Positions 1 through 64,000 of a DNA stretch of 64,000 nt are shown here, piece by piece. Numbering within the stretch: position 1 is the first letter of the stretch; each line of letters opens with the position of its first letter. The position numbers were made by a program, and so were the translations under genes. The notes under the pieces were generated by a model. It saw only the letters and a program-made list of their open reading frames with translations. It made no database searches and was not told the origin of the DNA. The DNA is from Desulfobacterales bacterium. GTDB taxonomy: Bacteria > Desulfobacterota > Desulfobacteria > Desulfobacterales > JAIPEE01. Location: contig JAIPEE010000016.1 in NCBI GenBank assembly GCA_021737275.1, positions 1-64,000 of the forward strand, given 5' to 3'.

Positions 1-120
1 GATTTTCGTTATTACGCCCTGGCAGATGGTATCAGCACAATATTCAAGCGTATCGGTAAGGGTCCATTGCATCATAGAGGGTATAAACCTGCCCAATCGC
101 AACAACTTTCCTTCTGGTAA
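1..120 (+). CDS. C-terminal end of an unknown protein (cut by window edge)
   Basis: Frame 1 is open from the first base to a TAA at 118-120 and gives about 39 residues ending in QSQQLSFW, with a basic, His-containing stretch before it. The composition looks like real coding sequence and the stop is followed by a gap before the next gene. I do not recognise the family. Its presence argues that the next gene starts after it and not inside it. Confidence 0.4.
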   Translation, partial: DFRYYALADGISTIFKRIGKGPLHHRGYKPAQSQQLSFW

Positions 121-220
121 AAAAATGGGTGAACTCCAATTTATCACTATTGACAGCGGGCAAAAATTAAGGCAAAGGTACTATTTCAGCTGTTTGAGAA
201 ATATGATAAAAAGAAATATA

Positions 221-790
221 ATGAAATCAAAAAAAATCAGTATTGATGAAATTGGCACCATTCTGCTCGAAAAAAGTTCTCGCGCCGGAAATATTAATAT
301 TTCTATACGTCCATTCAGAGGTATCAGGGTCGCCGTACCTGAAGGTGTCTCCTTTGCAAGGGCAATCAAGGTTGTCGAATCAAAAACATGGTGGATTGAT
401 AAACACCTGAAAAAGATCAAAAAACTTGAACAAAACTGTATAAATTTACCTGAAAATTCCATTGAAATTGATAAAATCAAAGCTAAAAATCGCCTGATAA
501 ATCGTTTAAACACGCTTGCAGATCGTCATGGTTTTACATTTAACAGGGTCTTTATTCGAAATCAGAAAACCAGATGGGGCAGCTGCTCCGGTAAAAACAA
601 TATCAATCTGAATATCAAGCTTGTCCTTCTGCCGCAAAAATTGCTTGATTATATCATTCTGCATGAGCTGGTTCATACCTGTGTCAAGGATCACAGCAAG
701 AAGTTCTGGCTTGAGCTTGATAAATTTGTTGGAGATTCAAAAAAGATTGATTCTGAAGTGAACAAATTCAACATTCTTCTATTTCGTTAA
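221..790 (+). CDS. SprT/YgjP-like zinc metalloprotease (DUF45 family)
   Basis: Predicted zinc-dependent metallopeptidase of the YgjP/WLM clan, 189 residues from the chosen ATG. The HELVH motif lies at about residues 148-152 and a further His follows at 158 in a D-H-S-K-K-F-W context. That is the usual HExxH-x5-H arrangement of this family; the clan's characteristic R-W-G-S-C segment precedes it. The frame stays open upstream to ATG 26, but that start would overlap the preceding gene's end and adds about 65 residues of non-conserved sequence. ATG 203 is a close alternative; neither has a strong ribosome binding site. The substrate is unknown for the family. Confidence 0.75.
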   Translation: MKSKKISIDEIGTILLEKSSRAGNINISIRPFRGIRVAVPEGVSFARAIKVVESKTWWIDKHLKKIKKLEQNCINLPENSIEIDKIKAKNRLINRLNTLADRHGFTFNRVFIRNQKTRWGSCSGKNNINLNIKLVLLPQKLLDYIILHELVHTCVKDHSKKFWLELDKFVGDSKKIDSEVNKFNILLFR

Positions 791-863
791 ATATTCAGCG
801 TTTCTTATTCAATTTTAAAAACCTGTAACAAATTATCTTTGAAGCGTTTTACAAATCAATCAG

Positions 864-888
864 AAGTCTTATTATGTGTATAAGACTT
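864..888 (+). promoter_or_regulatory. Inverted repeat in front of the copper chaperone
   Basis: AAGTCTTAT (864-872) and ATAAGACTT (880-888) form a perfect 9-bp inverted repeat with a 7-nt spacer. It ends 24 nt before the copZ-like ATG and just ahead of its Shine-Dalgarno. Either an operator for a copper-responsive repressor or a leader hairpin fits. No regulator gene is adjacent. Confidence 0.45.
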
Positions 889-911
889 ATTTATAAAGGA
901 GTGAAACAACT

Positions 912-1118
912 ATGGAAAAATATACGTTTACAATACCCAATATCTCATGCGGTCACTGTGTAATGGCTATTAAAAATGAATTGACTGAAATAGAAGGCAT
1001 AATCAATGTAGATGGTGACCCTGATCTAAAAACAGTTACTGTCGAATGGGAAGTTCCGGTAACAAGAGATCTAATTATTGAGACACTAAAAGAGATAAAC
1101 TATCCGGCTTCATCATAA
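912..1118 (+). CDS. copZ: Heavy-metal-associated domain protein (CopZ-like copper chaperone)
   Basis: A 68-residue single HMA domain, the size of CopZ/Atx1-type chaperones that carry Cu(I) to a P-type ATPase in the cytoplasm. The metal site is C-G-H-C at about residues 14-17, in the usual N-terminal loop. AAAGGAG precedes the ATG at good spacing. The CopA ATPase follows 161 bp downstream on the same strand, so joint action in copper efflux is the simplest reading. The metal could also be another soft cation; the CxxC alone does not settle it. Confidence 0.85.
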   Translation: MEKYTFTIPNISCGHCVMAIKNELTEIEGIINVDGDPDLKTVTVEWEVPVTRDLIIETLKEINYPASS

Positions 1119-1279
1119 TTTCGATCTTTTACCAGGTCTCAGAAAAATCTTTCCTTTATTGCTGCAACTATACTGAGTCAACACAAATCTTAATGCAACC
1201 TTGCCAAGAACTTTATCACGTCTTATTATTGGGGCCATACGGAACACCCTAAATGCTTTACCATTTTAGGAGAAACATA

Positions 1280-3727
1280 ATGCCTGAAGTCAAACTGACA
1301 TTACCGGTTGCCAAAATGACATGTGCAAACTGCGCCATGAACATCGAACGCAGTCTGCAAAAATTGAAAGGTGTGATTGACGTCAATGTTAACTTTGCCT
1401 CAGAAAAGGCAAAAGTCACATTTGACAGCAGCAAAACAGCCACAGGAGACATTGTTTATAACATCAGGGCTGCAGGGTTTGATGTGTTATCCGAATCAGT
1501 TGATTTGCCTGTAACCGGTATGACATGCGCGAACTGCGCTATGAATATTGAAAGAACGCTTAATAAAAAAGTCCCCGGAGTAGTAACGGCATCAGTTAAT
1601 TTTGCCACAGAAAAAGCTTCCGTTACTTACATCCCCTCAGCATCCGGCCTTGATGATATTGTTGGCGCCATCCGGAAAATTGGATTTAACGCTATACAAC
1701 CCGATGAAGAGATGGGTTCTGATGATTTGGAGCAGATTGCACGTGCTAAAGAGATAAAGCGTCAGACTGTTATGTTTATTACCGGTATTGCATTTACACT
1801 CCCCCTTTTACTGATCAGCATGAGCCGAGATTTTGGATTAACCGGCGCATGGAGCCATGAAAATTGGATTAACTGGCTTTTTTTTATACTGGCAACCCCG
1901 GTCCAGTTTTTTACAGGATGGGACTATTATACAGGTGGTTTTAAAAGCCTGAAAAACAAAAGTGCCAACATGGATGTCCTGGTGGCAATGGGATCATCCG
2001 TGGCATATTTTTATTCTATTGCGGTTCTGCTGGTTCCCAACCTTGGCGAACATGTTTATTTCGAGACATCCGCTGTTATCATTACGCTGATCAAACTGGG
2101 TAAAATGCTTGAGGCACGGACAAAGGGGAAAACAGGAAGCGCCATCAGAAAGCTGATACAGCTTCGCCCTGATACGGCAACTATTTTTGAAAACAATGAA
2201 GAGGTTGTTCTTCCCTATTCCCATATAAAGGTTGATCACATCGTTGTTGTGCGTCCCGGTGAACGTTTTCCTGTTGATGGTATTGTTATTGAAGGTAAAA
2301 CATCTGTTGATGAATCCATGATCACCGGTGAATCATTACCCGTTGATAAAAATTCCGGTGACAGTGTTATTGGCGGTACAATAAATCAGGCCGGATATTT
2401 AAAATTTAAGGCAACCCGGGTAGGAAATAAAACCGCACTTTCACAAATCATCAAACTTGTCCAGGAAGCACAGGGCAGTAAAGCACCGATTCAAGCTATT
2501 GCCGATCGGGTTGCAGGAATATTTGTACCCTCAATTATCACGATTGCCTTTCTTACTTTTGTTATCTGGTGGGCGCTGACGGGTGATTTTGTTACATCCA
2601 TGATCCGGCTCGTTGCCGTGCTTGTCATTGCCTGTCCGTGTGCGCTCGGTCTTGCCACACCGACAGCAATCATGGCCGGTACCGGTAAGGGCGCAGAAAA
2701 CGGTATTCTTTATAAAAACAGTGAATCGCTGGAAATTGCCACAAGTCTTGATACGATTGTGCTTGATAAAACCGGCACGATTACCATAGGAAAACCTGCA
2801 GTTGTCGATATTATTCCGCTTCATCCTATAATCTGCTCTGAAAAAAAACTGATGCAGCTTGCCGCTTCTGTAGAAAAGGGATCCGAGCACCCACTCGGAA
2901 AAGCCATTTATTCTTCAGGTGTAAAAATGGGCATCAAACTCCATGAACCCGAAGGGTTTGTTGCATGGGGCGGCTCAGGTGTTGAAGCAAATATTCAAGA
3001 TATCCATGTCAGGGTTGGTAAACCGGAATGGTTTTCTGAAGCAGGTGTCGATTTGGGTAATGTACGGGAAAAGATCTTCGCGTATCAGGCTGAAGGCAAA
3101 ACAGCCATGGTGGTTACATCAAATGATGAAATCTGTGGTATTATAACGGTCGCCGACACATTAAAGCCGGAATCTCAAGAGGCTGTCAGACAATTAAATG
3201 CACTGAATCTGAATGTTATAATGCTGACCGGTGACAATATCAATACAGCCAAAGCCATTGCTGCCGAAGCAGGTATAAAAAATATCTTTGCAGATGTTAT
3301 GCCTGAGGAAAAATCCTCATTGGTTAAAAAGCTTCAGGAAGAAAAAAAATGTGTCGGCATGGTGGGTGATGGTATTAACGACTCTCCTGCCCTTGCTCAG
3401 GCTGATGTGGGAATTGCCATCGGCACCGGCGCAGATGTTGCCATTGAATCTGCAGATGTAATCCTTTCAAGCGGCAAATTAACCGGCATCTCCCGCGTTA
3501 TCCGGCTGAGTCACGAAACAATGAGGACAATAAGGCAAAACCTGTTCTGGGCGTTCTTTTATAATATTATACTGATTCCGGTTGCGGCAGGCATACTGCA
3601 ACCGTTTGACAGTGTGCCGGATTTTCTGAGGCAGCTTCATCCCATGCTTGCAGCCCTGGCTATGGCACTAAGCAGCATATGTGTTGTTACCAACAGTTTG
3701 AGGCTGGGAAAGATTAAACTTCAATAA
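1280..3727 (+). CDS. copA: Copper-exporting P1B-type ATPase
   Basis: An 815-residue inner-membrane Cu(I) exporter. Two N-terminal HMA domains each carry M-T-C-A-N-C (Cys 15/18 and 83/86). Then come the TGES actuator motif, the transmembrane metal site C-P-C at about 452-454, the phosphorylation motif DKTGT at about 496 and the hinge motif GDGIND. These are complete and in order, so the enzyme should be active. The start at 1280 is preferred over the upstream in-frame codon because TTAGGAGAAACATA sits directly before it. It follows the CopZ-like chaperone; no dedicated regulator gene is adjacent. Confidence 0.96.
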
Positions 3728-3768
3728 TCCTGCAGGATCAGCAGATGGATTCAGTAGAGAAAAACATA

Positions 3769-3993
3769 TTATGCCATTATATCAATAATGTTTTTCATCA
3801 TTTGGCCGGCAGTTTCAAGCATTTTGAGATTAGCACTATGGCCATACTCAATAATCGTCATATTGGCAAATTCTTCTGCTACATTGACATTTGATTCGGG
3901 CTGAAATGCTCTTGAAACATTTTCTGCCGTTTCAGACATCTGTTGTCCGAAATCAGCAAGCGCTGCAATATTTACATCTACACCGTTTATCAT
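3769..3993 (-). CDS. Small protein resembling the flagellar rod/hook C-terminal domain
   Basis: A 74-residue protein whose second half matches the C-terminal helix of flagellar rod/hook proteins (Flg_bbr_C type): S-N-V-N-V-A-E-E-F-x-x-M, then S-A-N, then T-A-x-x-M-M. Full-length rod and hook proteins are 130-400 residues, so only the helical tail is present. The start is set by AAGGAGGGTAGT immediately before ATG 3993. No flagellar gene is nearby; the upstream neighbour on this strand is the dynamin-like GTPase. The function is unknown: it could be a stray coiled-coil adaptor or a decayed rod protein. Confidence 0.6.
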   Translation of the reverse strand: MINGVDVNIAALADFGQQMSETAENVSRAFQPESNVNVAEEFANMTIIEYGHSANLKMLETAGQMMKNIIDIMA

Positions 3994-4092
3994 ACTACCC
4001 TCCTTTTCATACATCATGAAAGAAGTTTTCCATATTGTTAAAAATACGCATATTACGGAATATTGTCAAATATTATACCGATTGAGTCGGAA

Positions 4093-6330
4093 TCAGGCCG
4101 TCGCATCAAGTTTCTTTCTTAATGCCTCAATGTTTCCATCAATCATTTCAGTCTGTTTTATTAATTCCGTAAGCGTTGAAATCACCTGTTCCTTTGCGGA
4201 AGTCTTCTCACCAAGCTGATTCAGCATAGCGGATAAATCAGCATCATAAACCCGGTATCTGTCCAGAAGTGACTCATTAATACCACTGCTTAATGCGTCA
4301 ATCAGCTTGTACAGGTACTGAAATTTAATATTTTCACGATAATCCGTAAAGTTTTCTATAATAGACCTTTCAGTTTCACGTTTCATCTGCTTAACACCAT
4401 TTTCAAGCGCCGCTTTTTCACCCTTGCTTCTGCCTTCAACCGGCTTTTTAAGAATCTTTTTCATAAACCGTAAAGCCGCATTCAAGCCGAGGTGCAATAC
4501 AGCATCGGTTTTGATTTTTGCAGAGTATCGCATTGTTGACTGTGATTTTGGCATGGACAGACCTGTCAGACGACGAATCACCTCACAATCAGGGAACCGG
4601 TCTTTATTCCGTTTAAACCTTGTGGACTCAGCGGTTTCTTCCCCGGGCAGAAAAAAACCGTTATCAAGCGCATCCATCACCATGGCCTCATAGGGTCCGG
4701 CGGTGGATTTAAAATAATCATCAATACGGATTTCCCTCTCCCGCACAAATTTAATAACTTTAGGATTTACAGATGAGGCCATAAAGCCGTCAACAGCCTG
4801 CTTGAATTCCTGAAATACCTGATACAGTGTATTGGTGAAACCGGATTTATTCAGACTATCCTCGTATATGTCATATGCAACACTGTAATTTCGGGTAAAA
4901 CGGATCAGTTCGTTTACAATATCACCATTTTTATCGCTGAAAAAGTGGTCGATATCCTTGTTAATTTCTCTTTTGATCTGGTGAATGGAGCCGTCCAGCG
5001 TACTTTTTATCATTGATCTGATCTGAGCCATTCTTTCCTGACGATGCTTGATTTTTTTAAGCATATGCCCGGCATTATCTTTATCCCCTGTTAAAAGCTG
5101 AAGATTCATATCGGCCCATTCGGACAGATTGGACCTGATTACATCAAGTCGTTCGATATGATTTCTGATATAGAGCAAATAACGCTCATCCGTAAGCTTA
5201 TGTGTCAGCTCAGATTCAAACCTGACACTCTCGCTGTCTGAAAGGCTCACGAGCTCCGTTTCAGCCTGCCATTGTGCATAACGCAGGATATCTTTTTTAG
5301 ACAATTCATCCTGAATAATGCCGAAAAGGTTATAAAGTGCCGATATAACAAATATTTCAGGATCAGATAGAATGATGAGCAATTCTTCTCTGACTTTTTC
5401 TACAAGCCGGTTTAAATCCTCAAGAGAATCATGTTCACTGAAGTCGCTGTTGACAACAAACATGATATTTTCAATAATTCCCATCTCCCTGATCATGGTT
5501 AAAAAACGAATATCCGCCTGCCTCAGGCCGGTACGGCTGCTGATCACATAAACCAGAAGATGGGCCTTCTGGAGATAATCCTGAATCATTGCCAGATGCA
5601 TAGGGTTAGGAGAGTCGCTGCCCTGACAGTCTGCAATCTCAACATCAGATGGGATTTCACCGGTACTGATTTCAAGTTGCACATCCTTCAGATAGACGGC
5701 CATCGTATCGTCACCGACAAATTTTCGGTGTTCTGCAAAGGAGTTTTCATCAAAATGACAAATTTCCGTCTCTGTTGATATATGGTCTTTTATCTCATCA
5801 TATTTTTTTAAATAAGAGGACAGGAGCAGGCTGTTTATATTACGGGTATCATTCGTAATTAACTGGTCCGGGCTTAAATTGTCCAACGCACTTTCAAGCA
5901 ATGTCCGATCCTGTTCACGCCTGATATCAAAATGACCGCCTTCACCCGGCGGGGTCATTGAAGGAAAAAGAACAAGCGCCTGTTGTATATCTTCATTAAT
6001 CTCATCCCATGATTTAAAATAAAGTGTCGCCTTGAGGTTTTCGTTCTGTTTTACCCGTGTAACAATAGAGGTAATGACACCTGCGCCCCTTTTCAGATAA
6101 TCACCCTTGAAAAGTGAATTTGAGAAAGTACTCTTACCTGATTTGATGGGGCCGATGATTGCAACTCTTACAAGATCCTCGGCAATCTGTTTTTCAATCC
6201 GGGAACAAATCTTATCCCACTCACTTATCACCCCTTCAGCAGCAGGAATATTTTTTGCTTCAGCAAGTATCACCTTCAGTTTCAGGTTAATATCCAGCAA
6301 CTCATCCTTCAGATTATTATAAGTTTCCAT
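4093..6330 (-). CDS. Bacterial dynamin-like large GTPase
   Basis: A 745-residue dynamin-superfamily GTPase. G1 is GPIKSGKST at residues 60-68, a T-rich switch I follows near 87-91, G3 is D-C-Q-G at 234-237 and G4 is a variant N-S-D at 294-296. The rest is long, charged and helical, as expected for the stalk/bundle used in membrane remodelling. There is no signal peptide. Known relatives act in membrane protection or fusion, or are linked to phage defence; the sequence alone does not choose. It stands alone, without the tandem second dynamin often seen. The small rod-like protein lies 99 bp downstream. Confidence 0.8.
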   Translation of the reverse strand: METYNNLKDELLDINLKLKVILAEAKNIPAAEGVISEWDKICSRIEKQIAEDLVRVAIIGPIKSGKSTFSNSLFKGDYLKRGAGVITSIVTRVKQNENLKATLYFKSWDEINEDIQQALVLFPSMTPPGEGGHFDIRREQDRTLLESALDNLSPDQLITNDTRNINSLLLSSYLKKYDEIKDHISTETEICHFDENSFAEHRKFVGDDTMAVYLKDVQLEISTGEIPSDVEIADCQGSDSPNPMHLAMIQDYLQKAHLLVYVISSRTGLRQADIRFLTMIREMGIIENIMFVVNSDFSEHDSLEDLNRLVEKVREELLIILSDPEIFVISALYNLFGIIQDELSKKDILRYAQWQAETELVSLSDSESVRFESELTHKLTDERYLLYIRNHIERLDVIRSNLSEWADMNLQLLTGDKDNAGHMLKKIKHRQERMAQIRSMIKSTLDGSIHQIKREINKDIDHFFSDKNGDIVNELIRFTRNYSVAYDIYEDSLNKSGFTNTLYQVFQEFKQAVDGFMASSVNPKVIKFVREREIRIDDYFKSTAGPYEAMVMDALDNGFFLPGEETAESTRFKRNKDRFPDCEVIRRLTGLSMPKSQSTMRYSAKIKTDAVLHLGLNAALRFMKKILKKPVEGRSKGEKAALENGVKQMKRETERSIIENFTDYRENIKFQYLYKLIDALSSGINESLLDRYRVYDADLSAMLNQLGEKTSAKEQVISTLTELIKQTEMIDGNIEALRKKLDATA

Positions 6331-6753
6331 ATAATTTTATTTAATTTTTTCTTGAGGTTATAATTTATTATTTATTTTACACGATTGTTAATAAAGAGGA
6401 ATTAGATACATCTAAACTATTTAATTGTCAAAGATAATAGCTATTAAAACTTTTTTTAGAACTTATCTTTTTAATTGCTAATTATAATTTTTACAGATTC
6501 AAACCCGGTTATAATATGGCGGTTGATGTTGAAAAAATAAAATTTATAAATATCATTTTATATAATTTTATCTATAATTTATATATTATAAAACAAACCT
6601 TTACTTAAATGTTTAAATAAGATGTGATATTCAGATCATTTCTCCGGACCTGTTCTAACACACTAACATAATGCCTTGTTATTATGTTGTAATATTTATC
6701 TTTTTATGTTAAGGTCAATGAAATTTTAAATAAAATGAAGGGAACGAATCCAA
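6331..6753. other. AT-rich intergenic region, divergent promoters expected
   Basis: About 420 bp of very AT-rich sequence between the divergently transcribed GTPase and the small Cys/Lys protein. It must hold promoters for both. I see no convincing -35/-10 pair, repeat or open frame in it. Confidence 0.4.
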
Positions 6754-6930
6754 ATGTCTGAGAAGCATCCTGAATGTCCTTTATATAATCCCTTGAATTG
6801 CAAAGAATATTATAATCCAAAACTTTGCGCTTTTGTAAGAAAGGACAAGGTTTGTCTTAAAAAGAAAAAGCCAAAACCAAAATCAAAGCCAAAAACAAAA
6901 GATAAGCCTGAAGCTACTACCGGCGCTTAA
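6754..6930 (+). CDS. 58-residue four-cysteine, lysine-tailed protein
   Basis: Starts ATG 6754 behind GAAGGGAACG and ends TAA at 6930, followed by a strong terminator. Residues 1-35 hold four cysteines (8, 16, 25, 34) spaced 8, 9 and 9, in the pattern H-P-E-C-P-L ... N-C-K ... C-A-x-V-R-K-D-K-V-C. The tail is a Lys/Pro-rich stretch of alternating K and P. A close paralogue is encoded at 45670-45822, which supports real coding. A small metal-bound knuckle with a basic nucleic-acid-binding tail is a reasonable guess, but I know of no named family. Confidence 0.65.
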   Translation: MSEKHPECPLYNPLNCKEYYNPKLCAFVRKDKVCLKKKKPKPKSKPKTKDKPEATTGA

Positions 6931-6981
6931 AGTTTTAAAAATATTATTCTTGATGTATTCAGAGATTTTGACACCGAACTT

Positions 6982-7020
6982 AATACGCTCTTTTATTTTA
7001 TGAAAGGGCGTATTTTTTTT
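6982..7020 (+). terminator. Rho-independent terminator after the small Cys/Lys protein
   Basis: AATACGCTCTTT pairs with GAAAGGGCGTATT (one wobble) and is followed by a run of eight T. It faces the plus strand and lies 52 bp after the small gene's stop. Confidence 0.8.
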
Positions 7021-7031
7021 AAAGACAACCC

Positions 7032-7601
7032 TTATGCCGAACCTGCAACCCGGGAAATCACTGCAGGTGTTACACCTATTGTTTTTAAAGTAGCTTCCCA
7101 CCGCTCCTCAACCGGCATTTTAAACATAATCTCTTCAACTGCAGGACAATTCAGCCATGCATTATCTATTATTTCAGCTTCTATTTGACCGGGCCCCCAT
7201 CCGGCACATCCAAGTGCAATCAAATACTGTTCAGGTCCCTTACCTTTCGCGATCGCTTCGATAATATCAATCGTATTAGTCATACCAAGCGTTGGCGTTA
7301 TCTGAAGACAGGCATCCCACCCAAACGGTGAACCATGAATAACAAAGATTTCATCAATATGAACCGGCCCGCCAACATAGATGGGAATAGATTCAGGATC
7401 AACAGTAAAATTGATGTTAAGCTCTTCAAAGATATCTTCTGCTGTCAGAGAATCACTCAGACGGTTAATCACAACACCGACAGCTCCCATTTTATTGTGT
7501 TCACAAATGCAGCTTACACTTTTTGCAAAATTTGGATCCGGCATTCCAGGCATCGCAACAAAAAACTGGCCTTTGAGGTATGTTTTCCGTTCAATATTCA
7601 T
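7032..7601 (-). CDS. AlgH/YqgE family protein (UPF0301)
   Basis: A 189-residue protein with the family's full layout: an N-terminal strand ending in F-V-A-M-P-G-M, then G-A-x-G-V-V-I-N-R, Y-V-G-G-P-V and L-G-C-A-G-W-G-P-G-Q-I-E. The length matches AlgH (about 187). ATG 7601 is preferred to the upstream TTG 7637, although neither has a clear ribosome binding site. The biochemical role of the family is still unsettled. It stands alone, convergent with the small Cys/Lys gene. Confidence 0.9.
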   Translation of the reverse strand: MNIERKTYLKGQFFVAMPGMPDPNFAKSVSCICEHNKMGAVGVVINRLSDSLTAEDIFEELNINFTVDPESIPIYVGGPVHIDEIFVIHGSPFGWDACLQITPTLGMTNTIDIIEAIAKGKGPEQYLIALGCAGWGPGQIEAEIIDNAWLNCPAVEEIMFKMPVEERWEATLKTIGVTPAVISRVAGSA

Positions 7602-7823
7602 ACGAATATAAGTATCACTAATCAATAAGCTGAACAAACAATAAATTCTAAATTTTAAATTATTTTGACAGGATGGGTATCGATGTATAAAATGATGATA
7701 ATATTTGTTAAATCCAAATTGAAAGATTTTAAGGTAAACCGGCTGTCATGAAAATTAGACCATCAGGTGCCCTTTTCAGTCAACAATCGACCGTTTCTAT
7801 TAATTCAATTTTCAGATATTATA

Positions 7824-9173
7824 ATGGACTCAAAATCAGAAGAACTTTTGCGTTTGAGAAATGACGCTCAATCCATTTTTCTTGCCGGCATTCATGCTGT
7901 TAAATCCGGAGAAGCAATTAAGCGATACTGCTGGCGTGATGGCAATGATCTGATTATCGGCAAAAATCGATACGATCTTTCGGAATTTGAAAATGTATAT
8001 GTCATCGGAGCCGGTAAAGCGACTGCCGCCATGGCACATGCAATAGAAGAGCTTGTAGGAGATTTTATTTCTGACGGTGTAATCGTTGTTAAATACCTGC
8101 ATACCGTACCGCTTACCCATATCAGAACAATTGAAGCGGCCCACCCGGTACCGGATAATAACGGCTTATTCGGTGCAAAAATAATTCTGGAGATAGCTTC
8201 GGCGGCTACAATAAAAGATCTTGTTATCTGTTTGATTTCAGGCGGAGGGTCGGCACTCATTCCTCTTCCCTTTGGCGGTATCTCTCTTGAGGATAAACAG
8301 ACAACCATAAAAACGCTGCTCTCTTGCGGTGCTGCGATTGATGAAGTTAATGCCATAAGAAAACATATTTCCATGATCAAGGGCGGCAACCTTGCCAGGG
8401 TCATATTTCCTGCAACACTTGTAACGCTAATGGTTTCGGATGTAATTGGTGATCATATGGATGTTATCGCTTCAGGCCCTACAGTACCGGATTCAAGCAC
8501 CTTTCAATATTGTCGGGAAATTATAAAAAAATATAATTTAGCATCTCAACTACCGGAATCCGTTTTAGAACATATTGAAAAAGGTGTATCAGGAAAAATT
8601 TCCGACACACCCAAATATGGTGATCGTGTATTTAAAAACAGTGTAAATTTAATCATTGCGGGAAATATGGATGCCCTTTCTGCAGCAAAAGACAGGGCAT
8701 CTGAATTAGGATATACCCCGCTTGTTCTCTCTTCAGTTATTGAAGGTGATACAACCCAGGCGGCATTGTTTCATACGGCGATCGCTAAAGAAGTTTTGAA
8801 AACAGGCCATCCTGTTTCTGCACCGGCCTGCATTTTGTCCGGCGGTGAAACAACTGTTGTCATCAAGGGGAATGGGCTTGGCGGCCGTAATCAGGAATTT
8901 TCACTTGTATCCGCCATAGAAATATCCGGCAGTGAGAATATTTTAATCCTTAGCGGCGGTACTGACGGTACTGACGGCCCTACAGATGCGGCCGGTGCCA
9001 TCGCAGATTCCGGCACGTTAACAAGAGCGGAAAAACAGCACCTTAATGCCCGTGACTTTCTTGAAAATAACGATTCTTATCGTTTCTTTGAATTGCTGGG
9101 AGACCTTGTTAAAACCGGGCCTACCGACACAAACGTAATGGATATTCGAATTATCCTGGTAACAACCGCATAA
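7824..9173 (+). CDS. Glycerate 2-kinase, MOFRL family
   Basis: About 449 residues, the usual size of class-II glycerate kinases that phosphorylate D-glycerate to 2-phosphoglycerate. N-terminal domain: G-A-G-K-A-T-A-A-M, then H-P-V-P-D and S-G-G-G-S-A-L. C-terminal MOFRL domain: G-G-R-N-Q-E-F-S-L and G-T-D-G-x-D-G-P-T-D-A-A-G. ATG 7824 is chosen because homology begins near it; a GTG at 7767 in the same frame adds 19 residues. No strong Shine-Dalgarno is visible at either. It is monocistronic in this window, so its source of glycerate (serine cycle, photorespiratory-type or sugar-acid route) is not indicated. Confidence 0.9.
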   Translation: MDSKSEELLRLRNDAQSIFLAGIHAVKSGEAIKRYCWRDGNDLIIGKNRYDLSEFENVYVIGAGKATAAMAHAIEELVGDFISDGVIVVKYLHTVPLTHIRTIEAAHPVPDNNGLFGAKIILEIASAATIKDLVICLISGGGSALIPLPFGGISLEDKQTTIKTLLSCGAAIDEVNAIRKHISMIKGGNLARVIFPATLVTLMVSDVIGDHMDVIASGPTVPDSSTFQYCREIIKKYNLASQLPESVLEHIEKGVSGKISDTPKYGDRVFKNSVNLIIAGNMDALSAAKDRASELGYTPLVLSSVIEGDTTQAALFHTAIAKEVLKTGHPVSAPACILSGGETTVVIKGNGLGGRNQEFSLVSAIEISGSENILILSGGTDGTDGPTDAAGAIADSGTLTRAEKQHLNARDFLENNDSYRFFELLGDLVKTGPTDTNVMDIRIILVTTA

Positions 9174-9176
9174 AAC

Positions 9177-9305
9177 TCAAGCTGGCACATAGCCGAATAC
9201 CGTACCGCCGGAAAGTCTCCGCGCATTAATAATATTCAATATCGTAAATACAACCGCTCCTGAAATTAATGATAACCGGATTCCGGAAGAGCCTTCATCA
9301 TCTAT
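9177..9305 (-). pseudogene. Possible relic of a membrane-protein C-terminus
   Basis: One minus-strand frame reads about 40 residues ending in G-Y-V-P-A then TGA, with a hydrophobic helix-like stretch (S-G-A-V-V-F-T-I-L-N-I-I-N-A). It has no start codon and an in-frame TAG lies just upstream. It sits directly after the TetR gene. It could be a decayed gene end or chance; the evidence is only protein-like composition. Confidence 0.2.
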
Positions 9306-9316
9306 CTAAATATCTT

Positions 9317-9952
9317 TTAAATTTTAAAAATTTTATCTTTTGTAAGTAATTTTTTATCTACATCAAGAAGTTTAAAAGCCATATTTCTGGCATACTTTGC
9401 AAATTTTTGAAACGGCTCATCATCTGACACAAATTTATCATGAAAGTCGATACCTTCAACAAGAACAATAAGAATATCCGCCGCTTTTTTATAATCAGTT
9501 ATATTTATAATACCTGCTTCATTAAACTTTTTTAAATTTTCGATCAGAAAAGACCTGAAATGTTTAAACATTCCACTAAAATTATTTCGAATCTCCTGAT
9601 TTCTAAAACTCAAATAATAAAATGTAAAATATACGGAATCATCAATTGTGGCAGACATTTCAATGGAAAAAAGCAGATCCATAAAACGGAAAAACATTTT
9701 TTTAATATCTCTTTGCGCTGTAATATTTCCCCATTGTTCAACCGCCTGATACTTTTGAGCGATAACCTCGCCAAGCTCAACGGTCATATTCTCTTTGGTT
9801 TTAAAATAATGGATGATCAAGCTTGGATGTATACCCATCCGTTTGGCAATCTTGCCAATAGACGCGCCCTCAAAACCCTCTTCTATAATCGTGTGGTAAT
9901 AGTGTTCCAGAATCTCAGGTTTTCTGAATTCTGCATTTGATTTTTTACGCAT
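9317..9952 (-). CDS. TetR-family transcriptional regulator
   Basis: 211 residues. The N-terminal helix-turn-helix (about 25-50) carries A-S-I-G-K-I-A-K-R-M-G-I-H-P-S-L followed by H-Y-F-K-T-K. The C-terminal half is the variable ligand domain. It is clearly paralogous to the TetR at 29430-30035, sharing R-K-P-E-I near the start and H-P-S-L-x-x-H-Y-F-K-T-K. An inverted repeat ATTGAA-N6-TTCAAT lies 24 bp upstream of its ATG, which suggests autoregulation. The likely target is the deiminase/symporter operon next door. Confidence 0.9.
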   Translation of the reverse strand: MRKKSNAEFRKPEILEHYYHTIIEEGFEGASIGKIAKRMGIHPSLIIHYFKTKENMTVELGEVIAQKYQAVEQWGNITAQRDIKKMFFRFMDLLFSIEMSATIDDSVYFTFYYLSFRNQEIRNNFSGMFKHFRSFLIENLKKFNEAGIINITDYKKAADILIVLVEGIDFHDKFVSDDEPFQKFAKYARNMAFKLLDVDKKLLTKDKIFKI

Positions 9953-9975
9953 AATATATGTCCCGTTTTTAGGTT

Positions 9976-9993
9976 ATTGAACACATATTCAAT
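9976..9993. promoter_or_regulatory. Candidate TetR operator upstream of tetR
   Basis: ATTGAA (9976-9981) and TTCAAT (9988-9993) are a perfect inverted repeat over 6 nt. The right half lies within TATTCAATTA, a 10-mer that recurs at 13487 and 29371 in front of the deiminase and the first substrate-binding protein. Confidence 0.4.
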
Positions 9994-10037
9994 TAATATA
10001 GGGGACATCCTTTTGTGTCAACCGTTTTGCTGTTTAA

Positions 10038-10108
10038 AAATACCGGACAAGCAGGGCTCAGAAATTCCTGGGGAGGATTGAAACGAGAATAGTGCTTGTC
10101 CGGTATTT
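10038..10108 (-). promoter_or_regulatory. Leader stem-loop element, copy 1
   Basis: Perfect 16-bp arms, AAATACCGGACAAGCA at 10038-10053 and its complement at 10093-10108, enclose 39 nt that contain a small inner hairpin TCCT-GGGG-AGGA. It lies 85 nt upstream of the TetR start codon at 9952. Three related elements occur at 29221, 33448 and 39821. The absence of a consistent T-run argues against a simple terminator. Confidence 0.55.
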
Positions 10109-10212
10109 GGGCTATATTTATTATTTTGGATGTAACCGAATTCCGGTATCCTTAATCATGCTCTACCTATTGAAGATGATCAGTTCTCTGAGTTGCCGGA
10201 AAAGCAACTTTC

Positions 10213-10250
10213 AAAAAAGACGGTAGGGAGATTATCCTGCCGTCTTTTTT
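10213..10250 (-). terminator. Bidirectional terminator after the symporter
   Basis: AAAAAAGACGGTAGG pairs with CCTGCCGTCTTTTTT. On the minus strand it follows the sodium:solute symporter stop by about 50 bp and ends in six T. Confidence 0.8.
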
Positions 10251-10298
10251 GAACTGATTCAAATCATATCAAACAGAGCCGGAATTATAATTCAACCT

Positions 10299-11930
10299 TT
10301 ACCCGGTCTCTTCCTCGGATCTTTTTGAAAAACCGAAGAAATTTTTTGCTGATATCGGATTGCCATCCATATCGGTTAGTGGCAGTGGCGGATTAATCTT
10401 CTGTGTTAAAAGTGCAACGACAACCAGAAGTACAAAACTGGCGATAAATCCCCAAATTGATCCAATATAGGCGGCATCCCACATTGCGGTTTCAAAATCC
10501 AGAACACCTTCAAAGGTATTCATCTCCTTTGTCATTGGCAGATATATAAAATATGAGATAATCCAGGCAACAGCACCCCCAACGGCAGATACCATTGCAC
10601 CGTATTTATTTGCCTTCTTCCAGAAAAAACCGGCAGCCATCGGAAAGAAAAGGCTGACACCTAAAAGTGCTGATGAAAGTACAATCAGATTCATAAGTGC
10701 CTGGAAATAAAGGGCGAGACACATGGAACCAAAAGCCACTACCGGTACAAAGAAACGAATGTACCTTAATGTACTAGCATCATCGACGCCCTTTTTAAAC
10801 AATCCAACGATATTTCTACCTGCAATAGCCGCAACACCGAGGATAATAGAATCACCGGAACTCATGATAGCGGCAACCAGCGCAATAATAAAAATTACTG
10901 CAAGAAAGGGTGTAAGATATTCCACAGCCAGGCGAACGAGGATCTCATTCATGGCCTGATCCAATGTAAGATCAGGATTTAACTGAAAGTACATCATACC
11001 CATCAGCACCGGTAACATGGCAATGGTGATATACATAAGGGAAGATAGAAGCCCTGCCTTTACTGCAGTCTTTTCATCCTTGGCGGCCATGAAGCGCTGC
11101 TGAAGAGATTGTGAGGGAATAGAACCCAAACCGATAGCAGCCCAGGATGCCAGCCAGTAAAACCAGCCGTAATATCCGGTATAAAAAAAGAAACCGGCAT
11201 TTTCGTATTCCGGATTCGCCGCAGATTCAGGCGTTGGAATAAACGACCACTGGTTAAGGCCGAGCCAGTTATTGCCTGCATCATTGGAGAACAAAGATGT
11301 GACGCCACCTTCCAGTTTTCCCATGGCAACAAAGAAGATTACCACAATTCCGGTAATGAGAATACACATCTGGAAAATATCGGTAAGTGTAACGGCCCAC
11401 ATACCACCCAAATATGTATAGACGACAACAACAAGAGTAGACAAAATGATGCCGGTAATAAGACCGACCCCTGTAAAATAATTAATAATAGCGCCAAAGC
11501 CAACCAGAAGGCCGCCAAGCCAACCGATATCACCCATACAGAGGATCGCCATACTAACCGCACCCATAGTTTTACCGTACCTTTTTGTGTAAAAATCAGG
11601 AACGGTGAGAAACTTACCCCTGCGGATAAGCTTTACAAAAAAAAGCCCGATCAGCAGGAGGCAAAGTGCTGAACCCCAGGGTTCGATAATAATCCCCTGG
11701 TTACCGTAAAGATAGGCATAGCCTGCTGCGGCAATACAGGGTCCGGCACCAAACCAGGTAGCGAACACGGTACCGGTTGTAAAAAAAGTACCTAATCGCC
11801 TGCCGGCAACAATATAATCGGTTGTATTCTTCACCCGTTTGGATGCATAATATCCGACTCCAAGCATGCCGATCACATAGATAATAAGTCCCCATAACAC
11901 CCAGCTTGCGTATTGATAATCACCTTCCAT
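10299..11930 (-). CDS. Sodium:solute symporter (SSS family)
   Basis: A 543-residue polytopic membrane protein with about 13 hydrophobic helices. An early helix is followed by D-Y-I-V-A-G-R-R-L-G, the SSS signature region after TM1; helix 2 has G-T-V-F-A-T-W-F-G-A, and S-G-D-S-I-I-L lies near the sodium-site helix. Sodium-driven uptake of a small organic solute is expected. It starts 67 bp after the deiminase-family gene on the same strand, so the two probably form an operon and the symporter imports that enzyme's substrate. The C-terminal segment D-G-N-P-I-S recurs in a relic at 36228. Confidence 0.92.
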   Translation of the reverse strand: MEGDYQYASWVLWGLIIYVIGMLGVGYYASKRVKNTTDYIVAGRRLGTFFTTGTVFATWFGAGPCIAAAGYAYLYGNQGIIIEPWGSALCLLLIGLFFVKLIRRGKFLTVPDFYTKRYGKTMGAVSMAILCMGDIGWLGGLLVGFGAIINYFTGVGLITGIILSTLVVVVYTYLGGMWAVTLTDIFQMCILITGIVVIFFVAMGKLEGGVTSLFSNDAGNNWLGLNQWSFIPTPESAANPEYENAGFFFYTGYYGWFYWLASWAAIGLGSIPSQSLQQRFMAAKDEKTAVKAGLLSSLMYITIAMLPVLMGMMYFQLNPDLTLDQAMNEILVRLAVEYLTPFLAVIFIIALVAAIMSSGDSIILGVAAIAGRNIVGLFKKGVDDASTLRYIRFFVPVVAFGSMCLALYFQALMNLIVLSSALLGVSLFFPMAAGFFWKKANKYGAMVSAVGGAVAWIISYFIYLPMTKEMNTFEGVLDFETAMWDAAYIGSIWGFIASFVLLVVVALLTQKINPPLPLTDMDGNPISAKNFFGFSKRSEEETG

Positions 11931-11997
11931 TCTTCTCCTCCGTTAATAAATGATTAAAAATTATTCTTGTTGAAAGTAAATTATGTAAAAATTATGA

Positions 11998-13335
11998 TTA
12001 CATATTTGTATTCAAATTTTTGTAATCCGGCAATTCTTTGGTACTGCAGTTTATTGCACCGCCGCAATTTGCTACGATGGAACAATCAACAGGTATCACT
12101 TCAATATCAGGAAGTGCTTTTTTGTAGCATTCAACAGCCTGCTCATCATATTTGGCCAGATTACCGCCATACTGACACATCAGAATTCTTCCGTTACACA
12201 TCAGGCTGTTGGCATAAAGGCCGTGAACCGTATGCTGACCGTCCGGGAGCCATCTGGTCAGACCGGTCGGACAGGGAACATGATATATGTCATATCCATA
12301 TCCTTCAAACAGCCGGGTCAGGTTTGCATAGTATTTGTACCAGGGATGACGGGTATCTTCGGGCAGACCGATCAACATTTTGTTGGGGCCGACCATCTTG
12401 AAATGGTTGATGTGACCCAATGGATCATCCGGCTCTTCATCTACAATAATCAGGCGTTCTGCACTCAACCACTGTTCCAGTTTGGCATAAAGATTTGAGA
12501 TATGTGCATTGTCTTTAAGCACGCGGCGAGTAAAAATATAGGTACCATTCCCATCTGTCAGGATATAACCGCCGTCAATCATAATTTCCGTACGATGAAT
12601 TTCATATCCTTCTGTCCAGGCAAATTGATTATCAATATCGACAACCGATTTACAAAGATCACGATATTCCGGATAAAATGCGGCGAATGAAAATTTATGA
12701 GCAACAGGCCTTCCGGTATATTTATCTACACCATAAACAGGAGAATAATCTCTTGCCCAGATATCACCGATAGGTCCGGGAATGGGTTGAATTTTATTCA
12801 GATCAATTCCATAAGCGCTGAGCCATGCCAGAACAGCGGCACCAAAGTACCCCTCAGGAATTCTCAAATAAACCGTTGCATGATCCAGCCCTTCAATCAT
12901 GGATCTGGAAAAATCCCAAAGCGGCGGATACAGGCTGGGAAAACTCAGAATAGCGCCTGACATCGTTTCCCATTCCGGAATCATTCTAAAAGAGTTTGTA
13001 GGCGTTTCATCAGACTCAGCCTCTCTGAATTCGATTTTACCCTCTTTTTTCAGTTCTTCAAATGTTGGAATCGTCTTGTAAATATTTTCAATATCATCAA
13101 TTGTAACACGATCAAAATCAACACTGATATCGTGAAGAAATTCCAGAGCGGTTTCCGCATTGTGAGGTGGCGCATAGGCCCATTTGAATGGAAAATATGA
13201 AAGCACAAACTTGTCTTTTTCTTCAAGACTGTTTGCATACTCAAGCCATGATTCTCTATCCATGGACCAGAATGGATAATGGACAAAATTTTTAAAGTTG
13301 TCCGGATTTTGGTTTACCAATAATTCTTTTGTCAT
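11998..13335 (-). CDS. Divergent agmatine-deiminase-family (PAD_porph) enzyme
   Basis: A 445-residue member of the guanidino-modifying deiminase superfamily. D-I-W-A-R-D-Y-S-P-V, G-H-I-N-H-F and a C-terminal N-C-G-G-A-I-N-C (Cys about 430) match the catalytic Asp/His/Cys positions. It is about 80 residues longer than the two canonical agmatine deiminases in this window, and its Cys motif is followed by S-T-K-E-L instead of I-T-Q-Q-Q. The substrate is therefore probably another guanidino compound, not agmatine. The start is set by AGGAGGAATATTAAA before ATG 13335. It heads an operon with the sodium:solute symporter. Confidence 0.82.
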   Translation of the reverse strand: MTKELLVNQNPDNFKNFVHYPFWSMDRESWLEYANSLEEKDKFVLSYFPFKWAYAPPHNAETALEFLHDISVDFDRVTIDDIENIYKTIPTFEELKKEGKIEFREAESDETPTNSFRMIPEWETMSGAILSFPSLYPPLWDFSRSMIEGLDHATVYLRIPEGYFGAAVLAWLSAYGIDLNKIQPIPGPIGDIWARDYSPVYGVDKYTGRPVAHKFSFAAFYPEYRDLCKSVVDIDNQFAWTEGYEIHRTEIMIDGGYILTDGNGTYIFTRRVLKDNAHISNLYAKLEQWLSAERLIIVDEEPDDPLGHINHFKMVGPNKMLIGLPEDTRHPWYKYYANLTRLFEGYGYDIYHVPCPTGLTRWLPDGQHTVHGLYANSLMCNGRILMCQYGGNLAKYDEQAVECYKKALPDIEVIPVDCSIVANCGGAINCSTKELPDYKNLNTNM

Positions 13336-13705
13336 TTTAATATTCCTCCTGAAAGTCAAATATGTTTTCCTTTTTTGAAAATAAAACAGAAAACGTTATA
13401 CCACTCATATGTTTTAAATTGAATGTTCAGTTAATTATGATTGCTTAAAAAGTAAATTAAAAATTCCTTTTTATAACTAACTGTATATTCAATTAGCATA
13501 TTAAAAAATAAAGTCAACCTAATTTTACCCCCCCCTATATGACTGATATGATTTGTTTTTTTCACTTGAGCTTAAACGATTTTTATAAAACTTTTTAATT
13601 ATGAGACACCTCCACACATACTACAAATATTCTTCACAGTAAAACATGGGGATATCACTCACACCTGCTCCTGTATCTATATAAAAATGCAGGAAACGGT
13701 TTTTG
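13336..13705. promoter_or_regulatory. Promoter region of the deiminase/symporter operon
   Basis: AT-rich, no gene. It contains two related half-palindromes in opposite orientation: the complement of 13417-13434 reads TAACTG-AACA-TTCAATTT, and 13479-13496 reads TAACTG-TATA-TTCAATTA. They are good candidates for the binding sites of the neighbouring TetR. The rest shows nothing recognisable. Confidence 0.4.
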
Positions 13706-16009
13706 TTATTTATTTGTCATTCGATATATATATTTCTCAATTTCAAATCCGATTTTATTGTCCGGGAACAATTCTTTCATCTGTTGAGCAAGAAGCAAGG
13801 CATTATTGAAATTATTTGTTTTTAAATAATGATCTGCCAGTGCGTAAAGAAAATCAAAATTTTGAGGCTCAAGAGAAAGTGCGGTTAAAAGGGCTTTTTC
13901 GGCATCGTTGTTTTCCTCAATCAATTGAAACAGCAATCCGAGATTATAATGGACCCTGGGCCTTTCCGGAAGGCCGCCTGCAGCTTTTTTGATATATATG
14001 ACTGCATCCTGATATCGTTTTTCCTCAGCCAGAAGAAGCCCCAGGGAATAAGTAATTTCATGCATTTCCGGATAAATTTCCAGTATCTGACGCAGTAGCA
14101 CTTCCGCTTTCTTATTCTGCCCGGTATTGTTGTAAAGCAGTGCAAGATTGTTTAGTGCAGGAAAAAAGCGGCTATCAATTTTTATCGCATTTTCATAGTT
14201 CTTAATTGCTTTTTGGGAGTGACCAAGCGCACTGTACATCAGGCCGAGATTGTATCTGCCGGAGGGGAAATCCGAAGCAAACGTCATGGCATCCGTATAT
14301 TCATCAATAACAGTGCGTAAAACCTTTTTCTGGTTTTTCGAAAACTCCGGATTCTTTATAGATACAACACCAAGAGCAGCCTGAATTCTTACTGCTTTTA
14401 CCGGATCATAAAGCAGCGGAAAAATGAACTTGGCGTCTTTGTCAAATTGTAGTTGATTGATAGTAGATATGGCCGTCTGTCTCACAAGGGCTTCACTGTC
14501 AAACAATGCCGTTTCCAGCGCTTTAAAGCTCTCTTCTACAGGATACGATACAAGTAAAGATAATGCAGTAGCCCTTACGTTTGGTGGGAAAAGCTGATCA
14601 TTCGCAAGTGTGATAAGTTCGGGTAGTACATCCAGGTTGCCTGATCTACCCTCCAATAAAAATCGCGCATAGTGGGGTCGTTTTTTTTGACCGTACCATT
14701 TTGCCATATATTCATTGGTCCATTGGACGGTTTTATCAGAATGACACCCGGCTGTATTACATGAATTAGGCGTATTATACTGTTTTGTTAAATCCGGTCT
14801 GGGGATTCGGATACTGTGGTCGGCCCTTTCATCAATTCCCATATATGTTCTTTCCGGCATATGGCATTTGATACAATCATCCCCGTCACTTTCTTTTCCT
14901 TTATATATTTTTTTGTGGAAATGATGGTTTGCCGTATCATAGGTATCCGCCCGGTGACAAGTTAGGCACAGGGTATTTCCTTCCATCTTAAGTTCCTGGC
15001 TGTGAACATCGTGACAGTCACTACATTTTACATCCCGCAAAAACATTTTGCTTTGCATGAATGAACCGTAAACATAAACCTCATCCAGAATTTGACCGTC
15101 CGGGTAATAAAGGTCGGCAGTTAAAAGGCTGGGAATCATATAATCCATAGTATCTTTATGAAAGTGGCTGAAATCATCAATGGATGATCTTCGCGAGTGA
15201 CACCGGGCACAAATTTCAATAAGATCTTTTGACGCAATATTACGGGTTTTTACTACAAGATCAAAGTTGTCAGTCTGTCGTCTTGCCATAGCGGGCTGTT
15301 CCGCCCACGCAACATGTTTTGACCCGGGGCCATGGCAACTTTCACAGCTCACATCGATTTCAGACCAGGTTGTGTTGAATGTGTCAGTGCTGATATTATA
15401 ACCTTTTTTCAGATTTGTAGTATGGCATTCGGCACACATACCATTCCAATTCTGCCCTTGATTTGTCCAGTGCAGCCAGTCTTCATGATCATCCGTATGG
15501 TTTGGAAGCACATACCATTGCTCTTTAATAACATCCCATGCAATGGTCAGACACTGAAGGCGTCCTCCCGGAAAAGATACAAGATATTGCTGCAGAGGAT
15601 TAAACCCAAATACATGTGAAACCTGAAAATCTGCAAATTCTCCGTCCGGACCGGGTGTATGAATAAAAAATTTTTCACCTTTTTTAAAAAAACGCCTTGT
15701 AATCCCGTTATGTACAAATTCCGAATCATTAAAATCTCCGAGAACCGTATTATTATCGGCGATATCCATAGCCCTGTCATGGTCGGAGTTGAACCATCTG
15801 TCAAATTCAATTTTATGGCACTCTTTACATTTTCCCCTACCGGCAAAATCCACTTTTTGATCTGTTCCCGATATAGAATTCCGGTTGAATAAAACTTTGG
15901 CTCTATAGAAGGACAAAGGAATAACCGTAATAATAACAAGGGTGGCAATAATTCCTACAATCATCCATTTTTTTTTCAGGAGTTCGTTTTTTAAAAAATC
16001 ATCTGCCAT
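13706..16009 (-). CDS. Membrane-anchored multiheme cytochrome c with TPR repeats
   Basis: 767 residues. A single N-terminal helix (about 14-35) anchors a periplasmic protein with seven CxxCH sites (C-K-E-C-H, C-A-E-C-H, C-E-S-C-H, C-A-R-C-H, C-S-D-C-H, C-L-T-C-H, C-I-K-C-H) and one CxxxxCH (C-N-T-A-G-C-H), so up to eight hemes. Heme motifs fill the first 430 residues. HEAT-like and then at least four tetratricopeptide units fill the rest. It is the last gene of the cytochrome b-Rieske operon, 20 bp after the Rieske stop, and presumably accepts electrons from that complex. The natural partner is unknown. Confidence 0.9.
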   Translation of the reverse strand: MADDFLKNELLKKKWMIVGIIATLVIITVIPLSFYRAKVLFNRNSISGTDQKVDFAGRGKCKECHKIEFDRWFNSDHDRAMDIADNNTVLGDFNDSEFVHNGITRRFFKKGEKFFIHTPGPDGEFADFQVSHVFGFNPLQQYLVSFPGGRLQCLTIAWDVIKEQWYVLPNHTDDHEDWLHWTNQGQNWNGMCAECHTTNLKKGYNISTDTFNTTWSEIDVSCESCHGPGSKHVAWAEQPAMARRQTDNFDLVVKTRNIASKDLIEICARCHSRRSSIDDFSHFHKDTMDYMIPSLLTADLYYPDGQILDEVYVYGSFMQSKMFLRDVKCSDCHDVHSQELKMEGNTLCLTCHRADTYDTANHHFHKKIYKGKESDGDDCIKCHMPERTYMGIDERADHSIRIPRPDLTKQYNTPNSCNTAGCHSDKTVQWTNEYMAKWYGQKKRPHYARFLLEGRSGNLDVLPELITLANDQLFPPNVRATALSLLVSYPVEESFKALETALFDSEALVRQTAISTINQLQFDKDAKFIFPLLYDPVKAVRIQAALGVVSIKNPEFSKNQKKVLRTVIDEYTDAMTFASDFPSGRYNLGLMYSALGHSQKAIKNYENAIKIDSRFFPALNNLALLYNNTGQNKKAEVLLRQILEIYPEMHEITYSLGLLLAEEKRYQDAVIYIKKAAGGLPERPRVHYNLGLLFQLIEENNDAEKALLTALSLEPQNFDFLYALADHYLKTNNFNNALLLAQQMKELFPDNKIGFEIEKYIYRMTNK

Positions 16010-16029
16010 ATTGGATCACGAAGTATAAT

Positions 16030-16551
16030 TCAACGTTTTACGTTTTCAGGATAAATAACCTGTTCTTTAGCAAAACCTGCCCTTTTGATTATCCGGCTTA
16101 TATCAACGATTATGTTCATGTTAACAATTTTTATTTTGTAAATATCAAGTGCCCTTGGTGCCGGAGAGCTCAATACCTTTCCGGTCATATCAAATTGTGA
16201 AGCATGGCACGGGCATATAAACTTTTTTTCTTCCTCATTCCACGGCACACTGCAGCCCAGATGAGTACATTTGCTGGATAAAGCAAGAAACCCGCCGTCT
16301 TTAAGACACACAAGATAAAACTTTCCTCTTACGAAAGCGGTGACAGATTCGGGTTGAAAGGAATCAATAGTACCTGCTTCAATAATATTGTCAGAATTTC
16401 CAGATACTGTTTTCCCCTTTTTGGGATTCAAAAAAGAAACGCACAAAGCGATAAATTCTGCAATGGCAATAAAACCAAGTCCTGTCCACAGGATTTTCAA
16501 AAAATTCCTGCGATGAATTTTATTTTTTTCATACTTTTCCTTTTTTTTCAT
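16030..16551 (-). CDS. Rieske iron-sulfur protein of a bc-type complex
   Basis: 173 residues: a short cytoplasmic start, one membrane helix (about 14-38) and a periplasmic Rieske fold. The [2Fe-2S] ligands are in C-T-H-L-G-C and C-P-C-H-A-S. It would move electrons from quinol at the Qo site to a c-type cytochrome. The cytochrome b gene ends 7 bp upstream and the multiheme cytochrome c starts 20 bp downstream, so the three are one transcription unit. Confidence 0.95.
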   Translation of the reverse strand: MKKKEKYEKNKIHRRNFLKILWTGLGFIAIAEFIALCVSFLNPKKGKTVSGNSDNIIEAGTIDSFQPESVTAFVRGKFYLVCLKDGGFLALSSKCTHLGCSVPWNEEEKKFICPCHASQFDMTGKVLSSPAPRALDIYKIKIVNMNIIVDISRIIKRAGFAKEQVIYPENVKR

Positions 16552-16558
16552 TCTTCCG

Positions 16559-17893
16559 TCACCATATAAGTTTCATTCCGGGACCTCTTAGCCAGGTGCC
16601 GGTAACTGTGAGCACAATATAGGCAGTCGTTAAAAATATAAATATTGTCTGAAAGGCTTCATTTATAGAAAGGTTGAACTTTCTTTTCATCAGGTAGTAA
16701 AATATGAAGATAAAAGCAATCACAATACTAAAAGGGATAAGGCCGGTTGATATTACCCCGACCATGTCCGGCATTAATAATTGAAAATTAACAACATACT
16801 CATCCAGAAGTATAAAACCCGGAACACATATTATTGAAAATAAAGCTGATATAAATCCTGCCTTTTTTGCTTTATCGGAAATAAACCAGACACCTTTCTG
16901 CGCTGCAGTGTCTGTTATAAATGGAGTAAAAAAAAGTAGTAAAAGAGCAAGTACCGGTATAATAAAAACAGCAAACAACGGATGGAAATGCACAAGCAGT
17001 TCCTGCAAACCGGAGAAATACCAGGGGGCTTTTGCAGGATTGGGACTTAACCCTGAATTGGCAATATCATCCAGGGGGGCATTGAAAACAAGAGAAATGG
17101 ATAAAATAAAGGCAATCAAAACAGCTCCGACTACCGTCTCACGCAAAAAAAGATTTGGGTTACTCTTTACCATAACAGGTTTGATATTATCATCAGCATG
17201 ATGGGTACCTGGAAAAACAACACCTCCGGCTTTTCTGATTTTCCAGAAATGAATAGCAAAAAGAATAATCAGTATTGATGGTATCAGGGTTGTATGAAGC
17301 GTAAAAAACATCTGGAGCGTCCGAGTACTTACTTCATATCCGTCTGTAACAAAATTTTTAAAAAAACTTCCTGACGGAATGTACTCAAACATATTGATAC
17401 AAATGGTGACGGCCCAATACGCGGTCTGGTCCCACGGCAGAAGATAACCGGTAAAACATGACAGCAGAATCAGCAAAAAAATACAGATTCCGATAATCCA
17501 GTTAACCCTCCGAGTACCATAAAAACCAGATGTAAAAAAAACTCTTAGCATGTGACAGAAAGCAACAATGACCAGAAAATTGGCAGAAAAATAATGAATA
17601 TTTCGCACCAGCTGCCCAAACAAAATATCGTTTTTGATCAACTGAACCGATTCATACGCGATCCCGGGTAATGGCTTATACGCTAATTGCATCAGTATGC
17701 CTGTCACCATAAGCATAAAGGCAAGAACCAGTGACATACCGCCAAGGCCCCATGTGCATTTAAATGCGAGTGAGGACAATGGTATTTTTACAGGATGAAT
17801 ATGCTTTATAAAACTTACAAACGTGTTAAACGGTTTAGCGGCAAGCATCTTTTTACTATTGGCCGGTTCATGATCTCGGGATTCATTTTGCAT
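16559..17893 (-). CDS. Cytochrome b subunit of a bc/b6f-type quinol oxidising complex
   Basis: 444 residues with eight or more membrane helices: a full-length, fused b6 plus subunit-IV type protein. Paired helix histidines are seen in N-I-H-Y-F ... F-C-H-M-L and in T-L-H-T-T ... A-I-H-F-W. The Qo region reads P-W-D-Q-T-A-Y-W-A. The usual PEWY loop appears as A-P-W-Y-F, a notable substitution at a residue important for quinol oxidation. It is first in the operon with Rieske and an eight-heme cytochrome in place of a monoheme c1. It likely feeds quinol electrons to periplasmic c-type carriers. Confidence 0.92.
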   Translation of the reverse strand: MQNESRDHEPANSKKMLAAKPFNTFVSFIKHIHPVKIPLSSLAFKCTWGLGGMSLVLAFMLMVTGILMQLAYKPLPGIAYESVQLIKNDILFGQLVRNIHYFSANFLVIVAFCHMLRVFFTSGFYGTRRVNWIIGICIFLLILLSCFTGYLLPWDQTAYWAVTICINMFEYIPSGSFFKNFVTDGYEVSTRTLQMFFTLHTTLIPSILIILFAIHFWKIRKAGGVVFPGTHHADDNIKPVMVKSNPNLFLRETVVGAVLIAFILSISLVFNAPLDDIANSGLSPNPAKAPWYFSGLQELLVHFHPLFAVFIIPVLALLLLFFTPFITDTAAQKGVWFISDKAKKAGFISALFSIICVPGFILLDEYVVNFQLLMPDMVGVISTGLIPFSIVIAFIFIFYYLMKRKFNLSINEAFQTIFIFLTTAYIVLTVTGTWLRGPGMKLIW

Positions 17894-18153
17894 TATTAAG
17901 ATTGTTAGTTCCGAGTTAACATCGCTGTTGTTTTTGCACCCAAATATTAAATTTTAATACTATATCAGTAAGAATTAAACAACCTATTGATTTTTTAGCC
18001 TAACATGTCCTGACCTGTACTTGAATTGACAAGACTGACATTTTGGCCAGCACATTGCTTGACAGTATATTATCACAACATTTCAGCAACTCTTTTCATC
18101 ATTGATGAGTTGGAGCAATCAGTAATTGAGCCTGTAACCTGTTCATAGTGGCT

Positions 18154-19146
18154 TTACTTTCTTTCAAAAGGATAAATCACCTTCCAGTCATCCTTCATGT
18201 TTACGACAACCCATCCGCGACTTGTCCCTTCATCGAGAGCCTTGTCCAGCTTTCCGATATGTGATTTACGGTCATAGGCCCATTCACGCTCGGCATCGGT
18301 GTGGTGGACCAAAAGCCCCAAGCGCGGCCCTTGTCCGGCAGTGACCCAATGAAGCATCTGCAGGTCACCGTCTGAGTTGCCGAAAGCCGCCACCGGGCGG
18401 CGGCCGATGTGCAAATTAATGCCTACGGGTTTACCCTCCTTGTCATCGATGAAACTCAATTTCGGCAGCCTCACGAGTACCGGTCCGTTGTCGCGCATCT
18501 CGAACTTGGTCTGGATGCTGCTGCCGACCACCTGCTCGGGGGGGATGCCATATACCGCTTCTGCCCAGGGTCGAATAAACTCGATGCCACCTCCTGAGAT
18601 GATGAACGTTTTAAAGCCATTCGCTCGCAGAAAAGTCAGCAGTTCCAGCATCGGTTGATAGACCATCTCGGTATAGCGCTTGCCGGTTTTTGGGTGCCTG
18701 GCTGTGGCGATCCAGTCACTCACTACCTTCTCGAACGCTGTCGTGGTCATACCAGCATGGGTGGCCATAATGATTTCGAGAATCGCTTTTTCCCCACCAG
18801 CCAGTGCTGCCTCAACGTCTCCCTTGAGCAACGATGAAAAGGGCTCCTTATTTTTCCATTCGGGATGCTGCGGTGCAAGCACCTTAACCCGGTCCAAAGC
18901 GAAGAACATCTGAAAGTACATCGGTTGTTCGCTCCATAAAGTGCCGTCATTGTCAAACACCGCTATGCGATCGGGTATGGGCACAAAGTCCGGCGAGCCT
19001 TGATTGGTAGTCTTTTCAACAAAGATGACGATGGCCTTTTTTACTGCGCTGTCGTTCCACGAAACCAACGGATCTGAGGCCTGGGCGCCGATGACTGAAC
19101 TGGCGACTACAAGAGCGATGGTCAGACAAAATATGCGTGTACTCAT
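18154..19146 (-). CDS. Secreted HAD-superfamily phosphatase
   Basis: 330 residues with a cleavable signal peptide (hydrophobic 5-20, A-Q-A at 21-23). HAD motif I is F-D-N-D-G-T (nucleophile Asp 65, acid Asp 67), motif II is I-I-S-G-G-G and motif IV is F-G-N-S-D-G-D. A periplasmic phosphomonoesterase is likely. The start is fixed by AAAGGAAAAACT before ATG 19146; a GTG at 19200 is rejected. It lies 67 bp behind the sulfatase on the same strand. Both genes are visibly richer in GC than their neighbours, which suggests joint acquisition. Confidence 0.85.
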   Translation of the reverse strand: MSTRIFCLTIALVVASSVIGAQASDPLVSWNDSAVKKAIVIFVEKTTNQGSPDFVPIPDRIAVFDNDGTLWSEQPMYFQMFFALDRVKVLAPQHPEWKNKEPFSSLLKGDVEAALAGGEKAILEIIMATHAGMTTTAFEKVVSDWIATARHPKTGKRYTEMVYQPMLELLTFLRANGFKTFIISGGGIEFIRPWAEAVYGIPPEQVVGSSIQTKFEMRDNGPVLVRLPKLSFIDDKEGKPVGINLHIGRRPVAAFGNSDGDLQMLHWVTAGQGPRLGLLVHHTDAEREWAYDRKSHIGKLDKALDEGTSRGWVVVNMKDDWKVIYPFERK

Positions 19147-19213
19147 AGTTTTTCCTTTTGAATTGGGGAAAAAGTGGGACACACCGTGTGGGTGCCCCAC
19201 TCGAATGATGCGG

Positions 19214-20824
19214 TTACTTGCCGCCCATGGTCATGCTTTTGATCTGTGCTTCGAGGGTGGCCAAACTCCAGTCGCCGGGCATCTGACTCGGCGGATAGTC
19301 CTTCATGGTCATAAGGAACTGACTGGCGACGACCTGCATCGCCCCGAGAATATAGGCGCGGTCGATCACCCAGTCGTGGTAGGTGTTCGAGTTGTGCTGT
19401 GCCTTTTCGAACGGGTCACGTCTTAGATTGAAAACCAGCGGGAAACGCAGTTGGATGAATGGTTCACGCCAGACCTGCAATTGATGGGCACGATTCTCCA
19501 GATAGACCGCCTTCCAATCACCGACGCGGATAGCACAAACCTCACCACCATCGGTCACATAGATGAACTTCTTGCGCGGGCAGGCCTTCAGATCTTCGGC
19601 GATGGTTTTAAACGTGCCGGCTTTTAACAGGTAATCCAGCATGTTGTAGCCGTCAATGTAGTTCTTGTAACTGCGCCCGTTCAACTCAACACCCTTCATC
19701 AGTTTTTCCTTGATATCCGGCTCACCGGCGACTGCTGCAAAGGTGGGCAGCCAGTCTTCGTGGGCGAAAATTCCGTTGACCGTGGCGCCGGCAGGTAACT
19801 TGCCCGGCCAACGAACGAATGCCGGCACACGGAATGCGCCCTCCCAGTTGGAGTTCTTTTCATTGCGGAACGGCGTATTGGCGGCGTCTGGCCAGGTGTT
19901 GTAGTGAGGGCCATTGTCGGTTGAGTACAGCACAACCGTGTTCTCTGCGATACCCAGCTCGTCGAGAAACGCCAGCAATTCGCCTACATGCATATCGTGT
20001 TCGACCATGCCGTCTTGGTACTCATCGGAGTTGGGGCCGGCAAGATTCTTATTTTCTTCCTTAACATGTGTTCGGAAGTGCATGCGTGTCGCATTCCACC
20101 AACACATCCACGGCGCACCAGCCTCCTGTTTGCGCTTGATAAAGTCCTTGGCTGCGGCAAGGGTTTCCTCATCAATCGTCTCCATCCGTTTGAGGGTCAA
20201 CGGACCAGTGTCCTCGATTTCCTGTCTGCCATCGGGTAGGGCCTTGGCCTTGATAACTCCCCGTGGGCCGAATTGCTCACGGAAGGTTTTACCATTCGCC
20301 AGTTTCAAGTCGCCGGGATAGTCACGATTTTCCGGCTCTTCTTCGGCATTAAGGTGGTACAGGTTGCCCATGAATTCATCGAATCCATGCATTGTAGGTA
20401 GGTGCTCGTCGCGGTCGCCTTGATGATTCTTGCCGAACTGACCGGTGGCGTAACCCAGGGCCTTGAGCACTGTGGCGAATGTGACATCCGTCTTCTGCCA
20501 GCCTTGCTCTGCGCCGGGCATGCCGACCTTGGTCATCCCAGTCCGAACAGGCACGCTGCCGTTAAGAAACGCTGCCCGACCGGCGGTACAGGATTGCTGG
20601 CCGTAATAGTCTGTGAAGCTGACGCCCTCTTGGGCGATGCGATCGATGTTGGGCGTTTTGTAGCCCATCATGCCTCGGTTATTGTGACCGATGTTCCAGG
20701 TGCCGATGTCATCTCCCCAAATCACCAAAATGTTGGGATTTGATGCGGCGTATACCTGCCCTATTGAAAACAAAAGCGGGATAAACAGTAGAACCAGAAT
20801 GAAGCTCAGTTGATTATTCTTCAT
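19214..20824 (-). CDS. Secreted arylsulfatase (type I sulfatase)
   Basis: 536 residues with a signal peptide (about 1-27). Metal-binding Asp 38/39 lie in I-W-G-D-D-I-G and the modification site is C-T-A-G-R starting at Cys 79. The Cys would be converted to formylglycine by an FGE or anSME enzyme, neither of which is in the window. Position +2 is Ala where most sulfatases have Pro (C-x-P-x-R); C-x-A-x-R is a recognised variant. A periplasmic sulfate-ester hydrolase is expected; the substrate is not evident. GC content is above that of the surrounding genes. Confidence 0.92.
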   Translation of the reverse strand: MKNNQLSFILVLLFIPLLFSIGQVYAASNPNILVIWGDDIGTWNIGHNNRGMMGYKTPNIDRIAQEGVSFTDYYGQQSCTAGRAAFLNGSVPVRTGMTKVGMPGAEQGWQKTDVTFATVLKALGYATGQFGKNHQGDRDEHLPTMHGFDEFMGNLYHLNAEEEPENRDYPGDLKLANGKTFREQFGPRGVIKAKALPDGRQEIEDTGPLTLKRMETIDEETLAAAKDFIKRKQEAGAPWMCWWNATRMHFRTHVKEENKNLAGPNSDEYQDGMVEHDMHVGELLAFLDELGIAENTVVLYSTDNGPHYNTWPDAANTPFRNEKNSNWEGAFRVPAFVRWPGKLPAGATVNGIFAHEDWLPTFAAVAGEPDIKEKLMKGVELNGRSYKNYIDGYNMLDYLLKAGTFKTIAEDLKACPRKKFIYVTDGGEVCAIRVGDWKAVYLENRAHQLQVWREPFIQLRFPLVFNLRRDPFEKAQHNSNTYHDWVIDRAYILGAMQVVASQFLMTMKDYPPSQMPGDWSLATLEAQIKSMTMGGK

Positions 20825-21004
20825 GTGTCGTCCTCCTTTTTACGTTATACTAATTTTGTTCGGTGCATTTCAGAGCAAGCTCAAAGTTTAGAAAGAATAT
20901 TGATTCCGAATGTTGTGATTGAGATCATCACCAGCTTGGATAGATTCCAGATTATACCATTCTGAATTGTCAAGTCAAATACATCTTGCAAGGCCAGATT
21001 GTAA

Positions 21005-21127
21005 AACGATTTTAAGCAAGGTCGGACCCCGGGAGCATTCCTGGGTATGAGAGAAGAAGAGCCAACCATTGCCGCACTCCTCAAGGCCCGTGGAGCGTTT
21101 CAAAATAAGCACCGGCTAAATGTTTAA
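21005..21127 (+). pseudogene. Relic fragment of a sulfatase gene
   Basis: A 40-codon plus-strand frame contains P-G-A-F-L-G-M-R-E-E-E-P-T-I-A-A-L-L-K, then a shortened G-A-F-Q-N-K-H. This aligns with the intact sulfatase's P-G-A-E-Q-G-W-Q-K-T-D-V-T-F-A-T-V-L-K ... G-Q-F-G-K-N-H. Only this internal segment survives, in opposite orientation to the intact gene. It supports past duplication or insertion of sulfatase DNA here. Frame identity is by eye only. Confidence 0.4.
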
Positions 21128-21162
21128 AAAGCCGGCACTGATTATCTCAGTGCCGGCTTTTT
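21126..21162 (-). terminator. Bidirectional terminator after the PNPOx-like gene
   Basis: AAAAAGCCGGCACTGA pairs perfectly with TCAGTGCCGGCTTTTT over a 5-nt loop. It would end the methylamine transcription unit on the minus strand. Confidence 0.85.
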
Positions 21163-21247
21163 AAAAACTATTTTTTTTATTTCGTCTCACACTCAAAACA
21201 TAAGAGGGTGAATTGTCCGGTTTTGCGAATTGGTAAATACTATCGGT

Positions 21248-21625
21248 TTAACATAACTTTTCAGCACCGGAATAAACTTCTTCGACTTTCAGTGCAGCAG
21301 CAGCATGCCCCGGATGCTTTTTGGGATTCCATGTTTTCATATCGTCAAAAACAGGGCCCTCTTTATGGTATTCAATAGAACCCTTAAGCTGATAAGCATC
21401 TCCTTTTTTTGTTATAAAAAGAATGGAGCCCTTGCTTCCGGCCTGTATGTTTTCCAAGGTTTTGGAAAAATAATTGTTTGCAACAACGATGGTATCATCA
21501 CTGTACTTTGAAACGCAGGTTGCGTATATTGAATTGGGAACGCCTTTTTCATTAACAGTGGTTAAAATAATGGGACCTTCCCGGTTTTCCCACGCTGTCT
21601 TTACCTTTTCGGGTAATGCTGTCAT
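21248..21625 (-). CDS. Pyridoxamine 5'-phosphate oxidase-like flavin-binding protein
   Basis: 125 residues with the split-barrel features of small PNPOx-like proteins: G-P-I-I-L-T-T-V-N-E-K-G-V-P-N near the start, then I-V-V-A-N-N-Y-F-S-K-T and K-G-D-A-Y-Q-L-K-G. Such proteins bind FMN, F420 or heme, and the ligand is not predictable here. It follows the MttB-family gene by 144 bp on the same strand and may be the last gene of the methylamine unit or separately transcribed. Confidence 0.8.
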   Translation of the reverse strand: MTALPEKVKTAWENREGPIILTTVNEKGVPNSIYATCVSKYSDDTIVVANNYFSKTLENIQAGSKGSILFITKKGDAYQLKGSIEYHKEGPVFDDMKTWNPKKHPGHAAAALKVEEVYSGAEKLC

Positions 21626-21769
21626 AATGTATCTCCTTTATAAAATAATGAACAAGGGCCGGGTTTAAATTGTGTACACCCGGTTTGAGCGTAAATTTAT
21701 GGGATGTGCAGTAGCATGTGAAGAGGTTATAGTCAATAATTGTAATATCAGCTTCATTGCTATGAGTAT

Positions 21770-23248
21770 TTATAATAATTCTTTTTCAGCTTCTCGAATG
21801 ATATTTTTTAATTCCTCTTTTACTTCACCACTTAATGGTTTAGGCTCATAGTTTTCAAGTATCCAGCGTGTTTTTTCTCTGGCCGCTTCCCTTGGATCAC
21901 GAAAAACACTTTCCGTTGAATCCCACTGAAATGCCATGCCAGACGTCCAGACTTTTCTTATGTTTTTCAAGGTAAGCCTGGAATCCAGAAAATGACCGCC
22001 ATGTCCTACTCTGTCAATTTCATCCAGCGCAAGCGTCTCTTCAGTAACATCTATTCCTCTGGAAATTGTTTCAATAGAGTTAAGTGTTTCGATATCCATT
22101 AACAATGCTTCGTAATGTAATAGCGTAACAGAATCACGAATACCCGGCATAACGATCATATCCGGATTAGCCTGGTAGGCGAGCAATGCCTCAATGGCAA
22201 CGTCCTTGCCCGCCTTCCAGGTATCACAACCCGTTGAATCCGTACCACCAAAGGCCGACATCACCGGTAAATTATAAAAATGTCCCAACTCAGGACCAAC
22301 TGCATTAAGCAGATGCTGACAATATGCGGTCATAATCCCGCCGCCTGAGTAGGGGTTCATTGTCATGGAAAAAAATGCATAATATACAGGTGCGCCGGGG
22401 TAAAGAAGCTGGATATAGCAAATTGTACTGAGCAGTTCTGCATTTCCGGCAACCAATAATCCTGCAAATGTTGCAGGCCCGGTTGACCCCAATGTCGGTA
22501 ATACACCAATACCGACCGGCAAACCGGCTTCTGCAAAGATCAAACCGGCCTCGAGTGCCGCTTCATCCTGATTTAAAGGTGATACCGGGCAAATCAAAAC
22601 AGAAAGCGGCGGCCGTTTTCTGGCAGCCTCTTTACCGCCTGCAACAGACTGAGCCATCTTTACTGCATATTTTGCAGGGCCCGGTTTAACACAACTGATG
22701 ATATGCACATGTTTTTCAGTATTCAAAAAAGATGCTTCAATCTCATGAAGAGAAACAGTTGCAGGCGGCACATCATCTGCACTTACCATTGGCCAGTAAA
22801 ATGAACAGGATGACACATAATCCGTTATCTTTGCCATATTACCAACGTCCGCTTTGGTTGAAGAACGTTTTTCTCCGGTTTCAAAATCAATTGTCGCACA
22901 ACCGGTACCGGATGTGCCCATATGGGTTGCTTCTCCATTTAAAACAAAGTCAAGAGCTTCATTACCACGTGAAGCCATGGTATAGCTTCTGGGTGCTTTG
23001 GCAATATTCTCCATTAATAAATCGCGCGGGATTTTAACGACCTGCTTTTCAAAATCCACATCGGCGCCGGCATCTGCAAACGTTTTTAAGGCTATTTCTG
23101 ATGGAAATCTTATGCCGGTATTTTCGAGCAGTTTTAACGTTGCCTGATGGATATCCTCAATCTTCTGATCATTGAGGATTCGGGTTCGCATTTCCGGTGG
23201 TAGGGAAATGGGCGAAATAGAAGCTTCACTATTCTTGTTAGTCGTCAT
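21770..23248 (-). CDS. MttB-family methyltransferase without pyrrolysine
   Basis: 492 residues, homologous end to end with the trimethylamine methyltransferase encoded just upstream. Where that protein has pyrrolysine (V-A-G-G-O-G-D-S), this one reads A-F-G-G-T-D-S-T, with no TAG. Non-Pyl members of the superfamily characterised elsewhere demethylate quaternary amines such as glycine betaine, proline betaine or carnitine and pass the methyl group to a corrinoid protein. A quaternary-amine substrate is therefore inferred. It lies 18 bp downstream of the corrinoid protein gene, so it probably shares that protein with MtbB/MttB. Confidence 0.9.
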   Translation of the reverse strand: MTTNKNSEASISPISLPPEMRTRILNDQKIEDIHQATLKLLENTGIRFPSEIALKTFADAGADVDFEKQVVKIPRDLLMENIAKAPRSYTMASRGNEALDFVLNGEATHMGTSGTGCATIDFETGEKRSSTKADVGNMAKITDYVSSCSFYWPMVSADDVPPATVSLHEIEASFLNTEKHVHIISCVKPGPAKYAVKMAQSVAGGKEAARKRPPLSVLICPVSPLNQDEAALEAGLIFAEAGLPVGIGVLPTLGSTGPATFAGLLVAGNAELLSTICYIQLLYPGAPVYYAFFSMTMNPYSGGGIMTAYCQHLLNAVGPELGHFYNLPVMSAFGGTDSTGCDTWKAGKDVAIEALLAYQANPDMIVMPGIRDSVTLLHYEALLMDIETLNSIETISRGIDVTEETLALDEIDRVGHGGHFLDSRLTLKNIRKVWTSGMAFQWDSTESVFRDPREAAREKTRWILENYEPKPLSGEVKEELKNIIREAEKELL

Positions 23249-23266
23249 AATATATCTCTTTTACTG

Positions 23267-23905
23267 TTATGCTAACATTTCTTTGATTGTCTGAGCTGCA
23301 CTGGCCGCATCTTCAGCATATGCATCAGCACCAATTTTATCTGCCCAGCCTTGATTAACCGGAGCGCCGCCGATAATGGTTTTAAATTTACCCTTCAAAC
23401 CCTTTTCTTTAAGCGAATTTTCCAGTTCTTCCTGATAACCCATGGTTGTAGTCAACAGTGCGCTGGTGGCAATAACATCCGCATCCAGCTCAACAGCTTT
23501 ATCAATGAACGCCTGTGTGACCACATCCCGACCCAGATCAATTACTTCGAAACCGCTGGCTGAAAGGAAAGACGCCACGATACTTTTTCCGATATCATGA
23601 ATGTCTCCCTTTACTGTTCCAAGAATCACTTTTCCTTTGGATGCGGCTGCCTCACTACCAAGCGACCGGTTACAGATATCCGCTGCAATCTTCATGGCAT
23701 CGGCAGCCATTACAAGCTCAGGCAAAAAGATCTTTTCCGCTTCAAACAATTCTCCTATCTCCGTAATACCTGCAACAAATCCCTGTTCCAGTAAAACAGC
23801 CGGATCCATTCCGTTGGTTAAGGCCATCTCTGCTATCTGTTTTACTTTATCCTGATCGGCTGTTTTGATCGCTTCTTTAGCCTGACTAAATATTAATTCC
23901 TGCAT
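23267..23905 (-). CDS. mttC: Corrinoid (B12-binding) methyl-carrier protein
   Basis: 212 residues: an N-terminal four-helix cap domain (about 1-88) and a C-terminal Rossmann B12 domain. The cobalt-ligand motif D-x-H-x-x-G is D101-I-H103-D-I-G106, followed by the S-x-L region (A-T-S-A-L-L) and G-G-A. It accepts a methyl group from the methylamine methyltransferases and passes it to a downstream methyltransferase. That enzyme and the reductive activator RamA/RamQ are not in this window. It sits between mttB (8 bp upstream) and the non-Pyl MttB homologue (18 bp downstream). Assignment to MttC rather than MtbC is uncertain. Confidence 0.92.
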   Translation of the reverse strand: MQELIFSQAKEAIKTADQDKVKQIAEMALTNGMDPAVLLEQGFVAGITEIGELFEAEKIFLPELVMAADAMKIAADICNRSLGSEAAASKGKVILGTVKGDIHDIGKSIVASFLSASGFEVIDLGRDVVTQAFIDKAVELDADVIATSALLTTTMGYQEELENSLKEKGLKGKFKTIIGGAPVNQGWADKIGADAYAEDAASAAQTIKEMLA

Positions 23906-23913
23906 ATATTCTC

Positions 23914-25389
23914 CTATTTAATATGCTTTTTCTCAAAAGCAGCTACAATCTTTTTAATTTCATCTTCAACGCCATCTCCCAAAGGAAGTGGTCTATGCGT
24001 TGCAATAATATCTCTGGCTTTTTCTGTAGCAACCTGATCCAGTCGCTTTGAACCGCGCTTTTCCCATGCGCCCCTCATACGTCGATCAAAAAGTTTTGTC
24101 TGCGTCTGTTCCTGCTTCAGATAGTCCATGGTATGTCGCTGATTAAGGAAGTTGCCACCGATACCGACCTCTTTGATCAGTTCAACACCCATTGTTTCCC
24201 TGTCACAGCTAAAACCGCCAACGACTCTTTTTACCATTGCTGCTATTTCATCATCTATTACAAGCTGACCGTAGTTAAATATCATCCCCATCTCAAGCAT
24301 GCCTGGTCCGTAAATCATATTGGCGCCTGCCAATGCCGGAAGTAATGCGGTGAGGGTTTTTTCATGTCCGGCCTGAACATCACAAACCTTTGAGTCGCCC
24401 TATCCACCGGCAACATAATTGGGTAAACCATAAAAGTTGGCAAGCTCCACGACAGCTGCGCTGATCATACCCAGTTCAGGCGCACCAACAACGGCAGCGC
24501 TGTAACGCATATCAAAGGTTGTGGTTGAACTGCCGTATATCATCGGTGTACCGGGATTTATGATCTGGCCTAAAACAATTCCGGCCAGTACTTCTGCATT
24601 ATGCGTAACAAGCGTACCGGATATTGATATCGGACTGGAACCGCCGGCCATGGCCATACTCAGTACAGTCATCGGTATCCACTTTTCTGCACAAAGCTCT
24701 ATAAGATCCGTTGCATTTTCTATATACTGCAGTGGACTGGTAGGACAAACCAGTGTTGAAACAATCGGCCTGGCCTTCATTTCATCCGAACCACCTGTGA
24801 TAGCTGCGGCCATTTCAAATATCTGAAGTGCACTTTCTTTAGATTCTATCTCTGCGCCAATATGCTTGGAACAGTTTACAAATGCCGTTTCAGCCATATG
24901 GAGGTCATATGATTCATTGGGCACATCACGCGGTGTTACCGGTGGTGTGTAGATATCCATATGAGGTAGAGCATCAATCAGTACACCCATCTCCTCCAGA
25001 TCTGCCTTGGTTGAATCCCGCAGTTCGCCGGTTTCTAAATCCTGTGTGGTGACGCCAACACCAAACGGTGTAAAACCCACTTCGCGTCCACCCATCATAA
25101 AGTCATGCCGGGAGTCACGTCCGGCCATAATTATCTGGTTGGGACATGAGGTGATCGCATCATTAACCAGATGCCTTGGGAATCTTACAACCTTTGTCTT
25201 TCTGTTTACCCAGCACCCGCCTTTTTCAAATATATCCAGCGCCCTGTCTGAATCAAATCTGATACCGGTGGTCTGCATGATCTCCAGTGTGGCATTATGG
25301 ATATCTTCAATCATATCTTTGGAAAGCGCTTTTAAGCCCCACCCCAGAATTGCTTCATTTCCTGCCTTGGGTCCTCTTCTCATACTCAT
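23914..25389 (-). CDS. mttB: Trimethylamine methyltransferase with in-frame UAG (pyrrolysine)
   Basis: Two frames, 25389-24403 and 24399-23914, are in phase and separated only by a TAG at 24400-24402. Read through, the protein has 491 residues with the TAG at codon 330, in V-A-G-G-O-G-D-S-K. This is the context and position of pyrrolysine in archaeal MttB (about residue 334). The sequence continues Q-A-G-H-E-K-T-L-T-A-L-L-P-A-L-A-G-A-N without a gap, as in the family. It transfers a methyl group from trimethylamine to the adjacent corrinoid protein. It begins 6 bp after mtbB. Its final stop is also TAG and overlaps the next gene's Shine-Dalgarno (TAGGAGA). The tRNA-Pyl and pylSBCD genes are not in the window. 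Confidence 0.93.
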
Positions 25390-25395
25390 CTCCCT

Positions 25396-26799
25396 TTATT
25401 TCAATTTTGACTGGAACAATTTGACGGAATTGATTTCAATGTTCAGAAGCTTAGCAATTTTATTTTTTGCAAGTATTCCTTTTTCAGCTCCGGGGATGGC
25501 CACAAGCGTTCCAATGCCCAATTCCTCGCGCAATGGCCTCATTATTTCTTCGTCAATTAAATCAATCACCTTAATACCCAGTTTATCCGCCACATATTGT
25601 TTTGCTTCATTCAATCTCATTTTTCGGGTCATCTGCATCCAGGCTACCAGATCTCCGGTAGTCCGTATACCACCCATACATGAAGCTAAAATGTGAGCAA
25701 CCGGCATTCCAAATGTATCACCAACGCCAACCTACAACCCGTCAACCTTACCAATTTGGATCAGTGCTTTGGATGCTCGTGTTACACAATCAATGGCTGA
25801 TTCTTCAAGCATCGGAATACCGCAAACGCCCATTCCAACATTGGCATGAATCGGTATAGCGGATGCTTCCGATGTTGCTTTTACAAATGTGACAGCTCGG
25901 GAAAGATTCCATGGAATAGATTTTGAAGAGTTAACATTAATTGCCGGCCCAAAAATATCAGCACCGGCTTTTTCAGCAACGATTACCTGGTCATGCGGAT
26001 ACATACCGGCCAAACGCTGCCCGTCAAATTCAACTTCACCATGCATACCCAGAACAAATTCGGATGCCATACCAATAACGACCGGCATGTTCGGGTTTAT
26101 TTTTTTTACTTCAACACAGACATTTAACGCAGACATAAAATCTGCATCTCCCGCTGAACCGCAGGTATCCAGATTAAGGCCTTCAAGGCCGACACGATTA
26201 AGTTCCTTAAAGATATAAACAATATCATCTTCCATCATGGCAGCTGCATCAATCTGGGCCTGTTTTGCCTCTTTGATTTTACCGAGAGGAAGCAATTCAG
26301 ATGGGTTATCACAAGGGCCGTCCGGCTTGTAATAAAGCCCCATGTTAGGCTGTGCGCCATAAAACAAAGGTATCGTTGTAAGTTGAGATGTTGAATAATA
26401 ATCCTGCATTTCATAGTTGATAATACTTTTCACCGGTTTGTAACTAAAATCATGATGCGGCATTAAAACCGTATCAGCCCCACAGGCTTTTTCATAGGTC
26501 AATATAGCCTGACTACGGCTCAATGGCAGGCCTGCACCACTATCTCCCTGTTCCGAAATAAACCCCAGGACACTGCCGTCATCAATAACAATCACTTCTT
26601 CTCCCGGGTTAACACTAACGATGCGTCCCGGCTCAGCAATAATATTATATAACTGATCAAGTTCGTTAGCAGACAATTCAGGAATTTTTCCCCTATCGGC
26701 AGCATCTTTTGAGCCTTCGAGGATATCCGCTTTAATCTCCCCGGCAGACATCATCACAAGCTCGCCGTCTCCCATTCGTGTTCTAATCGTTTTACTCAT
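25396..26799 (-). CDS. mtbB: Dimethylamine methyltransferase with in-frame UAG (pyrrolysine)
   Basis: In-phase reading from ATG 26799 to TAA 25396 gives 467 residues with a single TAG at 25732-25734, codon 356. This matches the length and pyrrolysine position known for MtbB (Pyl-356). Flanks read V-D-G-L-O-V-G-V-G-D and then G-M-P-V-A-H-I-L-A-S, family sequence on both sides. It demethylates dimethylamine to a corrinoid carrier in the cytoplasm. It is the first gene of the unit mtbB-mttB-corrinoid protein-mttB homologue, with AGAGGAGATAAAAT before the ATG. Annotation pipelines would split it into two ORFs. Confidence 0.94.
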
Positions 26800-27482
26800 A
26801 TTTTATCTCCTCTTTTTTTATCGGCATTAAACTTATTTTATACCCAAAGGGCATAAGTTCCGTTTGATCAGACAATCTGTCTCAACCCAGCTTTATACCG
26901 ATCATGATCCTCTGATTTATTTAGTCTTTTTTTATTCAAAATTGACGCTATATTAAAATTTTTCTCATAGTTACCTGTTTTTAAACAAGATTCTTTAAAA
27001 AGGAACTACTGCAAAAGACAGATATACCCCAAGTTCAGAACGATTATATGGAGTTAAATAAAAACGACAAAATTCAGGAAAATCAGATGTGGAAGAAATG
27101 AGGGAATATAATCAAAATTATAGCAATTTTGATGCATAATATTTTCACAATACAAAAGACTGCTTTTAAGTTGAATAAGTTTCTCCAGATCATTAAAAGC
27201 TGAAACTATCATCTCGGTTAAGTTGTTATAATTTATTATCATGATTTTTTTCACACCTGAATTTTATAAATTCACTAATAGTTTAATTTATATTTGATGT
27301 CAAGTTTAATTTTAAATTATAAGGTGATAATTGAATGGATTTATCCATTAAAAATTATGAAGCTTGGTTTTCAATTTAATTATCATAAAATAGCATATCA
27401 GTAACTGACGCAATAATCTGCCAGTTACTGATATGCCTTGTGTATAATTAATGGGGAGTTCGTTAAACAATCATGAACACAA
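26800..27482. promoter_or_regulatory. Promoter region of the methylamine operon; otherwise empty
   Basis: About 680 bp without a credible gene. At 26838-26856 TTATACCC-AAA-GGGCATAA is a near-perfect inverted repeat (one G-T step), 39 bp upstream of the mtbB ATG. Further out, the minus strand reads AGACA-GAT-TGTCT around 26870-26885. Both are operator candidates. The 27.0-27.3 kb part is plain AT-rich DNA. Confidence 0.4.
27393..27436 (-). terminator. Terminator-like hairpin after the first substrate-binding protein
   Basis: GCATATCAGTAACTG and CAGTTACTGATATGC are perfect 15-bp arms around a 14-nt loop, 46 bp past the gene's stop. The following minus-strand sequence TATTTTAT is only a weak T-tract. 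Confidence 0.6.
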
Positions 27483-29126
27483 TTATTTTGCATGAACATT
27501 AAAATATGAAAAAGGGTTTATCCATGTTGAATACCCGCCCATATATGAAACAAACCCATCCAGTTTATCATTTCTGACAGCCTCAATTGTATCTGGTCTG
27601 CATATGACATAGTGCGGCAAGTCTCTGTTCATAATCTCCTGAAGTTGGAAGCAAAGTTTCTTACGTTCTTCAAGATCAGTTACAGAAACATATTTATCCA
27701 GAATCACATCAAAATCCGGATTAATATAATATGCCGTATTCCAGGCAACACCGCCGGCTTCAGGATTCCTCATAAACTCCCATATCCATGAAGCATAAGG
27801 GCCAGGTTCTTCCGTTGATACAGCGATATCAAAGCCCATTCCTGCGGGGTAATAATATGTATCATAATAAGTATCCAGGTCCGTAACAAGAACACGAATA
27901 TCAACATTAACAGCTTTCATCTGTTCTCTGATCAACTGAGCCATTTTTACTAGTTCTGCAGTTGATGATGGTACAAGGAACTTATAGGTCATGTTATTCT
28001 TTTTCCCTGTAATTTCATTCCTGATACCATCGCCATCAGTGTCGACATACCCTTTTTCATCAAGCATTTTATTTGCCAGTTCAGGATTATAATCATATTT
28101 GGCAACATTGGGATTATACTCATAAAGCTCCGGATAAATAAAGGTATCCTGAGTTTTTGCAAAGCCATGGTACACCATTTTAATAATTCTTTCCTTATCA
28201 ATAGCATGAACAAAAGCTTTCCTGAAAACCAGATCACTAATCGCTTTTTCCTGATCATAAAGATTAAAGGTAATCCAGTTAAGCGCAATTCCATCGGTTT
28301 TCACAACACTAATGTTGGAATCTTTTTCAAGAAACTTTTTAGTAAGCGGTGAGATGCCACCATAGCCCATCATATCAATTTCATCTTTTTTCAGAGCCAT
28401 ATTTCTGGCGTCGGAACTGCCATAAGTTTTAAAGACAATTTTATCAACCCTAGGATTCTTTTCCCAATAATCCTCAAACCTTTCAAAAATCATATATTGT
28501 CCGGATTGATATTCCTTTAGTTTGAAAGGGCCTGAACCGATTGCAGCTTTGTTAGAATATTTTTCAATATCGAATTTGTGTCGACGCCACAGATGTTCCG
28601 GAAGAATTGGAAACCAGTTGAATGGCGGATATTTGGGTGCGATGGGCTTTGCAAGTTTAAATTGTAGGGTATGATCATCAATAACTGTTACAGAATCTTT
28701 TTCTGTTACGGCATCATAAAACGCCCAGATCGGATTTGATACAGGCAAATATTCATAGGTAAAGGCAAGGTCTTTTGCGGTTACAGGTTTGCCATCATGC
28801 CATGTCATACCTTCTCTGACAAAAAACCTGAACATCTGGTTATCCTGCGTTTCATAACCGGTGATTGCTCTTGGCGAATATTTGTAATCAGGCGGATTAT
28901 CAAAAGCCCAAGCCTGATCATATACAATCTGCCACCATAAGACACCCATATCCTCATACTGCCAGGCATCATTACAGGCTAATGATCTGACCATTTCATC
29001 AGCATTCCATCCAACCCGGAGCTCTCCTGCCGCCTTTGAATCTGTAGTAAACTGTGGAACAAAGACAGTTATTCCTAATAAAATAATTATTGCACCAAAT
29101 AATTGCTTAGACTTCCTCATACTCAT
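27483..29126 (-). CDS. ABC-type substrate-binding protein, family 5 (copy 1)
   Basis: 547 residues: a signal peptide (about 1-33), then a mature start A-G-E-L-R-V-G-W. The SBP_bac_5 signature region includes F-R-F-F-V-R-E-G-M-T-W-H-D-G-K-P-V-T-A-K-D. It binds oligopeptides, opines or similar solutes in the periplasm for an ABC importer. No permease or ATPase lies in the window. Two paralogues at 31727 and 40054 share the mature N-terminus and the unusual C-terminus S-Y-F-N-V-H-A-K. GGAGAGCATT precedes the ATG, and stem-loop element 2 lies 94 nt upstream. Confidence 0.93.
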   Translation of the reverse strand: MSMRKSKQLFGAIIILLGITVFVPQFTTDSKAAGELRVGWNADEMVRSLACNDAWQYEDMGVLWWQIVYDQAWAFDNPPDYKYSPRAITGYETQDNQMFRFFVREGMTWHDGKPVTAKDLAFTYEYLPVSNPIWAFYDAVTEKDSVTVIDDHTLQFKLAKPIAPKYPPFNWFPILPEHLWRRHKFDIEKYSNKAAIGSGPFKLKEYQSGQYMIFERFEDYWEKNPRVDKIVFKTYGSSDARNMALKKDEIDMMGYGGISPLTKKFLEKDSNISVVKTDGIALNWITFNLYDQEKAISDLVFRKAFVHAIDKERIIKMVYHGFAKTQDTFIYPELYEYNPNVAKYDYNPELANKMLDEKGYVDTDGDGIRNEITGKKNNMTYKFLVPSSTAELVKMAQLIREQMKAVNVDIRVLVTDLDTYYDTYYYPAGMGFDIAVSTEEPGPYASWIWEFMRNPEAGGVAWNTAYYINPDFDVILDKYVSVTDLEERKKLCFQLQEIMNRDLPHYVICRPDTIEAVRNDKLDGFVSYMGGYSTWINPFSYFNVHAK

Positions 29127-29220
29127 AATGCTCTCCTTTCATGTTTTCTTAATTAATTTTTTATGTGATTAAGCTTTTAGTAAACCTCCTTTTTTTGTGC
29201 CGGTTAATCTGACAATTGTT

Positions 29221-29294
29221 ATTGCCGGACAAGTTCCATCGTACCTTGGGGTATTCTTTGGGAAAGAAGAGTACAATAAACGTTGTCCGGCAAT
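29221..29294 (-). promoter_or_regulatory. Leader stem-loop element, copy 2
   Basis: Arms ATTGCCGGACAA (29221-29232) and TTGTCCGGCAAT (29283-29294) are perfectly complementary. Between them lies an inner hairpin TTCTTT-GGG-AAAGAA. It is 94 nt upstream of the copy-1 binding-protein ATG. The core is shared with the elements at 33448 and 39821. Confidence 0.6.
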
Positions 29295-29429
29295 TTTTAT
29301 TTTGTTTAATCGGTTAGTTAATTTTTATTCCAAAAAATTGTTGACTTAAGTATGATATTTTTTATTTAACTATTCAATTAATTTTAAAAACATAAAAAAA
29401 TTACATAAGCCAACAAAATATTAATTTGT

Positions 29430-30035
29430 TTAAAATGTACCGTTCTTTAATAGCTTGAGGGTTGTCTTCTTCATAGATTCACAGTACTCAACAACTTTGT
29501 CCGTAACACCTTCGACAGTAAAATAGTTAAAAATACCTTCAGACAAAGAGTAGATATGAACGGCGGCATATTCTACATTTTCGACCTTAATAATACCTGC
29601 ATCCTTAAATCCCTGGATTTCGTTTATATAAAGATTTAGTATAAAGTCATACAATTTTTTTAGTCTTTTATGTACGCGTTTGTTTCTTAGAGCCATGTAG
29701 AAACAGGCCCACATGACATAATCATGGACCTGATCAATTTCCCATTCAACGCCTAATACCCTGTTAACAAATTCATTCAATCTCTTTTCAGGATCCTCAA
29801 TGCTGCCAAACATGGTCAAATAAGCATTATTGTAAGTATCAATCATATGATCAACAAGCGCCATCATCATTTCGTCTTTAGTCTTGAAATAATGAACGAG
29901 AAGACTGGGATGAACACCCATGTGGTCCCCTACTTTTGCAAAGGTAGTTTTTTCAAGCCCTTCTTTTACAAGAACTTCCATGAGATGTCTTATGATCTCA
30001 GGCTTACGAACATCTGATTTGCTTTTTCTACCCAC
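29430..30035 (-). CDS. TetR-family transcriptional regulator
   Basis: 201 residues starting at a GTG (GGAG six bases before it). The HTH region has A-K-V-G-D-H-M-G-V-H-P-S-L-L-V-H-Y-F-K-T-K; the rest is a helical ligand domain. It is a paralogue of the TetR at 9317. It is transcribed toward the first substrate-binding protein and diverges from the M20 amidohydrolase. A TATTCAATTA site lies at 29371, between it and the binding-protein gene. Control of one or both neighbours is inferred. Confidence 0.9.
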   Translation of the reverse strand: MGRKSKSDVRKPEIIRHLMEVLVKEGLEKTTFAKVGDHMGVHPSLLVHYFKTKDEMMMALVDHMIDTYNNAYLTMFGSIEDPEKRLNEFVNRVLGVEWEIDQVHDYVMWACFYMALRNKRVHKRLKKLYDFILNLYINEIQGFKDAGIIKVENVEYAAVHIYSLSEGIFNYFTVEGVTDKVVEYCESMKKTTLKLLKNGTF

Positions 30036-30405
30036 AGGGACTCCATATATTTTATTTAAATGGTTATTGAAAATAATTTATCTAATTTATTTTGTCAACT
30101 TATTTTATAAAATGAATCAAATTGCAATAATAAATATATTTAATTTCAGATAATTATATACTTTTATCAAAAACATATTGAATTCTACTTTTTGGGAATG
30201 CATAATATTATTTTTAATAAATCGAGCCTATTTCAAAAATATGGATCAGGCTGCAGCATAAGGCACATGGAAGTGAAAAAAATGGCGCATACATATATAG
30301 TATGTGAACATTTTGAACTGGCATGTACCGCCCCATGGAACCTTACACGCTTTCTTGAGATGGGTTCCAATATAGTTCAGGACTGTTTATACAAGGAGAA
30401 CAATA

Positions 30406-31647
30406 ATGGATGTAGCAAACTTACGAATAAATGGCAATCGCCTTCAACAGTCACTTGAAGAAATGGCGAAAATCGGCGCAACATCAAGAGGCGGCGTAAC
30501 ACGTCTTGCGCTTAGTGATGAAGATAAACAGGCCAGAGATCTTTTCGTTAAATGGTTGAAGGAAATCGACTGCGAAATAACGATTGATGATATGGGCAGC
30601 ATTTTTGGAACCTTACCCGGATCAGAAAATAATCTGCCATCGGTTATGAGCGGTTCACATATTGATTCCCAACCCAGAGGTGGCCGCTTTGATGGCATTC
30701 TTGGTGTAATGGGTGCACTTGAAATATTGAGAACCATCAGAGAAAACAACATTCAGATAAACCGACCTGTCACGGCAGTTGCATGGACCAATGAGGAGGG
30801 TACGCGTTTTTCACCGGCTATGATTGCATCAGGTGTCTGGGCGGGATCACTCAAAAAAGATTATGCATACAATCGAACAGATCCTGATGGTAAACGGTTT
30901 GAAGGTGAATTGATCCGTATTGGTTACAAAGGCCCCTCCCCTGCTAAAAGATGGCCGGTTCATGCTTATTATGAATATCACATTGAACAGGGTCCTGTTC
31001 TGGAAAGTAAAAACAGAATTATTGGTGTGCCCAAAGGTATCGTAAATTTAAACTGGTACGATATTTACATTGAAGGAGAATCAAACCAGGCCGGCCCCAC
31101 ACCGATGGTTAACCGGCATGATTCGTTAGTTGCCGCTTCTGAAATGATTATTGCGGCAAATGAAATTCCGAACAAATTCGGAGGCGATCTTGTGACAACC
31201 GTTGGCCGTATAGATAATGAGCCTAACTCAGTTAACATCATTCCGGGACAAACACATTTTACTTTTGATATTCGCTCATGGAATGATGGCCTTACACAAC
31301 GCGCACTGGATAATCTGCTGCCATTATTTAAAGACATCGCAGATAAAAGAGGATGCATTGTCCGCATAGAGGAAACCTGGCGGGTAAAGCACTCTCCATT
31401 TGATCCAAAACTGGTCCGGATCGTTAATGACAGCGCTATAAAGCTGGGATTTGACCCCCTTGAAATGACCAGTGGTGCCGGCCATGATGCGGCATACATA
31501 AACCAGGTAGCACCAACTGCCATGATCTTTGTACCCAGTATCGGGGGCAGAAGTCATGTTGAGATAGAAAATACGACATGGGAAGATTGTAAGGCTGGTG
31601 CCGATGTGCTGCTTCAATGCATGCTTCAGTCTGCCAATGAAGCGTGA
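30406..31647 (+). CDS. M20-family amidohydrolase (N-carbamoyl-amino-acid hydrolase/allantoate amidohydrolase type)
   Basis: 413 residues with the hydantoinase/carbamoylase layout. Metal ligands are seen in S-G-S-H-I-D-S (His, Asp), F-D-G-I-L-G, N-E-E-G-T-R-F (Glu pair), H-I-E-Q-G-P-V-L-E and a C-terminal S-H-V-E. It hydrolyses a ureido or amide bond, typically releasing CO2, ammonia and an amino acid. AAGGAGAACAATA precedes the ATG. It is divergent from a TetR and sits between two substrate-binding-protein genes, so it may act on the imported compound. The exact substrate (carbamoyl amino acid, ureidopropionate, allantoate or N-carbamoylsarcosine) is not determined. Confidence 0.9.
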   Translation: MDVANLRINGNRLQQSLEEMAKIGATSRGGVTRLALSDEDKQARDLFVKWLKEIDCEITIDDMGSIFGTLPGSENNLPSVMSGSHIDSQPRGGRFDGILGVMGALEILRTIRENNIQINRPVTAVAWTNEEGTRFSPAMIASGVWAGSLKKDYAYNRTDPDGKRFEGELIRIGYKGPSPAKRWPVHAYYEYHIEQGPVLESKNRIIGVPKGIVNLNWYDIYIEGESNQAGPTPMVNRHDSLVAASEMIIAANEIPNKFGGDLVTTVGRIDNEPNSVNIIPGQTHFTFDIRSWNDGLTQRALDNLLPLFKDIADKRGCIVRIEETWRVKHSPFDPKLVRIVNDSAIKLGFDPLEMTSGAGHDAAYINQVAPTAMIFVPSIGGRSHVEIENTTWEDCKAGADVLLQCMLQSANEA

Positions 31648-31666
31648 CGACTCTTCTATCAAAGAG

Positions 31667-31696
31667 AGATAGCCGGGAATTACTTCCCGGCTATCT
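31667..31696. terminator. Bidirectional terminator
   Basis: AGATAGCCGGGAA and TTCCCGGCTATCT form a perfect 13-bp stem over a 4-nt loop between the convergent amidohydrolase and the second binding protein. Confidence 0.75.
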
Positions 31697-31726
31697 GTTT
31701 CCATGAGGTAATTTACTTATATTCTA

Positions 31727-33358
31727 CTATTTTGCATGTACATTAAAATAAGTAAACGGATTGATCCATGTAGAATATCCGCCCATATAACCGACATAGC
31801 CTTCAAGCTTATCTGTTCTGACAGCCTCAATAGTATCAGGCCTGCAAATTACATAGTGCGGCAGATCCCTGTGCATGATCTCCTGGAGCTTCCAGCAAAG
31901 CGCTTTCCGTTCATCAAGATCTATGGCTGTAAGATACTCGTTCAGGACATCGTCAAAATCCAGGTTGTTGTAATACGCTGTGTTCCAGGCGCCGCCGCCG
32001 GATTCATGACTTCTCATAAACTCCCAGACCCATGACGCATAAGGACCGGGTTCTTCCGTGCCAACGGAAATATCAAAGCCCATTCCCTGCGGATAATAGT
32101 AAGTATCAAAATAGGTATCCAGATCTGTTACCACTATTCTGATATCGAGACCAATAGCCTTCATCTGCTCACGAAAGAGCTGGACCATTTTAACCAGTTC
32201 AGCTGAACTGGACGGCACGAGGAATTTAAAAGATATGTTTTCCCCGGCAGCATTGTTTCTGATACCGTCATCATCAGAGTCCAGGTATCCGCTTTTATCC
32301 AGAAGTTTATTGGAAAGTGCCGGATCATAATTATATTCCGGCAGGTTCGGGTTATATTCAAAAAGCTCCGGATATATAAAGGTTTCCTGCAGTTTTGCAT
32401 AACCATGGTAAACCATATCTATGATTCTCTGTTTGTCGATACCGTGAACGATAGCTTTTCGAACATCAAGGTCTCTAAGGGGGCCTTCTTTATATAAATT
32501 GAATGTCAACCAGTTCAGAGATATACCCGGCAGAGCATCAACCTGAATATTCTTATCTTTTTCAAGAAACTTTTTCGCCAGGGGAGATATACCACCATAA
32601 CCGATCATATCGATTTCGTTTTTTTTCATGGCCATATTCCGACCGTCGGAGCTCCCGTAAGTTTTAAAAACAATGGAATCCACTCTTGGTTTATCTTCCC
32701 AGTAATCCTCGAACCGCTCAAAGGTCATATACAGGCCTGATTTATACTCTTTCAGTTTAAATGGCCCGGACCCGATAGCATCTTTATTTTTCATCTTGTC
32801 CAGTTCAAATTTATGGCGCCGCCACAGATGTTCCGGAAGGATTGGGTACCAGTTAAAAGGCGGATACTTGGGAGAAATAGGAGCTACAAGTGTAAATTCA
32901 ACGGTATGATCATCAACAACGACTATAGAATCTTCTACTGTAACCGCATCATAAAATGCCCATACCGGGTTGGATACCGGCAAATGTTTAAAGGTAAAAG
33001 CAAAATCTTTTGCAGTGACAGGTTTGCCGTCATGAAAAGTTGTATCTTTTCTGACATGATACCTGAATGTTTGATTGTCTTTTGTAGTACAATCGCTTGC
33101 CGCCCTGAATTCATAAGGGTAATCAGGTGGCGCACCAAAATGATGCGGTTGATCATAGACCAGCTGCCAGAACATACAGCCCATATCTTCATATTGCCAT
33201 GCATCATTACAGGCCAGAGATCTGATCATTTCATCTGAAAGCCATCCGACACGCAGTTCCCCGGCGGCATTTGCACTTGAAGTAATCATAGGAACAAAAA
33301 AAAGTACTCCCATAAAGACTATTAACCCCAAAAATTGTTTATGCTTCCAATTACACAT
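31727..33358 (-). CDS. ABC-type substrate-binding protein, family 5 (copy 2)
   Basis: 543 residues with signal peptide, mature A-G-E-L-R-V-G-W, the H-D-G-K-P-V-T-A-K-D region and C-terminal S-Y-F-N-V-H-A-K. It is very close to copy 1 along its whole length. It ends in tandem TAG TAG, unusual in this window where TAA dominates and TAG also encodes pyrrolysine. GGAAAGGAGAACAGT precedes the ATG. Stem-loop element 3 lies 89 nt upstream. Cognate permease and ATPase genes are absent here. Confidence 0.93.
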   Translation of the reverse strand: MCNWKHKQFLGLIVFMGVLFFVPMITSSANAAGELRVGWLSDEMIRSLACNDAWQYEDMGCMFWQLVYDQPHHFGAPPDYPYEFRAASDCTTKDNQTFRYHVRKDTTFHDGKPVTAKDFAFTFKHLPVSNPVWAFYDAVTVEDSIVVVDDHTVEFTLVAPISPKYPPFNWYPILPEHLWRRHKFELDKMKNKDAIGSGPFKLKEYKSGLYMTFERFEDYWEDKPRVDSIVFKTYGSSDGRNMAMKKNEIDMIGYGGISPLAKKFLEKDKNIQVDALPGISLNWLTFNLYKEGPLRDLDVRKAIVHGIDKQRIIDMVYHGYAKLQETFIYPELFEYNPNLPEYNYDPALSNKLLDKSGYLDSDDDGIRNNAAGENISFKFLVPSSSAELVKMVQLFREQMKAIGLDIRIVVTDLDTYFDTYYYPQGMGFDISVGTEEPGPYASWVWEFMRSHESGGGAWNTAYYNNLDFDDVLNEYLTAIDLDERKALCWKLQEIMHRDLPHYVICRPDTIEAVRTDKLEGYVGYMGGYSTWINPFTYFNVHAK

Positions 33359-33447
33359 ACTGTTCTCCTTTCCTCATTTACGTTTAGACCCGATTATTGT
33401 TATTAAACTCTTCACACCCCCCCTTTTTAGATTTTGCTATCAATTTT

Positions 33448-33526
33448 AAATTGTTTTGCCGGACAAGTTAAACCGAGAAGGTATTCTTCAGGGGAAGAAG
33501 ATTTATTTAAACTTGCCCGACAATTT
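33448..33526 (-). promoter_or_regulatory. Leader stem-loop element, copy 3
   Basis: The arms are imperfect: GCCGGACAAGTT on the left (around 33458-33469) pairs with AACTTGCCCGAC on the right (33509-33520), plus AAATTG/CAATTT at the ends. The inner hairpin is TTCTTC-AGG-GGAAGAA. It lies 89 nt upstream of the copy-2 binding-protein ATG, the same distance as copy 2 from its gene. Confidence 0.5.
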
Positions 33527-33976
33527 CAAACTTAAATTTTTTTCAATTTTTATTGAACCAATTCTTTTTTTTATTTGCTGTTTACATTCTCAATGGTGGT
33601 ATAAAAATCACAAAATCGGTGCAGAAAATATCGCCATAAAAGTTTTCATGCTTTTATGTAAAAAATTCTGCATTATAAGCAAACTGTTACCCAAATACGC
33701 AAGCGTTGAATAGTTTCGTAAATTTCGTTATAGTATTTTGAAATGATTCAATTCACATAATTCGAATTTAATATTTATTAGACACCACTATTTATTTTAT
33801 TCGTTTTTTTTAGCATATATTATCCGATTGTCAACATTTTTTGTGTTTTGCATTATAAAACAATTTATTGACACCGGTATTCGTATTTTTTGTTTATAAA
33901 AAAACATGATTTTTAATATAATCGAATTTTTTATTATCTTATTTTTGAATTTTCGTTTTTTTTAGCACTAAACTTC

Positions 33977-34005
33977 TTGACAATTATCAAAAAAATCTTT
34001 AGAAT
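33977..34005 (+). promoter_or_regulatory. Sigma-70-type promoter of the AsnC gene at 34119
   Basis: TTGACA at 33977-33982, a 17-nt spacer, and TAGAAT at 34000-34005. Transcription would start near 34012, giving a leader of about 105 nt. The upstream 33.7-33.97 kb is rich in TTCG/TCGAATTT motifs, as in the other AsnC-flanked intergenic regions. Confidence 0.6.
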
Positions 34006-34118
34006 ATTTTCATTTAAAACTCGATGAATTCACTATATAAGATCTTCAAAGGACAATTCTTGAAAATATTTTTTTAAACTGCCATTTTTAATAATATTTT
34101 ACAGAATTACGGGTACAC

Positions 34119-34592
34119 ATGGGACTGGAAATAGACAAAGTTGACTCAAAGATTATCTGCTTACTTCAAGAAAATGGAAGAATGCCAAATACTGAAATTG
34201 CTCAAAAGCTTGGCATTTCCGAAGCAACGATCAGAAAGCGGATACAAAGACTGATTAAAGATGGAATCATAAAGATTGTTGCGGCATGTGATCCTTTTAA
34301 AGTTGGATTTAATGTTGTTGGAAATATGCACATCAAGCTAGACATTAAAAAATCTGATCAGGCCATCAAAGAGCTCAAGGAACTTGATGAGCTCTGGTAT
34401 ATTTCTCTTGTTTCCGGCACCTATGATCTTGATATTGAATTTCGCCTCAGATCAATTGATGAATTACACTCACTACTTTACGATCGTATTTACCCCATTG
34501 AAGGTGTTTTAAGCACCAACTCTTCATTTACACTTAAATATATTAAAGACAGTTATAATATTGGTACAGCGCTTGAATATGATGAAGATTAG
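34119..34592 (+). CDS. Lrp/AsnC-family transcriptional regulator
   Basis: 157 residues: an N-terminal winged HTH (D-S-K-I-I-C-L-L-Q-E-N-G-R-M-P-N-T-E-I-A, then G-I-S-E-A-T-I-R-K-R) and a C-terminal RAM ligand domain. It is paralogous to the two AsnC proteins at 46013 and 48015 and is the same length. It is divergent from binding-protein copy 2 and followed by the agmatinase gene on the other strand. It ends in TAG with a TAA two codons on. An amino-acid or amine effector is likely. Confidence 0.92.
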   Translation: MGLEIDKVDSKIICLLQENGRMPNTEIAQKLGISEATIRKRIQRLIKDGIIKIVAACDPFKVGFNVVGNMHIKLDIKKSDQAIKELKELDELWYISLVSGTYDLDIEFRLRSIDELHSLLYDRIYPIEGVLSTNSSFTLKYIKDSYNIGTALEYDED

Positions 34593-34642
34593 GACCCGTA
34601 AACAAATCCGGTCACATTTCAAAATGTATTATCGAAGAATAT

Positions 34643-34682
34643 AAAGGCAACCGAAATAGTTATTTCCCGGTTGCCTTTTTTA
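34643..34682 (+). terminator. Rho-independent terminator after AsnC
   Basis: AAAGGCAACCG and CGGTTGCCTTTTT form the stem and T-run, 50 bp past the stop. Confidence 0.8.
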
Positions 34683-34720
34683 CAACATAAAATACAGATT
34701 TATTTTTTATCAGGATCAAT

Positions 34721-35644
34721 TCACTTTTTCTGTGAAGCCAGCAGACAAATCATATCATTTGCCACTGCTGCAGCCAGAATAGCCGTTATTTCACCGTGAT
34801 CATACGCAGGTGAGACCTCTACCAGATCCATACCGGCAAAACTGATATCTCCCAAACCCTGGATAATTTCCAGTGCCGTCAGTGATGTCAACCCTCCAGG
34901 CACCGGAGTTCCGGTTCCGGGCGCATATGCCGGATCAAAACAATCAATGTCAAATGTGAGATATGCTTTATTATCTCCAACAATCTTTTTGATTTCCGCC
35001 AGTGTCGCCTCGGCCCCGTTTTTCATAACCCAGGGTGCATGAAAAATATTGAACCCGTGTGTTTCGGGATTCTGTGTCCGAAGACCAATCTGAATAGACT
35101 TTTCAGGAATAATGAGTCCTTCCCTGGCTGCTCTCAAAAACATCGTCCCATGGTGCTCGCTGGAATCATCCCAGGTATCCGAATGTGCATCAAAGTGAAT
35201 TAGTGACATTGGACCATGTTTCTCTGCATGTGCCTTTAAAAGCGCATAAGAAATATAATGATCACCGCCCAGTGTCAGCATGAATACACCTGCATCCAGA
35301 ATATGCTTAGCATGGTTGTAAATTGAATCATTAATGGTTTCAGGCTTGCCGGCATCAAAATAACAGTCGCCATAATCAATAACCGCCAGCCGTTCAAATG
35401 GGTCAAACGGCCATGGCCAATGATTGTATTCATTTGCGACAGAAGCCTTTCTGACAGCAGCCGGACCAAAGCGGGTTCCCGGCCGATTGCTTACCATCAA
35501 ATCCAGTGGAACGCCGCTGACGGCCACATCGACACCGGTTAAATCCTTTGTGTATTTTCGACGCATAAAGCTCAAGATTCCGGCGTAATCCGGTTCATGG
35601 GCCATTCCATAAAGACTTTCTGCCGTTATTGCATGATCAGTCAT
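34721..35644 (-). CDS. speB: Agmatinase/arginase-family ureohydrolase
   Basis: 307 residues with all manganese-site motifs of the ureohydrolase family: G-G-D-H-Y-I-S, H-F-D-A-H-S-D and D-I-D-C-F-D-P-A-Y-A-P-G-T-G-T-P. The predicted reaction is agmatine plus water to putrescine and urea. This is a second, deiminase-independent route to putrescine in the same window. Guanidinobutyrase or another guanidino substrate is possible, since the family is hard to split by motif alone. It is monocistronic, convergent with an AsnC regulator. Confidence 0.88.
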   Translation of the reverse strand: MTDHAITAESLYGMAHEPDYAGILSFMRRKYTKDLTGVDVAVSGVPLDLMVSNRPGTRFGPAAVRKASVANEYNHWPWPFDPFERLAVIDYGDCYFDAGKPETINDSIYNHAKHILDAGVFMLTLGGDHYISYALLKAHAEKHGPMSLIHFDAHSDTWDDSSEHHGTMFLRAAREGLIIPEKSIQIGLRTQNPETHGFNIFHAPWVMKNGAEATLAEIKKIVGDNKAYLTFDIDCFDPAYAPGTGTPVPGGLTSLTALEIIQGLGDISFAGMDLVEVSPAYDHGEITAILAAAVANDMICLLASQKK

Positions 35645-35990
35645 AATATTTTCCTTTCGACCTTTAAGGTATTTTTAATAAATGGTTATCGTTTAAAAAA
35701 TATTCAGAAAAAATTAAGATATTTGAATGCTTTTCGAATTATTTGAAAATTGAATTAAAAAAAATGACCGGCAGACAGAGATGCGAACATCTCCAATGGG
35801 ATAATTGCTATTGGTAAACCGTGAATATTAATACGTTCAGACGTCTCATAAATTATAACTGGCGTTTTCTTTTGAATTAAAAAAATCTCATTTCTTTCAA
35901 ATTTCTTGTTAAACTATTATTAATATAATCCCCTTGTCAATTTCATTCTTTATTTTTTAAACTCATCTCAGCATACGAAACAGCAAGCCA

Positions 35991-36030
35991 GATTATGATT
36001 ATGATTATGATTATGATTATGATTACGATT
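35991..36030. repeat. Hexanucleotide tandem repeat (GATTAT)5 plus variants
   Basis: Five perfect GATTAT units followed by GATTAC and a partial unit. It lies in the non-coding gap between agmatinase and the symporter relic. It is a candidate for replication slippage. Confidence 0.8.
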
Positions 36031-36096
36031 TTTCTGACCGGGCCTCATGCCCATGACCTGATTAAAAGAGCCATATTTTTTAAATCAAAATCAAAC

Positions 36097-36136
36097 AAAA
36101 AGAGGTAAACCGGCTAATTCCGGATTACCCTTTTTT
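36097..36136 (-). terminator. Terminator-like hairpin downstream of the symporter relic
   Basis: AAAAAG-AGGTAAACCGG pairs with CCGGATTACC-CTTTTT (bulges included). On the minus strand it ends in five T, about 90 bp past the relic's stop, as expected if a complete symporter gene once ended here. Confidence 0.5.
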
Positions 36137-36227
36137 ATACTTTAATATAGATTTAATCAGTTAATTCAACACTCTGTACTCTCAACCGTATTTGTTTGGC
36201 CCATTGCACAGGAGACGGAACCGGTTC

Positions 36228-36330
36228 TCAATCCAGGCACCTCTTTTTGTCAAAGATCCCCAGGGTACCCTCAATTGAGATGGGATTTCCATCAACATCT
36301 ATTTGCGGCAACCAATGCACAGATAAAAAA
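36228..36330 (-). pseudogene. C-terminal relic of a sodium:solute symporter
   Basis: A minus-strand frame ending in TGA at 36228 reads [14 protein letters not shown]. This resembles the C-terminus of the intact symporter at 10299 (L-P-L-T-D-M-D-G-N-P-I-S-A-K). Sequence further upstream is not symporter-like. Only the tail survives, followed by a terminator. The match is short, so chance is not excluded. Confidence 0.35.
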
Positions 36331-36490
36331 ACTGATAATTTACATTGACTTAATCTCAAAACATGATATTTACAACCATCCCGCTAAAATCAGTGGTGAC
36401 GGTTTCGCGCTAAAGGTAAAATCCATTTCACAAAGTGGCAATCTGAGGTTTGGGACCATATTATTTATTATTTTTAAGGAGAGTGTCACA

Positions 36491-36694
36491 ATGGCTAATG
36501 GAATCGTAAAATGGTTTAATGGTAGTAAAGGTTTTGGTTTTATTGAACAAGAAGATGGTGGACCGGATGTGTTCGTTCATTTTTCAGGAATCAACTCATC
36601 AGGTTTTAAAAATCTTGATGAAGGCGATCGCGTAACATTTGATATTGAACAGGGCCAGAAAGGTCCTTCAGCAGTTAATGTAACTGTCGCATAA
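36491..36694 (+). CDS. Cold-shock domain protein (CspA family)
   Basis: 67 residues, the standard Csp length. RNP1 is K-G-F-G-F-I and RNP2 is V-F-V-H-F, with the first strand G-I-V-K-W-F-N. It binds single-stranded RNA/DNA as a chaperone. The start is ATG 36491, behind AAGGAGAGTGTCACA; the frame is open upstream, but that part is not coding in the family. The long upstream gap would allow the long 5' leader typical of csp genes. Confidence 0.95.
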
Positions 36695-36713
36695 GTTACA
36701 ATATCCAAAGTTT

Positions 36714-36752
36714 AAAAGGGCATCCATCAATTATGGTGGATGCCCTTTTTTT
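36714..36752 (+). terminator. Rho-independent terminator after csp
   Basis: AAAAGGGCATCCA and TGGATGCCC followed by seven or more T, 20 bp past the stop. Confidence 0.88.
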
Positions 36753-36784
36753 ATTGTAAATCAAGCAAATAACCCAAAACAATA

Positions 36785-36822
36785 AATGGCAACCGGGAGG
36801 GTACAACCCGGTTGCCATTTTT
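36785..36822. terminator. Second terminator-like hairpin in the csp/symporter gap
   Basis: AATGGCAACCGGG and CCCGGTTGCCATT, then TTT. It may back up the csp terminator or stop minus-strand transcripts from the symporter. The remaining gap to 37129 shows no gene or other signal. Confidence 0.6.
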
Positions 36823-37129
36823 CCCACTGATTTCATTTAAGGAGTGTGGGAGGTGGTTACTATTCAAAAAATAGATTTAGATCTTATTTAAATATAGCAA
36901 AGGTACTTTTTTCATACTGTACTCCATTTTTAAAGCATTCTTAAATTCAAGTTATGATAATGTTCCACTCTGAGTATTATTATAAAATTCTTAGTTATCG
37001 CTTTATCGACTAATGATTTTGTAATTAAGGAGCAGACAAAACATCCTGCCCCTTAGTTATTTTAGTCAATTTAAATATGTTAAAACCCGGTAATTGTTTC
37101 TAATCAATCTCCAGGAGCCTGATCCGGTA

Positions 37130-38632
37130 TTACACGGAAGATGCCTTTTCACTTTTAAATCCATGCTCTTCGTTAAAGGCCTCTACTTCATCGAACAATT
37201 TGTTAACCCGTTCCTCTACTGGTGTCAGAAATGCAATGATAACATAAACAATTATAGAACTTACGGCACCTGTAAAACCGGCACCCCATCCACCAGCAAG
37301 GTCCATTACCTGGGGCCAAATCTGCATAGATCCACATACAGACCATCCTACAATCATACTAGCAAAAGCGGCACTTGCATTTCCCCTTCGCCACAATATA
37401 CTCAATATAATTGTCGGAAAAAGAATACTCAGAAACTCATAAGTTACAATTGCATAGGTAATAAGCATTGGCAGGTCACAAAAAGTTATAAAAAACATTG
37501 CCAGTGTCCAGAGCGCTATAAACCAACGGCTGACTTTTACTTTTGCAATATCACTCAATCCACCTTTTTTAAAAGGCTCTACGATATTGATAGCAAAAAT
37601 AGTTCCCATGACTGTCATCTGCGAATCAATGGAAGACATTTCTGCTGCAATGATAACGATGGCAGCAAAAGCCAGCAAAAATGGGCCTCCCGCATCGGCA
37701 AATATAGTCAGGAAACCTGATTCTGCAGCTTCTACACTTTCAGTGATTGAAGACATTAATGAACCGCCAATACCCAGAGAAATTACAAGAAAAATGGAAA
37801 CAAACATAATAATGGGGCTAAGGCGGACTGTTATTTTCACATCCCGAACACTTCTTGCCAGAAAAATCCTGTTAAAAATTTCAGGGAAACAATACGCACC
37901 GAGCGTACCAGAAATAATAATTGAAACCATATATTTCGTATCAACAACTGTAAGGAAGTCGGGATTTACAGCCATTACCTTTTTAAACATCGGCCCGATG
38001 CCGTCAAATTTGATATACATCACAGCGATAACGCCAAACATAACGACAACACAACAAACCAACCCCTGAATAAAATCGGTTACAACTACACTTCGCATAC
38101 CGCCATATATACAGTAAAACGCTATAACAATAGCAAAGATACCAACCGCCACCTGAATAGGAACGATACCGTAAGTTATCACATTGATGGTATATCCGAA
38201 CGTCATCAATGCCATAACCTGCCATGGCCAGCTAATAATAAAGCCTGCCGCAAGTGCAATAATGAATACCAGTTTTTTATTATTAAACCGGAGTCCGACA
38301 CAGTCAGGCATGTTATAAAGGGTGTGCACTTTGCCCCATAACCAGGCTCTGGGCGCAATGTAGTAAAAAAATATAAGCCCCGTTAACCCATAAATAGCAC
38401 CATAATAGGCAATAGCACCTTCCATTGCTGCCCATCCAAAATCTGCTATAAAAACTGAACCGACCATCCATGATCCCAGAATAGTAAATAAAATCATGTA
38501 CCAGGGAAAAGTTCGCCCGGCGACAGCAAATTCGTCTATGCCGCCATCCTTTGCTTTTCCATATTTGGTAACCATAAAAATTAATAGAATAAAATATACA
38601 ACCACTACAGATATTGCTAAAAAGGCATTCAT
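37130..38632 (-). CDS. Sodium:solute symporter (SSS family), second copy
   Basis: 500 residues, about 13 membrane helices, with D-E-F-A-V-A-G-R-T-F-P after TM1 and A-E-M-S-S-I-D-S-Q-M near the sodium-site helix. Its start codon overlaps the stop of the small DUF3311-like membrane protein (ATGA), so the two are translationally coupled. Such small partners accompany a subset of SSS transporters. The substrate is unknown. A 33-nt sequence shared with the LysR/binding-protein promoter lies upstream of the pair, suggesting LysR control. Confidence 0.92.
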   Translation of the reverse strand: MNAFLAISVVVVYFILLIFMVTKYGKAKDGGIDEFAVAGRTFPWYMILFTILGSWMVGSVFIADFGWAAMEGAIAYYGAIYGLTGLIFFYYIAPRAWLWGKVHTLYNMPDCVGLRFNNKKLVFIIALAAGFIISWPWQVMALMTFGYTINVITYGIVPIQVAVGIFAIVIAFYCIYGGMRSVVVTDFIQGLVCCVVVMFGVIAVMYIKFDGIGPMFKKVMAVNPDFLTVVDTKYMVSIIISGTLGAYCFPEIFNRIFLARSVRDVKITVRLSPIIMFVSIFLVISLGIGGSLMSSITESVEAAESGFLTIFADAGGPFLLAFAAIVIIAAEMSSIDSQMTVMGTIFAINIVEPFKKGGLSDIAKVKVSRWFIALWTLAMFFITFCDLPMLITYAIVTYEFLSILFPTIILSILWRRGNASAAFASMIVGWSVCGSMQIWPQVMDLAGGWGAGFTGAVSSIIVYVIIAFLTPVEERVNKLFDEVEAFNEEHGFKSEKASSV

Positions 38633-38862
38633 AACAGATCTCCCCTCCTGTCTTCAACTTCAAACAAAACGATTAACCCAAGGGAAACCAGAACACCTAT
38701 GAGAAAAATAACAAATACTATAAATGGAAATGGGCCGATAAATGGTTCAGCGACATTGAGCTTGTTAAAGATAGGAAGACAGTAGATCGGAAACAGTACT
38801 GTGAAGAAGTAAACTCCAAACCCAATACGGGTTTTTGTTTTGCGAGACATTCTATTGCGCAT
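38629..38862 (-). CDS. Small two-helix membrane protein, DUF3311-like symporter partner
   Basis: 77 residues with two hydrophobic helices (about 14-33 and 44-66) and a basic N-terminus. AGGAGGTTAAAAA precedes the ATG. Its stop overlaps the symporter's start by ATGA. It resembles the short DUF3311 proteins encoded directly before SSS symporters. A helper or stabilising subunit is inferred. Confidence 0.75.
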   Translation of the reverse strand: MRNRMSRKTKTRIGFGVYFFTVLFPIYCLPIFNKLNVAEPFIGPFPFIVFVIFLIGVLVSLGLIVLFEVEDRRGDLL

Positions 38863-39051
38863 TTTTTAACCTCCTGATGGTAAACAAGTAATAATATATT
38901 AAAAAGGTGAATGTAAGCATGCACCTAACCTGGTCATAATTCTTCACAAAACAATCTTTAGAGAAGTACAATAATCTGAAATCAGTTTTCGTTGGAATTG
39001 AGATTCTATTTTTTTAACCACATGTGATAATATTTATAAATGAAATATGCT

Positions 39052-39084
39052 ATTAGTCAAATGCATTGATTTAATTTATATATG
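39052..39084. promoter_or_regulatory. Candidate LysR site upstream of the symporter pair
   Basis: Begins ATTAGTCAAATGCATT, exactly as at 41982 in the LysR/binding-protein promoter, and matches it at 29 of 33 positions by eye. It lies 190 bp upstream of the DUF3311-like start. Confidence 0.55.
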
Positions 39085-39146
39085 CAAGGTATTAATATTG
39101 AGACTGTCACTGACAGTAAAATCAATTTATTTCACAACACAATATA

Positions 39147-39521
39147 TTATTTTTCAGAATGAAATAGACCGTTTACTATTTGCCATTTACCATCAACATT
39201 TAACATTGCTAACTGGCTGATATAACGAACGCCTGCCATTAAACTTTCAACCTTAACAACAACAGTTGTGTCTGTTTTATCCAACGACAAAATTTTTGTA
39301 TAGCCAGGTTTTTCTGACTCCGCCGAATCTTCATCTGCAGCAAGAATATCAAGATATTGACTTCGATCAGCATACATCAACTCACCTTCATAATATCCGA
39401 TGACATGAGCATTAGGATGGAATGCTTTTTTTAATTTTTCAATATCCAAATCATTGTGTCCATCCTGATAAAGCTCAACAGTTTTCAATATTGACTCTAA
39501 TTCATTAAGTGTTGATTTCAT
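39147..39521 (-). CDS. NTF2-like protein (lumazine-binding/SnoaL-type fold)
   Basis: 124 residues with the NTF2-like pattern: a first helix, then K-L-K-K-A-F-H-P-N-A-H-V-I-G-Y, and a final strand pair G-K-W-Q-I-V-N-G-L-F-H. Small members act as enzymes or binding proteins for steroid-, polyketide- or lumazine-like ligands; nothing here picks one. It is monocistronic and preceded by the inverted repeat ATAATCGTA-N17-TACGATTAT. Confidence 0.75.
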   Translation of the reverse strand: MKSTLNELESILKTVELYQDGHNDLDIEKLKKAFHPNAHVIGYYEGELMYADRSQYLDILAADEDSAESEKPGYTKILSLDKTDTTVVVKVESLMAGVRYISQLAMLNVDGKWQIVNGLFHSEK

Positions 39522-39571
39522 TTTATAGATCCACGCGTTTACTGGTTAATTTAGATTTCTTGCGCATAAAT

Positions 39572-39606
39572 ATAATCGTACTCATTTCAAAAATAAATAC
39601 GATTAT
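39572..39606. promoter_or_regulatory. Inverted repeat upstream of the NTF2-like gene
   Basis: ATAATCGTA (39572-39580) and TACGATTAT (39598-39606) are perfect 9-bp arms 51 bp upstream of the start codon. The TCGTA/TACGA boxes recur at 51047-51150 and near 52785. Confidence 0.45.
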
Positions 39607-39628
39607 ATAAGTGTCTGTAAGGGCGTAT

Positions 39629-39760
39629 TTAAAGATAAATATCTTCAGGCTGTTCGGAATCCCATGCTTCAGGAAAATTGGTCTTCAAAAAATCAACCGT
39701 TCGGGTCCATTCATAAGAAGTACCTTTAACAGTTGAAATTATTACGCCGGCATTTTGCAT
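39629..39760 (-). pseudogene. 43-residue open frame, probable gene fragment
   Basis: ATG 39760 to TAA 39629 encodes a natural-looking sequence (A-G-V-I-I-S-T-V-K-G-T-S-Y-E-W-T-R-T-V-D-F-L-K). There is no clear ribosome binding site and an in-frame stop lies just upstream. I do not recognise it. It looks like the tail of a larger enzyme left behind, but a genuine small protein is possible because stem-loop element 4 lies 60 nt upstream. Confidence 0.3.
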
Positions 39761-39820
39761 TCTGACAATATTTTAAAACTGTGAATTAATCAGATAAGCT
39801 ATTTGATATATATTTGTTTA

Positions 39821-39899
39821 TTGTTTCTGAAGGCCTGAAATTTTTAAAAGGTCTGCTATCTTTGGGGAAGAGAATAGACTCGCAGGCCTTCAGAAACAA
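39821..39899 (-). promoter_or_regulatory. Leader stem-loop element, copy 4
   Basis: TTGTTTCTGAAGGCCTG (39821-39837) pairs perfectly with 39883-39899 (17 bp). The outer stem differs in sequence from copies 1-3, yet the inside keeps the same core, CTTTGGGGAAGAGA flanked by CTAT and ATAG. Pairing conserved while sequence changes is what a selected structure would show. Confidence 0.6.
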
Positions 39900-40053
39900 A
39901 CTGGATTTGTTAAAATATAATTCAGAAATATTCAAAACCGCCTTGCATCATTAAGGTTTATGTCAGGACAGATTGACTGTAGGGAGTTTTGATAATCATA
40001 TAATTACCTCATCTGTTTATCTGCAATTTCCTGGCGATAATAATCAGACTCAA

Positions 40054-41697
40054 TTACTTCGCATGAACATTAAAATATGAGAATGGATTGATCCATGAAG
40101 AGATACCTCCCATTTTAGGAGTAAAACCCGTCAGTTTATCAGTACGAATCGGGTCAATCACATCTGGCCTGCAAAGAACGTAGTGTGGAAGATCCGTTGC
40201 AAGAAATTCCTGAAGTTTCCAACTTAGCGCCTTTCGTTCATCAAGATCAACAACCTCCAGATAAGCTCTCAGTGTTTTATCAAATTCCGGGTTAGAATAA
40301 TAAGCTGAATTCCACCCTGCCCCACCATCTTCATGGCTTCTCATATACTGCCAGATCCAGCCAGCATACGGGCCGGGATCCATGCTGTGTAAAGCCATAT
40401 CAAACCCTGATCCTTGCGGGTAATAATATGTATCGACATAAGTATCATAATCCATTGCTTTTATCTGGATATCCACACCGATCTTTTTCAGCTGTTCCCT
40501 GATCAATGTTGCAACTTTCACATTTTCAGCACTACCTGCCGAAACGATAAACCGAAACTTCATATTCTCACCGGTTTCAGGATTATTTCGAATGCTGTCA
40601 TTATCAGTATCTATATATCCGTTATCATCCAGCATCTTGTTGGCGATATCCGGATTATAGTTGTATTGAGGAAGATTTGGATTATACTCATCCATCTCAG
40701 GATAAATAAAACTGTCAGCAGGTTTGACATAACCATGGAAGGTCATCTGAGCAATTTTATCCTTGTCTATTCCATGGGCAATGGCTTTTCTTACATTAAT
40801 ATCGTTCTGGGGGCCATCCATATAAAAATTAAATGTTAACCACCATAATTCAATGCCTGATGACACTGTAATTTCAATATCTTTTTGATTTTCAAAAAAT
40901 TTTATTGCCAAAGGAGAAATACCGCTATAGCCGATCATATCGATATCGCCGCGTTTCAGAGCCATATTTCTGGCATCACTACCACCATATGCCTTAAAAA
41001 CAACTTTATCCACCCTGGGCTTTTTCTCCCAGTAATCTTCAAAATTTTCAAATATTATATATCGGCCACTTTTAAATTCACTTAATTTAAAGGGTCCTGA
41101 TCCAATTGCTTTTTTATTCTCATATTCTGTCATTTCATATTTGTAGCGACGCCATATATGTTCAGGAAGTATTGGAAACCAGTTAAAAGGCGGATATTTA
41201 GGCGCCAGTGTTTTTTCAAGCTCAAACTCGAACGTATGTTCATCAATAACGGAAAAGGAATCTTCCACTGTTACAGTATCAAAAAATGCCCACACCGGAC
41301 TGCACTGGGGCAAATACTTGTATGTAAAAACAAAATCCTTAGCTGTGGCAGGTTTCCCATCATGAAACGTCATCCCCTCACGTATGGTATATCGAAACTT
41401 TTTATTGTCATCTGTTTTGACAGAGGTGACAGCCCGCAACTCTGCGCTATAATCCGGAGGTGCGCCAAAATGATAGGCTTGATCGTAAACAAGCTGCCAA
41501 AACATACAGCCCATGATTTCATACTGCCACGTTTCACCTGTTTGAAGTGAATCAAGCATTTCTGTTGTGTCCCACCCTACACGTAGCTCACCGGCAGCCA
41601 TCACCGTAGAATTTCCGCAAAGAGTCATCATAAGAATCAAGACACCACACAAAACAAAATAAATTCTTTTTCTTTCTGTTTTAGTTCGATAGTGCAT
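40054..41697 (-). CDS. ABC-type substrate-binding protein, family 5 (copy 3)
   Basis: 547 residues with a signal peptide, mature A-G-E-L-R-V-G-W, the H-D-G-K-P-A-T-A-K-D region and C-terminal S-Y-F-N-V-H-A-K, paralogous to copies 1 and 2. The start is ATG 41697, behind GGGGAGGGCGAGTT; an in-frame ATG 39 nt upstream (41736) is less likely. It is divergent from a LysR gene, with the shared 33-nt motif between them. Unlike copies 1 and 2 it has no stem-loop element in its leader. No permease or ATPase is adjacent. Confidence 0.93.
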   Translation of the reverse strand: MHYRTKTERKRIYFVLCGVLILMMTLCGNSTVMAAGELRVGWDTTEMLDSLQTGETWQYEIMGCMFWQLVYDQAYHFGAPPDYSAELRAVTSVKTDDNKKFRYTIREGMTFHDGKPATAKDFVFTYKYLPQCSPVWAFFDTVTVEDSFSVIDEHTFEFELEKTLAPKYPPFNWFPILPEHIWRRYKYEMTEYENKKAIGSGPFKLSEFKSGRYIIFENFEDYWEKKPRVDKVVFKAYGGSDARNMALKRGDIDMIGYSGISPLAIKFFENQKDIEITVSSGIELWWLTFNFYMDGPQNDINVRKAIAHGIDKDKIAQMTFHGYVKPADSFIYPEMDEYNPNLPQYNYNPDIANKMLDDNGYIDTDNDSIRNNPETGENMKFRFIVSAGSAENVKVATLIREQLKKIGVDIQIKAMDYDTYVDTYYYPQGSGFDMALHSMDPGPYAGWIWQYMRSHEDGGAGWNSAYYSNPEFDKTLRAYLEVVDLDERKALSWKLQEFLATDLPHYVLCRPDVIDPIRTDKLTGFTPKMGGISSWINPFSYFNVHAK

Positions 41698-41981
41698 AAC
41701 TCGCCCTCCCCTGAATACATAAATTTTTATGGGCATGTTTGCCCGCCAGTTTTAAGTTTAAGTACAAAAAAATGAACTGATTGATCCTAAATTCGCGCTT
41801 TGTGAAAATTGGTTTAATTTTGTATTAAATTGTTAAATGCACTTAGCATGCAGTTGGTCTGGATAAAGTTTTAAAGAGAGCCGCCTGTTGAGATGGTTTA
41901 CAGAAATTTCAAATCAGCTTTGATCAAATAGAAGTTCTATTGCTTGACCGCATGATTTTTGTATTATATACGAAATGGAGA

Positions 41982-42014
41982 ATTAGTCAAATGCATTAAT
42001 CTAATATTTATATG
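41982..42014. promoter_or_regulatory. Candidate LysR operator between lysR and binding-protein copy 3
   Basis: ATTAGTCAAATGCATT followed by AATCTAAT, so ATTAG...CTAAT frames a central ATGCAT. It is 29/33 identical with 39052-39084. It lies 30 bp before the lysR ATG, as expected for autoregulation. The remainder of the 347-bp gap is AT-rich with no other clear signal. Confidence 0.55.
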
Positions 42015-42044
42015 AACAACATACATTAACAGGATATTAAATAC

Positions 42045-42971
42045 ATGAAAATTTCACTTCAAAATTTCGACCTCAATCTTCTGGTTATTTTTGATGCATT
42101 AATGATTGAAAGAAATGTATCAAAAGCGGCTGAAAAAGTTTTTTTGAGCCAGTCTGCAATGAGCCATGCACTTAACCGGTTGAGAGCGCTACTTGATGAT
42201 CCTATCCTGGTAAGAACGGAAAAAGGTATGATGCCTACACCAAGAGCACTAACCATGGAAGTCCCAATCAGAGAAGCATTGACAAATATCCAGCATAATC
42301 TTTACTCACCGGAACCGTTTGACCCTTCAACAAAACAGGAAACATTTGTCATATATGTTCCGGAATACTTTGAAGGTGTCTATCTGCCGATTCTGACCTC
42401 ACACCTTCAAAAGGTGGCACCAAATGTTAAAGTCATGGCCGGTATTCTAAAACAAAAATTTGAAGAGAGGCTGGTAAGCGGTGAGATAGATTATGTTTTA
42501 AGTATTGAAGGTATCCATGAGATTCCGGGAAGATTAAAGTGTCAACCCTGGATATATGACAAGCTAACCTGTGTTGTCAGTAAAAGTAACAAGGTTGTCG
42601 GTGACCGAATAACGATTGATGAATTCAGGAATGTTCGCCACATATATCACGAAACGCTGGGAACGCCTTATACTCAAACCATTCTTGATAAATGGTTGAA
42701 AAATAATAAAATCAATCATAATATTGCGATCAGCAATCCCGGGTACCTTGGTGCCGCCATGATTACAGAAACAACTGATTATGTTCTGACCCTGCCGTTA
42801 CGCCTTGCACAAAAACTGGTTCAGAAAATGAATTTAAGAGTTGTTGAACCGCCGGATAACTTTCCTGACTATCGGCTAAATTTGATCTGGCATCCCCTTT
42901 ATGAAAAAGACCCCGCCCAGATATGGTTCAGAGGACAGTTACTGGATCTGGCAAATCAAGAGACTGGTTGA
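42045..42971 (+). CDS. LysR-family transcriptional regulator
   Basis: 308 residues: an N-terminal winged HTH (F-D-L-N-L-L-V-I-F-D-A-L, then S-K-A-A-E-K-V-F-L-S-Q-S-A-M-S-H-A-L) and a periplasmic-binding-protein-like effector domain. It is divergent from substrate-binding protein copy 3, the classic LysR layout. The ATGCATT-centred motif appears in this promoter, before the second symporter, and as a long inverted repeat before the agmatine deiminase at 44316. These three units are the inferred regulon. Confidence 0.94.
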   Translation: MKISLQNFDLNLLVIFDALMIERNVSKAAEKVFLSQSAMSHALNRLRALLDDPILVRTEKGMMPTPRALTMEVPIREALTNIQHNLYSPEPFDPSTKQETFVIYVPEYFEGVYLPILTSHLQKVAPNVKVMAGILKQKFEERLVSGEIDYVLSIEGIHEIPGRLKCQPWIYDKLTCVVSKSNKVVGDRITIDEFRNVRHIYHETLGTPYTQTILDKWLKNNKINHNIAISNPGYLGAAMITETTDYVLTLPLRLAQKLVQKMNLRVVEPPDNFPDYRLNLIWHPLYEKDPAQIWFRGQLLDLANQETG

Positions 42972-43080
42972 TTATTAAACTATTTTATTTCACCCACTCT
43001 TACTCTGACGAGCTACACCGAGACGAGCCGGCTTTCTTCAGTCGACAGCGCACATAAAAATCATCGAAATATTTTCTCAA

Positions 43081-43115
43081 AAATAATCCCCGCCATATCG
43101 GACGGGGATTATTTA
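43081..43115. terminator. Bidirectional terminator
   Basis: AAATAATCCCCG and CGGGGATTATTT form a perfect stem between convergent lysR and the carbamoyltransferase. Confidence 0.8.
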
Positions 43116-43154
43116 GTATAAAAAAATTATTTATAATTTATCGTTTAAATATTA

Positions 43155-44189
43155 TTAATTTTGCATTGCATACCATTTCCGTAAAATTGTAATTATTTGC
43201 TTTGTGTTTTCAGAAAGATTTCCACTCTCTTCCACATTTTTGATATCTTTTTCATCACCTAAAAATGCAGCACAAAGCGATAGCTCTGCATGCAATCGAT
43301 TTTCTGCCTGATCAAACACAATAGACCGGGGGCCGTCAATTACTTCTGCCGTTACCTCTTCCCCACGTTTTGCCGGAAGACAATGCATAAACTGACAATG
43401 AGACGGAGTAAGGTCAAACAACTCTTTATTTACCTGATATGGCATCAGAATCCTGAAGCGGTCTTCTTCTTCATCTTCAAACCCGTACCATGTAATGGCA
43501 TCACAGGTAAGGAAATCGGCATTTTTAACTACCTCTTTCGGGTCTTCTGTGATGACAATCTCGGCACCACTCTTTGATGCATTGTCCATAATCATTTTAC
43601 GGTATTCATCATCTACCATATATTCCTTGGGAGATGCACAGTAAAAGTTAAAGCCTAGTTTTGAAGCCATCAGCATCAGGTCTCTTCCTATTACACCGAA
43701 ACCCTTACTGGTATCACCAACAAAAGCAAGATTGAGCCCTTTAATTTTACCGCTCTTTTCATACATAGTGAACACATCACAAAGCGCCTGAGTAGGATGA
43801 TTACAGTCATCTGCCATACCATTTATAACAGATACCTTTGCATCTTTAGCTAACCCGGCAATGTCTGAATATTGAGGACTTCTACAAACAATCCCATCAC
43901 ACATACTTCCCATAACGATTGCGGTATCCTTAAGCGTTTCCTTTACACCAAGATGAAGATCTCCAGGTCTGATATAAAGGCCGTTACCACCAAGTGCATT
44001 CATTGCGACTTCAAATGACATACGTGTCCTTAAAGAAGAGCCCAGAAAAACCATCGACAGTGTCCTTCTATCCAGTAGTGCAGGTAGTTCTCTTGCTTTA
44101 TATCCTGCCTTCATCGGCACGATCAGTTCCAGTAAAGTTTCCAGTTCTTCTTTTGAATAATCCTGAATATCGATATAATCTTTACTCAT
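43155..44189 (-). CDS. Putrescine-type carbamoyltransferase
   Basis: 344 residues of the aspartate/ornithine carbamoyltransferase fold. The carbamoyl-phosphate loop is S-L-R-T-R (residues 52-56; canonical S-T-R-T-R). H-P-T-Q-A-L-C-D and M-H-C-L-P-A-K-R-G-E-E-V-T follow. Two traits point to putrescine and not ornithine: R-P-G-D-L-H-L-G-V-K-E, like the P-G-Q-I-Q-L-G-G of known putrescine transcarbamylases, and a C-terminal extra helix of about 30 residues. It splits N-carbamoylputrescine with phosphate into putrescine and carbamoyl phosphate. The agmatine deiminase gene lies just upstream on the same strand. Confidence 0.85.
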   Translation of the reverse strand: MSKDYIDIQDYSKEELETLLELIVPMKAGYKARELPALLDRRTLSMVFLGSSLRTRMSFEVAMNALGGNGLYIRPGDLHLGVKETLKDTAIVMGSMCDGIVCRSPQYSDIAGLAKDAKVSVINGMADDCNHPTQALCDVFTMYEKSGKIKGLNLAFVGDTSKGFGVIGRDLMLMASKLGFNFYCASPKEYMVDDEYRKMIMDNASKSGAEIVITEDPKEVVKNADFLTCDAITWYGFEDEEEDRFRILMPYQVNKELFDLTPSHCQFMHCLPAKRGEEVTAEVIDGPRSIVFDQAENRLHAELSLCAAFLGDEKDIKNVEESGNLSENTKQIITILRKWYAMQN

Positions 44190-44315
44190 TTATCAATTCC
44201 TCCATTGCTATTAAAATTCTTATATAAATTCCATGTTTATCAGTTTGTGCCAGGCTCTTAAAAATACCCATACAATCATACTGCTACGGGTACTCCAGGT
44301 TCCATCTATAAGATT

Positions 44316-45431
44316 TCATATTAAATTTTGCCTGATACCAAGCGGCTGCTGCTGGGTTATACAGTGAAATATACCACCGGGGATAACGACTTCCCTGCCA
44401 TTAATACCAATAACTTTACGCTCCGGCATAAGCTTTTGGAGCTTTTCCAATGCCTCCTTATCCTGCGGATCATTAAATGTGGGAACAATTGCACATCCAT
44501 TGGCCATATAAAAGTTTATATAAGATTGATCAAGCCTCATACCTTCTGTTAAGGGAAGAGATCCTTCAAGCACATCTATTCCTTCAGCCTCCTCTCTGGT
44601 AACATAAGAAACTGTCGGACCATGGATCTTATGAACTTCCAACTTTCTTCCCTTTGCATCCGTAGCATTTGTAAGCCGCTCATAAGCGTCTGCAGAAATT
44701 TCATATTGCGGATCACTTTTATCATCAGTCCAGTGTAAAACAACAACACCTGGGCGTATAAACGCTGATAGAATATCAACATGGCCATAGGTGCAATCTT
44801 CGTAATTTCCTTTTTTTAACCATATAATTTTTTCTACATTTACATATTCCTTAAGCAGCTCTTCAACTTGCGTCTTATTCAGATGAGGATTTCGATTAGG
44901 GTGGAGGAGACATTCTTCTGTCGTTAGTAAAGTGCCCTGGCCATCAACATGGATAGAGCCGCCTTCAAGAATAAAATTTTCAGGTTTGTAACGATCAATA
45001 TTTTCGATCTCTAAAATCTTCTGAGGAACAAGATTATCAAGATCCCAGGGCCAGTAAAGCCCGCCATTTAATCCTCCCCATGCATTAAACCCCCAGTCAA
45101 TACCCCGTACATTACCTCTATCATTAACAACAAATGTCGGGCCACTATCTCTAACCCAAATATCATTATATGACATCTCCACAACCCTGATGTTGTTCGG
45201 AAGTTTTGATCGTGCGGCCAGATACTGGTTTTGCGACACGCCGACGGTAACCGGTTCAAACTGTGAAATTGTTTCAGCCAGCTTAATAAAAGTCCGCTGC
45301 ACAGGTTTACCGCCGTTTCGCCAAAGATCGGACCGGTATGGCCACAGCATCCACGTTTGTTTATGCGGCTCAAACTCAGCCGGCATTCGATACCCTTCTA
45401 TTTTTGGTGTGCTGTCAATTATCTCAGACAA
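44316..45431 (-). CDS. aguA: Agmatine deiminase (copy 1)
   Basis: 371 residues. W-V-R-D-S-G-P-T-F-V, G-H-V-D and the catalytic [12 protein letters not shown] (Cys 357) match characterised agmatine deiminases at the same numbering. It converts agmatine to N-carbamoylputrescine plus ammonia. It is followed by the putrescine-type carbamoyltransferase 126 bp downstream on the same strand. A 10-bp inverted repeat AAAATGCATT...AATGCATTTT lies 75-117 bp upstream and suggests LysR control. It is a close paralogue of the gene at 46784. Confidence 0.95.
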   Translation of the reverse strand: MSEIIDSTPKIEGYRMPAEFEPHKQTWMLWPYRSDLWRNGGKPVQRTFIKLAETISQFEPVTVGVSQNQYLAARSKLPNNIRVVEMSYNDIWVRDSGPTFVVNDRGNVRGIDWGFNAWGGLNGGLYWPWDLDNLVPQKILEIENIDRYKPENFILEGGSIHVDGQGTLLTTEECLLHPNRNPHLNKTQVEELLKEYVNVEKIIWLKKGNYEDCTYGHVDILSAFIRPGVVVLHWTDDKSDPQYEISADAYERLTNATDAKGRKLEVHKIHGPTVSYVTREEAEGIDVLEGSLPLTEGMRLDQSYINFYMANGCAIVPTFNDPQDKEALEKLQKLMPERKVIGINGREVVIPGGIFHCITQQQPLGIRQNLI

Positions 45432-45506
45432 GGGCTGCTCCTTTAATCATTTCTTAATTTATTCAAAACCTCATGGTTTTTATTTAAAACACTTTTTAGT
45501 ATGTGT

Positions 45507-45548
45507 AAAATGCATTAAATTAATAACTGTATTTATTCAATGCATTTT
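45507..45548. promoter_or_regulatory. Long-spaced inverted repeat upstream of aguA copy 1
   Basis: AAAATGCATT (45507-45516) and AATGCATTTT (45539-45548) are perfect 10-bp arms over 22 nt. The ATGCATT core is shared with the sites at 39052 and 41982. Confidence 0.5.
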
Positions 45549-45669
45549 ATAATATCAAGTGACACGAAAAATCATAACGGATAGTTGTGTGCAGGTAGTT
45601 GAATATGGCTTTTTGGAATTTTATGTGATGCTTTTTTGTAGATGATAAAAACAGGATTAAATGTCCGAT

Positions 45670-45822
45670 TTATCGAATTGCAACGTATTTGTTTTTATTT
45701 TTGGCTTTAGCCTTTTTCTGACAAACTTTGTCTTTTCGGACAAGGGCACAAATATTGTTACAATAATAGTCTTTACAGTTCTGGGCTCTGAATAATGGAC
45801 ACTCAGGATGTTCTATAGACAT
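45670..45822 (-). CDS. 50-residue cysteine/lysine-rich protein, paralogue of 6754
   Basis: ATG 45822 follows AAGGAAGTGTATT; the frame is open upstream, but that part is not conserved. Cys 8, 16, 25 and 34 match the 6754-6930 protein exactly in position, with one extra Cys 21. H-P-E-C-P-L, N-C-K, Y-Y, C-A-x-V-R-K-D-K-V-C and a Lys-rich tail are shared. It lies between aguA copy 1 and an AsnC gene. Function is unknown. Confidence 0.65.
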   Translation of the reverse strand: MSIEHPECPLFRAQNCKDYYCNNICALVRKDKVCQKKAKAKNKNKYVAIR

Positions 45823-46012
45823 AATACACTTCCTTATATATTTATTTGACGAACTACCACAAAGGAAATTCGAACATTTTTCGTACCTTTTATCTTTTTT
45901 TAGTCCGAATGTCAACCGATATATTTAATTAATTTTGGTGCTGGAATCGTTTTCGTTCAAATTTCATAAAAAAGTATTAAGCATATACACTTGCAGGAAA
46001 AATATTATAAAC

Positions 46013-46486
46013 CTATACGGGCATCGCCCCACCTTTCGGCGTTTCCCAGTCATAACGGTTTTTAATAAGCTGAAGTCTGAACGAAGGTTCGGCATTAACC
46101 ACACCGTTAATTTTGTTAATTTTTGAAAGCAGGTCCCTTAGCTCACCTTGAGATCTGACACTAAATTCCGCATCAAAGTCTGAGGCACCGGTTAAATGGG
46201 CGATATACCAGATACCGTCAATCGAATCGAGTTTTTTGATAACATGCTCGGTTTTCTTGGTATCAATTTTAATTTTGATGTTACCTTCAATTTCATGGCC
46301 AAGTTTCAAATGGTTTACAACTGCAACAATTTGAATCAGTTCATTATCAAACAATCGTTTCAAACGCTTTCTGATGGCTGTTTCAGATATCTTAAGCTTT
46401 TTTGCCAGTTCAGTATTCGGCATACGGCCATTTTTCTTAAGCATATGGATTATTTTGGAATCGACTTCATCAATTAATTTTCTCAT
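46013..46486 (-). CDS. Lrp/AsnC-family transcriptional regulator
   Basis: 157 residues: HTH with G-R-M-P-N-T-E-L-A-K-K-L and S-E-T-A-I-R-K-R-L, and a RAM effector domain. ATG 46486 is chosen (AAGGGGATTC before it, and equal length with its paralogues) over an in-frame codon 66 nt upstream. It is divergent from aguA copy 2. It is nearly identical in the final P-K-G-G-A-M-P to the AsnC at 48015. It ends in TAG. Confidence 0.93.
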   Translation of the reverse strand: MRKLIDEVDSKIIHMLKKNGRMPNTELAKKLKISETAIRKRLKRLFDNELIQIVAVVNHLKLGHEIEGNIKIKIDTKKTEHVIKKLDSIDGIWYIAHLTGASDFDAEFSVRSQGELRDLLSKINKINGVVNAEPSFRLQLIKNRYDWETPKGGAMPV

Positions 46487-46602
46487 GAATCCCCTTGGCT
46501 TTTTTTTATAAAATATAGTGCCGTATATTTTTTTATTTTCCAAACTTCTCATAACATATGCTCTCTTTTATTTCAAAATAGAAATTAGACTACCGGCACT
46601 TG

Positions 46603-46617
46603 TTCGATTTTCGGTCA
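46603..46617. promoter_or_regulatory. AsnC-type operator candidate upstream of aguA copy 2
   Basis: TTCGATTTTCGGTCA. It differs at one of 15 positions from 48749-48763. It ends 38 nt before the TTGACA at 46656, and a TTTCGAT box sits 15 nt before that -35 element. Confidence 0.6.
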
Positions 46618-46655
46618 TGTTATATAGATATGGTGTTTATTTCGATTTTTTTTTG

Positions 46656-46685
46656 TTGACATTCGATATAACCTTAAGATACGTT
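46656..46685 (+). promoter_or_regulatory. Promoter of aguA copy 2
   Basis: A perfect -35 TTGACA at 46656-46661; the -10 is weak (TACGTT at 46680 with an 18-nt spacer), which would fit an activator-dependent promoter. Confidence 0.45.
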
Positions 46686-46783
46686 AACTGTATCCTAATT
46701 TATGTATTATCTTACAACAGCTACCTTCTCATTTATTATGGCGCAAAGTAAAAGATAATACGAATAAAAACCTGGAGGATCTT

Positions 46784-47881
46784 ATGGCAAAAAAAATAGA
46801 CAGTACACCAAAAAAAGATGGATATCGGATGCCCGGCGAATACGAACATCATAAAGGCACCTGGATGTTATGGCCGGAACGAACCGATACATGGCGAAAT
46901 GGCGGAAAACCGGCTCAATTAGCATTTGTTGAAGTTGCAAAAGCAATTTCAGCGTTTGAATTTGTTACAGTCGGCGTTAATCCAGGTCAATATGACAATG
47001 CGCGCACTATGCTGCCGGATAATGTCCGCGTGGTTGAGATTTCCCAGAATGATTCATGGATGCGTGATATGGGCCCCACTTTTGTCGTTAACGACCAGGG
47101 AGATGTTCGTGGTGTTGACTGGGATTTTAATGCTTATGGCGGATTTAATGGCGGCCTTTACTTTCCCTGGGATCAGGACAAAAAAATTCGCAGAAAAGTA
47201 ATGGAAATTGAAAATATTGACCGATACAGAGCACCTCTTATTCTGGAGGGCGGCTCAATTCATGTTGATGGCGAAGGAACGCTTCTGACAACTGAAGAGT
47301 GCCTGCTAAATAAAAACAGAAACCCTCACCTTTCTAAAGAACAGATTGAAGCGTATCTGATCGAATATCTGAATCTTGAAAAAATCATCTGGTTCCCAAG
47401 AGGAATTATTCTGGACGAAACAGATGGTCATGTTGATGATCTGGTTTGTTTTGTAAAACCGGGTGAAGTAATGCTGACATGGACAGATGATGAATCCGAC
47501 CCGCAGTATGAGATCTCAAAAGAAGCCTTGGAGATTCTGGAAAACAGTACCGATGCCAAAGGAAGAAAATTCAAGATTCATAAACTTCATCAGCCCGGCC
47601 CCATGTATACAACTAAGGAAGAAAGTGAAGGCATTGACTATGATGAAGATGCCGAACCCAGAAATGAAGGTGACCGTCTGGCAGGCTCATATGTTAATTT
47701 CTATATTGCAAATGGTGGCGTTATTGTACCACTCTTTGATGATAAATATGATGAACCGGCAATGGAACTTATTACAAAAGTATTTCCGGACAGAAAAGTT
47801 GTAGGAGTTCCGGGACGCGAAATACTGCTCTGTGGCGGTTGTGTTCACTGCATTACACAGCAGCAGCCGTCAGGCAAATAA
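46784..47881 (+). CDS. aguA: Agmatine deiminase (copy 2)
   Basis: 365 residues. [15 protein letters not shown] and [13 protein letters not shown] (catalytic Cys 356) are all present. It has the same reaction as the copy at 44316, to which it is clearly paralogous. CTGGAGGATCTT precedes the ATG. It lies between two AsnC genes and upstream, on the same strand, of the carbamoyltransferase, carbamate kinase and putrescine aminotransferase genes. Together these make a full agmatine deiminase pathway. Confidence 0.95.
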
Positions 47882-47924
47882 TTATTTAAGTAAGCTATCC
47901 TTATCTCTCTTAATATAGCATTCA

Positions 47925-47955
47925 GGGCGTTCTCACCATGGCGGTGTTAACGCCC
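47925..47955. terminator. Terminator-like hairpin between convergent aguA and asnC
   Basis: GGGCGTT-CT-CACC pairs with GGTG-TT-AACGCCC; a T-rich stretch follows on the plus strand. Confidence 0.55.
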
Positions 47956-48014
47956 CGAATATTTTGAACCTGTTTAAAATTAGTAAAGAAAATGTCTTGA
48001 GGCAGGTTTGTTTA

Positions 48015-48488
48015 TCACATAGGCATTGCGCCGCCCTTTGGCGTCTCCCAGTCATAACGGTTCTTTATAAGCTGAAGCCTGAATGAGGGTTCGGCATTAA
48101 TAACACCGTCAATTTTATTGAGACTGGCGAGAAGATCCTTCAGATCACCCTGAGATTTAACACTGAATTCCACATCAAAATCCGCACCACCGGTAAGAAG
48201 TGCAATATACCAGAGTGCATCTATCGCCTCCAGCTCCTGGATAACCTGTTCAGTCTTTTTGGTATCAATTTTTATTTTAATATTGCCTTCAACTTCGTAT
48301 CCAATTTTCAGATGGTTGACGACGGCAACAATCTGAATCATCTCATTATCAAAAAGACGCTTTAACCGCTTTCTTACAGCCGTTTCTGATAATTTCAGCA
48401 TTTTTGCCAGTTCAGTATTCGGCATTCTGCCATTTTTTTTAAGAAGGTGAATTATCTTCGAATCAACCTCATCAATATTGTCTCTCAT
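48015..48488 (-). CDS. Lrp/AsnC-family transcriptional regulator
   Basis: 157 residues, closest to the AsnC at 46013 (shared N-T-E-L-A-K, S-E-T-A-V-R-K-R-L-K-R-L-F-D-N-E and final P-K-G-G-A-M-P). It is divergent from the carbamoyltransferase at 48966, repeating the asnC/target layout seen at 46013/46784. The intervening 477 bp holds its predicted sites. Confidence 0.93.
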   Translation of the reverse strand: MRDNIDEVDSKIIHLLKKNGRMPNTELAKMLKLSETAVRKRLKRLFDNEMIQIVAVVNHLKIGYEVEGNIKIKIDTKKTEQVIQELEAIDALWYIALLTGGADFDVEFSVKSQGDLKDLLASLNKIDGVINAEPSFRLQLIKNRYDWETPKGGAMPM

Positions 48489-48590
48489 ATGACCTCACTT
48501 TTATAGCCATTCGTTTTGGCTTCAATTTTGATTTTTATGGCTATATAACACAAGGTGTCATGTGAAGCAAATGTTTTTCGAATCTATATG

Positions 48591-48605
48591 TTCGATTTTC
48601 GATCC
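48591..48605. promoter_or_regulatory. Second AsnC-type box
   Basis: TTCGATTTTCGATCC, a weaker match to the 46603 motif, about 100 bp upstream of the asnC start. A 12-mer TTTTTCGAATCT also occurs twice in this gap (48574 and 48783). Confidence 0.4.
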
Positions 48606-48748
48606 TACAACTTGTCAGTTTTTTCTAAATATATGCATTAACTTAAGAATACCCCTAAATTCATATCGATCAAATAACGTTAATCTTTGGAAATATTTTA
48701 GAATTTTAAAATTTTACACATTTATTTTTTACAAAAATCTTTATTTCG

Positions 48749-48763
48749 TTCGATTATCGGTCA
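48749..48763. promoter_or_regulatory. AsnC-type operator candidate upstream of the carbamoyltransferase
   Basis: TTCGATTATCGGTCA, 14/15 identical with 46603-46617. It ends 37 nt before the -35 at 48801; the other copy is 38 nt from its own -35. Confidence 0.6.
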
Positions 48764-48800
48764 CATTTATATTATAGGTTTCTTTTTCGAATCTTTTTTC

Positions 48801-48830
48801 TTGACAAAAAGTTTTATTATGTTCTATAAG
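48801..48830 (+). promoter_or_regulatory. Promoter of the carbamoyltransferase gene
   Basis: TTGACA (48801-48806), 18-nt spacer, TATAAG (48825-48830). GGTTCGAAAA follows near the start point. Confidence 0.6.
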
Positions 48831-48965
48831 GTTCGAAAATGGATTAAGCGCCAATCTTAGCAAAATGATACCTGAGTACATTAAAGCAAGACCCTTAAAA
48901 ATCAATGCAAGTAATATCAACACAACAATGGCGCAAAACAATTTATAACGCTTAAGGAGGGCATC

Positions 48966-49904
48966 ATGAAAAGCAGTTTAACCGGAAAACATTTTTTAGC
49001 GATCAATGATTTTACTCGTGAAGAAATCATGTTGATGCTGGAGACAACAAAACAATTAAAACTTGAAACAAAACGTGGTCAGCTTGTCCCTTACCTGCCC
49101 GGCAAATCTCTGGGTATGATTTTTGATCAGGGTTCAACACGGACACGTATCTCTTTTGAACTTGGCATGCAGCAACTGGGCGGATTTTCACTTTACCTGA
49201 AACCAGGCGAGATTCATCTTGGTGTTAAAGAATCCATTTATGATACGGCAAAAGTTTTAAGCCGTTACCACGATGCAATCATGATTCGCTGGAACAACTA
49301 TACGGAACTGTTGGAATTTGCAAAACACGCGGATGTTCCGGTTATAAATGCCATGACAGATGTTAATCATCCCTGTCAGGCACTGGCCGATATTTACACT
49401 ATGATGGAAAGATTCGGTGACGATCTCAGAGGAAAGAATGTTACTTTTTTTGGCGATCGCACACAGCCTGCTCATTCTCTGGCAATGATCTGTTCAAAAC
49501 TGGGAATAAATTATACGCATTGTGCACCTGAAAAATACCAGATCCTTCCTGAGTGGAGTGATCAGTTTGAAGCAAATAATAAGATATCCGGCGGTATCTT
49601 CAAACAGACTGCTGATATTGACGAAGCAACAAATGATGCACACTGCATCTATACTGATGTATGGTACTGGATTGGTCAGGAAGGTGAAGTTGATGAAAGA
49701 AAAGCAGCCTTTGCTCCTTATCAGGTAACCATGGATATTATCAAAAAATGTAACAAAGATGTAATTTTTGAGCATTGTCTGCCGGCCGGCCGTGGTGTTG
49801 AAGTTACGGATGAAGTGATGGACAGCCGCCATTCAGTTATTTTTGATGAAGCAGAAAACAGAATGCATACGGAAAAAGCAGTACTCGCTCTCATTATGTC
49901 CTAA
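48966..49904 (+). CDS. Putrescine/ornithine-type carbamoyltransferase
   Basis: 312 residues. S-T-R-T-R at 57-61, H-P-C-Q-A-L-A-D and H-C-L-P-A-G-R-G-V-E-V-T mark a working carbamoyltransferase. L-K-P-G-E-I-H-L-G-V-K-E resembles the enzyme at 43155 and known putrescine transcarbamylases, but the C-terminal extra helix is absent. The second substrate is therefore uncertain. Neighbours favour N-carbamoylputrescine: aguA upstream and carbamate kinase 182 bp downstream. AAGGAGGGCATC precedes the ATG. Confidence 0.85.
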   Translation: MKSSLTGKHFLAINDFTREEIMLMLETTKQLKLETKRGQLVPYLPGKSLGMIFDQGSTRTRISFELGMQQLGGFSLYLKPGEIHLGVKESIYDTAKVLSRYHDAIMIRWNNYTELLEFAKHADVPVINAMTDVNHPCQALADIYTMMERFGDDLRGKNVTFFGDRTQPAHSLAMICSKLGINYTHCAPEKYQILPEWSDQFEANNKISGGIFKQTADIDEATNDAHCIYTDVWYWIGQEGEVDERKAAFAPYQVTMDIIKKCNKDVIFEHCLPAGRGVEVTDEVMDSRHSVIFDEAENRMHTEKAVLALIMS

Positions 49905-49930
49905 GAATCAATGATGGTCCCTGAAGTAAT

Positions 49931-49955
49931 ACCGGGGCGAATAATTCGCCCCGGT
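49931..49955 (+). terminator. Strong hairpin after the carbamoyltransferase
   Basis: ACCGGGGCGAA-TAA-TTCGCCCCGGT, a perfect 11-bp stem, without a real T-run. It may stabilise the transcript end or attenuate reading into carbamate kinase. Confidence 0.55.
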
Positions 49956-50086
49956 TAAAGATCAACATTACTTCAGATAAGGGTTTAAACAATTTTTTTC
50001 GCGGGCAATTCAACTACCGGACAAATTTATCTCATGCAGGACACTTATAATTTGCTCGTTATCATTATATATAAAGGAGGCTATCC

Positions 50087-51043
50087 ATGTACGAAGAATT
50101 AGTTGTTATCGCGTTGGGTGGCAATGCAATTAAACAGGCTGGTGAAAAAGGAACAACTGAAGAACAATTTGCGAACGTAGATATTACAGCAAAACAGATT
50201 ACACGTATTTGCAAGGCCGGTTATCTCCAAGTACTGACCCATGGAAATGGTCCCCAGGCGGGTGCCCTGCTAATTCAGCAGGAAGAGGCAAAAGATCTTG
50301 TTCCGCCCCAAACACTGGCCTGCTGTGGTGCAATGACACAGGGGCAGATAGGATGGATGTTCCAGAACCGCATTGGATTTCATTTTAAAAATGAGGGCTT
50401 GGACTACCCGGTTTCCACCATGATTACACAGGTTGTTATTGATAAGAATGATCCGGATTTTCAAGACCCGTCAAAACCGGTCGGACCGTTTTATACTGAA
50501 GCGGAGGCCATGGCCTTAAAAAATGATAAGGGTTATATTATCAAAGAAGCCAAACCCGGAGAAGTAAAATCCTGGCGCCGTGTCGTACCATCACCGAAAC
50601 CCATTGATATTTACGAAAAAAAATCAATCAAACAGCTGCTTGATATTGAAGCACTGGTTATCGTTTCCGGCGGTGGCGGCATTCCGGTTGTCGAGGAAAG
50701 CGATGGAAGTTTTTCCGGTGTTGATGCGGTTATTGATAAAGATCTCTCTGCCAACAAATTGGGCCAGGTGCTTAATGCAGACTACCTGTTGATCCTTACG
50801 GATGTTGAACATGCCTTTATTAATTTCAACAAACCGGATCAGAAAGCACTTGAGACTATCACATTAAGTGAAGCCGAAAAATACCAGGAAGAAGGCCAGT
50901 TTGCCAGTGGTTCCATGGGACCAAAAATGGATGCCGCCATGAGATTTGTTCGCTGGGGCGGCAAAGCTTCCATTATCACAAGCCTTGATAAAGCGTTAGA
51001 TGCCCTTAATGGAAAAACCGGTACCCGAATTGTTAAGGATTAG
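50087..51043 (+). CDS. arcC: Carbamate kinase
   Basis: 318 residues of the amino-acid-kinase fold: A-L-G-G-N-A-I at the N-terminus, T-H-G-N-G-P-Q, S-G-G-G-G-I-P-V-V and G-S-M-G-P-K-M-D-A-A near the end. It makes ATP, ammonia and CO2 from carbamoyl phosphate and ADP. It is the energy-yielding last step of the agmatine deiminase route encoded around it. AAAGGAGGCTATCC precedes the ATG. It ends in TAG, followed by a palindrome. Confidence 0.96.
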   Translation: MYEELVVIALGGNAIKQAGEKGTTEEQFANVDITAKQITRICKAGYLQVLTHGNGPQAGALLIQQEEAKDLVPPQTLACCGAMTQGQIGWMFQNRIGFHFKNEGLDYPVSTMITQVVIDKNDPDFQDPSKPVGPFYTEAEAMALKNDKGYIIKEAKPGEVKSWRRVVPSPKPIDIYEKKSIKQLLDIEALVIVSGGGGIPVVEESDGSFSGVDAVIDKDLSANKLGQVLNADYLLILTDVEHAFINFNKPDQKALETITLSEAEKYQEEGQFASGSMGPKMDAAMRFVRWGGKASIITSLDKALDALNGKTGTRIVKD

Positions 51044-51046
51044 TTC

Positions 51047-51082
51047 ATTATCGTACGATTTAAATTTAATACGTACGATAAT
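51047..51082 (+). promoter_or_regulatory. Palindrome with TCGTACGA boxes after arcC
   Basis: ATTATCGTACG (51047-51057) and CGTACGATAAT (51072-51082) are perfect arms and are followed by a T-rich tail. It could act as arcC terminator or as an operator; the same TCGTAC box recurs in the patA promoter 40 bp on. Confidence 0.5.
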
Positions 51083-51114
51083 ATATTTTTTTAGCTTTTT
51101 TTTAATTTATTTAG

Positions 51115-51150
51115 TTGACTATCGTACTCTATATGATTTATAGGTACGAA
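51115..51150 (+). promoter_or_regulatory. patA promoter with overlapping TCGTAC/GTACGA boxes
   Basis: TTGACT (51115-51120), 17-nt spacer, TTATAG (51138-51143). ATCGTAC abuts the -35 and GTACGAAT abuts the -10, so a bound protein would block or position polymerase. Confidence 0.5.
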
Positions 51151-51276
51151 TAAATGTCAGCGCTTCAGATGGTTTTGCCTGATAGACAGGGATAAAAATT
51201 ATAGCCCTTGAATTTCAACAAAACTGCTCAACGACAGAATTGAAGCAAATAACACCAATTAATTCCAGGAGGACTT

Positions 51277-52626
51277 ATGAGTAATTTTCAGAACGCGCTT
51301 GATTATTCCGCCAAATGGCTGGACATTATCAAACAGGATTCAGCAACACCGGATGAGGCTACTGCAAAGTGGATCTCAGAAGAAACAAGAAACAACTTTG
51401 TAAACCATTTTAATGCAGGTTGGGTTGAATATCGGAAATCAATGACTGAAGCCGGTGACTATGCCGCTATCGAATGGCGTGGTAAAGGTTCAAAATTTTA
51501 TGACAACTTCGGTAATGAGTACCTTGACTTCCTTGGCGGCTATGGCGCATTGGATCTTGGTTGGTCTCACCCGGAAGTTGTTGAAGCTGTTAGAGCCCAG
51601 GCTGGAAAATCCGGTATCCCGAGCCAGGAACTGATGGACCCTCTTCGTGGTGTTCTTGCCAAACTGATGTCTGAAATCACACCCGGCAGCATTGACCATG
51701 CATTCTTCGTAGCAAGTGGTACGGAAGCTGTTGAAGGTGCACTCAAAGTTGCAAGACTTTACACCGGCAAACACAATTTTATCTCTACCGTTAAAGCTTT
51801 CCATGGTAAAACAGCCGGCTCTCTTTCCGTAATGGGTAAAAAAGATTACCGCGCCCCCATGCAACCTTATGGTGGACAGACTTTTTATGTTCCTTTTGGT
51901 GATGCTGATGCGCTGGACAAACAGCTTGAAATCTGTGATTTCGTAGGTATCGATATAGCCGGTTTTATTGCAGAGCCTATTCAGGGTGAAGCAGGTGCTA
52001 TCGTTCCTCCGGCCGATTACTGGCCGAAAGTTCGTGAAATCTGTACAAAATACGGCATCATGATGATTTGTGATGAAGTTCAGACAGGCCTTGGTAGAAC
52101 GGGCGCACTTTGGGGCGTTAATCACTGGAACGTAGAACCCGATATTATGATGACAGCCAAATCTCTTGGTGGTGGCGTTATGCCGATCGGAAGTTTCATG
52201 GGTAACGGCAAAATCTGGAAAGCTTTAGAAGAACCGAATCCATTTATCCATACCACAACAACCGGTGGGAATCCGATGTCATGTGCGGCAGCTATTGCTA
52301 CGCTCCAGGTAATGCTCAGAGACAACCTGCCTGCCCGTGCTGCTGAGCTTGGTGACTATTTCATGGGTGAACTTAACAAACTGACTGCAGAGTTCCCTGG
52401 TATTTATGAAAAAATTACCGGAAAAGGCCTTCTTATCGGACAGCACTTTGTAAATGGTGACGTTGGATACAAAGTAGCCGCCGGCCTGTTCAAACGCAAA
52501 GTACTGGTTGCCGGTACACTGATCAACGCCAAGGCTATCCGTTTTGAGCCACCGTTGGTTGTTGCAAAAGAAGAGATCGACGAAGTTCTTAACAGACTGC
52601 GTGACACGCTGAAAGAAGTTGGATAA
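51277..52626 (+). CDS. patA: Putrescine aminotransferase (class III)
   Basis: 449 residues. It matches E. coli PatA (YgjG) along its length: L-D-F-L-G-G-Y-G, S-Q-E-L-M-D-P-L-R, D-E-V-Q-T-G-L-G-R-T-G, the PLP lysine 295 in T-A-K-S-L-G-G-G-V-M-P-I-G, and V-L-V-A-G-T-L-x-N-A-K. It moves the amino group of putrescine to 2-oxoglutarate, giving 4-aminobutanal. It consumes the putrescine made by the upstream agmatine genes. GGAGGACTT precedes the ATG. A 4-aminobutanal dehydrogenase is not in the window. Confidence 0.93.
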   Translation: MSNFQNALDYSAKWLDIIKQDSATPDEATAKWISEETRNNFVNHFNAGWVEYRKSMTEAGDYAAIEWRGKGSKFYDNFGNEYLDFLGGYGALDLGWSHPEVVEAVRAQAGKSGIPSQELMDPLRGVLAKLMSEITPGSIDHAFFVASGTEAVEGALKVARLYTGKHNFISTVKAFHGKTAGSLSVMGKKDYRAPMQPYGGQTFYVPFGDADALDKQLEICDFVGIDIAGFIAEPIQGEAGAIVPPADYWPKVREICTKYGIMMICDEVQTGLGRTGALWGVNHWNVEPDIMMTAKSLGGGVMPIGSFMGNGKIWKALEEPNPFIHTTTTGGNPMSCAAAIATLQVMLRDNLPARAAELGDYFMGELNKLTAEFPGIYEKITGKGLLIGQHFVNGDVGYKVAAGLFKRKVLVAGTLINAKAIRFEPPLVVAKEEIDEVLNRLRDTLKEVG

Positions 52627-52679
52627 TCAGTAAAATTATAATCAACACCCAGCCGCAAAGCGGGTGGATATCTGTTGAA

Positions 52680-52713
52680 AATGCAGCCGGGTGTGAACCA
52701 CCCGGCTGCATTT
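52680..52713 (+). terminator. Terminator after patA
   Basis: AATGCAGCCGGGTG and CACCCGGCTGCATT form a near-perfect stem over 4-5 nt; a smaller GC hairpin precedes it. Confidence 0.75.
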
Positions 52714-52803
52714 AAAAGAAATAAACGTCTATAAAAGAAACTTTTTTCCAATTCGTAATCTGGTTATAAAATCTGTGTTTATGATTACGAGTACGATTAA
52801 GAG

Positions 52804-52821
52804 TTTGGTCCATAGACCAAA
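52804..52821. promoter_or_regulatory. Short inverted repeat upstream of the GNAT gene
   Basis: TTTGGTC-CATA-GACCAAA, perfect 7-bp arms. Just upstream, ATTACGAGTACGATTAAG carries the TACGA box. The rest of this 330-bp gap holds only the patA terminator. Confidence 0.35.
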
Positions 52822-52956
52822 TAACAATATTTAACGGGCTGAAAGCGGGTGTTTGCAGTATACACCTCTAATCCCAACGCCTTATCCCATAAAATATACC
52901 ACTTATAAAAACCTCGCTTTCATCTTGTTAAGTAATACCATTTAATGAGATGAAAA

Positions 52957-53424
52957 ATGAATCTTGAAGTTGAAATTATTGAAGCTAAGCCGGAAGATGC
53001 TGATTTAGTAGGCGGGCTGGTTTATGATCTTCTCGTAGAATTATTTGCCGGCCAGAGCCATCTGTTTCCCCCGGAAAAAATGAAAAAAGCTGCAGTTAGC
53101 CTGCTCCAGCCTGAAACAGGTGTTTGGTCATTTTTAGCAGTATGTGACGGCGAGGTTGCAGGGGTAATCAATCTTAATGAATGTGCAGCAATATACGCCG
53201 GTGGAAAATTTGGTGAAATTACAGAAATGTATGTAAAACCTGAATACAGGTCAAAAGCTATCGGGAAAAAACTGATTGGCCGGGCCAGATCTTTCGCAAA
53301 AGAAAAATCATGGGAAGTTATTGAAGTCGGTGCACCTGATGTTCCCCGATGCCAAAAGACGGTCGATTTTTATCTGAAAACAGGATTTGAAGAAATTGGA
53401 CCAAGGCTGGAGATGTCTGTTTAA
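52957..53424 (+). CDS. GNAT-family N-acetyltransferase
   Basis: 155 residues with the GNAT core: E-I-T-E-M-Y-V-K-P-E-Y-R-S-K-A-I-G-K-K-L (acetyl-CoA motif A, with the pyrophosphate loop) and a final strand F-Y-L-K-T-G-F-E-E-I-G. It transfers an acetyl group to an amine. Its position between putrescine aminotransferase and ornithine carbamoyltransferase suggests a diamine or amino-acid substrate, which is inference only. Confidence 0.85.
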   Translation: MNLEVEIIEAKPEDADLVGGLVYDLLVELFAGQSHLFPPEKMKKAAVSLLQPETGVWSFLAVCDGEVAGVINLNECAAIYAGGKFGEITEMYVKPEYRSKAIGKKLIGRARSFAKEKSWEVIEVGAPDVPRCQKTVDFYLKTGFEEIGPRLEMSV

Positions 53425-53544
53425 ATTTTAAAGGCATATGACAACCCAATGAAAAAAATTGAACTTTTAAAACAAAAGGCTTGATATTTTATCTGATGGT
53501 GATAGACATCTAAAAATTTATAAAAAAGAAACAGGTTGATTAAA

Positions 53545-53706
53545 ATGATTTTACAAGGCATATTCCACATATTATTAAAAAAAGGATGGGTTGCCGTGTT
53601 TTTTTATTTTGCACACATTTTCTGGCCTGCATTCAAAAAAGGATGCATGGCTGATATTTTCAACCATGGTAACCATTTAAAATTAGAACTGGCCCGGATA
53701 TCTTAA
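53545..53706 (+). CDS. Possible 53-residue small protein
   Basis: ATG 53545 to TAA 53704-53706 encodes a hydrophobic segment (W-V-A-V-F-F-Y-F-A-H-I-F-W) followed by a more polar, His-containing tail. The ribosome binding site is weak. A terminator overlaps its end, so a transcript does exist here. I do not recognise the protein, and it could be chance. Confidence 0.3.
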   Translation: MILQGIFHILLKKGWVAVFFYFAHIFWPAFKKGCMADIFNHGNHLKLELARIS

Positions 53707-53725
53707 TTATCGGGGCCTTTTTTTT
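53691..53725 (+). terminator. Rho-independent terminator before the ornithine carbamoyltransferase gene
   Basis: GGCCCGGATA and TATCGGGGCC (one mismatch) followed by eight T, ending 35 bp before the ornithine carbamoyltransferase ATG. It separates that gene from upstream transcription or acts as an attenuator. Confidence 0.75.
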
Positions 53726-53760
53726 GGGAAAAAATAATTATTTCAGGAGAGGAGAACTCA

Positions 53761-54699
53761 ATGAAGATTCCATCATCTACATTAACAGGAAAGAGTCTGA
53801 TATCAATTCACGACTTGTCCATCGAAGAAATTAACCAGGTTTTTGATTTAACCGCAGCTCTTAAAAGCGCAACAGAACCGACACGACTTCTCGAAGGCAA
53901 GATTCTGGGTATGATTTTTGAAAAACCATCTACCAGGACCCGCGTTTCTTTTGAAGCCGGTATCTATCAACTTGGCGGGACAGGAATATTCTTAAATGCC
54001 AATGATCTCCAGCTTGGGCGTGGGGAAACAATTGCTGATACCGCGCGTGTTTTATCACGGTATGTTGATATTATTATGGCCCGTACATTTGAGCACTCAA
54101 AAGTTACCGACCTTGCACAATATGGAACCATTCCGGTCATTAACGGTCTGACTGACCTGCTTCACCCCTGCCAGGGTATGGCCGACATGATGACCATTCT
54201 TGAGCACAAAGGCCGCTTAAAAAATATTCAGATGACCTATATCGGTGACGGCAATAACGTTGCCCATTCTCTGATGTTCGGCGCAGCAAAAGTCGGTATG
54301 CATCTCAATGTTACAACGCCTCCGGGCTGCGAACCTGATGAAAAAATTGTAAAAATGGCAAAGGCTGATGCTGAAGCCACCGGAAGCCGGATCAATATCA
54401 CCACAGATCCGGTTAAATCCGTAAAAGATGTCGATGTTATTTACACGGATGTTTGGACCAGCATGGGTCAGGAGAAGGATAACGATGCAAAGATCAAAAT
54501 GCTTCAGCCTTATCAGGTTAATACCGCACTGGTAAAAAATGCAAAAGATGACTGTATTGTGATGCACTGCCTGCCGGCACATCGTGGCGAAGAAATTACG
54601 GACAATGTTGTTGATGGCCCCCATTCAGTAGTTCTTGATGAGGCTGAAAACCGTATGCATGTCCAGAAAGCAATAATGGCGTTGCTCCTTGGAAATTAA
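53761..54699 (+). CDS. argF: Ornithine carbamoyltransferase
   Basis: 312 residues. S-T-R-T-R at 57-61, N-D-L-Q-L-G-R-G-E-T, H-P-C-Q-G-M-A-D and M-H-C-L-P-A-H-R-G-E-E-I-T match standard ornithine carbamoyltransferases. The L-G-R-G-E loop separates it from the two putrescine-like enzymes in this window. It makes citrulline in arginine biosynthesis, or runs backwards catabolically with carbamate kinase. No arginine deiminase or other arg gene is adjacent. GAGAGGAGAACTCA precedes the ATG. Confidence 0.93.
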   Translation: MKIPSSTLTGKSLISIHDLSIEEINQVFDLTAALKSATEPTRLLEGKILGMIFEKPSTRTRVSFEAGIYQLGGTGIFLNANDLQLGRGETIADTARVLSRYVDIIMARTFEHSKVTDLAQYGTIPVINGLTDLLHPCQGMADMMTILEHKGRLKNIQMTYIGDGNNVAHSLMFGAAKVGMHLNVTTPPGCEPDEKIVKMAKADAEATGSRINITTDPVKSVKDVDVIYTDVWTSMGQEKDNDAKIKMLQPYQVNTALVKNAKDDCIVMHCLPAHRGEEITDNVVDGPHSVVLDEAENRMHVQKAIMALLLGN

Positions 54700-54760
54700 T
54701 CCGGATAAGCACCGTCTAATAATTATATAACTTAACACATATATCATAGAGAGGAGAGCC

Positions 54761-55831
54761 ATGGGATATCAAAGCGAACAGACAAAGCAGGTTTATGAAG
54801 GGCAGGAAGAGTTCCTTGCTAAAAGCATGAAGGAAAAATGCGAAGAATTTATTATTGATGGTAGAATTTTCGATGTTATTTTTGCCCAGCAGTTTGACAG
54901 AGCGTTTCTGGATAACATCTGCAAGCTGGCAGATGCAACCAGGAAAATGGCGTCAACCAAGGAAGGTTCATTGAAGCTTCAGCAGCTTTTACCGCATAAA
55001 CGTGCGATGCTGTATTTTGTTCAGCCATCAACCAGAACATTCCTCTCCTTCCTGAATGCTTGCCATATTCTTGGTATAAAAACATCTGAAAGCCGCGGTA
55101 CATCAACCAGTTCAGAGGTAAAAGGCGAATCCCAGGAAGATACGATTCGTACCTTTGCCAGCTACGTAGATCTCATTATTGCACGCCACCCGGAAGCCGG
55201 GTTTGCTGAAAAAACAGCGTGGCTCCTTAATCACACAGACCGCCCTGCTGCGGTTCTTAACGGCGGTTCAGGCCCGGATCAGCATCCGACGCAGGCACTG
55301 CTGGATATCTATACATTAGAAAGAGCATTTAAAGATATCGGTGGAATTGACGGGAAAAACATTGCGATGGTTGGTGATCTTAAACGCGGCCGAACTGTCA
55401 GGTCTTTAAGCTACCTGATGAAAAATTATAAGGATGTAAAACTTTATTTTATTTCACCGGAACAGTTCAAGATGAAAGATGATATTACCGGTTTTCTTGA
55501 CGGCCGAAATATTCCTTACGTTGAGACTGAGGATTTTGAGTCCGTAATGCCGGAACTTGATGCCATCTATATGACCCGTATCCAGAATGAATATGCCGAT
55601 GATCCTTCAAAAGAGCCGGAAACATACCCCGAATTTTTCTTTAAAAAAGAACATCTGGATATTATTAAAGATACGGCCGTTATCATGCATCCCCTGCCCC
55701 GACGATATGAAATTGAAGTGGCCGTTGATAAAGATAAGCGAGCCGGTTATTGGGAACAGGAAAGAAACGGTATGTGGCTCCGTGCCGCACTGATTGCTTA
55801 TGTGTTTGGTGTTGATAAAGATATCATGTAA
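54761..55831 (+). CDS. Aspartate-carbamoyltransferase-like protein
   Basis: 356 residues. Q-P-S-T-R-T-F-L-S-F at about 88-97, D-L-K-R-G-R-T-V-R-S-L and M-H-P-L-P-R-R-Y-E-I are aspartate-carbamoyltransferase (PyrB) catalytic motifs, not ornithine ones. It has about 45 extra N-terminal residues compared with PyrB, and no regulatory chain gene follows. It lies 62 bp behind argF and is probably co-transcribed. Either it is the pyrimidine enzyme or a paralogue with another amine acceptor. Confidence 0.85.
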   Translation: MGYQSEQTKQVYEGQEEFLAKSMKEKCEEFIIDGRIFDVIFAQQFDRAFLDNICKLADATRKMASTKEGSLKLQQLLPHKRAMLYFVQPSTRTFLSFLNACHILGIKTSESRGTSTSSEVKGESQEDTIRTFASYVDLIIARHPEAGFAEKTAWLLNHTDRPAAVLNGGSGPDQHPTQALLDIYTLERAFKDIGGIDGKNIAMVGDLKRGRTVRSLSYLMKNYKDVKLYFISPEQFKMKDDITGFLDGRNIPYVETEDFESVMPELDAIYMTRIQNEYADDPSKEPETYPEFFFKKEHLDIIKDTAVIMHPLPRRYEIEVAVDKDKRAGYWEQERNGMWLRAALIAYVFGVDKDIM

Positions 55832-55870
55832 ATCAATTAGTCACCATGGCTTGATATTGATAGAATGTAT

Positions 55871-55913
55871 AAGAATGGCGGCAACCTCTACTTGAGTATT
55901 TGCCGCCATTCTT
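55871..55913. terminator. Bidirectional terminator
   Basis: AAGAATGGCGGCAA and TTGCCGCCATTCTT, a perfect 14-bp stem between convergent genes. Confidence 0.75.
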
Positions 55914-55929
55914 CATTTCATTAAAATCT

Positions 55930-57645
55930 TTACTGCAATTTATTATACTCGTCACTATTTCGATAAACAATTTTACCTTCAAAAACTGTCATCAAAACTT
56001 CAGCTTTATAAATTTCTGAGGACGGCATTTCAAAGAGATCCTGATCCAACACGACCATATCTGCACTCTTTCCGACTTCAATAGTGCCGGTTTCATTTTC
56101 CAGAAAATTGGCATATGCGCCGTTTATGGTATAACATTCAATCATATCCGGCAGACTGACCCGCTCGTCAGCGCCCAGAATTTCATCCGGGTCCGTAAAA
56201 CCGGGTTCACATCGGGTAACGCCACCTAATATTCCGAGAAGGGGTGGGCAAGGCCGGCATACGGGAAAATCACTGCCTCCCGCCAGTTTTATACCGGCAT
56301 CCAGAAGACTTTTCATCGGAAACTGTTTTTCGGCGCGCTCTTTCCCCAGATACGTCACACTGAGATCGTTGTAATAAGGCCATTTTTTACACCACATCGG
56401 CTGTGGCACGCCAATAATGTCCATATCTGAAAATCTCTTATAATCATCCTGCGATACCAATTGTAAATGTGTAATCTGGTGGCGCGCATCACGTTTCCCA
56501 TTCGCTTTTATCGCATATTCGAAAGCATCCAGTGCCATTCTGACAGACCCGTCACTGATGGCATGAATATGAACCTGAAGGCCATGCTGATCCAAAATTT
56601 TTACCGCCTCATTGAGTTTATCCTGTTGCCAGTTTATCTCGCCATAATAATCCGGGATGTCGCAATAGGGTTCAAGCATATAACCGGTGTGTCCTTCTAT
56701 TACGCCATCCAGAAAAATTTTGGTTGATTTTATCTGAAATAAAGAATTCTGATGACGCTTCGATTCAATAACATTTTCCTCCAACTGTCCCACATCCATA
56801 TCGGGCCCTACATATATTGACCCTCTGACACGAAGAGACAACTCTCCGTCTGTAGCCAACGCTGAAAAAGCCCGCGTATTCAACTTGCAAAGCCCGAAAC
56901 CCATTAAAATACCGTTCATTTCCGGTCGCAGCAGCATCGCATCATGAACGGTTGTAATGCCTTCTCCGGCAGCCTGTTCTGCATATGCGAGGAGACCTCG
57001 TTTCATATTTTCAATGGTAATTGGTTGAAGTTTGTTAGCAATCAGATCCATTGCATTTTCCCGAAAGGTTCCGGAAGGTTCTCCAGTCTCAGGGTCTCTT
57101 TCAATGACACCCCCTACAGGCACAGGTGTATCTTTTGTAATTCCACATACCTCAAGTGCCTTAGAATTAACCCAGATGGCATGACAATCTTCAGCCCATA
57201 ATGCTACCGGCCGATCAGATATAACGGCATCAATCACCTCTTTTTTCGGCCCTCCGGCCGACCCCAAAGCCAGGCTCCAACCGATCCCATATATTACCGG
57301 CACATCTGGATTCTCTTCTCCAAACCGAATAAGCTCATCAAGACAAGCCTCTACGGAAGCCAGATTGTATAACGCTGCCATAGCTACCAGGGAAACACCC
57401 ATTGTAGGATGGGCATGACTGTCAGTAAAACCCGGTAATACCATTCTGCCATTCAGATCATATGCTTTCGTATTTGGTCCGGCAAAGGCCTTTGCCGTTT
57501 CATTATCACCAACATAGACAAACCTGCCATCAGTTATTACAACTGCCTCCGCGCGAATATTTTTCCGGTTAACCGTATAAATATTACCATTAAAAAAAAC
57601 CTGATCCGCTATTCGTTCTGTATCACTTACTGATTCTTTTTCCAT
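55930..57645 (-). CDS. YtcJ-like metal-dependent amidohydrolase
   Basis: 571 residues. The typical order is an N-terminal composite beta domain, P-G-F-T-D-S-H-A-H (first metal His pair), a central barrel with D-G-V-I-E-G-H-T-G and H-I-H-A-I-S-D, G-G-S-D-F-P-V near the end, and the returning beta domain (G-K-S-A-D-M-V-V-L-D). Family members cleave N-formyl, N-acyl or cyclic amide bonds; no substrate can be named. It lies upstream of the sigma-54 regulator on the same strand but is separated by the regulator's own end. Confidence 0.9.
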   Translation of the reverse strand: MEKESVSDTERIADQVFFNGNIYTVNRKNIRAEAVVITDGRFVYVGDNETAKAFAGPNTKAYDLNGRMVLPGFTDSHAHPTMGVSLVAMAALYNLASVEACLDELIRFGEENPDVPVIYGIGWSLALGSAGGPKKEVIDAVISDRPVALWAEDCHAIWVNSKALEVCGITKDTPVPVGGVIERDPETGEPSGTFRENAMDLIANKLQPITIENMKRGLLAYAEQAAGEGITTVHDAMLLRPEMNGILMGFGLCKLNTRAFSALATDGELSLRVRGSIYVGPDMDVGQLEENVIESKRHQNSLFQIKSTKIFLDGVIEGHTGYMLEPYCDIPDYYGEINWQQDKLNEAVKILDQHGLQVHIHAISDGSVRMALDAFEYAIKANGKRDARHQITHLQLVSQDDYKRFSDMDIIGVPQPMWCKKWPYYNDLSVTYLGKERAEKQFPMKSLLDAGIKLAGGSDFPVCRPCPPLLGILGGVTRCEPGFTDPDEILGADERVSLPDMIECYTINGAYANFLENETGTIEVGKSADMVVLDQDLFEMPSSEIYKAEVLMTVFEGKIVYRNSDEYNKLQ

Positions 57646-57798
57646 AAGCTTATCCTCTTGATGGATTATGATTTAAAGATAATTCTGTCAGGCCTATTTT
57701 TTTTATATACTTTTACGGTGTGATCTTCCTTGCTTTTGATTGTCATCATAAAAAGGTTTGGCCATCACAGATGCTGAACGCCACACACCCATGGCATA

Positions 57799-59508
57799 TT
57801 ATATACTCTCAGTTGAATCATCTATATTCAGGCGTCTCATCTTACGATATATTGTACGGCGGTTCACCCCCAGTAAACGTGCTGCTTTTGCTTTATTCCA
57901 ATCTGTAGATTTCAGTGCGTTTAGCAACTGCTCCCGTTCGTCTCCGGAATCGGCATCAAACATTTTACTTACCGGATGATCCTCAAATACTTCCGATGGT
58001 AAATGTTCCGACATTATTGTACGTTCCTTACGACAAATTACAAAAGCGTATTCCATGACATGTTCCAGCTCCCTGACATTTCCAGGCCAGGGATATCTGA
58101 TAAGTTGCGTCATAGCATCGTCAGAGATACTGTCGATAATCCTTTTATGTTTTTTTGATAATTTTTCCAGAAAGTGACTTACCAGCAAAGGGATATCATC
58201 AACCCTTTCTCTGAGCGGCGGCAGATTTATCTCCATTACCTTTAAACGATAATAAAGATCTTCCCTGAAGTTTCCTGATTTAACTTTTTCTTTGAGATTT
58301 TTATTTGTAGCAACAATAATGCGGACATCCACACGTATTGTATTGACATCCCCAACACGTTCAAATTCTCTCTCCTGAATAACACGAAGCAGTAGCAATT
58401 GAATTCTGGGACTTATATCACCAATTTCATCTAAAAATATGGTACCGCCATCAGCCAGTTGAAACCGCCCGGCCTTATCCCTGTCCGCACCGGTAAACGC
58501 ACCCTTTTTATATCCAAAAAGTTCGCTTTCCAGAAGGTTTTCAGGAAGAGCTGAACAATTAATACTGACCATTCTGTTTTTTTGCCTGGGGCTTTCATAG
58601 TGAAGTGCCCTTGCAACCAGTTCTTTTCCAGTACCGCTTTCACCGGTTATGATGACAGTGGTATCAGTCTGAGATAAATCCTGAAGGAGCCTGTAAATCT
58701 CCTGCATTCTCTGATTTCCACCGATAATATTATAAAACTGATTACGTTCCAGAAGTTCTTTCTCAAGATCAAACAATCTTGTCTCATCCCTTACGACAAG
58801 AACCGCACCTGATATTCCCCTGCCATTATGTCTAAGCGGAGAGCATGATAACTGAAGCACCTGACGGTAATCTTGTTGCCGACAAATAATACGACGATCC
58901 TTTATTACTTTTTTATTCTCAAGCGTTTCTCTTATTATTTTTCTGCACGATTTCAGACATTCAATCGAGAGATCAGCCATATATTTACCGATAACCTCTT
59001 TTTTCTGAAATCCGAATATTTTTTCTGCACATTTATTAACGGCCAGCACACACATATCATTATCAACCGTAATGACGGCATCAATCATACTGGCAAAAAT
59101 CGCTTCCAGATTATTTTTGTATGTCTCTTTTTCATCCACCAGCATTTTATGATTAAGGGCCTGTGAAACTACTTTCAGAAGTTGTTCCTTGCGAATCGGC
59201 TTGGAAACATAATCAAACGCACCAAGTCGAACCGCTTCAGAAGCAGTTTTGATCTCCGGTGCACCTGTTATCAAAATAATCGGACACAATATTTCACGTT
59301 TTCGAAGTTCATCAAGCACATCTATTCCGGTAAACTCACCGAGAAGAATATCTGCGATGACAATATCAATTTCCGAATTTTCCATCAGCGTCAGGGCTGA
59401 ATGATAAGAGTCAGCCACAAATACTTTATACCCGGCATTTTTCAAGTGTCTTTTAAATGCAAACCGAATATCTTCCTCATCATCAATGACCAGTATAGAA
59501 TATACCAT
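57799..59508 (-). CDS. Sigma-54-dependent response regulator with PAS domain
   Basis: 569 residues: receiver (about 1-120; acidic pair D-D-E, phospho-Asp in I-A-D-I-L-L-G), PAS (about 128-250), AAA+ sigma-54 activator (G-E-S-G-T-G-K-E, G-A-F-T-G-A-D) and a Fis-type C-terminal HTH (A-R-L-L-G-V-N-R-R-T-I-Y-R). It is an NtrC-like activator with an inserted PAS sensor, an uncommon layout. It follows the histidine kinase by 15 bp. Targets may be the Liv importer upstream or the amidohydrolase downstream. Confidence 0.94.
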   Translation of the reverse strand: MVYSILVIDDEEDIRFAFKRHLKNAGYKVFVADSYHSALTLMENSEIDIVIADILLGEFTGIDVLDELRKREILCPIILITGAPEIKTASEAVRLGAFDYVSKPIRKEQLLKVVSQALNHKMLVDEKETYKNNLEAIFASMIDAVITVDNDMCVLAVNKCAEKIFGFQKKEVIGKYMADLSIECLKSCRKIIRETLENKKVIKDRRIICRQQDYRQVLQLSCSPLRHNGRGISGAVLVVRDETRLFDLEKELLERNQFYNIIGGNQRMQEIYRLLQDLSQTDTTVIITGESGTGKELVARALHYESPRQKNRMVSINCSALPENLLESELFGYKKGAFTGADRDKAGRFQLADGGTIFLDEIGDISPRIQLLLLRVIQEREFERVGDVNTIRVDVRIIVATNKNLKEKVKSGNFREDLYYRLKVMEINLPPLRERVDDIPLLVSHFLEKLSKKHKRIIDSISDDAMTQLIRYPWPGNVRELEHVMEYAFVICRKERTIMSEHLPSEVFEDHPVSKMFDADSGDEREQLLNALKSTDWNKAKAARLLGVNRRTIYRKMRRLNIDDSTESI

Positions 59509-59523
59509 ACTATTTAATCTCCA

Positions 59524-61335
59524 TTAAATTATATCTGCCGGCAGTTCCACAAATACCCGTGTATATTCCCCCGGGCTGCTTTGAAATGACAGTGTCCCAT
59601 TATGTTTTTTAATAATTCCGTGGCTGATACTCAAACCAAGGCCGGTTCCAATCCCTGTCGGCTTCGTTGTAAAAAATGGGTTACATATTTTTTCCAGGTT
59701 TTCTTCAGAAATCCCTTGCCCGTTGTCATAGAATATAAGCTGGACAAATGGTATGTTATCAATCTTTATCAGCCGGGCCTGAATCTCAAGGATCTTGGCT
59801 TCTTCGTGGTCTGGGAATTTATAATTCAACGCATACCGGGCATTACTGATGAGATTTAAAAAAACCTGTTGAATTTCGTGGGCTCGTACTTTTACCTTTG
59901 GTAAATTTTCAGGAATTTTTTTAATAATCTGAATATGATCCTTAAGAAGCTGGTTTTCCATCAGATTAAATGTTTCAGACAGAATTTCTGTCAAATCCGT
60001 CATAAGATAATCTTTTTTATGTTCGTGCGCAAATGACAACAGGTTGCTTACAATCTTTGCAACACGATCGCTTTGTTTAAGTATTCTTTCCGGCAACGCT
60101 GTGCTTTCATTTTTCTCTTCAGATTCATCCCTGATGATCTCCGTCATGCTGATAATACTGCTGATCGGATTATTTATCTCATGTGCGACACCGGCAGCCA
60201 GTTCTCCGATTGACGCCAGATGGCCGGCCCGAATCGTTTCCGCTTCCAATCGTTTTTTTTCCGTAATATCATGTAAAAGAACAATGGTTTTAGTACGCCG
60301 GTCTACATCCTTAAACGGAGAAAATGTAACCTCATAGTTAATATTCTCATAAAGGGCTTCACTCTGAAACAGTTTTTGATTTTGTATGGCTGATTTTGCA
60401 TAACAAAATTCACAGGGTTTACTTCTTGAATAGTATTCCGAATAGCATTTCCTGCCTTTCAGATCGCCATACATCTTGTTCAACACATCGTTCTGGTATT
60501 CAATAGTATAGCTGTTATTAACAATATACATACCATCACCAAAAGCATTCATTACGCTGTTCAGTTTGTCCCTTTCAGAACGAAGCTGTTTTTCGGTATG
60601 TTTTCGCTCCTCGATTTCAATAGCCAGCTCACTGGTGTGCCTGAGAGACATTTCCCGGCTTTGAATAACCCCCTCAACACGAAATAATATAAAAAATCCG
60701 GCTATAAAAACAATTAGTATGATTATAATCGCTGAACTGACCTTTAATTGCCTTATCTGATTATCAATAGCACTTGTCACACTGTTTCTGAGATCAGAAA
60801 GTACCTGGCTAAAGGTAAAATCTGATAACGGCAGACTCCATCTTATGGCCGAAATGGCATCAAGAAGGCGTGGGGAGTAACTTAAACCGGCCATCTCAAA
60901 ACCGAACATTGCCTGAAGACTTACATCCTGTTTTTCATTATCGGTAAGGAATGATTGGAGTTTACGATCAACCACCTTTAATCGTTCCTTTCTTACCTTC
61001 CAGTGCATCTTGGTAAGTGCAACAGCCAGCTCAAAGTCAGGTACAGTCTCAATAAACTTTTCCGTAGCAGGTGAGTGAAGAAATGCCTCAAAATCCTCTT
61101 CAAATTTATTGGTAGATGCAAGCCATTTGGCTCTTATCTTTTTCAGGTCGTAGGTAATCAGAAGTTCTTTTGTCAAGCTTTCGGACTTTTTCCATGTCAA
61201 CAATAACGACTCTGTATCAGCAAGTGTTTCATGATAACTTTTCAATTTGATATTTGAATATATTAAAACCATCATGATGGCAGTAAAACAACATAGCAAC
61301 GTTAAAGAGATAATGGTTTGGGTCCGATATTTCAT
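59524..61335 (-). CDS. Membrane sensor histidine kinase
   Basis: 603 residues: TM1 (about 9-29), a periplasmic region of about 170 residues, TM2 (about 203-222), a PAS domain, HisKA (A-H-E-I-N-N-P-I-S-S) and an HATPase (F-Y-D-N-G-Q-G-I-S and G-T-G-L-G-L-S). The PAS contains G-R-K-C-Y-S-E-Y-Y and P-C-E-F-C-Y, a three-cysteine pattern seen in some PAS domains that may hold a metal or thiol sensor. It is co-transcribed with the sigma-54 regulator (15-bp gap). Confidence 0.94.
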   Translation of the reverse strand: MKYRTQTIISLTLLCCFTAIMMVLIYSNIKLKSYHETLADTESLLLTWKKSESLTKELLITYDLKKIRAKWLASTNKFEEDFEAFLHSPATEKFIETVPDFELAVALTKMHWKVRKERLKVVDRKLQSFLTDNEKQDVSLQAMFGFEMAGLSYSPRLLDAISAIRWSLPLSDFTFSQVLSDLRNSVTSAIDNQIRQLKVSSAIIIILIVFIAGFFILFRVEGVIQSREMSLRHTSELAIEIEERKHTEKQLRSERDKLNSVMNAFGDGMYIVNNSYTIEYQNDVLNKMYGDLKGRKCYSEYYSRSKPCEFCYAKSAIQNQKLFQSEALYENINYEVTFSPFKDVDRRTKTIVLLHDITEKKRLEAETIRAGHLASIGELAAGVAHEINNPISSIISMTEIIRDESEEKNESTALPERILKQSDRVAKIVSNLLSFAHEHKKDYLMTDLTEILSETFNLMENQLLKDHIQIIKKIPENLPKVKVRAHEIQQVFLNLISNARYALNYKFPDHEEAKILEIQARLIKIDNIPFVQLIFYDNGQGISEENLEKICNPFFTTKPTGIGTGLGLSISHGIIKKHNGTLSFQSSPGEYTRVFVELPADII

Positions 61336-61555
61336 TTTTTACCCGATAAAATTGATTATGTTTGATGAACACTACCCGATATCTGAAACAAGTCTTCAGA
61401 ATAGAACTTATTTCATTATAATCAAATATTTTCTTTAAAGTCTAACTGCTTTTGACGGAAACGTTTACATCCTTTTCATTTAATATCTCAAAAAAACATA
61501 GTTTCCTGATATTAACGATTAAAATTTTAATTTGCATTTTTCAAATTAAAAAAAA

Positions 61556-61597
61556 CGGCTGAAACCAAAATTTTAAATACAATTTCAGTTTCAGCCG
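61556..61597 (-). terminator. Terminator after the Liv-type binding protein
   Basis: CGGCTGAAAC and GTTTCAGCCG are perfect arms; on the minus strand a run of at least eight T follows. The rest of the 318-bp gap shows nothing else. Confidence 0.75.
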
Positions 61598-61653
61598 ATA
61601 AACAGACATTAGCATCATCTAATCCGTTTAAAAATTATTACCCGGCCTGCTAT

Positions 61654-62883
61654 TTATTTAAACCATACCGGTTTTTCAAACGTCTTATCAGCATATGGAA
61701 GTGGATTTTTCTTATCTTTTCCACTTAAATAAATGGTTTCAAGCTTTCCGTTTTGTATCTGAATATGATTTGCCGGCCAAATCTCTGTCGGAATACTGTG
61801 ATCTTCATTAAACCAAACCACTCTGTCTTCAATTGTTTTAAATTTGTTTGAAGCAAGATATTTGTTAATGGCATCATAATCATCCACTTTACCCACACTT
61901 TTTACAGCTTCGGCCCACATATATACCCCCGTATAAACTGAAAGAGTTATTGCGGCTGGTGAATCGGTATATGTTTTCTTAAAGCGTTCGATCCAGTCAC
62001 CGGCTTCTTTTGTCGGCGGCGGGTTGGGGATAACAAGCGTTTCACCCAAAAGCCCGTCTCCCTTCCCTTCCATATTCGGCAGGAAATCGGCCAGCGTCAG
62101 GCCATAACCGAAATTGATAAGAGAATTGGTGGGATTCTCCATAAACTGATTGTAAAAGGTTACCAAATCCGGCGTACTTACGATTTCAACATGTATCCAG
62201 GCCGGTTTGATGGATCTGATTTTTGTCAAAATCGGGCCCCATTCCCTGGTACCGTAGGGTACAACTTCTTTCATAGCTATTTCCCACCCGGCCCCTTTTG
62301 CACCATCAACGATACCACCGGCAATTTCCATACCCCAGGAATCGTCTGTGGATATAATGCAAACTTTGTTGCTGGAATAGTTGTGGGGAAGTTTTGCCAT
62401 TAAATATGCTGTTTCAATGCCAAAAGGGCGTTCCGATCCGGTCATCTGAAACCAGTTTGAATACTGTTTGGGATTGGACTTATATACCTCAATACAGCTG
62501 CCTGAAGTGTTAACAACAAATGTCGGCACATTGTATTTACCATAAGCTTTTACATCCTGTCCCCATCCTGCCCATCCGCAATGCAGGGCATGAACCTTTT
62601 TTTTACCGACAAGGTCATCGGCAGCCGCCATTACTCTTTCCGGGGCAAAATCCTGGGTATCATATTTTATCATTTCAATCTGTTTTCCCAACAAGCCGCC
62701 GGCGGCATTGATTTCATTTACCGCCATTTCAATTCCTCGAATGGTACCAATACCTTCACCGGCATAAGGTCCTGTCACGGCAACGGGTAAACCAATTTTG
62801 ATGGTATCTGCTGTCCACCCTGTACCTGAAAGGCATAACAAAGCAGCAATTACTGTAATCCGGACTAACGCTTTTTTTAACAT
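61654..62883 (-). CDS. Branched-chain-amino-acid-type ABC substrate-binding protein
   Basis: 409 residues: a signal peptide (about 1-25, ending T-G-W-T-A), then I-K-I-G-L-P-V-A-V-T-G-P-Y-A-G-E-G and M-A-V-N-E-I-N-A-A-G-G-L-L-G-K-Q-I-E, the LivJ/AmiC-type type-I fold. The ligand could be an amino acid, amide or urea. The start at 62883 follows GGGAGGGTTCAAA. The LivM permease lies 158 bp upstream on the same strand, so it belongs to that importer. Confidence 0.93.
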   Translation of the reverse strand: MLKKALVRITVIAALLCLSGTGWTADTIKIGLPVAVTGPYAGEGIGTIRGIEMAVNEINAAGGLLGKQIEMIKYDTQDFAPERVMAAADDLVGKKKVHALHCGWAGWGQDVKAYGKYNVPTFVVNTSGSCIEVYKSNPKQYSNWFQMTGSERPFGIETAYLMAKLPHNYSSNKVCIISTDDSWGMEIAGGIVDGAKGAGWEIAMKEVVPYGTREWGPILTKIRSIKPAWIHVEIVSTPDLVTFYNQFMENPTNSLINFGYGLTLADFLPNMEGKGDGLLGETLVIPNPPPTKEAGDWIERFKKTYTDSPAAITLSVYTGVYMWAEAVKSVGKVDDYDAINKYLASNKFKTIEDRVVWFNEDHSIPTEIWPANHIQIQNGKLETIYLSGKDKKNPLPYADKTFEKPVWFK

Positions 62884-63041
62884 TTTGAACCCTCCCATGT
62901 TTTATATTATAGTTTCAATATACGGCTTGATTATAATTTTTTCCGCATATTGTCATGCCGAAAAACCGGCAATTATATTCAGACTTGCACACGTATCTTT
63001 TCTGTTATTGATATTAATTCTCAAAATAGATCTCACGACCA

Positions 63042-63977
63042 TTAAGTTATCATTTCAGCTTTTTTAGCTTTTTTCTCCCGAAAATGAAGAATTGTCCGCT
63101 CAATAATCCCTGCTTTACCCAGCGGAAAGATCAATCCGATAATGCCCTGGGGCATTTTAATCACCAGCACCATAACCAGTAAGCCAAAAATAATCAGCCT
63201 GTAGGTGTCAAAGTATCGCAGTGACTCGCTGATAAACATCGTAATGAACGCGCCCAAAAGTGCGCCCGGGAACCGTCCCATACCACCCAGAACCAGCATC
63301 ACCATCAAAATCAAAAACAGATCCAGACCCAGTATCCGCGTAGAGAGCATCCCGACATAATTTGCATAAACACCGCCGATCATACCGGTCAAAGCAGCAG
63401 AAATACCGAACACAATGAGTTTATATTTAAATGCATTTACACCAACGCTTTGGGCAAACAATTCAGAATCCCTCAGGGCAATAAATGAGTAACCCCACAT
63501 GGAGTGAACGACTTTGTAGATAATAAAGAATGCAATAAATGAAATTATCAAAAGTGTATAAAACCAGGGCGTCGGTTCCATGGCATTATAAACGTAACTG
63601 CCAATCTTAAGCGGAGGTACAGTGAGAATGCCCTGTGCACCACCGGTACCGATAGCCCTGCCGATGTCACTTTTAAGAAAAGGCTCAAGAATCATATGGA
63701 CGGCAAATGTTACCAATGCCACATATGCACCTTTCAGTTTAAGGCACGGCAGACCGACCAGGATACCGGCACCGCCGGCAACAATGCCGCCTATCAGAAA
63801 GCCAAACCATGGAGAAATACCAAACAGTTTACAAAATATAACGGAACTGTATCCGCCAATAACCAGAAAGGCGATCTGGCCGAATGTAAATATACCGGCA
63901 AAGCCCATGATCAGATCCCATGAGCCTGCAACAACAGCCCATATCAATGATATAATCAGTATGTTCATGAGTGACAT
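63042..63977 (-). CDS. livM: Branched-chain-amino-acid-type ABC permease LivM
   Basis: 311 residues, about nine helices. Early G-F-A-G-I-F-T-F-G-Q-I-A-F and later A-L-R-D-S-E-L-F-A-Q-S-V-G-V-N (the ATPase-contact loop) identify LivM. A second ATG at 63968 is possible, and the frame stays open to the window edge, so the true start may lie outside. LivH and the ATPases would be expected upstream, beyond 64000. Confidence 0.92.
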   Translation of the reverse strand: MSLMNILIISLIWAVVAGSWDLIMGFAGIFTFGQIAFLVIGGYSSVIFCKLFGISPWFGFLIGGIVAGGAGILVGLPCLKLKGAYVALVTFAVHMILEPFLKSDIGRAIGTGGAQGILTVPPLKIGSYVYNAMEPTPWFYTLLIISFIAFFIIYKVVHSMWGYSFIALRDSELFAQSVGVNAFKYKLIVFGISAALTGMIGGVYANYVGMLSTRILGLDLFLILMVMLVLGGMGRFPGALLGAFITMFISESLRYFDTYRLIIFGLLVMVLVIKMPQGIIGLIFPLGKAGIIERTILHFREKKAKKAEMIT

Positions 63978-64000
63978 GTTGTTGTGAAAAAATATCGGCA

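Follow-up and report, generated by a model that had tools for sequence, protein, structure and literature searches.

The mtbB locus and its neighbours

The minus strand of the window, i.e. the whole stretch of 64,000 nucleotides analysed here, carries a run of genes in the order mtbB, mttB, corrinoid protein, TAG-less MttB-like and PNPOx-type. The first of them, mtbB, predicted to encode a dimethylamine:corrinoid methyltransferase, lies at 25396..26799 and consists of 467 codons with one in-frame TAG. Read from 26799 to 25396, the frame comprises 355 codons, the TAG (25734-25732), 111 further codons and a TAA. Standard ORF calling cuts this gene into two pieces, 25732-26799 (355 aa) and 25396-25707 (103 aa), as the first-pass annotation had foreseen. 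The protein obtained by reading through the TAG matched TIGR02368 with a score of 522.3 bits (cut-off 369.1) from position 6 to position 465 of 466, and PF09505 with a score of 613.8 bits, in agreement with the earlier description of a single in-phase TAG at codon 356 with family sequence on both sides. In a random frame of like composition, 111 open codons would be found by chance with a probability of about 8e-4; more decisively, the 111 codons downstream of the TAG match family sequence, which indicates that the frame past this codon is not due to chance.

Neither the strand of mtbB nor the presence of the same in-frame TAG in the adjoining gene had been mentioned in the earlier description. 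This second gene, mttB (23914..25389, minus strand), predicted to encode a trimethylamine:corrinoid methyltransferase, has one in-frame TAG at 24400..24402, which aligns with Pyl334 of M. barkeri MttB (7xcl/7xcm). It is followed on the same strand by the gene of a cognate corrinoid protein of the MtbC/MttC type, the predicted methyl acceptor (23267..23905, above the TIGR02370 cut-off), by an MttB-superfamily methyltransferase without TAG (21770..23248, below the trimeth_pyl cut-off), which perhaps acts on a quaternary amine, and, at the end of the run, by a small pyridoxamine 5'-phosphate oxidase-like protein (21248..21625).

Agmatinase-like and amidinotransferase-like genes were found near two mtbB copies, at 34721-35644 (minus strand) in the window and at 2838-3833 and 5939-7105 (plus strand) of locus L094. 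Family 5 solute-binding proteins accompany them, and these genes might supply methylated amines. Because of this location, we considered whether mtbB is linked to enzymes that release dimethylamine from guanidino compounds; the neighbours match agmatinase and glycine-amidinotransferase types and no known dimethylamine-releasing enzyme, so that the link is no more than a lead.

We also looked for an RNA element after the TAG. The sequence downstream of the mtbB TAG matched PYLIS_2 (RF02509, pyrrolysine insertion sequence of mtbB) at 25635..25734 on the minus strand (79.4 bits, gathering threshold 36), and that of mttB matched PYLIS_3 (RF02510) at 24303..24402 on the same strand (75.1 bits, gathering threshold 38), both matches starting exactly at the TAG. 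The region following the mtbB TAG displayed no excess of folding energy that would denote a special RNA structure (z-score -0.65), and the PYLIS_2 match may largely reflect codon conservation. Since the PYLIS models also capture codon conservation, and given this lack of folding excess, we took the matches as evidence of family membership, which falls short of proving an RNA signal.

Conservation of the TAG codon among MtbB homologues

A codon alignment was built from 40 sequences, namely the 11 full mtbB copies of the same genome and homologues from other genomes, with the TAG read through. The TAG at 25732..25734 (minus strand), the predicted pyrrolysine codon 356, falls into an invariant column, which holds TAG in 40/40 sequences and TAA or TGA in none of the 40. 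The window MtbB shares 44-72% identity with its 39 homologues, both before and after the TAG. Median pN/pS was 0.42 before the TAG and 0.40 after it, and for the closest pairs, in which synonymous change is unsaturated, dN/dS ranged from about 0.01 to 0.1 before the TAG and from 0 to 0.13 after it. Constraint is thus similar on either side, and the downstream segment is in all likelihood translated as well and kept intact by purifying selection.

The 11 full copies are distributed over nine contigs and each contains exactly one TAG (11/11). The first-pass annotation had proposed to align the gene with MtbB and had allowed for a sequencing error at 25732-25734. Although the genome is a draft assembly, the same codon is found in all eleven paralogues on their nine contigs and in every aligned homologue from other genomes, so that an error of sequencing or assembly at this position has a negligible probability and is excluded in practice.

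Two other full-length homologues carry a sense codon in place of the TAG: TCG (Ser) at 1705-1707 of L090 (G059:C365) and TTG (Leu) at 1790-1792 of L091 (G068:C38). They sit in different parts of the MtbB tree, L090 being nearest to L020, one of the copies of the genome studied here. Each of these codons is one base away from TAG, and a sequencing error or a recent mutation is thus possible. The two homologues suggest that the MtbB family may not absolutely require pyrrolysine.

Pyrrolysine decoding genes in the same genome

Contig C63 (locus L011), which is not the contig of the window, carries a complete pyl cluster. No tRNA gene was found in the window, in which the first-pass annotation had seen no pyl gene. 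The search of the genome for pylS, pylB, pylC, pylD and tRNA-Pyl(CUA), which had been suggested on that occasion, thus recovered all of them. The cluster comprises, all on the minus strand of L011, a tRNA-Pyl with anticodon CTA (CUA) identified by ARAGORN (8759-8833), pylSc (7964-7122; TIGR02367, 337.7 bits, cut-off 178), pylB (7091-5976; TIGR03910, 482 bits, cut-off 348), pylC (5982-4810; TIGR03909, 425 bits, cut-off 248), pylD (4808-3942; TIGR03911, 225 bits, cut-off 150) and pylSn (3941-3603; TIGR03912, 131 bits, cut-off 51); a corrinoid protein gene separates the tRNA gene from pylSc. PylSc, for which the genome contains one strong match, aligned end to end with its closest solved relative, D. 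hafniense PylSc (3dsq/2zni), with an E value of about 1e-93. Upstream of the cluster, in the same stretch, lie the genes of a methyltetrahydrofolate:corrinoid methyltransferase and of a second corrinoid-protein-like product, through which the methyl group could plausibly be routed. An MttB match on C63 with an apparent internal TAA turned out to be two adjacent genes in one frame.

The genome is a draft of 104 contigs, 96% complete with 4% contamination. GC content was 0.42 for the window against 0.40 for the pyl contig, and their tetranucleotide frequencies were correlated with an r of 0.966, pieces of the window reaching 0.97-0.98 among themselves and other organisms 0.05-0.82. The window and the pyl contig therefore fit one and the same genome. 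Among 58 related genomes, mtbB was found in four and PylB above its cut-off in five, which include all four mtbB genomes; this co-occurrence has a probability of about 1 in 85,000 by chance (hypergeometric, relatedness ignored). In two relatives, G034 and G050, mtbB and PylB are located on one contig.

A search with a tRNA model recovered 42 tRNA loci in the genome. Another suppressor tRNA could in principle insert an ordinary amino acid at the UAG, but tRNA-Pyl is the only one with a CTA anticodon among the loci typed by ARAGORN, and nothing in favour of another suppressor was found among the 42 loci of this draft, which may miss a tRNA. One weak locus was left untyped by ARAGORN; its anticodon loop, read by eye, is CTTACAA and not CTA. 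We consider the insertion of an ordinary amino acid by another tRNA extremely improbable.

Probable dual use of UAG as stop and as sense codon

About 5 of the 42 genes of the window, mttB itself included, apparently end at a TAG. These genes are located at 31727-33358 (minus), 34119-34592 (plus), 46013-46552 (minus), 50087-51043 (plus) and 23914 (minus). Some of them have a further stop close behind, the one at 31727 ending in TAG TAG. Such a usage indicates that UAG is probably read both as a stop and as pyrrolysine in this genome, and that some termination at codon 356 of mtbB is likely. The first-pass annotation had stated that the organism decodes UAG as pyrrolysine. The full pyl set upholds this view, but the codon appears to be dual and not simply reassigned.

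These apparent terminators, together with one degraded mtbB fragment found in the genome near transposase-like ORFs, could be taken to mean that the TAG of mtbB is a genuine stop codon or arose by nonsense mutation, the gene being a pseudogene or the source of a 355-residue product. We regard this as very improbable in view of the TAG common to the 11 full paralogues and the 40 aligned homologues, of the purifying selection on either side of it and of the complete pyl cluster. The mtbB gene at 26799..25396 is thus almost certainly intact, with UAG 356 decoded as pyrrolysine, the incorporation of which we infer from sequence data.

Copy number of mtbB and mttB

Besides its 11 full mtbB copies, the genome contains 10 TAG-bearing mttB matches, two of which are at contig ends. 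These two, G000:C84:5-1342 and G000:C86:5-1342, are cut at the same place at the start of their contigs and are possibly repeats that broke the assembly. The next highest PF09505 counts among the genomes compared were 10, 6 and 6, fragments being counted. On the tree, the 11 mtbB copies are spread over several branches and do not form one clade, which points to old paralogues or transfers and not to one recent burst.

Such diverged paralogues (44-72% identity) make substrate specialization plausible, and the substrate of the window copy, as an intact pyrrolysine-containing MtbB, could be an N-methylated amine other than dimethylamine. This is rather unlikely, since the protein scores well above the dimethylamine equivalog cut-off and its gene is in one run with those of a corrinoid protein and of a trimethylamine-type methyltransferase, whose reaction would yield dimethylamine. 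In a broader and speculative scenario, to which we give a low probability, the 11 copies would have specialized for different N-methylated amines and some members of the branch would since have swapped pyrrolysine for an ordinary residue; this latter part is based on the full-length Ser homologue L090 and its proximity to copy L020.

A degraded mtbB fragment is found at L094:11352-11663 (G000:C55), next to a corrinoid protein gene and transposase-like ORFs. Over 76 residues, among them the TAG, it shares 87% identity with the window copy. The single MtmB-family protein of the genome (L053:1495-2865; G000:C8:99270-100619) has no TAG and shows a Tyr at the position of Pyl202 of M. barkeri MtmB. 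Its gene is located after a corrinoid protein gene and before an amidohydrolase-like gene, and the protein may have another substrate. A TAG-less MtmB-like gene is already on record in Bilophila (PMC7593587).

Predicted structure and proposed mechanism

The AlphaFold model of MtbB is a TIM barrel (mean pLDDT 87, pTM 0.90) in which residue 356 is located in a late barrel strand (354-357). No relative of MtbB turned up among the PDB sequences, and codon 356 was accordingly examined by alignment, through the neighbouring mttB and on this predicted model. The closest solved folds among the matches listed were cobalamin-dependent methionine synthases (Z 17.8), followed by betaine-homocysteine methyltransferases; MttB and MtmB were absent among these matches, which has no bearing either way. 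The likeness of the modelled barrel suits a methyl transfer to a corrinoid, a common barrel alone showing no function. Pyrrolysine at the UAG position of an archaeal MtbB has been shown by mass spectrometry (PMC2933860), and the binding of the amine by the imine of pyrrolysine is known from work on MttB and MtmB (PMC9842639), from which we extend it, by analogy, to the window MtbB.

In the mechanism that we propose, tRNA-Pyl would be charged by the split synthetase PylSc/PylSn and would read UAG 356 of mtbB, PylB, PylC and PylD making the pyrrolysine. Within the TIM barrel of MtbB, the pyrrolysine imine would bind dimethylamine and the methyl group would be handed to the corrinoid protein whose gene lies a short way downstream, in the manner of Methanosarcina MtbB; the neighbouring corrinoid protein gene supports this predicted transfer. 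The neighbouring pyrrolysine-containing MttB would perform the same reaction with trimethylamine, di- and trimethylamine being most likely the methyl donors of the organism. The methyl group would then probably be passed to tetrahydrofolate and oxidised in this dsrA-bearing bacterium (dsrA match, 618.8 bits). Three RACo/RamA-like corrinoid-activating proteins are encoded in the genome. The nearest named mtbB genes are those of Desulfobacterales and other deltaproteobacteria, and the organism would accordingly belong to the former Deltaproteobacteria and live by oxidising the methyl groups of methylamines.

Significance and comparison with known systems

The seemingly broken gene pair corresponds to one enzyme, and an annotation with the standard code would break about 21 genes of this genome likewise. 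These data add a further lineage with sulfite reductase to those using methylamines by way of an expanded genetic code; methylamines may be a resource for which such bacteria and methanogens compete. Moreover, the mtbB copy number and the sense-codon homologues make a strict need for pyrrolysine in this family testable.

The MtbB of Methanosarcina barkeri is a dimethylamine methyltransferase with pyrrolysine at codon 356. The window gene resembles it in family, length, in-frame amber codon and corrinoid protein neighbour, and differs from it by its bacterial host, by the split PylSc/PylSn and by the methyl group presumably going to tetrahydrofolate and not to coenzyme M. The pyl system resembles that of Desulfitobacterium hafniense, whose PylSc is the closest solved relative and whose pylScBCDSn order is found here, whereas the phylum is different and a corrinoid protein gene sits between the tRNA gene and pylSc. 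Complete bacterial pyl clusters have been published (PMC2933860). In the delta symbiont of Olavius algarvensis (Zhang and Gladyshev 2007, as cited in PMC2933860), also a deltaproteobacterial-type bacterium with pyl genes, pylBCD and pylTScSn are described in that citation as lying on different contigs, whereas all pyl genes are gathered here in one cluster together with a corrinoid protein gene.

Pyrrolysine-containing tri- and dimethylamine methyltransferases have also been published for marine deltaproteobacteria (PMC8318568), which share with the present genome the pyl genes, the tri- and dimethylamine methyltransferases with in-frame TAG and, probably, methylamines as substrates of sulfate-reducing sediment bacteria. 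In that study, up to five trimethylamine methyltransferase copies were reported per genome, as compared with 11 full copies of mtbB and 10 mttB matches with a TAG in the genome studied here. Pyrrolysine-encoding MtbB and MttB in such deltaproteobacteria being already published, the mtbB of the window is a further and unsurprising example; less ordinary are the expansion of mtbB to 11 copies and the presence of Ser or Leu at the pyrrolysine codon in two full-length homologues.
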